Shown: in pieces, positions 1 to 33,399 of the stretch
Layout of the letters: every line of letters starts with the position of its first letter
How positions within the stretch are numbered: the first letter of the stretch is position 1
Source of the DNA: Candidatus Campbelliibacteriota bacterium
GTDB lineage: Bacteria; Patescibacteriota; Minisyncoccia; Phycocordibacterales; UBA1006
NCBI GenBank assembly: GCA_947311725.1
Contig: CAMZLR010000040.1
Location: 1 to 33,399, forward strand
Direction of reading: 5' to 3'
DNA: 33,399 nt
The notes under the pieces: model-generated
What the model was told of the DNA's origin: nothing
Seen by the model: only the letters and a program-made list of their open reading frames with translations
Database searches by the model: none
Position numbers and translations under genes: made by a program

Positions 1-73
1 CATTTATATTTTTTTTATTTGCTGCATCTTTTACAATATCACGATTTTCACGAATAAATTTTATATCTAACAT
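1..73 (-). CDS. serS: Seryl-tRNA synthetase, N-terminal fragment (cut by window edge)
   Basis: Reading leftward from the ATG at 73 gives about 24 codons beginning MLDIKFIRENRDIVKDAA, the characteristic first helix of the SerRS tRNA-binding coiled-coil arm. The enzyme charges tRNA-Ser with serine in the cytoplasm. Only the N-terminus lies in the window, so the catalytic core cannot be seen. A TATACT box ends 7 bases before the ATG, so the mRNA is probably leaderless. It is divergent from dprA. Confidence 0.8.
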   Translation of the reverse strand, partial: MLDIKFIRENRDIVKDAANKKNIN

Positions 74-137
74 ATTATGTAGTATAAAAGAAAAAGTTTT
101 TTTTGAAAGTAAAAAATTAAAAATTAAGTAAATTAAC

Positions 138-164
138 GCACTGATTTTAATATCAGTGCTTTTT
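138..164 (+). terminator. Hairpin plus T-run between divergent serS and dprA
   Basis: GCACTGAT (138-145) pairs with ATCAGTGC (152-159) across a 6-base loop and is followed by five T. It has the form of an intrinsic terminator on the plus strand. It lies upstream of both divergent genes, so it ends no visible gene. Confidence 0.6.
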
Positions 165-223
165 CATATCATAAAATTATCAATCTAATATAAGATATCA
201 ACTTTAAAAAGTTAAACAAAATC

Positions 224-232
224 TGTTATAAT
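224..232 (+). promoter_or_regulatory. Extended -10 promoter of dprA (leaderless)
   Basis: TG-T-TATAAT, with TATAAT at 227-232 and six bases before the dprA ATG at 239. Transcription would start at or next to the A of the ATG, leaving no room for a Shine-Dalgarno site. No good -35 box is seen. This is the type example of the window's commonest promoter. Confidence 0.75.
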
Positions 233-238
233 AAAAAT

Positions 239-1081
239 ATGCAAGAATCTAAAATCCCGAAACTTTTACAAGAAATTCCAGATGCACCAAAAAAACTTTA
301 TAAAATAGGAGAAATTCCTGATCAAGAAAAAAATATTTTTCTAACCGTTATAGGGTCAAGAAAATATACATCTTATGGAAAATCTGTTTGTGAAAAGCTC
401 ATTTCAGGACTTTCTGGTTACCCGTTCGTTATTGTCTCAGGACTTGCTCTTGGAATCGATTCAATAGCACATCGTTCTGCCATTGATAATAAATTGATTA
501 CGGTTGCTATTCCTGGTTCTGGACTAGATGAATCAGTTCTCTATCCAGCTACAAATAGAAATCTCGCAAAAGAAATTCTACAAAAAGGAGGGTGTCTACT
601 TTCAGAATTAGAACCAAAAACAAAGGCAGCACCATGGACATTCCCCCAACGAAACAGAATCATGGCAGGAATATCCCATGCTGTTCTTGTTATTGAAGCA
701 GAAAATAAATCTGGAACACGTATAACAGCACGACTATCAACTGAATATAATCGAGAAGTTTTTTCTGTACCAGGATCAATTTTTTCTTCCGCAAGTGAAG
801 GATGTAATGAACTTATCCGTGAAGGAGCAACTCCAATTACAAGCGCAAAAGATATTCTTAATTATTTTCATTTGCTAGATGAAAAAAACCCAACACAACA
901 ACAAATGATAGCTCTTTCTCGCGAAGAAGAAAAAGTCATTGAACTTCTTAATACTCCGCTTTCACGTAATGCTTTGTCTGAAAAATTGGCCATACCTATT
1001 ATAAAAGTAAATATTCTACTATCTTCTATGGAAATAAAAGGTCTTATTGGAGAAAACCTTGGAAAAATATATAAAAAATGA
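239..1081 (+). CDS. dprA: DNA-processing protein DprA
   Basis: DprA binds incoming single-stranded DNA and loads RecA during natural transformation. The Rossmann-like DprA core occupies about residues 30-215: VIGSRKYTSYG, the SGLALGIDSIAH segment, GSGLD...YPATN, the FPQRNRIMAGIS block, and SGTRITA ending in VFSVPGS. A winged-helix-like tail follows (about 225-280: EEEKVIELL...LSEKLAIPIIKVNILLSSMEIKGLI), as in many DprA proteins. At 280 residues it is somewhat shorter than the usual 300-380, lacking an N-terminal SAM-like domain. The start is fixed by the leaderless promoter six bases upstream. It is the only gene here ending in TGA. CPR genomes commonly keep dprA with comEC and type IV pili, so competence is plausible, but no other competence gene is in the window. 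Confidence 0.95.
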   Translation: MQESKIPKLLQEIPDAPKKLYKIGEIPDQEKNIFLTVIGSRKYTSYGKSVCEKLISGLSGYPFVIVSGLALGIDSIAHRSAIDNKLITVAIPGSGLDESVLYPATNRNLAKEILQKGGCLLSELEPKTKAAPWTFPQRNRIMAGISHAVLVIEAENKSGTRITARLSTEYNREVFSVPGSIFSSASEGCNELIREGATPITSAKDILNYFHLLDEKNPTQQQMIALSREEEKVIELLNTPLSRNALSEKLAIPIIKVNILLSSMEIKGLIGENLGKIYKK

Positions 1082-1118
1082 TATTTGTTAATGGCAAATA
1101 CCAACAAAATAATTACAA

Positions 1119-1292
1119 TGGATTCTGAAATAAATTCAAGGTGATAAGTTTTGGTTTTTTAAAGACCTTAGAAGACTAATTCTTGCTGACCTATTTCGTT
1201 TCACAACAGAGATCATCAAGGCTTAGTCTTTTAGGTTCTGAGTTTTTTGATTTAACAATGTAATGAGATTGCTTCGTATCTCGCAATGGCAG
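1119..1292. repeat. Decayed dispersed-repeat spacer with MITE-like inverted repeat
   Basis: The 415-base spacer 1082-1496 has no credible gene before the promoter at 1372. Three elements are visible. (a) 1119-1147 starts GGATTCTGAAATAAATTC, resembling dispersed palindromic intergenic repeats known in other AT-rich bacteria. (b) 1163-1179 and 1223-1239 are imperfect inverted repeats (14 of 17 paired, AGACCTTAGAAGACTAA at the left) separated by 43 bases, a MITE-like shape. (c) 1264-1291 contains GAGAT/ATCTC and ATTGC/GCAAT alternative stems around TTCGT. All look degenerate. Resemblance to known repeats is from memory, not a search. Confidence 0.45.
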
Positions 1293-1371
1293 ATATAAAC
1301 AAAAATATAAAAAGGTGAATAATGAAAACATAAACAAAAAAAGGTTATTCATATTTTTATCAAAATTTCAC

Positions 1372-1403
1372 TTGACAACTCTCTCTCTCTCTCTTGCTAT
1401 AAT
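1372..1403 (+). promoter_or_regulatory. CT-microsatellite promoter, copy 1 (8 CT units, 20-base spacer)
   Basis: Consensus TTGACA at 1372-1377 and TATAAT at 1398-1403, preceded by TG-C to make an extended -10. The 20-base spacer is almost entirely (CT)8. Near-identical to copies at 3183 and 20890. The predicted transcript starts about 1410 and has a leader of about 87 bases, unlike the leaderless genes nearby. Bases 1404-1445 match 3215-3256 at 38 of 42 positions. Confidence 0.8.
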
Positions 1404-1496
1404 AGAACCGAATAGCTTTCACAATATGTGATTAACAAGATGGCGAAATTAGACTAATTTAGTTCAATTTATATTTAAAAACTTAATATATTAGTT

Positions 1497-2066
1497 ATGA
1501 AAAACTTAAAAGATATAGAAAAAATAAAACAACTTCTGATGGTTGAGAAAAAATCATCAATATTCTTTTATGTATTGTTAAATATATTTTTTTCAGTATT
1601 TGTAGGATTAGTTATTGCAATAATAATATTATTAATTGTAGGAGTCATTACCTATATTGAGATTTTTAATAACATACTAGAAATATTACGTCAAAATATT
1701 ATAATCATTGCATTAATTTCAATATTTCAACCGATGTTATGGTTATTTCCGTTATTAACATGGAAAGATATAAAAAAAATAAAAAAACAGAATAAAAAAT
1801 ATGAAAAATCTCGTAGTGAAGTAAAAAACATGGTAAAAGAAAACCCTGAAATAATTAATGATTTGAATGAATATATTAAAAAATTATCAAATCATGAAAT
1901 AACAATCCATTATAAATTCGAATTTACAGAAGAACTCGTAGATAAGGATTATTTTGAAAGAGAAAAATTTATTAAGAGAAAATATGAAGCATCAGAGGAG
2001 TTTTCAAAATATTTCAGAATAGTACTAACAAGAAGAGAATTGAAGAAATTATTAGAATTAAAATAA
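1497..2066 (+). CDS. Small membrane protein with two TM helices and charged tail
   Basis: I recognise no family. The 189-residue protein has a short charged N-terminus, two hydrophobic segments (about residues 22-55 and 66-88), and a highly charged C-terminal half rich in Lys and Glu, probably cytoplasmic and partly coiled (KKIKKQNKKYEKSRSEVK). The ATG at 1497 has no Shine-Dalgarno sequence, but the A-rich bases before it (TTTAAAAACTTAATAT) match those before the lipoprotein gene at 3303. It is a self-contained unit: CT promoter, structured leader, one ORF, terminator. The shared promoter suggests co-regulation with the genes at 3303 and 20953. Confidence 0.75.
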   Translation: MKNLKDIEKIKQLLMVEKKSSIFFYVLLNIFFSVFVGLVIAIIILLIVGVITYIEIFNNILEILRQNIIIIALISIFQPMLWLFPLLTWKDIKKIKKQNKKYEKSRSEVKNMVKENPEIINDLNEYIKKLSNHEITIHYKFEFTEELVDKDYFEREKFIKRKYEASEEFSKYFRIVLTRRELKKLLELK

Positions 2067-2080
2067 AAAAATAACAAAAA

Positions 2081-2107
2081 AACCTGTAATTAAATTACAG
2101 GTTTTTT
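2081..2107. terminator. Bidirectional terminator between the 1497 gene and ackA
   Basis: AACCTGTAA pairs with TTACAGGTT and is flanked by an A-run and a T-run, so it works for both converging genes. The ackA stop codon (2095-2097) is inside the hairpin loop/right arm, a tight 3'-end arrangement. Confidence 0.85.
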
Positions 2108-3114
2108 ATTTCATCAAAAATTACTTTCTCCTCGTCCACATCAATAACGTAAATATCTTTTTTTGTGAGTCCAAGCTTTTTTACTCTTTTTAGAACTTCA
2201 TTTCTCAAATAAGTATTTCCATAACCAATTCCTCCGGAAAATACAAGTGCATCTATTCCCTGCATAAGTCCTGCATAGCCCCAAATTTTTTCAGTAATTT
2301 CAGCTACAAAAATATCAAAAGCTAATTTTTCTTTTTTATTCCCTTTTTGTGCCTTTCTAAAAATACTCAATGTGTCTTTTGTTCCAGTTAAACCTAAAAA
2401 ACCAGATTCAAAGCTAAGAATATGTGATATTTCATCTATTGTTTTATTTTCTTTATGTGAAAGAATTTTATCTAAATCTGAATCTACATCACCAGATCTA
2501 GTAGTCATCATAATCCCAGAGATAGGAGTCAAACCCATAGATGTACAAAATGATTTTCCATTCTTTACAGCAGTAACAGAACAACCACCACCAAGATGTG
2601 CAAAGATAATTTTTTTAGGCATAAGAAGTTTCTGTTTTTTCCTTTTTTCTTTTAATTCTCTATAAGCAGATTGTATGGCAATTCCATGAAATCCATATTT
2701 TTTAATCTTATATTTCTTTGCAAGTTTTACTGGAATAGCATAAGTAGATAAATATTCTGGAATAGTTGTGTGGAAAGCAGTATCAAAAGAAGCATACTTA
2801 ACTATTTTAGGAAAAGTTTTTTCCATTTTTTCTATTACATCAATGTCTTGTTTGTTATGTATTGGTGCAAAATCAATATACTCTATAATTTTTTTCTTTA
2901 AAGATTTTGTGATTTTTGAAGTTTTAGAAATATCTCCTCCGTGAACTATACGTATTCCAATCTTTTCAATATCTTTTAAAGAATATAGAAATCTTTCTTC
3001 TCCTTTAATTTCAGTGATTTTATATACAAATTCATCTAACATTCCACCATTATTATCAAAGACTTTGTATTTAGTAGAGGTAGAACCTGGATTTATAATA
3101 AGTATCTTTTTCAT
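2095..3114 (-). CDS. ackA: Acetate kinase-like ASKHA enzyme, short form
   Basis: Expected reaction: acetyl phosphate + ADP to acetate + ATP. Family motifs in order: NPGSTSTK at the N-terminus, RIVHGG, FDTAFHTTIPEYL, KYGFHG, HLGGGCS, TSMGLTPISG and TTRSGDVD, which carries the phosphate-binding Arg. The protein is 339 residues, against about 400 in the family. The late GIGEN motif, whose Glu binds Mg2+, reads GGIGYGN here, so metal binding may differ. An upstream in-frame extension of 25 codons exists, but a TATAAT box lies six bases before the ATG at 3114, which yields the canonical MKKILIINPGS start. Phosphoketolase (xfp), which makes acetyl phosphate, is nearby on the same strand. Butyrate or propionate kinase is the alternative. 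Confidence 0.82.
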   Translation of the reverse strand: MKKILIINPGSTSTKYKVFDNNGGMLDEFVYKITEIKGEERFLYSLKDIEKIGIRIVHGGDISKTSKITKSLKKKIIEYIDFAPIHNKQDIDVIEKMEKTFPKIVKYASFDTAFHTTIPEYLSTYAIPVKLAKKYKIKKYGFHGIAIQSAYRELKEKRKKQKLLMPKKIIFAHLGGGCSVTAVKNGKSFCTSMGLTPISGIMMTTRSGDVDSDLDKILSHKENKTIDEISHILSFESGFLGLTGTKDTLSIFRKAQKGNKKEKLAFDIFVAEITEKIWGYAGLMQGIDALVFSGGIGYGNTYLRNEVLKRVKKLGLTKKDIYVIDVDEEKVIFDEIKNL

Positions 3115-3182
3115 AAATATATTATAAACCATAGTAATAAAAAAAACGAAAAATAAGATCCATAAATTTAACAAAAATGCAC

Positions 3183-3214
3183 TTGACAACTCTCTCTCTC
3201 TCTCTTGCTATAAT
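3183..3214 (+). promoter_or_regulatory. CT-microsatellite promoter, copy 2 (8 CT units, 20-base spacer)
   Basis: TTGACA at 3183-3188 and TG-C-TATAAT with the hexamer at 3209-3214, separated by 20 bases containing (CT)8. The core is identical to copy 1, and the match extends 42 bases downstream into the transcript (3215-3256) with four transitions. Confidence 0.8.
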
Positions 3215-3302
3215 AGAACCGAATAGCTTTCATAACATGTGATTAACAGGACGGCGTATAGAATTTATTTCTATTTAAATTTAAAAACTTAATATTTTGA
3301 TT

Positions 3303-3734
3303 ATGAGAAAATTATTTTTAATATCAGTAATCTTTTCAACTTTATTTTTTATTTCTTCATGTAAAGAGAAAAACTATTCAGAACAAGAATATAGAATTTC
3401 TTATGTATATGATTACAATAAAAAACCACCAAAAATTATTTTGTATTTATATCCAAGAGTTATACAGACAGACGAAAAATCATGTGGAGGATATTACGTC
3501 TTAACAAAAGATGAAATTTTAAAAGAAATGGAAAAAATGGGTCACGTGCCAGCAGACACAAATTACTTTTCTTTTTATAAAAAAAGAAAGTATTTACATG
3601 GGATATATATAGTTATTGATACTAGTGTTGTAGACAATACCAGTAAGTTTGAGACATATAAGGAGTACAGATTTACTAATTATTTAAAAAATAACTCTAA
3701 TTTAGATAGATATTATCTTGCTATAAAAAAATAA
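3303..3734 (+). CDS. Putative lipoprotein of unknown function
   Basis: The 143-residue product starts MRKLFLISVIFSTLFFISSC, a classic lipoprotein signal peptide with lipobox I-S-S-C and predicted acylation at Cys20. The mature part (about 123 residues) has no family I recognise; it includes a KSCGGYYVLTKDEI segment and many Tyr and Lys residues. An upstream in-frame TTG (3297) is possible but the ATG at 3303 makes a better signal peptide. It sits alone between ackA and xfp on the opposite strand, with its own CT promoter, leader and terminator. It is probably surface-exposed. Shared leader and promoter with the 1497 membrane protein suggest coordinated or phase-variable expression. Confidence 0.78.
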   Translation: MRKLFLISVIFSTLFFISSCKEKNYSEQEYRISYVYDYNKKPPKIILYLYPRVIQTDEKSCGGYYVLTKDEILKEMEKMGHVPADTNYFSFYKKRKYLHGIYIVIDTSVVDNTSKFETYKEYRFTNYLKNNSNLDRYYLAIKK

Positions 3735-3748
3735 AAATTAAAAATAAA

Positions 3749-3779
3749 AAACAGATTGTATAACACAACCTGTTTTTTT
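3749..3779 (+). terminator. Terminator of lipoprotein gene
   Basis: AACAG-TTG / CAA-CTGTT imperfect stem followed by seven T, 15 bases after the lipoprotein stop. An A-run on the other side may let it serve the converging 3781-4038 gene too. Confidence 0.7.
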
Positions 3780-3780
3780 A

Positions 3781-4038
3781 TTATTTACCATTCCAATCCT
3801 GTTCATTCTTTAGAGAATTTTTTAAAAAAATTATTTGTTTTATTGTAAATTTCTTATATTCGGAAATTTTAATTAGATGTCTCTTTTTACATTCAACACA
3901 ATATAAATGCCCATTCATTTTATTATAAGAATGAAAAATCCTAAAATCATTTTCACCTATCTGAATGGATGGAGAAAAATCATAAATATTACCTATGTGA
4001 CCACAACCTACACAAATATGATTAGCTGTCTTTCCCAT
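3781..4038 (-). CDS. Small zinc-ribbon-like protein
   Basis: The 85-residue protein has two CxxC knuckles, ICVGCGHIG near residue 9 and LYCVECKKRH near residue 46, spaced as in a zinc ribbon, with a Lys-rich C-terminus. No specific family recognised. The ATG at 4038 overlaps the end of xfp by 17 bases in another frame, so the gene is probably co-transcribed and translationally coupled with phosphoketolase. A longer start at 4080 exists but would overlap xfp further, and MGKTANHICVGC is a more natural N-terminus. A regulatory or RNA-binding role is possible but not shown. Confidence 0.65.
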   Translation of the reverse strand: MGKTANHICVGCGHIGNIYDFSPSIQIGENDFRIFHSYNKMNGHLYCVECKKRHLIKISEYKKFTIKQIIFLKNSLKNEQDWNGK

Positions 4039-6379
4039 ACCCACTAATATTCCAATCCTTGATAGATTTAGGATCAACATGGTTTTTTTTAATATATTTC
4101 TTTTCCCAGTCTAATTTACTTTTAGAAAATTCTAAAATTTCTTCATATAAATCAGAATCAATCTTTCCTTGTCTATGTGCAAAATATGCAACATCTTTCA
4201 ATAAATGAAAACGAGTCAATTTATTTCTAGATTTCATATCGAAAGGAGATGTAGTTGAGCCATGTTCTTCATAACCATGAATAATAACTCTATCTGAAAT
4301 ATTATAATCATATATTAGTTTTTTAATTGAGTCTGGATAACCATGATAATTAAATATCACACCTTTATTATTTGTGAAAAATCTATCTATAATTTCTTCC
4401 TTTGTAAACCTTGAATCTATTTCATTCAACACATCAAGTGTGAAAATATTTACAAATCTAATTTTTAAATCTAATAATTTTGCACGAACAAGTTCTAGTC
4501 CAGCAATAGCTTCTTCTGTAACATAATCACCAGCAGTTACTATAATAACATCAGGATTTTCATCAGAATATCTATCCCATATCATAATACCATCATCTGC
4601 CTGCTGTCGTGCTTCTTCAAGCGTAAGCCACGTCCTAGTCATCTTCTTACCACACACAATAATATTCAAAGAATTATAAGAATTCATTGTTTTTTCTATA
4701 GCAAGTTTCATTAAGTTCTTATCTGCTGGAAAATATACTGATACTATATTTCTATCTCTATCTAGATTTGATGCTATAAAAGATGGATTTTGATGTGAGA
4801 AGCCATTATGGTCTTGCCTTTCAAGAAGTGATGACAATATTATATTTATAGATGGAACAGGTTTTCTAAAAGAAACATTTCTAGCTATCTTAATGAACTT
4901 TACATATTGATCAGCCATAGAAGCAACTATCTGTGTAAAAGCTTCATAACTTATGATATAACCATATCTTCCAGTTAATGTATAACCCCACAGCATACCA
5001 AATAAAACATTTTCAGATAACATTTCTATAACACGTCCAGACCTACCAAAATCTATATCCCATTTTTCATTAGGAAGTTGCCACACACGTCTAGTTGATT
5101 TAAATACACCATCTAATTTATTAGAATAAGTCTCATCAGGAGAAAATAATCTAATCTCATTACCAAGATTAATAAGGTCACCTATATAATCTCCAGCTTC
5201 ATGCATAGAACTCCTATTAGTATTTTTAATAAAATCTTGACTATTATATACATCTTCAAAATTAGGTACATTAGATTTTAATGTATACTCTCCATGAGCA
5301 TATTTTGAATCGCCAATTCTCCGTCCTTTTTTGGGTATAATTGATTTAATACCATCAGAAAAAATAATATTATTATCTTTATCGAAAGAAACTAATTCAT
5401 TAATATTATATGAATACATCCATTTATTTAACATTTCAATCTCTTCTAATGATTCATGTAAATTATCAAATACAATCTGATGAGAAAAATTATTACCGAC
5501 TATTTTCTTACTTTCAGTATCCTTTATAGCAGTCATTCCTTTTGGTGTTTTCATTATAATCATAGGCCAATTTGGTACACCTTCTTTATTATTTTCTTTT
5601 ATATTCGTAATCTCTTTAATTACATTATCAAATACATAAATTGCTTTTTCATGAAAATCTAATGTATTTTCAGCTTCAATAAAATATGGATTCCAACCAA
5701 GGGCTTCAAAATATTTTTGTATATCATCATCAGACATACGACCAAATATTGTAGGACCTGATATTTTATATCCATTCAAATGTAAAACAGGTAGAACAAC
5801 GCCATCAGTTTCCACTGATATAAATTTATTAATATGCCAAGAGCTGGCCATAGTCGCTGTCTCAGCTTCTCCATCGCCTATTATACATATATTAATGAGT
5901 TTCTTGTTATCAAAAACAGAACCAGTGGCAACAGATAACGAATACCCTAATTCCCCACCCTCAACAATTACACCAGGAGCTTCTGGATTTAGATGAGATG
6001 GATATCCGTACGGAACAGAAAATTCTGAAATGACATATTCAATTCCTTTTTTAGTATATGGAACTTTTTCAGGATAAAAGTTGGAGAGTGACCCTTCTAC
6101 TAAAATATTTGATTGATATGCAGGAAAACCATGACCAGGACCAACCGTTAACATAAAATCATATTCATCATGAATATTTATCAATCTATTCGTGTGTGCA
6201 TATACTAAATTGATTCCAGGACATGTTCCCCAATGACCTAGTAATCGTTCCTTAATATCCTTTTTTTCTATCTTACGTTTAAGAAAAAAATTATCTTTTA
6301 AAAAAATTTGTGCAGCAGATAAATAATTTGTTAGACGTGTATACTCATCTAAAACTTTTATTTCTTTTTCTTTATTCAT
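4022..6379 (-). CDS. xfp: Xylulose-5-phosphate/fructose-6-phosphate phosphoketolase
   Basis: A thiamine diphosphate enzyme that splits xylulose 5-phosphate (or fructose 6-phosphate) with phosphate to acetyl phosphate plus glyceraldehyde 3-phosphate (or erythrose 4-phosphate). The length of 785 residues is normal. Visible signatures: LGHWGTCPGINLVYAHTNRL and GPGHGFPAYQSN near the N-terminus, the ThDP motif GDGEAETA (about residue 167), the WQLPNEKWD region, and ERQDHNGFSHQNPSF in the pyrimidine domain. The C-terminal domain (from about 590) contains VIIVTAGDYVTEEAIAG and HGYEEHGSTTSPFDM, as in the family. A TG-T-TATAAT box stands six bases before the ATG, so the mRNA is probably leaderless. 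With ackA it forms a fermentative ATP-yielding route. Specificity for Xu5P versus F6P cannot be told by eye. Confidence 0.96.
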   Translation of the reverse strand: MNKEKEIKVLDEYTRLTNYLSAAQIFLKDNFFLKRKIEKKDIKERLLGHWGTCPGINLVYAHTNRLINIHDEYDFMLTVGPGHGFPAYQSNILVEGSLSNFYPEKVPYTKKGIEYVISEFSVPYGYPSHLNPEAPGVIVEGGELGYSLSVATGSVFDNKKLINICIIGDGEAETATMASSWHINKFISVETDGVVLPVLHLNGYKISGPTIFGRMSDDDIQKYFEALGWNPYFIEAENTLDFHEKAIYVFDNVIKEITNIKENNKEGVPNWPMIIMKTPKGMTAIKDTESKKIVGNNFSHQIVFDNLHESLEEIEMLNKWMYSYNINELVSFDKDNNIIFSDGIKSIIPKKGRRIGDSKYAHGEYTLKSNVPNFEDVYNSQDFIKNTNRSSMHEAGDYIGDLINLGNEIRLFSPDETYSNKLDGVFKSTRRVWQLPNEKWDIDFGRSGRVIEMLSENVLFGMLWGYTLTGRYGYIISYEAFTQIVASMADQYVKFIKIARNVSFRKPVPSINIILSSLLERQDHNGFSHQNPSFIASNLDRDRNIVSVYFPADKNLMKLAIEKTMNSYNSLNIIVCGKKMTRTWLTLEEARQQADDGIMIWDRYSDENPDVIIVTAGDYVTEEAIAGLELVRAKLLDLKIRFVNIFTLDVLNEIDSRFTKEEIIDRFFTNNKGVIFNYHGYPDSIKKLIYDYNISDRVIIHGYEEHGSTTSPFDMKSRNKLTRFHLLKDVAYFAHRQGKIDSDLYEEILEFSKSKLDWEKKYIKKNHVDPKSIKDWNISGYGKDS

Positions 6380-6485
6380 ATTAATATTATAACAAAAACT
6401 AATATTTTAGTCTCATTCAATAAAACAAACATGAAAATTAATTCTTGTATTTTTTATTTATACAAAAGATTGTTATAATAAAAAC

Positions 6486-7202
6486 ATGAAAGAACTAATT
6501 TTTATAGACACAGAAACAACTGGAACTGGACAAAATGATAGACTCATTCAAGTTGCTTATAGAACTACAGATAATACAGATGTTAACGAATTCTTTAATC
6601 CAAATAAATCAATTGAAATTTCAGCTATGGTAGTACATCATATAACTGAAAAAATGATAAAAGATAAACCTAAATTTAAAGATTCAATAGTCTACAACGA
6701 CCTAAAAGAACGTTTCTCACGCGGTGATATTTTTATTGCACATAATGCAAAATTTGATATTGATATGATTGAGAAAGAAGGCTTAAAAGTAGGAAGTTTT
6801 ATAGATACACTTAAAATAGCACGTTATTTAGACAATGAATCAAAAATAGAATCATATGCAATGCAATATCTACGCTATCTATTAGGAATAGAAATTGAAG
6901 CTACTGCTCATGATGCATGGGGAGATATTCTCGTATTAGAAAAATTATTCTATAGACTTCTTAAGAAGTTAATGGAATCACAGGATATATCAAAAAATGA
7001 AGCACTAGAAAAAATGATAGATATATCTCTAAAACCATCTTTAATTAAGATTATTAACTTTGGAAAACATAAAGGAGAAAAACTAGAAGATATTGCAAAA
7101 AACGATCCAGGATATCTTAAATGGTTACTCAATGAAAAGATGAAAGATGAAAAAAATGAAGAAGATTGGATATATTCAATAAAACACTATCTACATATAT
7201 AG
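6486..7202 (+). CDS. DnaQ-like 3'-5' exonuclease with DUF3820-like C-terminus
   Basis: An RNase T/DnaQ-fold exonuclease domain (residues 1-160) shows Exo I FIDTETTGTG, Exo II HNAKFDIDMI, and Exo III with AHDAWGDI, i.e. the DEDDh-type acidic residues and His. A C-terminal segment (about 185-235, INFGKHKGEKLEDIA followed by DPGYLKWLL) matches the DUF3820-type motif often fused to such nucleases. Likely a DNA proofreading or repair/RNA-trimming exonuclease; it is too short and lacks context to be called a polymerase epsilon subunit. TG-T-TATAAT ends six bases before the ATG. It is divergent from xfp, with 106 bases between the start codons. Confidence 0.88.
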   Translation: MKELIFIDTETTGTGQNDRLIQVAYRTTDNTDVNEFFNPNKSIEISAMVVHHITEKMIKDKPKFKDSIVYNDLKERFSRGDIFIAHNAKFDIDMIEKEGLKVGSFIDTLKIARYLDNESKIESYAMQYLRYLLGIEIEATAHDAWGDILVLEKLFYRLLKKLMESQDISKNEALEKMIDISLKPSLIKIINFGKHKGEKLEDIAKNDPGYLKWLLNEKMKDEKNEEDWIYSIKHYLHI

Positions 7203-7211
7203 TGTTTTATT
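7181..7211 (+). terminator. Terminator overlapping exonuclease stop
   Basis: AAAACACTAT (7181-7190) pairs with ATAGTGTTTT (7199-7208), followed by ATTTTA. The left arm encodes the last codons, so the hairpin lies partly in the coding region. Confidence 0.75.
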
Positions 7212-7387
7212 TTATCTAAAAAAAATATAATTAGCTTGCAATTAAATTATATCGATATATACTGTAATAGTTAATTACTACTCCTTTAGTGCAAATAATA
7301 AAAATAAAATATTTAATATATTTTTAAAAAACGAGCAGTAAACTACATATTACAAATTATGTATTTTATATACAAGTAATATACTTT

Positions 7388-7405
7388 CTCTCTAGAGAGT
7401 ATAAA
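7388..7405 (+). promoter_or_regulatory. Palindrome abutting the -10 box of the RNase J gene
   Basis: A 12-base perfect palindrome CTCTCTAGAGAG (7388-7399) is followed directly by TATAAA (7400-7405), 11 bases before the ATG at 7417. ATACT upstream and AGTAT downstream extend the dyad. It could be an operator or a short hairpin at the transcript start. The CTCTCT half echoes the CT-tract promoters. The rest of 7203-7416 shows no gene. Confidence 0.45.
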
Positions 7406-7416
7406 AAATAAAAAAA

Positions 7417-9267
7417 ATGAACAATACATCACAAGAAAATGATAAAAAGGTATTAAATAATAGTGCTAATAAAAAGACATTCCAAAGCCGTTATAATAAT
7501 CAATCACATAGAAAATATAAAAAACAAGGTAAAACAAAAAACAATACAAAAACAGTCAAACATGGGGTTCCACCATTAAATGATAATGATATAAGAGTTA
7601 TTCCATTAGGTGGTGTTGAACAAGTTGGTCAAAATATGAATATCATCGAAACAAAAGATGATATATTTATAGTCGATATTGGAATTGAATTTTCAAACAC
7701 AGAAGAAACACCTGGGGTTGACTATATAATTCCTAATATTAAATATTTATTAGATAAAAAAGAAAAAATCCGTGGTGTATTTATTACTCATGGTCACCTT
7801 GATCACATAGGAGCATTTCCATATATAATAGATCAACTTGGATATCCTCCTGTATATTGTGGATTATTAACAAAATGGATGATAGATAAAAGAAATTCAG
7901 AGTTTCCTCATCTAGAAAAATTAACATACAATGTAGTCGAACCAGGGCAACGTGTAACTGTTGGTCCGAATGAAATGAAAGTGCAGGTATTTCATGTAAC
8001 ACACTCTATTCCAGATGCACTTGGTTACTCCTTTGAAACAAAAGAAGGTAATATTATTTTTGCTGGAGATACTAAATTAGAACATATAGGAGGAGCACCA
8101 ATACAACTTGAATACGATTCATATGGAAAATTAGAACACGGAGATCAAAAAAATCTATTATTCCTTTCTGATTCCACAAATTCAGAGCAACCTGGTTGGT
8201 CAAAAAATGAGGGTGCCATAATAGAAAATATTATTGAATTAATAGCTGAAGCAAAAAATAGGGTATTTCTTGGAACTTTTGCTTCTCAAATTGTACGAAT
8301 AACAGCAATAATGGATGGAGCACATAAATATGGAAAAAAAATAGTTCTTGAGGGTAGATCAATGAAAACAAATGTAGATATTTGTATTAAATCTGGTAGA
8401 TGGACTCCACCAAAAGGTTTAATTATTACAGCAGATGAGGCAAAAAATATTGCTCCCGATAAATTAGTATATCTTTTAACTGGATCACAAGGTGAGGAGT
8501 TCGCTGCGCTAATGAGAATTTCAATGAAAAGACATCCAAAAATCAGATTTACAAGTCGTGATACAGTAATATTATCTTCTTCTGTAATTCCAGGAAACAA
8601 CAAAGCTGTTAGAAAATTAAAAGATAATCTTTCACGCCATGACCTACGGATAGTGCAATATAGAACAAGCGATATACATGCATCTGGTCATGGTAATCAA
8701 GATGAATTACTTTGGATTCAAAAAACAATTAACCCAAAGTTCTTTGCTCCTATACATGGACACCACTCAATGTTACGTGCACATGCACAAGCTGTTATTG
8801 AAAGAAATAATTATCCTAAAGAAAATATAATAGTTGTTCCAGAAAATGGTTCTGTAATAGATGTAAATAGAAATTCATTTAAAGTACATAAAGCCAAGGC
8901 ACCTAATAATATGACTGTTGTAGAAGGTTTCAGGGTTGGAGATATACAAGATGTTGTAATTAAAGACAGGAAAACGTTAACTAATGAAGGTATTTTTGTA
9001 GTAATCGCTACAATAGATATAAAAAATGGTAGACTAAGAAAATCTCCAGATATAATTTCTAGAGGTTTTGTATATTTACGTGATTCTCAAAAACTTATAA
9101 ATGAAACACGTAATCTAGTTAAAAAAACAATAGTAAAACATGCAAGTCATCAAAAGCCTATCAACTTTGATGTAATAAAAAAACATGTTACTGATGATGT
9201 AGCAAGGTTCCTTGTCCAAAACACAGGTAAAAGACCTATTGTTATACCAGTTATTTTAGGTATATAA
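7417..9267 (+). CDS. rnj: Ribonuclease J
   Basis: A metallo-beta-lactamase/beta-CASP nuclease that performs 5'-3' exonucleolytic and endonucleolytic RNA decay and processing in the cytoplasm. Its N-terminal ~55 residues are a basic, Asn/Lys/Gln-rich extension, common in RNase J homologues. The beta-lactamase core starts at IRVIPLGGVEQVGQN, with the Zn-binding HGHLDH motif at about residue 126, VTHSIPDALG, and FAGDTKLE. The beta-CASP portion includes FLGTFASQIVR and LLTGSQGEE, and the late HGHHSMLRAHAQ motif is present near 448. The C-terminal domain (about 500-616) is complete. At 616 residues it is of typical length. It has its own terminator and is not in an operon. Confidence 0.95.
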   Translation: MNNTSQENDKKVLNNSANKKTFQSRYNNQSHRKYKKQGKTKNNTKTVKHGVPPLNDNDIRVIPLGGVEQVGQNMNIIETKDDIFIVDIGIEFSNTEETPGVDYIIPNIKYLLDKKEKIRGVFITHGHLDHIGAFPYIIDQLGYPPVYCGLLTKWMIDKRNSEFPHLEKLTYNVVEPGQRVTVGPNEMKVQVFHVTHSIPDALGYSFETKEGNIIFAGDTKLEHIGGAPIQLEYDSYGKLEHGDQKNLLFLSDSTNSEQPGWSKNEGAIIENIIELIAEAKNRVFLGTFASQIVRITAIMDGAHKYGKKIVLEGRSMKTNVDICIKSGRWTPPKGLIITADEAKNIAPDKLVYLLTGSQGEEFAALMRISMKRHPKIRFTSRDTVILSSSVIPGNNKAVRKLKDNLSRHDLRIVQYRTSDIHASGHGNQDELLWIQKTINPKFFAPIHGHHSMLRAHAQAVIERNNYPKENIIVVPENGSVIDVNRNSFKVHKAKAPNNMTVVEGFRVGDIQDVVIKDRKTLTNEGIFVVIATIDIKNGRLRKSPDIISRGFVYLRDSQKLINETRNLVKKTIVKHASHQKPINFDVIKKHVTDDVARFLVQNTGKRPIVIPVILGI

Positions 9268-9291
9268 AAACACGAATTATTCGTGTTTTTA
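9266..9291 (+). terminator. RNase J terminator
   Basis: AAAAACACGAAT / ATTCGTGTTTTT perfect hairpin with U-tract, starting at the stop codon. Confidence 0.9.
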
Positions 9292-9306
9292 TATACCTAA
9301 AATTTA

Positions 9307-9431
9307 TTAAAAATGTAGCGGAGCGGAATTTTTAACAACGTTAGGGATATACGAAGTTTTTCTGGAACGTAGTGGAAGAAAAATTTGGAGAAATGGCAAA
9401 GCTGAGCCATTTCTTGTATACCCCTTGTTAT
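9307..9431. repeat. Hairpin-rich repeat A of the cassette island
   Basis: Several nested hairpins. TTAAAAAT/ATTTTTAA encloses the 13-base loop GTAGCGGAGCGGA (9315-9327). An outer imperfect stem pairs ACAACGTTAGGGATATACGAAG (9335-9356, the first part) with CTTGTATACCCCTTGTTAT (9413-9431). Inside it are TTTTTCT/AGAAAAA around loop GGAACGTAGTGGA, and AGAAATGGC/GCCATTTCT. The result is a branched, cloverleaf-like fold. Further related sequence (GAACGCAGTGGA) continues to about 9490. G+C content is clearly above the surroundings. Confidence 0.75.
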
Positions 9432-9521
9432 ATAACCCGAACAGAACGCAGTGGAGTGAGAGCGTAGCGTGGCTTGAGTTGATTTTGAGCATATCAATTG
9501 TAAAAAAATAATTTCCCGTTT

Positions 9522-9908
9522 TTACTTCACAATTTTTGGAATTTTATCACGAGGCACTTTTCTAACTTCCACTTTAGTTTTACCAAGAATTTTGGCTTTG
9601 ACGAGTCTGTGTAAACCATCAAGAATTAACCAACGACCTTTATTCTTCATAATATCAATAGGATATGATAAATCAGCTTTCATAGTTCTGTTATATTCTT
9701 CTTGGTGGTTTTCGGAAAAATTGATTACATCATTTGGCTTTAAATCGTAATATCCTTTTTTTGTACTCCAAAAAGGAATTTCAAAATGCCACTCTAATTC
9801 TTTGATATCAATTTTTTCGACAGGCACATCTAAATCCCAGACTTTCTTTTCAGACCAACTAAAGTCAAAGCCAACTTCTTCAATTATTTTTGGTAAAACT
9901 TTCTTCAT
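9522..9908 (-). CDS. ParB/Srx-fold domain protein
   Basis: A 128-residue single-domain protein. The motif WLILDGLHRLVKAKILGKTKVEVRKV (residues about 92-117) matches the DGxHR core of the ParB/sulfiredoxin nuclease-like fold, and the preceding D-x-K-x-N-D stretch fits this group. No helix-turn-helix or centromere-binding domain is present, so it is not a chromosomal ParB. It lies alone inside the repeat island, flanked by repeats A and B. The flanks themselves are complementary (TTTGAGCA at 9484 and TGCTCAAA at 9975). Base composition and context suggest transfer. A nuclease, CTPase or DNA-modification role is possible; none is demonstrated. Confidence 0.7.
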   Translation of the reverse strand: MKKVLPKIIEEVGFDFSWSEKKVWDLDVPVEKIDIKELEWHFEIPFWSTKKGYYDLKPNDVINFSENHQEEYNRTMKADLSYPIDIMKNKGRWLILDGLHRLVKAKILGKTKVEVRKVPRDKIPKIVK

Positions 9909-9995
9909 AGTTTTTTAGAAAAGTGCTAAATTTATATATCTTACGGAGGGAAATTATTTTTTTATCCTTATTTTTGCTCAAACTCAATTTCATAT

Positions 9996-10146
9996 AATGT
10001 CCCGCGAATATGCGACGTTTCCGTAGCGATAGCGGAGGAAATGTGGGCGGATTAGCCGTATATGCGTTGTTGTAAGAAGTTCCGTGTATATTTCTTACTT
10101 AGCTTTAGTATATCATATTATTCGCCCACGTATATTCGCGGACATT
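9996..10146. repeat. Hairpin-rich repeat B of the cassette island
   Basis: The outer stem pairs the AATGTCCCGCGAATATGCG arm (9996-10014) with 10129-10146 (CGTATATTCGCGGACATT) with one bulge and one mismatch. Next inward, GTGGGCG (10043-10049) pairs with CGCCCAC (10123-10129). Sub-hairpins: TTTCC/GGAAA around the loop GTAGCGATAGCGGA (10023-10036), and GTAAGAA/TTCTTAC (10072-10078, 10092-10098). It looks like a copy in which further sequence was inserted or nested. The span 9909-10341 contains repeats B and C and no gene. Confidence 0.75.
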
Positions 10147-10263
10147 GTTAAAAATGTAGCGGAGCGGAATTTTTAACAACGTTCCAGTATATGCGATGTT
10201 TACACGAAATGAAGTGGAGTGTAAATTTGGGTGAAAGTCTGCAAGACTTGAACCTCATATACT
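10146..10263. repeat. Hairpin-rich repeat C of the cassette island
   Basis: TGTTAAAAAT/ATTTTTAACA (10-bp stem) around the same 13-base loop GTAGCGGAGCGGA (10156-10168). The following branched fold has outer stem AGTATATG (10186-10193) / CATATACT (10256-10263), hairpin TTTACAC/GTGTAAA around loop GAAATGAAGTGGA, and AAGTCT/AGACTT. The order and shape of elements match repeat A, although stem sequences differ and are compensated on the other arm. Both A and C are followed on the right by CTTGAGTTG. Confidence 0.75.
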
Positions 10264-10341
10264 ATGTTATGTGAGGGTGAGCAAGGTACGAGCGAAAGTG
10301 CAACGTCCCCTTGAGTTGGAAACCTTTTTTATGTTAATTGT

Positions 10342-10740
10342 TTAGAAATTTAGGTTTCCTTTTAATGAGATTGGCTTGAGCCCCTCTATTTCAACTGAAT
10401 TGGGTTGATTTGGTATATTATTCAAAATAAAAATCTTCTTTTTAAGGATATATGCGAAAGCCATTTCCAAAAAAGTATTTGCTCCGATATAATTCTCGAC
10501 ACCATTTTTAGAATAATTAGCAATCAAAATTGCATCCGATTCTCTAATTTTTTCAATGTGCTTATCAATAAAGTCTTGTTTCATATCCGCCTGTTCTTGC
10601 TTGCTTAACTTTGAATAATCAGTACCAGTTCCTTCTTTACTAGGAGTAAATACTTTGAAACCTAAATTTTCTAATTCCTTTTTCAACTGCTCAATGTCTG
10701 AAAAAAAATTCATTGAACCACAGATTGTTATTGTTTTCAT
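10342..10740 (-). CDS. Nucleoside 2-deoxyribosyltransferase-like protein
   Basis: The 132-residue protein starts TITICGSMNFFSDIEQL, the Rossmann-like opening of the nucleoside 2-deoxyribosyltransferase/DUF4406-type superfamily. Later come a DAILIANYSKNG segment and IGANTFLEMAFAYILKKKIFIL, where the Glu of the xGxxTxxEMxxA motif would be the nucleophile in true transferases. The fold suggests binding or cleavage of nucleosides or nucleotides; substrate is unknown. It is the second single gene in the repeat island, between repeats C and D, with its own complementary flanks (TTGGAAAC at 10316, GTTTCCAA at 10771). Such proteins are common in mobile and defence-rich regions, but that is context only. 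Confidence 0.72.
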   Translation of the reverse strand: MKTITICGSMNFFSDIEQLKKELENLGFKVFTPSKEGTGTDYSKLSKQEQADMKQDFIDKHIEKIRESDAILIANYSKNGVENYIGANTFLEMAFAYILKKKIFILNNIPNQPNSVEIEGLKPISLKGNLNF

Positions 10741-10784
10741 AATGCTGTTAATTTAAATGTCTTAAAAAATGTTTCCAATTTCAC

Positions 10785-10875
10785 ATAACGTGCCGCGGAG
10801 CGGAATGTAGTATGACAGCGGATGTATCCGCGGCACGTTATTCGGGAGTGTAGCGGAGCGGAATTCCAGAATAAC
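10785..10875. repeat. Hairpin-rich repeat D of the cassette island
   Basis: A perfect 15-bp inverted repeat, ATAACGTGCCGCGGA (10785-10799) and TCCGCGGCACGTTAT (10827-10841), then a second stem GTTATTC (10837-10843) / GAATAAC (10869-10875) whose loop again holds GTAGCGGAGCGGA (10850-10862). GCGGAGCGGA also occurs in the first loop. The two stems share bases 10837-10841 and are therefore mutually exclusive. Repeat D marks the right end of the island; the rest of 10741-11070 holds only the tiny ORF at 10951. Confidence 0.72.
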
Positions 10876-10950
10876 TGGTTATTATACAAACTAATCGACT
10901 AATTAGATGTATAATTTGTATCTTATCCAAACTTTTGATATAATTAAGTT

Positions 10951-11013
10951 ATGGAAGAAATACTTGATAAAACAGATAAAATATTAAAAAATAAATCGAC
11001 TATTATTTTTTAA
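10951..11013 (+). CDS. Twenty-codon leaderless ORF (microprotein or gene remnant)
   Basis: ATG at 10951 opens MEEILDKTDKILKNKSTIIF and stops at TAA 11011-11013. TG-A-TATAAT sits exactly six bases upstream (TATAAT 10939-10944), the same geometry as the window's real genes. The peptide is charged, helical-looking, with no recognised family. Because it lies at the edge of the repeat island, it may be the 5' stub of a gene whose body was lost. It may also be a real microprotein, or a chance ORF behind a real promoter. Confidence 0.4.
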   Translation: MEEILDKTDKILKNKSTIIF

Positions 11014-11070
11014 TATACCAAAATTATATCACTGATTATATTTTTAAACAAATATATAGTAATCAAAATT

Positions 11071-12180
11071 TTATATTAAAAACTCAACAACATCTCCATC
11101 TTTTACAATATACTCTTTTCCTTCTATACGAAGAATTCCACTTGCACGAGCCTCAGTAAAAGACCCAACGCTGATTAACTTATCCCATTCAATTACATTT
11201 GCACGTATAAAATTTTTCTCGAAATCTGTATGTATAGCTGAGCCCGCTTGTGGTGCTGTTGCTCCTTCTTTTATTGTCCAAGCTCTTGTCTCTTTTATCC
11301 CAGTTGTAAAAAATGTAATAAGCCCAAGAAGTTTATACGATTTTTGTATAAGTTCATCTATACCATCCTTATGTCCAATATCATTTGATATAATTTTTTT
11401 TTCATCTTCTTCAAATTCAGATAGATCATATTCTGTCTTTGCATCTAAAATCACAAACTGAGATCCAGAATTAACTATTTCGTCAACAACACTATTAAAA
11501 ATATTTTTATCATTTTCATCTAAATTATTACCTCCTGTTTTCTTATTTAATCCATAAATAACAGGCTTCATTGTAAGAAGTTGTAACTGTTTAACAACTT
11601 TCATCTCATCATCATTAAAGCTAATAGTATTAACAAATTTCTCATCTTCTAACACAGAAATAATCTTTTTATAAATATTATCTTCAAAAATAGCCAATTT
11701 ATCACCCCTTTTGACATCACGAGATATTCTTGAGACTCTATTTTGTATAAGTTCAAGATCAGATAAAATAAGTTCCATATTAATTATCTTAATATCACGT
11801 AACGGATCTATACTCCCATATACATGTATTTGTTCTGTAGATGTATCATCTTCAATAGAAAATATTCTCACAATATGTAAAATTGCATCGACTTCTCTAA
11901 TATTTGAAAGAAACTTGTTTCCGAGGCCTTCACCTTTTGAAGCACCTTCAACAAGACCAGCAATATCAACAAATTCTATAACAGCTGGAATAATCTTCTC
12001 TGTATTTGAAAAGTTAGATAACTTATATAAACGATCATCCGGAACAGCAACAACACCAACGGAAGGATCAATAGTGCAAAATGGATAATTCTCACAAGGA
12101 ACTGACTTTTTTGTAAGTGCACTAAACAATGTTGATTTTCCAACATTAGGTAACCCTACTATGCCAATAGATAACGACAT
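11071..12180 (-). CDS. ychF: Ribosome-associated GTPase/ATPase YchF
   Basis: An Obg-family P-loop protein (369 residues, normal length) that binds ribosomes and prefers ATP. G1 is GLPNVGKST (residues 8-16), G3 DIAGLVEGASKGEGLGNKFL, and the G4 region is YGLNKKTGG in place of NKxD, consistent with relaxed nucleotide specificity in YchF. The TGS domain is at the C-terminus (ITFFTTGIKETRAWTIKEGATAPQAGSAIH, about 280-369). It follows the 12187-12435 gene with only six bases between, so the two are one transcription unit. Confidence 0.95.
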   Translation of the reverse strand: MSLSIGIVGLPNVGKSTLFSALTKKSVPCENYPFCTIDPSVGVVAVPDDRLYKLSNFSNTEKIIPAVIEFVDIAGLVEGASKGEGLGNKFLSNIREVDAILHIVRIFSIEDDTSTEQIHVYGSIDPLRDIKIINMELILSDLELIQNRVSRISRDVKRGDKLAIFEDNIYKKIISVLEDEKFVNTISFNDDEMKVVKQLQLLTMKPVIYGLNKKTGGNNLDENDKNIFNSVVDEIVNSGSQFVILDAKTEYDLSEFEEDEKKIISNDIGHKDGIDELIQKSYKLLGLITFFTTGIKETRAWTIKEGATAPQAGSAIHTDFEKNFIRANVIEWDKLISVGSFTEARASGILRIEGKEYIVKDGDVVEFLI

Positions 12181-12186
12181 AACTTA

Positions 12187-12435
12187 TTATTTTTGTTTTG
12201 ATTGCCAAGAAATCATCATTTTTTGAATTTCTGCTTGATGTTGACGCATAACTTGCATCATAGCAACTTGTTCGTTTTGACCTTGTTTTTTCTTTGATTC
12301 AATTTCTTTCTGAATTTTTTTAAAAAAATCAGGATTTTCTGATACCAAAGCTATAATCATATCTTGTTGGTCTTTTGGTAAATTCTTCATCTTTGATTGA
12401 ACCATTTTTTTAACTAAAAAATCTTTTACTCCCAT
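12187..12435 (-). CDS. Small conserved-looking hypothetical, upstream of ychF
   Basis: An 82-residue, Lys/Gln/Met-rich soluble protein with no recognised family. It is predicted mostly helical; the C-terminal half (KKIQKEIESKKKQGQNEQVAMMQVMRQ, residues about 39-65) could form a coiled coil. TATAAA lies seven bases before the ATG, so this is probably the leaderless first gene of the operon with ychF. Confidence 0.65.
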   Translation of the reverse strand: MGVKDFLVKKMVQSKMKNLPKDQQDMIIALVSENPDFFKKIQKEIESKKKQGQNEQVAMMQVMRQHQAEIQKMMISWQSKQK

Positions 12436-12568
12436 AATTGTCTTTATATAAATTAACTATTAATATTTAATATATATTAACAAATATACTTGTTTTTACA
12501 ATCAAAAAAACTATTAATGCATTTTATTAAAAATGTGTAATAATTATTAGACATATACGTCATATATT

Positions 12569-13093
12569 ATGAAGACAGAAAACATAAAACAATATAATGA
12601 TCAATTTATGGAATATTACGAAAGATACCATAATGATATTTTTCGTTTCTGTATGATAAAAACAAGCGATAGATCTAGATCACTGGAAATAACACAAGAA
12701 ACATTTATGAGATTCTGGAAATATATTATAAGCGGTAAAGATATAAAACAGGAACGTCCACTTCTATATCGAATAGCAAACAACCTTATAATTGATTCGT
12801 ACCGTAAGAAAAAGGCTATTCTTGTCGAAAATTTCTCATTAGGAAAATATGAAAATAATATTTCAATTGATTATTCTGAAAAACAAGAAAACATATTAGA
12901 CGGTGAACGTATAATAAATATACTGAATGAACTTCCTGATTTAAATAGAGAAATAATAACATTACGTTTTATAAATGATTTTTCTATATCAGAGATAGCT
13001 AAAACAGTTAAACTTGATAATAAAACCGTATCTGTGTATTTGCATAGAGGGATAAAACAATTACGTAAATTAGTAAAAAAATATGAAAGATAA
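12569..13093 (+). CDS. ECF-type RNA polymerase sigma factor
   Basis: 174 residues. Region 2 (about residues 12-75: YHNDIFRFCMIKTSDRSRSLEITQETFMRFWKYI, then RIANNLIIDSYRKKK) provides core binding and -10 recognition. Region 4 (about 115-170: LPDLNREIITLRFINDFSISEIAKTVKLDNKTVSVYLHRGIKQLRK) is a helix-turn-helix for -35 recognition. Region 3 is absent, as in ECF sigmas. Its stop overlaps the start of the DUF5667 membrane gene by 11 bases, the usual sigma/anti-sigma arrangement. The promoter is unclear: no TATAAT is positioned 6-7 bases upstream, so it may use a different sigma factor, possibly itself. Confidence 0.9.
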   Translation: MKTENIKQYNDQFMEYYERYHNDIFRFCMIKTSDRSRSLEITQETFMRFWKYIISGKDIKQERPLLYRIANNLIIDSYRKKKAILVENFSLGKYENNISIDYSEKQENILDGERIINILNELPDLNREIITLRFINDFSISEIAKTVKLDNKTVSVYLHRGIKQLRKLVKKYER

Positions 13094-14549
13094 CAACGAA
13101 CAATTTGAAAACTTCATACGGGATTTCGACACAATAAGAATGACCAATGAAGAAAAAAATATGATTAGAGATAATCTTATTACTTTTACTAATGGATATA
13201 TCCCAAAACGAAGTCCTTATTACAATAAGTTATTATTTTTTAAAAAAACATTTGCAATATCGCTTATTATATTACTAATAATATCTGTATCTAAACCTGT
13301 TTCAGCAAAATCACTACCTGGTGATTTATTATACAATGTAAAAATTATACATGAGGAAATTGAATCTGCTATGATCAATAAACCAGAAAAAAAAGTAGAC
13401 TTTGAAATAAAACGTACAAAAACACGAATACAAGAAGCAGTTGTACTTGCAAAGAACAACAATTTAGATAAAAATAAACAGAAAAAATTAGCAACTGATA
13501 TAAAAAAACATGTTAAAAATATATCAGATGGTATAAGTGATATAAAAAAAGATAATCCAGAAAAAGCACTAGCACTTAATTCAGATCTTAAAACTACATT
13601 AAAAGTTAATTCAATAGCATTAAAAAAAGCGGTAAATGACAATATAGATGAAAGTGTAGGTAAAGAAAAAATAAATACTAATACTAGTAATAAAGAATAT
13701 AATGATGATACAGTTGAAAATAAAGAGGTTGAACAAAATGGTGATAAGGGATCAGATATAACAACTAAAGAAAAAGATGGAAACTTAAATTTTGATAAAA
13801 ACATTAATCATAATAATGGAATACAATCAGATACTGTTAAAAACGAAGTAAAAGATGAAAATTATACTAAAGATAGTAGTAATCTGATACTAGATTCAAT
13901 ATCAGATGACTTAGAAAAAACAAAAATAGTTAGTGACAAGATAGAAAAGGAAATAATATCAGATGAAGCCAGCATAGACATAACAGGTTATAATGAGCCA
14001 GATATAAATGCTGATATTGAAAAAAATACAGAAGAAATAAATAATGAAACTGAAAATGATGATATTATCGATAATAAAAAAGATACAGAAGAAATAAATA
14101 ATGAAACTGAAAATGATGATATTATCGATAATAAAAAAGATACAGAAGAAATAAAAATTTATAATAGCCAAAATAATAAAAATTATATCAATAATACATA
14201 TATCAAAACAGATGAAGAGAATATTAAGAATACAGAAATATCAGAAAGTATACAATCAGAAATAATTTCATTAGAGAATGTACTTGAAGCAGAAAAAAGG
14301 TTGAAATTCCTACTAGAAGAATTAGGAAAAGCTAGAGATGAATCTGAATTAAATAGAATAAAAGATCTAATAGAGAAAAAACAATTAGGAAAAGCATATG
14401 TAGAAATACAGAGAGAAGTAGAGAAAATAACAGAAATAAAATTATTAAAAGAGTTAGGAATAGATGATAATATAAAAACAATAGATAATCCTGATATGAA
14501 TACAGAAATTAATTTACAAGATGCTAATAATATAAAAGAAGAAATATAA
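13083..14549 (+). CDS. DUF5667 membrane protein, probable anti-sigma partner
   Basis: 488 residues. Cytoplasmic N-terminus (1-50), one TM helix (about 54-73), then SLPGDLLYNVKIIHEEIESAM and a helical segment to about 170 that resembles DUF5667, a domain found in predicted anti-sigma/extracytoplasmic proteins. Residues about 185-390 are a low-complexity Asp/Glu/Asn/Lys linker including a 19-residue tandem repeat. A charged helical C-terminus (about 395-450) follows. The layout and overlap with the sigma gene suggest a transmembrane regulator that holds the sigma factor until an envelope signal arrives. No zinc-binding HxxxCxxC anti-sigma motif is seen. ATGAAAGATAA makes the overlap, with no Shine-Dalgarno. 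Confidence 0.75.
   Translation: MKDNNEQFENFIRDFDTIRMTNEEKNMIRDNLITFTNGYIPKRSPYYNKLLFFKKTFAISLIILLIISVSKPVSAKSLPGDLLYNVKIIHEEIESAMINKPEKKVDFEIKRTKTRIQEAVVLAKNNNLDKNKQKKLATDIKKHVKNISDGISDIKKDNPEKALALNSDLKTTLKVNSIALKKAVNDNIDESVGKEKINTNTSNKEYNDDTVENKEVEQNGDKGSDITTKEKDGNLNFDKNINHNNGIQSDTVKNEVKDENYTKDSSNLILDSISDDLEKTKIVSDKIEKEIISDEASIDITGYNEPDINADIEKNTEEINNETENDDIIDNKKDTEEINNETENDDIIDNKKDTEEIKIYNSQNNKNYINNTYIKTDEENIKNTEISESIQSEIISLENVLEAEKRLKFLLEELGKARDESELNRIKDLIEKKQLGKAYVEIQREVEKITEIKLLKELGIDDNIKTIDNPDMNTEINLQDANNIKEEI
14025..14155. repeat. 57-base coding tandem repeat (2.3 copies)
   Basis: Two near-perfect 57-base units (14025-14081, 14082-14138; first base differs) plus a partial third copy to 14155. 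Each encodes 19 residues, DTEEINNETENDDIIDNKK. Nucleotide identity at synonymous positions implies recent duplication or slippage; copy changes keep the frame. Confidence 0.9.
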
Positions 14550-14570
14550 GTTTATATTTCTTCTTTTATA
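14531..14570. terminator. Long bidirectional hairpin terminator
   Basis: TATAAAAGAAGAAATATA (14531-14548) pairs perfectly over 18 bp with 14553-14570. It ends the sigma/DUF5667 operon and, from the other strand, the lamin-tail operon. The left arm encodes the last codons of the DUF5667 gene. Confidence 0.8.
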
Positions 14571-14589
14571 TTATTATATAGTTATTATA

Positions 14590-16056
14590 TTATTCAATAA
14601 TCTCTATAGTTCCAAAATCATTATTATCTGACTCTACATTGTTACTATGCTTTGTAAATCTAGCAATACCAAGTATTAACAAAAGAGATCCTAGTGCATA
14701 GAAAATAGATGTATTACTATTATTGGTGTTAGCATTATAAGGACTTGCAACCATAGAACTATCTTCTCCAAAGTCTACCTTTAACTTATCTGGATTATCT
14801 AATAAATACTGTTCTAAATATGAATCTTTATTATTAAAAAAATTACCATCATAAACCTCTTCTTTTCTAGAATTTGCTATATTGTTACTCTTATTCTTAC
14901 TGCTTAAATTACTTTTTAATAAACTACTTTTCTTATTATTTTTATTAGGGAAATACGATATCACATCACCAGAATTTGATAAAAGATATACCCTATTAGA
15001 AGAACTAGCTATTGGAGAAAATTTCAATATACTGAATAATATATCTATTTCACTACTATTACTAATATAAGAATTTCTTGGAAAAGAATATTTATAGTTA
15101 GCATACTTTATCGTCCAATTACTTATATCAATTATAGAAGATGTATTATTTTTTAATGTAACACCAGATTGTTGGTTCACTCCGGTTATCTTTATATTAT
15201 TCCCAACAACAGATACATTTTTTTTAAATATAGAGTCTGGTTCTTCTCCACTTTCAAAAGATAATCTAGAACTATAATATTCAAAAACAACTATATAATT
15301 CCCAGGTTCCTTATAAATATAATTTGTATCTATTTTTTTATTAGATTCTAATATATTTCCATCACCAAAATTTAAGTAATAATAACCACCAAGCTTTTTT
15401 ATTTGTTTACCACCATTAATGTAAGTCACTTCTGCCTTAACATTAAAATCAGTTTTAGATAATATAACGTCAGGTAATTCTATTTTTGGACTATAATATG
15501 GTTTAAGGTTATTATCGTCGTCATTATCATTATTATCTATATTATTATTATCTACATCATAACTATTATTGCTTATACTATTTACAACTCCTGGTGTCGG
15601 TATGCTAGAAACCCAAGAATTATTTATAAATTGTATACTTTTACCATCGCCATCTCCGCCTATTCCAGAATCATATGTAAAACTACTGACAATGGATTTA
15701 CTATCATTAGCAATAGCTATTGCTTCGCCACTATTATTTAAAGAAAATGATGACTTAATATATTTTACATTTGACCCTAATTCAGATTTAACCGTCGCAA
15801 TATCTTTGACAATTAATGCATATTCACCACTATTTAAATTAGAAAAGCCGTCTGGATATAATCCATGGTATGTATCATTCTCATTAAAATACCAAGAACT
15901 AATATCAACAGATGGACCGTTGTTATATATCTCTATCCACTCTCTGTTAGAATCAGATCCTTCTGGGTTATACATTACTTCATTAAGTTTAACTAATGCC
16001 TCTGACATAGAAAAACTACATAAAAAAATAAATATTATTACTACTAGTTTCTTCAT
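14590..16056 (-). CDS. Secreted lamin-tail/PKD surface protein with C-terminal TM anchor
   Basis: 488 residues. Signal peptide (1-20, MKKLVVIIFIFLCSFSMSEA). First lamin-tail domain about 21-135 (VKLNEVMYNPEGSDSNREWIEIYN, DISSWYF, GEYALIV). An Asn/Asp linker (165-185) is followed by a PKD-like domain (about 190-280: YYLNFGDGNILESN, YKEPGNYIVVFEY). A second, weaker lamin-tail-like domain (about 290-365: IKITGVNQQSG, DISNWTIKY) is present, and a C-terminal TM helix (about 449-467) precedes a short charged tail. Such proteins are typical CPR surface proteins and may mediate adhesion to a host. Its ATG is five bases beyond the stop of the upstream TraG-like ATPase gene, so they share an mRNA. Confidence 0.82.
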   Translation of the reverse strand: MKKLVVIIFIFLCSFSMSEALVKLNEVMYNPEGSDSNREWIEIYNNGPSVDISSWYFNENDTYHGLYPDGFSNLNSGEYALIVKDIATVKSELGSNVKYIKSSFSLNNSGEAIAIANDSKSIVSSFTYDSGIGGDGDGKSIQFINNSWVSSIPTPGVVNSISNNSYDVDNNNIDNNDNDDDNNLKPYYSPKIELPDVILSKTDFNVKAEVTYINGGKQIKKLGGYYYLNFGDGNILESNKKIDTNYIYKEPGNYIVVFEYYSSRLSFESGEEPDSIFKKNVSVVGNNIKITGVNQQSGVTLKNNTSSIIDISNWTIKYANYKYSFPRNSYISNSSEIDILFSILKFSPIASSSNRVYLLSNSGDVISYFPNKNNKKSSLLKSNLSSKNKSNNIANSRKEEVYDGNFFNNKDSYLEQYLLDNPDKLKVDFGEDSSMVASPYNANTNNSNTSIFYALGSLLLILGIARFTKHSNNVESDNNDFGTIEIIE

Positions 16057-16061
16057 AATTA

Positions 16062-17975
16062 TTATTTAAATATATCTTTCAATACGCTCTCTGGAATTTC
16101 AGTATTATCACTTTTATTATTCAAGATGCTATCATCATTATTATTTTTTTTATTATCTTTATCTTTATTATCGTTTATATTTTTATTTAAACTATTGTCA
16201 GAATTGTCTAAAGAATATTTCTTATTATCTAAGGTCTTATTATCCTTCTTTTTTATATTTTTACTAACATTAGAATCTCTAGAATTTAAAATCTTATTTA
16301 AGACATTAGAAAGAGAACTTTTAGTAGACTCATTTGCCTTTCTATCTTTATTCTTTTTTGTATGTTTATTAACACTAGTTTTTTCAGGTATTAATACGTC
16401 ATTATTCTTATCTACAGAATTAGTAATAATTTTACTTTTTCTCTTATCCATACCCCCTTCTTTTATATTTTTAATATTATTAATATTATTTTTAGTAGAT
16501 CCAAAACTATCAAGCAAAGCATTTAATTTTGGAGAAACAACCTTGTGCATTTCAATTATAGCTTGTGTTTCATCATCTTCATTATTTATATCACCTTTAT
16601 TATTCTTTTCAGATTTAGATACTTTAAATATATTTTTATTATCATTTCTAACAGTACTATTAATTTTTCTTTTCTGTGGTTTCTTTATTGGCTTATACCA
16701 TTTTTCTATTTCTTCTTCTACAATCTTTCGTTCTTGTGCATAAAAATAACGAGAGTTAGCAATTACATGGTCACGCATGGATGTAGATTGTACGTCAATA
16801 GGAGGCATAGTTACAGCAGAAAATGGACGTGACCCTATTCCATCTATCATAAGAGATAAATATATTTGATATTTACCTAAATTTACAATATCTTCAGCTG
16901 TAAAAGTCGGAGTAAATTGTTTTTCAAATACTTCAGCATCTGTAGCTCCTATTCTAAATGTTATCATTGTTCCAACATTACCAAATACAGCAGATGCAAC
17001 ATCCTCTTGCATCTGATCAACATATTGATGTGCTATTGTAAGATTTAATTTATATTTACGAGCTTCTGATAAAATATCAGCAAAAGATTCATTAGCAAAA
17101 TTTTGAAACTCATCAACAAAAAAGAAAAATGGCGGTAATCTTTTAATCCCCATTACTCCAACATCAGCACGACTCATAGCAGCAAGATATAACTTTGTTA
17201 TTAGCATTCCACCAAGAAGATTGGCGTTCGATTCACCTACTTGTCCTTTCGATAAATTAACCAAAAGAATCTTTCTGTTATCCATAATATCACGTATATT
17301 AAAAGATGTTTTTTCTTGACCTATTATATTACGTACGGTTGGGTTAGATGTAAATTGTCCTATTTTATTTTGAATCGCTGCCCCAGCTTCCCTAGCATAT
17401 CTAGGATCCCACTTATTATATTCATCTAACCAGAAAGCTTTTACTGATGAATCTGTGATATTTTTAATCACCATGTCTCTATAATCTTTTTCTGCTAACA
17501 TTCTATTTACACCTAATAACGTTGCACCAGGAAATTCTAAAAGTGCTAATAATGTATTTGATAGAATATATTCCATTCTAGCAGAAAAAGAATCAGGCCA
17601 AATCTTTTTAAATGAAGAAATTAGACCAGACATTACTAGATGGCGATGGTCTGCATCAACATTTTCTAATACGTTAAATGAAATTGGAAAATCAGTATCA
17701 AATGGAGCAAAATATACGACATCTGTGATTCTATTTTCTGGAATATATTCTATAAGCGTATCTATAGCAGAACCATGTGGGTCGACAAAGCACATACCTT
17801 CTCCATTAATAATATCTTGTGCAGCCATATTCTCTAACAATGTAGATTTACCCATACCTGTCTTTCCAATAACATATACATGCCTAGATCTATCTTTATT
17901 TTTTATACCAAATTTTGTTTTCTTATTTCTAAAATCACTAAAACCAAAATAAGTAACTTTATCTTCGTTTAACAT
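16062..17975 (-). CDS. TraG/VirD4-like type IV secretion/conjugation ATPase
   Basis: 637 residues. Walker A GKTGMGKST at 37-45, FVDPHGSAIDTLIEYIP just after, Walker B FFFFVDEFQNF near 300, and ARKYKLNLTIAHQYVDQM, all as in HerA/VirD4-type DNA-translocating ATPases. No N-terminal TM helices, unlike classical VirD4. From about 430 to the end it is a low-complexity Lys/Asn/Asp/Ser tail. Such cytoplasmic 'type IV secretory DNA-binding' proteins are widespread in CPR genomes; their substrate is unknown. TG-T-TATAAT stands six bases before the ATG (leaderless), and the lamin-tail surface gene follows at once. A role in DNA transfer or in export/pilus-like machinery is inferred. Confidence 0.85.
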   Translation of the reverse strand: MLNEDKVTYFGFSDFRNKKTKFGIKNKDRSRHVYVIGKTGMGKSTLLENMAAQDIINGEGMCFVDPHGSAIDTLIEYIPENRITDVVYFAPFDTDFPISFNVLENVDADHRHLVMSGLISSFKKIWPDSFSARMEYILSNTLLALLEFPGATLLGVNRMLAEKDYRDMVIKNITDSSVKAFWLDEYNKWDPRYAREAGAAIQNKIGQFTSNPTVRNIIGQEKTSFNIRDIMDNRKILLVNLSKGQVGESNANLLGGMLITKLYLAAMSRADVGVMGIKRLPPFFFFVDEFQNFANESFADILSEARKYKLNLTIAHQYVDQMQEDVASAVFGNVGTMITFRIGATDAEVFEKQFTPTFTAEDIVNLGKYQIYLSLMIDGIGSRPFSAVTMPPIDVQSTSMRDHVIANSRYFYAQERKIVEEEIEKWYKPIKKPQKRKINSTVRNDNKNIFKVSKSEKNNKGDINNEDDETQAIIEMHKVVSPKLNALLDSFGSTKNNINNIKNIKEGGMDKRKSKIITNSVDKNNDVLIPEKTSVNKHTKKNKDRKANESTKSSLSNVLNKILNSRDSNVSKNIKKKDNKTLDNKKYSLDNSDNSLNKNINDNKDKDNKKNNNDDSILNNKSDNTEIPESVLKDIFK

Positions 17976-18071
17976 ATAAATATTATAACATAAAAAACTT
18001 ATTCACATAAAAACACAGGCATTCCACAACATGTACTTTTTTGAAAAAATAAAAATGTTAATATCATAAAT

Positions 18072-19457
18072 ATGAGTAATGATACAAAAAAAGATAAACA
18101 AAAACATTTTAGGACCCCACCACAAAACATAGACGCAGAAAAAGCATTATTAGGTTCTATAATGCTTAGACCAGTATCTTTACTAGAAATTGTAGATTCA
18201 ATATCAGAAGATGATTTTTATGTTCAAAAACACAAACTTATATATAGATCTATGATAGAATTATCTCGTATTAGTGATCCAATTGATCTAGTTTCAGTAG
18301 CTGAAAAATTACAATCTATGAACCTACTAGACCAGAGTGGTGGAATTTCATATTTAAACGATGTAGCTAATACAGTCCCAAATGCAACAAATATAGAATA
18401 TTATGCAAAAACAGTAAATGGAAAATCTATATTAAGAAGACTAATAATGGCTGGAGATTTTGTAACACAACTAGGATTTGAAGAATCATTAGACGTATAT
18501 GATGTTTTAGATCAAGCAGAAAAAAAAATATTTGAAATCACAAATAATCCAAATTCAGGTAAAAAATTTATAAGTATAAAAGATATAATACCAAAATCAT
18601 GGGAAAAAATTGAAATGCTATCTGAAGGTGGAAATGTTCGTGGTGTTCCAACAGGATATAAAGATCTTGATAAAATCTTATCAGGGTTACAAAAATCTGA
18701 TCTTATTATATTAGCAGCAAGACCATCTACAGGAAAAACAGCTTTAGCATTAGACATAGCGAGGAAAGTGGCAGTAAATAATAATATGCCAGTTGGGTTT
18801 TTCTCACTAGAAATGAGTGCAGATCAACTAACAGATAGAATGCTATCTTCTGAATCTCAAGTAGACTCATGGAGAATGAGAACTGGTAGAGGTTTAACTG
18901 ATGATGATTTTTCTAGAATTTCTATTGCTATGGAAACATTATCGAAAGCACCTATTTATATAGATGATAAACCAGGAAATAGTATTCTACAAATGCGAGC
19001 AACAGCAAGAAGATTAAAGGCTGAGCATGGATTAGAAATTATATTTGTTGATTATATGCAACTTATGACAACATCAAAAAATTATGATTCAATGGTAAAT
19101 CAAGTTACAGAAATATCTAGATCACTAAAATCACTTGCTAGAGAACTTGATGTACCAGTAGTTGCCTTATCACAGCTATCACGTGCTGTAGAATCACGAG
19201 GTGGAAAACCAAGATTGTCTGATCTTCGTGACTCAGGTTCAATAGAACAAGATGCTGATGTTGTAATATTCTTACATAGAGAAAGAAATGAAGATGGAGC
19301 TGGAAAAACAAATATAGTTGATGTGCTTATAGAAAAACATAGAAATGGTGCCACTGGATATACACAATTATTTTTTGATGCAGATAGAACAACATTTCTT
19401 GAACTTGATAATAATCATGTAGAAAGTATTGAAAATTCATTAGATAATGAATTTTAA
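18072..19457 (+). CDS. dnaB: Replicative DNA helicase DnaB
   Basis: The hexameric 5'-3' helicase at the replication fork, which loads with DnaC/DnaI-type partners and stimulates primase. 461 residues, normal length. N-terminal domain (about 15-120): PPQNIDAEKALLGSIML, through SYLNDVANTVPNATNIEYYAK. RecA-like C-terminal domain: Walker A AARPSTGKTALA at about 217, GFFSLEMSADQLTDRML, Walker B region IIFVDYMQLM, ALSQLSRAVE and LRDSGSIEQDADVVIFLHRE. No intein is present. A TG-T-TAATAT box ends seven bases before the ATG. Confidence 0.97.
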   Translation: MSNDTKKDKQKHFRTPPQNIDAEKALLGSIMLRPVSLLEIVDSISEDDFYVQKHKLIYRSMIELSRISDPIDLVSVAEKLQSMNLLDQSGGISYLNDVANTVPNATNIEYYAKTVNGKSILRRLIMAGDFVTQLGFEESLDVYDVLDQAEKKIFEITNNPNSGKKFISIKDIIPKSWEKIEMLSEGGNVRGVPTGYKDLDKILSGLQKSDLIILAARPSTGKTALALDIARKVAVNNNMPVGFFSLEMSADQLTDRMLSSESQVDSWRMRTGRGLTDDDFSRISIAMETLSKAPIYIDDKPGNSILQMRATARRLKAEHGLEIIFVDYMQLMTTSKNYDSMVNQVTEISRSLKSLARELDVPVVALSQLSRAVESRGGKPRLSDLRDSGSIEQDADVVIFLHRERNEDGAGKTNIVDVLIEKHRNGATGYTQLFFDADRTTFLELDNNHVESIENSLDNEF

Positions 19458-19480
19458 TAAAATTGAGAAAAACAATAAAC

Positions 19481-19510
19481 AAATCAATTTATTTAAATAA
19501 ATTGATTTTT
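19481..19510 (+). terminator. dnaB terminator
   Basis: ATCAATTTATTTAAATAAATTGAT is a perfect 24-base palindrome (19483-19506 approximately) flanked by A and T runs, 23 bases after the stop. Confidence 0.8.
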
Positions 19511-19536
19511 AAAAATGTACAAGTATCATACTATAT

Positions 19537-20847
19537 ATGAACTTCCTGAATTCAAAAAAAATACACTTCATAGGAATTGGTGGTATAGGAGTGTCAGCAT
19601 TAGCAAAATTATGTAGTAAAAATGGAATCATTATAACCGGATCAGATATAAATGAATCTCATATAATAGATGATTTAAAAGAAAACTTTAATGCAATAAT
19701 TAAAATTGGAAGCAATTCAGATCTGATTACAAAAAATACTAATTATGTCATATATTCACCAGCGATATCTAAAAAAGATACTGAATACAGAAAAGCTATA
19801 TCTTTAAAAATACCAATAATTTCTTATCCAGAGGCACTTGGTCAAATATCAAAACAAAAAACAACAATTGCGATATCTGGAACAAATGGAAAAACTACAA
19901 CTACATCTATGGTTGTTGAAGTATTAAAAGACCAGGGAATAAATCCAACTGTTATAATTGGTGGAATTTTAAAAAAATATAACTCAAACTTTATACAAGG
20001 AGATTCTGAATACTTTGTGGTTGAAGCATGTGAATATAAAAAATCTTTTTTGAGTATATTTCATGATATAGCAGTCATAACAAATATAACAGAAGATCAC
20101 CTAGATTATTTCAAAAATATATCGGAAATACAATCTGCATTTATAGATTTTATTAAGAACAAAAAAAATAAAGGGATACTTATTTGTAATGAACAACTAA
20201 ATGAACTTAATCCAATAGTAAAGTATAGTAAAAAGAACAAAATTAAAATATACGATTATTCGAAATATTTATTAGATGACTATAATCCATTAATCCCAGG
20301 TGAACATAATAAACAAAATATGGCTACAACTCTATCTGTTATTGAATCAATTGGATTAGATGTAGACAGAGCAATTAACTATCTACAATATAAATTTTCT
20401 GGGACAAAAAGAAGAATGGAAAAAGTTGGATTTACAAAATATGGATCATTATTAATTGATGATTATGCACATAACCCAGAAGGATTAAAATTTCTTATTG
20501 AGACTATAAATAAAAAATATATAAATAAAAAAATAATTCTAATTTTTGAACCACATTTATATTCAAGAACTGAAGATTTTAAAAAAGAATTTGGAAAAAT
20601 ATTATCTACTGTAGATATTTTATATTTATTTCCTGTCTATAAAGCAAGAGAAAAATATCAACAAGCAAAAGATTTTTTACTGAAAAAATATATAGATAAA
20701 AAAGATAATTTTTTTATAATAAATGAACCTAATAAATTTAAAGAAATATTCGAATCAAAAAAATATAATGAAAATTATATTGTAGTAACCGCAGGAGCTG
20801 GAGATATATGGAAAAAAGGATTAGAACTAAAAAGTAAAAATATTTAA
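19537..20847 (+). CDS. murC: UDP-N-acetylmuramate--L-alanine ligase-type Mur ligase
   Basis: ATP-dependent addition of the first amino acid to UDP-MurNAc in peptidoglycan synthesis (cytoplasm). 436 residues. N-terminal domain KIHFIGIGGIGVSALA (8-23). Central ATPase P-loop SGTNGKTTTTSMV at about 115. VVEACEYKKSFL and ITEDHLDYF follow. C-terminal domain GTKRRMEKVG, DDYAHNPEGLKFLI, FEPHLYSRTEDF. The EACEY motif replaces the EADES common in proteobacterial MurC, a variation I associate with CPR homologues. The recycling ligase Mpl is the alternative. TATCAT lies seven bases before the ATG. Confidence 0.9.
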   Translation: MNFLNSKKIHFIGIGGIGVSALAKLCSKNGIIITGSDINESHIIDDLKENFNAIIKIGSNSDLITKNTNYVIYSPAISKKDTEYRKAISLKIPIISYPEALGQISKQKTTIAISGTNGKTTTTSMVVEVLKDQGINPTVIIGGILKKYNSNFIQGDSEYFVVEACEYKKSFLSIFHDIAVITNITEDHLDYFKNISEIQSAFIDFIKNKKNKGILICNEQLNELNPIVKYSKKNKIKIYDYSKYLLDDYNPLIPGEHNKQNMATTLSVIESIGLDVDRAINYLQYKFSGTKRRMEKVGFTKYGSLLIDDYAHNPEGLKFLIETINKKYINKKIILIFEPHLYSRTEDFKKEFGKILSTVDILYLFPVYKAREKYQQAKDFLLKKYIDKKDNFFIINEPNKFKEIFESKKYNENYIVVTAGAGDIWKKGLELKSKNI

Positions 20848-20866
20848 GTTAATATTTTTACTTTTT
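20829..20866 (+). terminator. murC terminator
   Basis: AAAAAGTAAAAATATT / AATATTTTTACTTTTT hairpin overlapping the stop codon, with U-rich 3' arm. Confidence 0.75.
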
Positions 20867-20889
20867 ATATTTATATAACATAAAAACAC

Positions 20890-20915
20890 TTGACAACTCT
20901 CTCTCTTGTTATACT
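20890..20915 (+). promoter_or_regulatory. CT-microsatellite promoter, copy 3 (5 CT units, 14-base spacer)
   Basis: TTGACA at 20890-20895 and TG-T-TATACT with the hexamer at 20910-20915. The same ACTTGACAACTCTCTCT core as copies 1 and 2, but only five CT units, giving a 14-base spacer, six bases shorter than the other copies. The conserved leader of copies 1 and 2 is not present downstream. Confidence 0.75.
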
Positions 20916-20952
20916 AGATATGAAATATTTCACAAAATTTAATTTTTATATT

Positions 20953-21168
20953 ATGAAAAGTACTAAAATATTGTTTTATGTCTTTATGTTAATAATCACT
21001 ATTATTGGATCATTTGCTCATGTTATAAATTTAGAAAATATGATGTTAAAAGATAGTAGTGCTAATGTAACAGATTTTCAGAGCTTCTATCTAGCTATAA
21101 TAGAATTCTTGATATTCATGTATTTTGGATATAAATTAATATCTTATCTTGCAAAAAATAATACTTAA
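20953..21168 (+). CDS. Small two-helix membrane protein
   Basis: 71 residues starting MKSTKILFYVFMLIITIIGSFAHVINLENMM, with TM segments at about 5-25 and 45-65. Unknown family. In-frame starts further upstream, at TTG 20890 and ATG 20920, lie in or immediately next to the promoter and would precede or coincide with the transcript start; 20953 is preferred, leaving a leader of about 30 bases. One-gene unit with its own promoter and terminator between murC and rplI. It shares its promoter type with the 1497 membrane protein and 3303 lipoprotein genes. Confidence 0.65.
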   Translation: MKSTKILFYVFMLIITIIGSFAHVINLENMMLKDSSANVTDFQSFYLAIIEFLIFMYFGYKLISYLAKNNT

Positions 21169-21180
21169 AAATAAACAAAA

Positions 21181-21216
21181 AAATCACTAATAGTAAACTT
21201 ATTAGTGATTTTTTTT
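21181..21216 (+). terminator. Terminator of small membrane-protein gene
   Basis: AAATCACTAATA / TATTAGTGATTT stem followed by eight T. The A-run on the other side may also serve rplI from the minus strand. Confidence 0.85.
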
Positions 21217-21230
21217 ATTTTTATTAAAAA

Positions 21231-21674
21231 TTATTTTCCTTCTATAACTACAAACACCTTTATTTTTTTATTATATGCTTCTAATTCGACTGTATATTTT
21301 CCAGATTCTTTAAATACATATTTACCATTAAATAAACTATTCTTTATATCTATTCCATATTGCTCTTTTATAGAACGGATAATTTCTTTTATACTCAATG
21401 AATGATATAAATTACCATTTGAATTAAGTCTCTCTTTAAAAATTACACTCTTATTATCAATTTTATCCAAAATAGAAATAATATGATTTCGTTCTTTTTC
21501 TTCCTTGATAAATGCAGATTTCTCAGCCATCTTTTGTTTATTGATGATATCTGCTGTAGCCTGTTTTGCTAAACCACGTGGAAATAATGAATTAATAGCA
21601 TAACCATCTGATACATCAATTATATCCCCTTCTATACCTAAATCTTTTACAAATTTTGTTAAAATTATTTTCAT
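21231..21674 (-). CDS. rplI: 50S ribosomal protein L9
   Basis: 147 residues. N-terminal rRNA-binding domain MKIILTKFVKDLGIEGDIIDVSDGYAINSLFPRGLAKQAT matches the L9 signature, followed by the long connecting helix (about 40-75) and the C-terminal domain (80-147). Many CPR bacteria are reported to lack some ribosomal proteins, L9 among them in several groups, so its presence is informative for placement. TATAAT ends six bases before the ATG, just after the stop of the S41 protease gene, giving rplI its own leaderless promoter at the end of that operon. Confidence 0.95.
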   Translation of the reverse strand: MKIILTKFVKDLGIEGDIIDVSDGYAINSLFPRGLAKQATADIINKQKMAEKSAFIKEEKERNHIISILDKIDNKSVIFKERLNSNGNLYHSLSIKEIIRSIKEQYGIDIKNSLFNGKYVFKESGKYTVELEAYNKKIKVFVVIEGK

Positions 21675-21692
21675 ATACTAATTATAAACAAT

Positions 21693-22868
21693 TTAATTTT
21701 TTTTCAATATATTTATTGCTTTATCGAAGTAATCATCTGAATCCTTAAATTCTCCCATTTCAACATCAGGTGATATACCTTTTCTCGATATTTGATTTCC
21801 GTTTGGTGTAAACCACTTAGCAATAGTAACCTTAAGTGAAGTTCCTTCTTTCATATTTATAAGCTCTTGAACAGAACCCTTACCAAAACTCTTTTCACCA
21901 ATAATTATTGCTCTGTTATTATCTTGTAATGCTCCAGCTACAATTTCTGATGCAGAAGCAGATCCTCTATTAATCAAAACAGCTAATTTATAATCAATAT
22001 TTCTTATATCATCAAAACCTTTACTTCTATGAATACTTTCCTTTTCTCCAGAATCGCCAAAATTTTCCTTTACTATAATATTACCTTGATCGATAAAATA
22101 ACTTGCTATATTGATAGCTGATGACATATAACCGCCTGGATTATTTCTAAGATCTAAAATAAGATTCTTTAATCCAGATTTTTTAAATTCTAAAATAGCT
22201 TTTTTAAAATCATTATCAGATTCTTTATTAAAATTAAATAAAGATATAACAAACGTATCATCAATAATTTCTGTATCTAAAACAGGTATTTTAATTATAT
22301 CTCTTGTTAAACTTAATTTAATAGTACCATCATTATTATCACGAATAACTGTCATATTAACAATAGTTCCAACATCACCTCTAATAAGAGATATCAAATC
22401 GTTAAGATCTACACCATATGTATCTGTATCTCCTATCTTTATAATAATATCACCAGGCAAAAAACCTGCTTTTTCCGCCGGAGATCCTTTTAGCGGTGAA
22501 ATTACAACAAGATATCCTTTATACTTAGTAACTTCCATACCAGCTCCACCAAATTTTCCAACTACAGTTTCTTTAAACTGTTGAGATTTCTTTGGTGGAA
22601 AAAATATTGAATAGTCATCATTATATGAAGCAACAAGACCTCTTATTGCATCATAACGCTTATCTGATTCATCAGGCTCATCAAATGGATATTTTTCTTC
22701 TAGAGTCCTCCATACATCCCAAAATAAAGTAAAATCTTCATTATTTGGTACTTCTGTTTTATTTTCTATTTTATTTACTCTTATAACATTAACATAAAAA
22801 CCAATCATAAAAAATATAATTGCAGTTATAATAATAATTATGTATTTTTTGTTAAATACTTTATTCAT
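21693..22868 (-). CDS. S41-family C-terminal processing protease with PDZ domain
   Basis: A periplasmic/extracytoplasmic serine protease (Prc/CtpA type). 391 residues: N-terminal signal anchor (about 7-26), PDZ domain (about 90-175: GGAGMEVTKYKGYLVVISPL, AGFLPGDIIIKIG), then the S41 core with LILDLRNNPGGYMSSAI. The catalytic Ser is in NRGSASASEIVAGAL (about 303) and the Lys in GEKSFGKGSVQE (about 328), both intact. The ATG at 22868 overlaps the upstream gene by 8 bases; a GTG two codons earlier is possible. It is the last gene of a 3-gene minus-strand operon and likely trims envelope proteins. Confidence 0.93.
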   Translation of the reverse strand: MNKVFNKKYIIIIITAIIFFMIGFYVNVIRVNKIENKTEVPNNEDFTLFWDVWRTLEEKYPFDEPDESDKRYDAIRGLVASYNDDYSIFFPPKKSQQFKETVVGKFGGAGMEVTKYKGYLVVISPLKGSPAEKAGFLPGDIIIKIGDTDTYGVDLNDLISLIRGDVGTIVNMTVIRDNNDGTIKLSLTRDIIKIPVLDTEIIDDTFVISLFNFNKESDNDFKKAILEFKKSGLKNLILDLRNNPGGYMSSAINIASYFIDQGNIIVKENFGDSGEKESIHRSKGFDDIRNIDYKLAVLINRGSASASEIVAGALQDNNRAIIIGEKSFGKGSVQELINMKEGTSLKVTIAKWFTPNGNQISRKGISPDVEMGEFKDSDDYFDKAINILKKN

Positions 22869-24027
22869 GTTCACTAATAATTAGATTATCATAATAAGCA
22901 CTCTTAGTATATCTATTATTTGGATCCCATACCATGTATGATAAAACACCAGCATTATATGATGCAGTTATCTGATCGTGTATTTCTTTGAAACCATAAT
23001 TAGCACCAAGATTAAAATCTTGAATCCAAGTCCTTATATTAGTATTTGGCAAACCAAGTTTTAAAACTTTTTTCATAGCTAGATTCATTTCGTGATATAC
23101 AATATCATATGGGTGTTCAGCTGGATTAGAAAACCCTAAATAGTTATTTGGGTAATGAGAAGGATATACCATAGGGGCAACAGCATCAAAATGTGGTAAT
23201 GCGTCGCTGAAATTTTGCCCAATTGTGAGTCCTCCTTCTCTAGAAGCAGTAAAACCAAATAAATCTACACTTATTGGGATATCTTGATTATGTAAACGTT
23301 TATCTAAAAAATTATAAAAACTTTTCATAACATCTAATTTAGTATTTCCGTTTAGAGCATAATCTAAATTTGAAATATCTCCATCAGAAGGATAACGTAT
23401 ATAATCGAAATTTATTTCATCAAACCCTTTTTTATAAGATTCCTCTGCTATTACTGCAAAATACTCCCAAGCCTCTTTTATCTGTGGATTAATAAATGCT
23501 AATCCCTTTTTATCCTTCCATACTAATCCGTTATCTTTTCTGTTAAATGCAAAGTCTTGTCTTACTTTTGCTAATAATGGGTCTTGAAATACAGTAATCC
23601 TGCCTATTACATATATATTATCATCATGTAATTCATCAATTAAATTATCAATATCAGATATCCTACTACTATCAGTAGAATATCTATCTATAAGTTCGTT
23701 ATCAATATCAAATGATATCAATCCTGAGTAATCTTTTATATCTAATACAACAGAATTAATTCTTGAATTATTTATAAAGTTTATTAAAACAGAACGCATC
23801 TTCCTATTACTACCAACCCAACTAGACATATATATAGCTCTAACATTTTTTGGTGTTTCAATGTGTCTATTCTTTATTTTGATATCACGAATACGGTCAA
23901 CTCTTAAAAAGAAATTTTGATCTGATAAAGGTGTAATTTCCTTATCAGAAAACATAGTTAATGTAAAAAATAAAATTAAAAGTATAATTATAAATATTAA
24001 GAAATAAAAAATTTTATTATTTCTCAT
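22861..24027 (-). CDS. PF13200-type putative glycoside hydrolase, membrane anchored
   Basis: 388 residues, N-terminal TM anchor (about 6-26) and an extracytoplasmic TIM-barrel-like domain. VRAIYMSSWVGSN, INSVVLDIKDYSGLISFD, VIGRITVFQDPLLA, GFDEINFDYIRYPSDGD and the closing region VLSYMVWDPNNRYT match the DUF4015 putative glycosyl hydrolase family. The Asp-rich FDYIRYP segment is where the catalytic carboxylates of such barrels lie. Substrate unknown; a cell-wall or surface glycan is likely. It overlaps both neighbours (11 bases upstream, 8 bases downstream), so the three genes are translationally coupled. Confidence 0.85.
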   Translation of the reverse strand: MRNNKIFYFLIFIIILLILFFTLTMFSDKEITPLSDQNFFLRVDRIRDIKIKNRHIETPKNVRAIYMSSWVGSNRKMRSVLINFINNSRINSVVLDIKDYSGLISFDIDNELIDRYSTDSSRISDIDNLIDELHDDNIYVIGRITVFQDPLLAKVRQDFAFNRKDNGLVWKDKKGLAFINPQIKEAWEYFAVIAEESYKKGFDEINFDYIRYPSDGDISNLDYALNGNTKLDVMKSFYNFLDKRLHNQDIPISVDLFGFTASREGGLTIGQNFSDALPHFDAVAPMVYPSHYPNNYLGFSNPAEHPYDIVYHEMNLAMKKVLKLGLPNTNIRTWIQDFNLGANYGFKEIHDQITASYNAGVLSYMVWDPNNRYTKSAYYDNLIISEHE

Positions 24028-24319
24028 CTAGATTTATTTTTGAAATACCGTTTAAACTGTCACTAACGGAACGTTCAATATTATTACCATCACTATTCTT
24101 AAAACGCTCTTTTAATCCTTGTACATAAGTTTGTAACGATGTTTCATCATCATCTTTAATTGAATGATTTATCTTACTCCTAAGTAACATAGAAGAATAA
24201 CCAATTATAAAAGCAATTACTAAAACATATATATGTTCCCATAATTCTGGTAGAGCCAAAAATGGAAATATTAATAATAAAACAGATCCTATTAAAATAA
24301 TATTAAAATATTTTTTCAT
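24017..24319 (-). CDS. Small two-helix membrane protein, first gene of the S41 operon
   Basis: 100 residues: TM helices at about 5-20 and 27-46, then a charged cytoplasmic tail of about 50 residues. Family unknown. A longer reading frame starting 24 codons earlier exists, but TG-T-TACAAT ends seven bases before the ATG at 24319, making MKKYFNIILIG the likely leaderless start. Its stop overlaps the PF13200 gene. Confidence 0.68.
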   Translation of the reverse strand: MKKYFNIILIGSVLLLIFPFLALPELWEHIYVLVIAFIIGYSSMLLRSKINHSIKDDDETSLQTYVQGLKERFKNSDGNNIERSVSDSLNGISKINLDEK

Positions 24320-24409
24320 GTAAATCATTGTAACAAAAATACATAATATTAAAATAGAAAATAAATATTTTTTATAAAAAAAGTTATCCACAGTTACAGT
24401 TAAAATAAC

Positions 24410-24439
24410 TTGACATATTTTAAGAAAGGTGTATATTAT
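24410..24439 (+). promoter_or_regulatory. Promoter of putative ncRNA
   Basis: TTGACA (24410-24415) with TATATT (24432-24437, 16-base spacer) or TATTAT (24434-24439, 18-base spacer). ACTTGACA matches the -35 region of the CT promoters. No long ORF follows on this strand. Confidence 0.6.
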
Positions 24440-24445
24440 GTAATG

Positions 24446-24624
24446 TGCAACGGATGGTTCATATAGAATGAACCAAGCACAAAAAAAAAGACACTCCAGC
24501 TAATTTTCGGAATTAGTCATCGAAGTGGGAGTGCAAACATAATGGTCGTTTCTAAAAAAGGTTTAGACTGTTATGTAATCTAGGAAAAACCTATACCCGT
24601 AATTTATTTTACGGGTTTTTTTTA
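24446..24624 (+). ncRNA. Putative structured non-coding RNA of unknown family
   Basis: The spacer 24320-24621 contains a plus-strand promoter, about 150 bases of hairpins, and a strong terminator. Hairpins: GGTTCAT (24456-24462)/ATGAACC (24468-24474); CACTCC (24492-24497)/GGAGTG (24528-24533) enclosing CTAATT/AATTAG; ACATAA/TTATGT with GGTC/GAC inside (24537-24575); terminator ACCCGTAA/TTACGGGT (24595-24616) with T-run. I see no signature of SRP RNA, tmRNA or RNase P RNA. A 13-codon ORF (MVVSKKGLDCYVI) starts at 24542. The CACTCC hairpin followed by nine T on the minus strand could instead terminate rsmI. Confidence 0.5.
24595..24624 (+). terminator. ncRNA terminator
   Basis: ACCCGTAA / TTACGGGT, followed by eight T; overlaps the last codon of the converging rsmI gene. 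Confidence 0.85.
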
Positions 24625-25323
24625 TTTATTATTTTTATCTATTACTACTACAAATTCACCTCTTACCTTATCTTTATTATTATCAAAATAATTGAATATA
24701 TAGTCTATATTTCCAATTACTTTTTCTTCATATAGCTTTGTCAATTCACGGGCTATGTAAATATTCCTATTACTGTCGTGATAATTATCACATAAATATT
24801 TTAAAGTTTTAATTATTCTGTGTGGAGATTCATAGAATATTGATATTCTATCTGAATTAAAAATTTCTTTAAATATCTTATTTCTTCCCTTCTTATGTGG
24901 TAAAAAACCATAAAAAGTAAATTGATTTCCAATAAAACCACTTGAAGAAAGTGCTGTTATTAAGGCCGTTGCCCCTGGAATAGAGACAATATCAATATCA
25001 TTTCCTAATTCTTTATATAAAGATTGTATAATCTTAACTCCAGGATCAGAAATCGTTGGTGTACCAGCATCCGATACCAATGCATATACTACACCTGATT
25101 TAACGTTATCAATTATTTTATTTTCTTTGTGTTGACTAGCATGTGCATTATAACTTTCGAGCTTTGCAGATATGTTATAATTTGATAGTAACTTCCCAGT
25201 AACACGTGTATCTTCACACAATATTATATCTACTTCAGATAATATTCTTATTGCACGATAAGTAATATCTTCTAAATTACCAATTGGTGTAGAAACTATA
25301 TAAAATTTTCTTTTATTACTCAT
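24622..25323 (-). CDS. rsmI: 16S rRNA (cytidine(1402)-2'-O)-methyltransferase
   Basis: SAM-dependent tetrapyrrole-methylase-fold enzyme that 2'-O-methylates C1402 of 16S rRNA. 233 residues; the common form is about 280, so the C-terminal extension is missing. Motifs: FYIVSTPIGNLEDITYRAI, CEDTRVTGKLL, LVSDAGTPTISDPG, SIPGATALITALSSSG, FYESPHRI, ARELTKLYEE and GEFVVVID. The start is ATG 25323, inside ATGAGTAA at the end of the upstream gene (8-base overlap); a TTG two codons earlier is possible. Confidence 0.94.
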   Translation of the reverse strand: MSNKRKFYIVSTPIGNLEDITYRAIRILSEVDIILCEDTRVTGKLLSNYNISAKLESYNAHASQHKENKIIDNVKSGVVYALVSDAGTPTISDPGVKIIQSLYKELGNDIDIVSIPGATALITALSSSGFIGNQFTFYGFLPHKKGRNKIFKEIFNSDRISIFYESPHRIIKTLKYLCDNYHDSNRNIYIARELTKLYEEKVIGNIDYIFNYFDNNKDKVRGEFVVVIDKNNK

Positions 25324-25669
25324 ATTCAATATCTATTACATTATTTGATTTAATACTTTTATATTTTCTCTTAGATAGATCTACTACATTTTTGCTAAGT
25401 TTCTTGAAAAACAATTTTACATTGACAAACAACCAAATATCAAAAACTAATACAGCTAAAAATAATATAGCAAAGAATAACGCAATATTACTTATAAAAT
25501 GAAAAGCTACAAAACCTAGACCTAAAACTATTATTCCAAATAATATAAAACTTATAATAAATAGACCCTCAAGTGGACCAAAAGAAATATCTGTAGCTAA
25601 TTCACTTGTATTATTTATACCCTTTTTAGCTTTAAAAGAATAATCAATAATTTTAATTATATTATACAT
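25316..25669 (-). CDS. Small membrane protein upstream of rsmI
   Basis: 117 residues with two strong TM segments (about 33-55 and 65-88), a polar N-terminus and a Lys-rich C-terminus (KLFFKKLSKNVVDLSKRKYKSIK). Family unrecognised. TACAAT ends six bases before its ATG, so it is a leaderless first gene, overlapping rsmI by 8 bases. Confidence 0.65.
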   Translation of the reverse strand: MYNIIKIIDYSFKAKKGINNTSELATDISFGPLEGLFIISFILFGIIVLGLGFVAFHFISNIALFFAILFLAVLVFDIWLFVNVKLFFKKLSKNVVDLSKRKYKSIKSNNVIDIEYE

Positions 25670-25748
25670 ATTTATATTGTATAATATTACAAATTTAATG
25701 AAATTAAAAAATCTTTTTACAGATCTTTTAATTTAAACTTTATATAAA

Positions 25749-27845
25749 TTATTTTCTTGGTATTTCAAAAAAGAATATAATTCCACCACCATCTACATTT
25801 TTAAAATCAATTATTCCACCAAGTGATTCAACAATTTTCTTTGAAATAGGTAAACCTAATCCAGTACCCTCATTTGATTTATTCTTATGTATATAATCTT
25901 CTACTTGTGAAAACTTCTCAAAAACGACATCTCTATATTTTTCTGGAATACTCTGACCATCATCAAAAATCTCTATTCTAATAAAATTATTATTATCTGA
26001 ATTAACTACATTCACCGATATATTACCACCTTCTTGTGTAAATTTTATTGCATTCCCTATAATGTTAACTAGAACTCTTTTTATTAATTTAGGCTTAGAT
26101 ATTATTTTAGTATCAGTATTGAATTTAGTTTTATATGTAATATTTTTTTTAGAAGAAAGAATTCTGAAACCATCTGATACATCTTCAACTAAAAGTTCCA
26201 AATCTAATTCTGCCTTATCGGTATCATCTATTTTATCTTGCATATTATTCAATTTAGAAAGGTCCAGCATATCAGTTACAAGTTTAATCAACTTTTCTGA
26301 ATTACCATCTATCTTTTTTAATGTCTCTGCTTGTTTATCTGTCAATGGGCCAAGCATCTTATCAAGTAATAATGAAGCATATCCACGTATGACAGTCATA
26401 GGTGTTCTAAGTTCATGTGATGCAATACCAATGAATTCATCTTTCATAGATTCCAATTTTTTTCTCTTATCTATATCATGTTCAATAACTAATACGAATG
26501 TAAGTTTTCCACCTTTTAAAACTGGTGTTATGAATATTTCAGAATTATATATAGTACCATCTTTTCTATTTGACTTTATTTCCCATGTACCTGGTCTATT
26601 CTCAGAAAATATTTTTTCAAAGATTTCATTAATCAATTCTTTATCTACATTTGACCACCATAGTTTATTTATATTTTTTCCTATAGAATCATCAGATGAA
26701 AATCCAGTATATGATGAAACTGATTTATTCATATACATCACCCTTCCGTTAATATCTAAAATAAACACATTATCTTCTGAAGTGTCTAAAGCCTTTTTAA
26801 ATTTCTCTTTTTCAAATAATGCTTTTGTAAGCTCTAATTGTCTCTTTTTTAGATATCCTGTATTAATAACTATTTTTTCAAAAAACAATAATAATGTTCC
26901 CACAGACATGAGACCTAACAAGATAAATATCTTTATAAGAATACTTCTAACATGCATTATTTCATTTTTATCAACTTCAGCAATAACACACCAATCTTCT
27001 TTTGAAATATATTCATGTGCTTCAATAACTAAAGTCTTTTTATAACTCTCAAAAAAACCATTAATATTTTTTTCACCACTAAAGCATCTTTTAGCATTTT
27101 CAGTATCAACTATTTTATAAAATTTTGTTGGATTACTAAAAAGACGAGAATCTGTTCGCATTATAAAATCATTTCCTATTATATATATATCCTCACTATT
27201 CTTTAAACTATCATTATTATCAATTAATTTGTATAATTTTGAAACAGATATTTTCCCAATAATAGACCCTAATGAAGTTCCCTGATCATTATATACGACA
27301 AGCATAGAAAACATATATGGAGAATTATTTCTATCAAAAATATCAGAGAAATATATTTGACTATGGAGTTCACTTTTATTTATTTTTATTGGTAAAAAAA
27401 CATTTTCATTATTTATAGAATTTTTATCAATTAGATCAGATATTATATCTTTAAAATCATCATCATGAGAATTTTCATTTGTATTTGATGATAAAAATAA
27501 TTTTCCTAAACTATCAAAAAAATAAAAACCATCAAAACTATCATTTGAATAAAAAACAGTAGATTCATTAAGTATATAATTACATGTTTCAATATCACCA
27601 TCTATACAACTACCATCAAAAATATCTTGTGTAATTTTTGATTGATTTATTGATGACATAGAATGCTCAATATTATCTAAAAAACTATTTATTGATTCTT
27701 TTTTTAATGAGGTTACAGTAGACAAATATTTACTCGTAGATGATATAATGCTCCTCGAAAAAATACCGTAAAATATAAAAATAATTGCAACAATAGATAT
27801 AATTACAAATATAAGTAAAATTGATGTTGTTTTTAAAGATTTCAT
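25749..27845 (-). CDS. Membrane-bound PAS sensor histidine kinase
   Basis: 698 residues. TM1 (about 8-30), an extracytoplasmic sensor of about 270 residues that may be a double-CACHE-like domain (SLGSIIGKISVSKLYKLI, ...EDWCVIAEVDKNEI), TM2 (about 305-325), PAS domain (about 350-450: FILDINGRVMYMNKSVSSYTG, KRKDGTIYNSEIFITPV), HisKA with the phospho-acceptor in GIASHELRTPMTVIRG (His about 477), and HATPase_c with N-box NIIGNAIKF, DDGQSIP, and GTGLGLPISKKI. All catalytic boxes are intact. A longer frame to 27953 would run through the divergent response regulator, so ATG 27845 is preferred. Starts are only 17 bases apart, so kinase and regulator form one pair. Confidence 0.92.
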   Translation of the reverse strand: MKSLKTTSILLIFVIISIVAIIFIFYGIFSRSIISSTSKYLSTVTSLKKESINSFLDNIEHSMSSINQSKITQDIFDGSCIDGDIETCNYILNESTVFYSNDSFDGFYFFDSLGKLFLSSNTNENSHDDDFKDIISDLIDKNSINNENVFLPIKINKSELHSQIYFSDIFDRNNSPYMFSMLVVYNDQGTSLGSIIGKISVSKLYKLIDNNDSLKNSEDIYIIGNDFIMRTDSRLFSNPTKFYKIVDTENAKRCFSGEKNINGFFESYKKTLVIEAHEYISKEDWCVIAEVDKNEIMHVRSILIKIFILLGLMSVGTLLLFFEKIVINTGYLKKRQLELTKALFEKEKFKKALDTSEDNVFILDINGRVMYMNKSVSSYTGFSSDDSIGKNINKLWWSNVDKELINEIFEKIFSENRPGTWEIKSNRKDGTIYNSEIFITPVLKGGKLTFVLVIEHDIDKRKKLESMKDEFIGIASHELRTPMTVIRGYASLLLDKMLGPLTDKQAETLKKIDGNSEKLIKLVTDMLDLSKLNNMQDKIDDTDKAELDLELLVEDVSDGFRILSSKKNITYKTKFNTDTKIISKPKLIKRVLVNIIGNAIKFTQEGGNISVNVVNSDNNNFIRIEIFDDGQSIPEKYRDVVFEKFSQVEDYIHKNKSNEGTGLGLPISKKIVESLGGIIDFKNVDGGGIIFFFEIPRK

Positions 27846-27862
27846 GATATAGTTATTATAGT
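27846..27862. promoter_or_regulatory. 17-base divergent start region between kinase and regulator
   Basis: Both start codons border this segment. A TATAGT hexamer on the plus strand and a TATAAT hexamer on the minus strand each end nine bases before their ATG, so the two -10 boxes face each other within 17 bases and any -35 must lie inside the other gene. Confidence 0.5.
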
Positions 27863-28246
27863 ATGAATAAGAAAATTTTAATAATAGAAGACAACCAAGA
27901 GCTAATTGACATATATAAAATGAGATTTGAAATTGCAGGTTTCGATATAGCAATAGCTAATAATGGATTTGATGGAATAACTTATTTAGCAGACAATACA
28001 CCTGATTTAATTCTTTTAGATATAATGATGCCAGAAATGAGTGGTTTCGAAGTATTAGAAAGTATAAAAAATAATTTATCTAAAGAGAAAAGTGAAATAC
28101 CAATAATAATATGGAGTAATATTTCACAAGAGAGTGATCGGGAAAGAGCAAAAAATCTAGGTGCAGATCTTTATCTACCAAAATCATCTTTTGCAGGTAA
28201 TGATTTAATAGAGAGAGTTCAAAAATTCTTAATAGAAAAAAAGTAA
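27863..28246 (+). CDS. Single-domain response regulator (CheY-like)
   Basis: 127 residues, receiver domain only. Acidic pocket E9-D10, phospho-acceptor D53 in LILLDIMMPEMSG, switch Ser85 (IIIWSN) and conserved Lys107 (LPKSS). No output domain, so it acts by protein contacts or as a phosphate relay. Paired with the divergent PAS kinase. Its last codons form the left arm of a terminator. Confidence 0.93.
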   Translation: MNKKILIIEDNQELIDIYKMRFEIAGFDIAIANNGFDGITYLADNTPDLILLDIMMPEMSGFEVLESIKNNLSKEKSEIPIIIWSNISQESDRERAKNLGADLYLPKSSFAGNDLIERVQKFLIEKK

Positions 28247-28270
28247 CAGGTAATATCTGTTACTTTTTTT
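28240..28270. terminator. Terminator between response regulator and substrate-binding protein
   Basis: AAAGTAACAG (28240-28249) / CTGTTACTTT (28257-28266), A-run before and T-run after, so it can serve both converging genes. Confidence 0.85.
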
Positions 28271-28277
28271 AGTTTTT

Positions 28278-29399
28278 TTAATTAACTTTCTTTACTATAT
28301 AAGGAACATTAGAGATATCTCCATTATCATCAAATTGAATATTACCACCAGAAGCACCATTTATATATTTAGTATCTTTTATATTCTTTATTATATTTTC
28401 TACATTTCCATCACTATCTTCTATAGATTTAGATAAAATTTTCACTGCATCATAGGCTTGTGGTATACATGAGTAAACAGAATGAACACCCCTTTCTTTA
28501 ATCTTTTTTATAAAATCTGGACTATATTCACTATAATTCACAATAGTATACATTATCTTATTTTTTCCAACATCTAATCTATCCCATATATTATCATCAT
28601 CCCAAACATATGTACCAAACATTATAAAATTATCTGACTGTTTTAATGATTCAAAAGCGGCGACAGTACTATTATCAAACCCTAAAAAATAAACTAATTC
28701 TGGTTTTTCTTTTCTTATCTTACCCCATATATTATCAAAATTATCATTTTTATAAGGATATTCAGATATAATCTTTCCACCATCTAACATAAACGACTTA
28801 ATGAATACATCTTTCAAATCATTTCCCCATTGTTCATCTGTATATACAACAGAGACACGCTCTATATTTAATTTATTTTTTATATAATCAGCTGCATATA
28901 CACCCTGATATGAATCTGATGGGTATACACGAAAAAAATATTTACTTACGCCAGATAATTTAGTAGATGAAGAACAATGTGATATTGTAGGTACCTTATA
29001 TAAATTAATTTTATCAATCATACCGATAGATTCAGAAGAACAAAGACCACCAACTATTCCGATTACGCCATCTGATATCAATTTTTGAGCAGCATCTGAA
29101 CCTCCTTTTTTAGTACACTTACCATCTTCCACTAATAATTTTAATGTTTTACCATTTATTCCACCGTCACTATTTATCTCATCTACAGCTAATCTTGCAG
29201 CTGATAATGACTTTACACCAACAAGTGACCCTGGACCAGACAAAGAAGATATAAATCCAATATTTATTACATTAGATTTTCTATCTGTATTTAAATAATT
29301 GAAATCTTTCCAAGAAAAGCCAATAGATTCTCTTACTAAGAGAGACAAAACATATAAAATTATAATAACTAATATTACCTTCCAAATAATTTTTAACAT
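28278..29399 (-). CDS. Orphan branched-chain-amino-acid-type substrate-binding protein
   Basis: 373 residues, one N-terminal TM segment (about 6-24), then a Peripla_BP_6 (LivJ-like) two-lobed domain: INIGFISSLSGPGSLVGVKSLSAARLAVDEINSDGGI, VIGIVGGLCSSESIGMID, and YFFRVYPSDSYQGVYAADYI. No lipobox is seen, so it is membrane-tethered by the helix. No permease or ATPase of a Liv transporter is nearby. Alternatives are a nutrient receptor for a transporter encoded elsewhere or a sensor partner of the adjacent kinase. The start is fixed by TATAAT six bases before ATG 29399; the 31-codon upstream extension is rejected. Confidence 0.85.
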   Translation of the reverse strand: MLKIIWKVILVIIILYVLSLLVRESIGFSWKDFNYLNTDRKSNVINIGFISSLSGPGSLVGVKSLSAARLAVDEINSDGGINGKTLKLLVEDGKCTKKGGSDAAQKLISDGVIGIVGGLCSSESIGMIDKINLYKVPTISHCSSSTKLSGVSKYFFRVYPSDSYQGVYAADYIKNKLNIERVSVVYTDEQWGNDLKDVFIKSFMLDGGKIISEYPYKNDNFDNIWGKIRKEKPELVYFLGFDNSTVAAFESLKQSDNFIMFGTYVWDDDNIWDRLDVGKNKIMYTIVNYSEYSPDFIKKIKERGVHSVYSCIPQAYDAVKILSKSIEDSDGNVENIIKNIKDTKYINGASGGNIQFDDNGDISNVPYIVKKVN

Positions 29400-29473
29400 A
29401 AATTTATTATAACCTAAAAAATTTTTTCTTAATACTAAAAAATAAATTAATATCTTTCTGATATAATATAGAT

Positions 29474-31195
29474 ATGAATCAAGAATCTGCAATACATATT
29501 ATGAAAACAGGAAAGAACGTTTTTATAACAGGAGCCCCTGGTACAGGAAAAACACATGTTCTAAATAAATATATAGAATATTTGAAAAAACATGGAATCA
29601 AAGCAGCAATAACAGCACCAACTGGTATTGCTGCAAGTCACATAGGTGGTATGACCATACATAGTTTTTTTGGAATTGGAATAAAAGATTCACTTTCACA
29701 GTATGACATAGAAGAATTGATGGAAAAGAAATATATATGGGATAGAATAAAAAATCTTAAAGTATTAATAATTGATGAAGTTTCTATGTTGTCTCCAAAA
29801 TTATTCATATCTATAGATAACATCTTACGCACATTTAAGTTTTCCACTGAATCGTTTGGTGGAATACAAGTTATACTTGTAGGTGACTTTTTCCAACTAC
29901 CCCCTATTCAAAAAGAAAAAAATAGTGAACGCTTTATATTTCAAACTGATACATGGAATAGTCTAGATCTATATACATGCTACTTAAACAAATCATATAG
30001 ACATAAAGATGAAATACTTCTAAATATACTTAATGAAATACGTAATGGAAATATATCAGAAGAGTCGATGAGAATATTCAGATCAAGGTATAGAAAAAAC
30101 CCCATACAAAATAAAGACAAAGAAAACAAAAATAATATATCTATAACAAGACTATATACACACAACATAGATGTAGATGAGATTAATAAAAAAGAATTAT
30201 CAAAGATAAAAGAACCATTAAAAATATATAATGCGCAAACAACTGGATCAAAAAAATGGTATGAACGTATATTTGGAAGTTCTTTAGTTCTACAAAAGCT
30301 AGAATTGAAACTTGGTGCGCTTGTTTTCTTTATAAAAAACAACTATGAAAAAGGGCATATAAACGGAACTATTGGAACTATCATAGATTTTGACGTATTC
30401 AATATTCCAATAATAGAGACAAAAGATGGAAAAAGAATAAAAGCAGAGAGTATGGAGTGGTTATATACAGATAATAATGGAAATCAAAAAGCAAGTATAA
30501 AACAAATTCCATTGCGTCTAGCATGGGCTATTACAATACATAAATCACAAGGTATGACCTTAGATTCAGCAGAGATTGATTTATCAAGAGCATTTGAACC
30601 TGGTCAAGGATATGTTGCATTGTCACGTATAAAATCTATCAATGGATTAAAACTAATGGGTCTAAACGATATTGCACTCAAAATAGATAATGATGTTTTA
30701 AAAGGAGATAATGTAATGAAAAATCACTCCAAAGATATAATTTCGATGTATAGTAAAATTAGTGAAACAGAAAAAGAAAAATCCATAAAAGAGTATATGG
30801 AGTATCTTGGTGGTAGTATAGAAAAAGGTAAAACATATAAAAAAGAAATATCTAAAGAAAAAAAATCTAAAATAAAATCTTTTCTAAAATCAAAACCTTT
30901 TTTTGAACAAAAAAGAACTATTTCAGAGATATCTAAAGATAGGAAAATATCAGAGCAGACTATATTAAACCATCTTGAATTAATAATAGAAGATGATCCT
31001 GAGTTTGATATAAGCTACCTACAACCTAATAGTGATATTATAGAAAAAGTAGAAATTGCGATAAACGGTATAAGAAAGAAAAATTTAAAAAAAAATTTTA
31101 CAGAAAACGGAAAAATAAAATTATCTGCAATATTTAAAAAATTAAATGAAGAAATATCTTATGAAGAAATAAAACTTGCAATGTTATTTTTGTAA
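29474..31195 (+). CDS. Pif1/RecD-like SF1B helicase with C-terminal HTH_40-type domain
   Basis: 573 residues. Walker A GAPGTGKT (20-27), TAPTGIAASHIGG with MTIHSFFG (motif Ia), Walker B VLIIDEVSMLS, motif III VGDFFQLPP, YRHKDEILL, and the C-terminal QIPLRLAWAITIHKSQGMTLD with VALSRIKS (motifs V and VI). Residues from about 455 form a separate C-terminal region, including KRTISEISKDRKISEQTILNHL, resembling the HTH_40 domain. It probably unwinds 5' to 3' at structured or G-rich DNA. TG-A-TATAAT ends six bases before the ATG; its start is 74 bases from that of the divergent substrate-binding protein gene. Confidence 0.92.
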   Translation: MNQESAIHIMKTGKNVFITGAPGTGKTHVLNKYIEYLKKHGIKAAITAPTGIAASHIGGMTIHSFFGIGIKDSLSQYDIEELMEKKYIWDRIKNLKVLIIDEVSMLSPKLFISIDNILRTFKFSTESFGGIQVILVGDFFQLPPIQKEKNSERFIFQTDTWNSLDLYTCYLNKSYRHKDEILLNILNEIRNGNISEESMRIFRSRYRKNPIQNKDKENKNNISITRLYTHNIDVDEINKKELSKIKEPLKIYNAQTTGSKKWYERIFGSSLVLQKLELKLGALVFFIKNNYEKGHINGTIGTIIDFDVFNIPIIETKDGKRIKAESMEWLYTDNNGNQKASIKQIPLRLAWAITIHKSQGMTLDSAEIDLSRAFEPGQGYVALSRIKSINGLKLMGLNDIALKIDNDVLKGDNVMKNHSKDIISMYSKISETEKEKSIKEYMEYLGGSIEKGKTYKKEISKEKKSKIKSFLKSKPFFEQKRTISEISKDRKISEQTILNHLELIIEDDPEFDISYLQPNSDIIEKVEIAINGIRKKNLKKNFTENGKIKLSAIFKKLNEEISYEEIKLAMLFL

Positions 31196-31199
31196 AAAT

Positions 31200-31973
31200 T
31201 TATTTCCTAAAATTTAACATTTGGCGTTTCCATTCGTACAATGTAACAGCTGTTGCAACAGAGACATTCAGACTTTCTATACCACGCTCCATTGGGATAG
31301 CTAAATTAAAATCAACATGCTCTTTTGTTTTTTCAGGTATACCTTTACCTTCTGCCCCAACCAAAAAAGCCATTGCTGTATCATATTTTTGATTCCAAAT
31401 AGTATCATTACTATTTTTATTCATATCAACTGCAGCGACCCAAAATCTCATATCTTGGAGTCTCTTGATTGTTTGATTGATATTTGATACTTGAATAATT
31501 GGAACAGTTAATACTGCACCAGCTGACGTCTTAAATACTGTTCCATTAACAGGAGCTTGTCTATCCTTTGCAACAATAACAGCAGATACACCTACTGCTG
31601 CTGCTGTTCTTAAAATAGCACCATAATTATGTGTATCCTGAATTCCATCTAAAATAAGAACACATGGCATCACTTCAATATTTATACCATCTTTCCACTC
31701 ATCAAAAGTAATAAATTCATATTTTTTTATTAAAGCCAAAACACCCTGAGCATTAACTTCCCCAACATATTCCTTAATCTTATGTTTAGAGATACTATTA
31801 AAAGGAAGATTATGTTCTTTTGCATATTCCTTTAATAAAGTAAATTCATTGCTTGTTCCAGAAACGACATCAGATATAAAAATTCTTATTACATTTTTAG
31901 GATTTCGTATAAGTTGTTCTTCAACTGGTTTTTTACCATATATATAAAATGTATCTTTTTTAGTATTTTTCAT
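31200..31973 (-). CDS. rlmB: SpoU-family 23S rRNA/tRNA 2'-O-methyltransferase (RlmB type)
   Basis: 257 residues. An N-terminal substrate-binding domain (about 8-85: YIYGKKPVEEQLIRNP) and a C-terminal SpoU/TrmH knotted domain: VLILDGIQDTHNYGAILRTAAAVGVSAVI, VNGTVFKTSAGAV, LVGAEGKGIPEKT, and the SAM-binding PMERGIESLNVSVATAVTLYEW. RlmB makes Gm2251 in the 23S P-loop; the target here is by homology. ATG 31973 follows TATACT by six bases; an ATG five codons earlier overlaps the -10. It converges on the helicase, with four bases between stops and no terminator. Confidence 0.92.
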   Translation of the reverse strand: MKNTKKDTFYIYGKKPVEEQLIRNPKNVIRIFISDVVSGTSNEFTLLKEYAKEHNLPFNSISKHKIKEYVGEVNAQGVLALIKKYEFITFDEWKDGINIEVMPCVLILDGIQDTHNYGAILRTAAAVGVSAVIVAKDRQAPVNGTVFKTSAGAVLTVPIIQVSNINQTIKRLQDMRFWVAAVDMNKNSNDTIWNQKYDTAMAFLVGAEGKGIPEKTKEHVDFNLAIPMERGIESLNVSVATAVTLYEWKRQMLNFRK

Positions 31974-32030
31974 AAATAAAGTATACATAATTTCCTTGAA
32001 AAAGCATTTTTTATAACATTAATTCATAAG

Positions 32031-32062
32031 TTATAAAGTCAATTAACTTTATGACTTTATAA
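32031..32062. repeat. Inverted repeat upstream of the tRNA-like gene promoter
   Basis: TTATAAAGTC (32031-32040) and GACTTTATAA (32053-32062), perfect 10-bp arms with a 12-base loop, ending 18 bases before the -35 box. Could be an operator. Confidence 0.5.
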
Positions 32063-32079
32063 AGTAAACACCATTATTC

Positions 32080-32108
32080 TTGATTCTTTTTTTTGTATCG
32101 TGTATACT
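32080..32108 (+). promoter_or_regulatory. Promoter of the damaged tRNA-Ala copy
   Basis: TTGATT (32080-32085), 17-base spacer, TATACT (32103-32108). Predicted start about 32115, six bases before the tRNA-like sequence. Confidence 0.7.
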
Positions 32109-32120
32109 ATTTTTCAGTTT

Positions 32121-32186
32121 GGGCCCGTAGCTCATCTGGCTAGAGCGCCTCACTTGCACTGAGGAGGTGGCAGGTTCGAGTCCTGT
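32121..32186 (+). pseudogene. tRNA-Ala(TGC)-like gene with broken acceptor stem
   Basis: Complete D arm, anticodon arm (CCTCA-CTTGCAC-TGAGG, anticodon TGC), variable loop and T arm, identical to the intact tRNA-Ala at 32904-32977. The 5' acceptor half is GGGCCCG, but the sequence after the T arm is AAGATCA (32187-32193), which gives only three pairs of seven. No CCA follows. It should not be aminoacylated. A promoter and a terminator flank it exactly, so it is probably transcribed, perhaps as a tRNA-like RNA or a dead copy. Confidence 0.75.
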
Positions 32187-32201
32187 AAGATCAATTAAAC
32201 A

Positions 32202-32234
32202 AAAAAACACTCAATATATATTGAGTGTTTTTTG
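32202..32234. terminator. Bidirectional terminator between tRNA-like gene and zinc-ribbon gene
   Basis: ACACTCAA (32207-32214) / TTGAGTGT (32221-32228) with an A-run before and a T-run after. It ends the tRNA-like transcript and can serve the minus strand. Confidence 0.8.
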
Positions 32235-32280
32235 AAAATTTAATTTAACGTTTCTGTATATATAATGTTACTGTCAAGTA

Positions 32281-32363
32281 TAATGGTATAATTTTCCACC
32301 ACATAAGTGAATAAAATAATATAATTAAGTGACCATGCTATAGCTGAACAGTATATACCATTA
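32281..32363. repeat. Long-range inverted repeat
   Basis: TAATGGTATA (32281-32290) and TATACCATTA (32354-32363), perfect 10-bp arms 63 bases apart, just beyond the stop of the 32371 gene. Role unknown. The rest of 31974-32370 holds no ORF of note. Confidence 0.45.
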
Positions 32364-32370
32364 ACACTAT

Positions 32371-32862
32371 TTATTTACATTTATCTACAATTCCTTTTAA
32401 TCCATCACATTGAAAGATTGTCTTACTATTATATGTCGCAAAAATCGTTACATGACTTGTACCAGTATTTTTTAGTTTAAAATTAGAAAAAGTTGCTGTA
32501 TTGCTTCTTATAATAAATTCCAAGTCGTCTGGTATACTACTCAAATTGAAATACACAACGTTAGTACAATCATCATTGTAACATCCAATACTATCTAATT
32601 CAGGAAAAGATTCCTTAATTTTATCAAATCTTTGCCTAGATTGTTCATTAAAAGTCGAAACAACTTTCTCTTTTGATTCTTGAGAATTATTGGTACTTAT
32701 TGCGATAAGTATTAGTAGGCCAATCAATCCTATTAAAATAGCCTTAATAGGATTTTTTGCGACCCATGACCTTTGATCTGTAATACATTTAGAACATTTC
32801 TTGGCTTTCTTTGGAATATCTGAATGACATACTTTACATTTTTTTGTTTCTATCTTTGGCAT
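32371..32862 (-). CDS. Zinc-ribbon single-TM protein
   Basis: 163 residues. N-terminal zinc ribbon with CKVCHSDIPKKAKKCSKC (residues about 8-25), one TM helix (about 38-56, PIKAILIGLIGLLILIAIS), then an extracytoplasmic domain of about 105 residues with four Cys (IGCYNDDC; FQCDGLKGIVDKCK), which may form disulfides. Zinc-ribbon-TM-domain layouts are common in small bacterial membrane proteins; the function is unknown. It begins 41 bases after the intact tRNA-Ala on the same strand with no obvious terminator between, so tRNA and mRNA may share a transcript. Confidence 0.72.
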   Translation of the reverse strand: MPKIETKKCKVCHSDIPKKAKKCSKCITDQRSWVAKNPIKAILIGLIGLLILIAISTNNSQESKEKVVSTFNEQSRQRFDKIKESFPELDSIGCYNDDCTNVVYFNLSSIPDDLEFIIRSNTATFSNFKLKNTGTSHVTIFATYNSKTIFQCDGLKGIVDKCK

Positions 32863-32903
32863 TTTTATATTAAAATAATATTAATATTAACAATAAATTA
32901 TTG

Positions 32904-32977
32904 TGGACCTGACAGGACTCGAACCTGCCACCTCCTCAGTGCAAGTGAGGCGCTCTAGCCAGATGAGCTACAGGCCC
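32904..32977 (-). tRNA. tRNA-Ala(TGC)
   Basis: 74 bases on the minus strand. Acceptor GGGCCTG pairs with CAGGTCC (one G-U), D stem GCTC/GAGC, anticodon stem CCTCA/TGAGG with loop CTTGCAC (anticodon TGC, reads GCA), T stem GCAGG/CCTGT with loop TTCGAGT, discriminator A. No encoded CCA. A likely promoter is TTGCAT-N16-TATACT upstream, about 45 bases before the 5' end. Confidence 0.95.
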
Positions 32978-33100
32978 AAATTCATAATTCTAAATAGAAC
33001 TACTAAAAGGTAGTATATCTTAAAATATCAAACATGCAAGAAAAAATATTTATATAAAAAACACTAAATATATGTCCAAAGAATAATCAATAGTATTTTA

Positions 33101-33399
33101 CTACCAATCGACATCATCAAATATTTTTTTAAAATTCATTCCATTAGAAGCCTTGATGAGAATATAAGAATTTTGTTGGGGCGATTTTTGCAGAGCAAAA
33201 ATCGCCTCTTCTGTTGTCTTATATGCTTTTATATTTTTTCCATCAGGAATAACTAGTTGAAAAAATACTTCTCCAACCAAGATAATCTCATCTAATGAAA
33301 GACTTACGGCTTTCTCTAATACTTTTTGATGTTCTTCTTTCTCATAAATACCGAGTTCAAACATATCACCAAGAATAGCTATTTTTTTTCTATCTTCAG
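33101..33399 (-). CDS. murF: UDP-N-acetylmuramoyl-tripeptide--D-alanyl-D-alanine ligase, C-terminal part
   Basis: The frame is open to the right edge and starts inside the gene: KIAILGDMFELGIYEKEEHQK is the MurF C-terminal domain signature, which the internal Met at 33364 would split. The visible ~99 residues are the end of the ligase that adds D-Ala-D-Ala to the UDP-MurNAc tripeptide. ILIKASNGMNFKKI near the end matches the family's VLVKGSR-type motif. It ends in TAG. The intact tRNA-Ala lies downstream on the same strand. Confidence 0.85.
   Translation of the reverse strand, partial: EDRKKIAILGDMFELGIYEKEEHQKVLEKAVSLSLDEIILVGEVFFQLVIPDGKNIKAYKTTEEAIFALQKSPQQNSYILIKASNGMNFKKIFDDVDW

Follow-up and report, generated by a model that had tools for sequence, protein, structure and literature searches.

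The window analysed here is the whole stretch of 33,399 nucleotides. The island occupies positions 9308-10874 and is flanked by rnj (7417-9267) and, on the minus strand, ychF (11071-12180). It is confirmed as an insertion in which folded repeats and single genes are arrayed. An earlier note had described four repeats alternating with two single-gene units. The four repeats and the two units are present, but the order is A-gene-B-C-gene-D, with B adjoining C. The raised G+C content described there holds for the island as a whole (0.34 versus 0.27 in the window), but the excess is confined to the sites (0.43); the genes are at 0.31.

Read on the minus strand, on which all of its features lie, the island consists of four cassettes followed by a 31-nt tail; the cassettes meet at G|TT, or at A|TT in the case of the degraded site B. 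Cassette 0 (10789-10874) is gene-less. From the sequence, its crossover at G|TT is placed between 10875 and 10874; it starts with TTATTC, which is matched by GAATAAC over 6 nt of own-end complementarity, and it carries the attC-like site D (10782-10846). Site D had been taken for a branched repeat, but it folds as a simple 15-bp palindrome without spacers (arms 10785-10799 and 10827-10841); it is the weakest member and was missed by R1, the covariance model described below. Cassette 1 (10180-10788) is composed of TTATGTGA, a nucleoside deoxyribosyltransferase-like gene, TCACATAAC, and site C. The gene (10342-10740) encodes 132 aa resembling nucleoside 2-deoxyribosyltransferase, with a match to PF05014 (2.4e-6) just under the cut-off. 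Site C (10170-10275) folds as a three-way junction and scores 94 bits with R1 (E 6e-18), being one of the training sequences of that model. Cassette 2 (9998-10179), again gene-less, contains a TTGTTAAAAAT-loop-ATTTTTAACAA hairpin and site B (9988-10155), whose box is degraded to AAT/ATT; this site is not a training sequence and scores 30.8 bits (E 0.001). Cassette 3 (9339-9997) runs from TTATAT through a 128-aa gene (9522-9908) to ATATAAC and site A. The C-terminal part of the encoded protein matches phrog_17560 and, weakly, SbnI. Site A (9329-9438) is a three-way junction with a fold z of -4.3 and, as a training sequence, 85 bits with R1 (E 7e-16). The array ends with the tail TTGTTAAAAATTCCGCTCCGCTACATTTTTA (9308-9338), a truncated cassette start that is common to contig C42 of the same genome and whose first ~24 nt are also found in contig C27.

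In an array from Wolfebacteria (L169:1711-2815), one and the same gene-less cassette, comparable to cassette 2, recurs several times among the gene cassettes. At the other end of the island, an AT-rich palindrome (10875-10915) ending in TATAATAAC(C/T)(A/G)G precedes the first TT of the array, and a palindrome of the same kind is seen at L052 near 11640. These palindromes may represent insertion sites of a second kind.

The GTAGCGGAGCGGA loop is present in three exact copies, at 9315, 10156, and 10850, and the remaining loops reported earlier were also recovered in place. The stems form repeat and inverted-repeat pairs as described, and the folding of three island regions is far beyond that of shuffled sequences (z of -8.8, -4.3, and -4.1). 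Rfam 15 gave only tRNA matches above the gathering score in the window and in five array loci, and no known structured RNA family. One region of the window (32128-32186) shows a partial Rfam tRNA match (39 bits, model positions 8-63) that is not called by ARAGORN; it is perhaps a decayed tRNA. The AG(C/T)GGA loop motif is kept inside this genome, but most sites elsewhere have different loops; what is conserved between genomes is the junction linkers and the L stem. Because the loop varies across genomes, the motif was rejected as the recognised element. Repeats that contain words resembling AG(C/T)GGA (of the GCGAGCGGAGTGGAATGAAGTGAAGCAAT type) are dispersed on contigs C8 (L009) and C24 (L010) and are not cassette sites.

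Each cassette begins with a TTRRRY-like sequence that complements the letters preceding AAC in the site of the same cassette. This own-end complementarity averages 8.3 nt versus 3.1 nt for other pairs across 10 cassettes drawn from 4 genomes, and none of 100,000 permutations matched it. Judged from sequence, it is the signature predicted for a circle cut at G|TT, the integron cassette rule. Five different upstream sites or sequences are followed, in every case exactly at G|TT, by the same cassette start, TTGTTAAAAATTCCGCTCCGCTA. The junctions and the end complementarity lend support to a presumed exchange at G|TT in which the substrate is a folded single strand. Because most cassettes have only 6-8 nt in common, a k-mer test that looked around 60 recombinases for long, perfect repeats of cassette ends was not informative.

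The island is not fixed within the genus. Six congeners have rnj and ychF on a single fragment, and neither the island nor its sites lie between the two genes in any of them. The stop codons of rnj and ychF are 42 bp apart in G006, and the gap in other congeners is occupied by a Sua5/YrdC gene or other unrelated genes. Four more such loci, on contigs C42, C27, C12, and C41, are present in the same 618-kb MAG. C42 carries an APH-family kinase gene with the canonical ends GTTAGGC...GCCTAAC. On C12, a decayed recombinase gene of which about the first 16 codons are left lies next to an attI-like site. This site also adjoins a copy of cassette 2 (91% identical), and the contig has a GmrSD gene as well. 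On C41, a full recombinase gene is divergent from an attI-like site and a cassette. C41 also carries smpB, ftsH, dnaK, and dnaJ-type genes, named from their translations, and in the congener G002 (L132:1-150, G002:C5) a recombinase remnant, its first 43 codons with stops, lies beside smpB-ftsH. The housekeeping genes and this remnant make contamination an unlikely source of C41. The remnant occupies the same place as the intact gene of C41, which looks like platform decay in the congener. The end of C27 (L064) and C12 (L023) share a 66-bp end at a LOG-family gene and then continue into different cassette arrays; either an assembly branch or strain differences at a single locus may account for this.

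An exact search for the H motif found it only in this genome and in none of 60 relatives. Such a search hid how widespread the system is, and a structure model was needed. The model R1 was built from ten sites and covers only the R and L stems; the inner hairpins were left out because MAFFT misaligns both of them. The site is a three-way junction of about 90-200 nt with covarying stems, conserved linkers, and two inner hairpins. The AAC/GTT boxes, whose canonical form the earlier note had described as unmatched, are present in nearly every strong site and pair in 34 or 35 of the 35 aligned sites. These 35 sites have R boxes, L boxes, and central spacers that are left unpaired; pairing over the two stems is 93% (99% of cells in R, 91% in L) versus 28-42% with slid partners. 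Two-sided changes number 84 versus 24 in shuffles. Alignment was guided by the R and L stems, so these percentages lean toward the modelled stems. The covariation of the linkers CCCAWAT and ACWTC lies outside the model: their W letters are A-T in 19 sites and T-A in 10, with 3 exceptions (p 1e-5), two of which look like regex mismatches. The L stem has no inserted base in 32 of the 35 sites, in an alignment that leans toward the modelled stem, and its median uninterrupted run is 11 pairs. The spacers are asymmetric, 2-3 nt on one side and 4-6 nt on the other.

Searching with R1 showed head-to-tail arrays in which single, variable genes lie between the sites. In the phylum, sites were found in 43 of 287 sampled genomes, about 15% by R1. 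Neighbouring sites of this phylum set are on the same strand in 52 of 53 cases, with a median gap of 869 bp. R1 had no match in 32 non-CPR control genomes, including the sources of I2-bearing IntI loci, and did match Aminicenantes, Micrarchaeota, and one Spirochaetaceae genome.

A specific recombinase co-occurs with the sites. Among 397 genomes of the order, sites are present in 21, the recombinase in 8, and both in 7; thus sites occur in 7 of 8 recombinase genomes versus 14 of 389 others (p 3e-9). Recombinase matches in G022 and G031, which are in other contexts and outside the CPR-type set, were set aside; their inclusion gives 7 of 10. At the thresholds used, 14 of the 21 site-bearing genomes have no detected recombinase, and some of these absences are attributable to broken contigs and to MAGs that are incomplete. 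In genome_contigs, 26 R1 matches at E<1e-3 fall in 15 of the 80 named recombinase loci, and 24 of the 26 matches lie upstream of the recombinase on the opposite strand. An apparent intI-type arrangement, with the gene opposite to the cassettes and next to an attI-like site, is seen in C41, G361, G282, G102, and L174, and, besides C41, complete units are present in G361, G282, G102, and L174 of Peregrinibacteria. Clear examples are Wolfebacteria GW2011_GWB1_47_1 (CP011209.1, a complete genome) and Peregrinibacteria JAHFJU010000010.1. In the CPR-type set of 28 loci, a contig edge lies within 1.7 kb upstream in 15 and downstream in 2; upstream breaks are as expected from repeated arrays.

The recombinase is an R-K-H-R-H-Y tyrosine recombinase with invariant R134, K159, H223, R226, H249, and Y258. 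Its best PDB match by sequence is Vibrio IntI4 (2a3v), which is also the best fold match when a Wolfebacteria relative is modelled with AlphaFold (pLDDT 85.9). The I2 domain is absent; the 64-residue stretch of IntI4 that holds I2 corresponds to 21 residues here. The GxR..HxLRH spacing is 91 aa in nearly all array-bearing CPR proteins versus 133 in I2-bearing IntI, in a count that left out the recoded Gracilibacteria proteins and L199. TIGR02249 gave 210 bits, under its cut-off of 265, and the best-scoring model is NCBIfam NF040815. The protein belongs to the XerA/IntI branch. In the tree, CPR proteins form one clade (99/99) and I2-bearing IntI another (100/100), and the node uniting the I2-less groups is weak (85/29). 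The recombinase of C41 lies outside the main CPR subclade, in a Kapabacteria/Ignavibacteria subclade, where it groups with a Kapabacteria protein whose own locus combines attI with a cassette and a differently shaped folded site. A search of viral contigs for close proteins found nothing.

The likeness to integrons, including archaeal ones (PMC9668308), covers the divergent tyrosine recombinase, the attI-like site, single-gene cassettes in one orientation, AAC/GTT boxes, the G|TT junction, orphan arrays, and R and L stems with unpaired spacers. There are also differences. I2 reads the extrahelical bases of attC (PMC4792948), two or three of which set strand choice in canonical sites (PMC2727003), and archaeal IntI have the additional domain (PMC9668308), whereas the recombinase here has no I2 and the L stems mostly have no extrahelical bases. 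The sites here also end in a three-way junction that is conserved and has the linkers CCCAWAT and ACWTC, and cassette-end complementarity often extends past the core box. XerA/Xer proteins share the catalytic fold, the size, the lack of I2, and NF040815 as the top model, but the proteins here differ in an IntI-like SP(L/F) C-terminus, linkage to cassette arrays, and folded sites instead of dif. In the integration of CTX phage by XerCD, an I2-less recombinase likewise acts on a folded phage strand that is single and has no extrahelical bases (PMC4792948), but there is no cassette array and no dedicated recombinase.

It is very likely that the island is an integrase-less (CALIN-type) array of an integron-like system, in which the recombinase of C41 moves cassettes at G|TT without I2 and strand choice comes from other cues. 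We regard the system as a variant integron in CPR and infer the recombination itself. The suggestion in the earlier note of a different folded-site cassette system is thus largely right, given the I2-less recombinase, the sites without extrahelical bases, the arrays, and the co-occurrence. The two checks suggested in that note, a covariance model and a look for a shared recombinase, both gave positive results. Cassettes would hold one gene or none, each ending in a folded recombination site, and the tyrosine recombinase encoded on C41 would cut at G|TT to insert and excise them. A single strand of the site would be extruded as the three-way junction, with its R and L stems resembling the double-stranded form of a core site. 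The recombinase would then exchange one strand with attI or another site, and replication would resolve the product, by analogy with integrons. As the recombinase lacks I2 and the L stems lack regular extrahelical bases, strand choice must rest on something else, plausibly the asymmetric spacers together with the two linkers. Counting against this explanation are the degraded or simple form of sites B and D, the location of the recombinase away from the array in the window, its Kapabacteria/Ignavibacteria affinity, and the many site genomes without a recombinase.

The same array could also be read as ordinary CALIN cassettes moved by the canonical, I2-bearing IntI of another host and passively carried. 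The array logic is integron logic, the ends of C42 are canonical, and orphan arrays are common (PMC9024848). We consider this improbable, as the adjacent and co-occurring recombinases have no I2, the extrahelical base is absent from most L stems, and no R1 site was found in the genomes of seven probable I2-bearing IntI loci (L195, L199, L200, L201, L203, L204, and L209, with the spacing of L199 outside the measured set). It is highly improbable that the sites are dispersed hairpin repeats, such as terminators or MITE-/REP-like elements, that merely flank genes: the precise G|TT junctions, own-end complementarity, same-strand arrays, and linkage to a recombinase speak against it, although a related AG(C/T)GGA motif is found in the unrelated repeats of C8 and C24. 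There is equally little to recommend pdif-like modules, in which genes between chromosomal dif-like sites are moved by XerC/XerD. The recombinase is Xer-like in lacking I2, and XerC/D-like proteins are also encoded in this genome. However, dif-like sites are 28 bp, far from the folded units here, a dedicated recombinase adjoins attI and arrays, and relatives with only XerC/D-like recombinases mostly have no sites.

In integron theory, I2 and the extrahelical bases of attC co-evolved, making folded-strand recombination possible. Escudero et al. described their joint origin as a chicken-and-egg paradox that functional intermediates would resolve (PMC4792948). In the system favoured here, a widespread one, both are missing together. 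It is conceivable, though we lean slightly against it, that an I2-less, bulge-less integron lineage extends across CPR and reaches some DPANN archaea, Aminicenantes, and Spirochaetes, either as an intermediate before the gain of I2 or as an independent solution in which the three-way junction replaces the code of I2 and extrahelical bases. The routes by which CPR bacteria acquire genes are poorly known, and a variant integron would give them a gene-capture device in the proportion of sampled phylum genomes given above, with a large unread cassette pool that would include defence genes (GmrSD). Searches of the IntegronFinder type, which require an I2-type IntI profile, would probably class these recombinases as non-integron. 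No report of integrons in Patescibacteria/CPR was found in the open-access literature; subscription papers and preprints were outside the search, so priority is uncertain.

In G361, the relative from the same order with a complete unit, GdhA- and RpiB-like genes at about 3830-5665 of L128 (G361:C166) have an in-frame TGA where relatives have Trp (MS*MRDEYE and LK*LSTDF), which suggests that UGA may be read as Trp in this genome.
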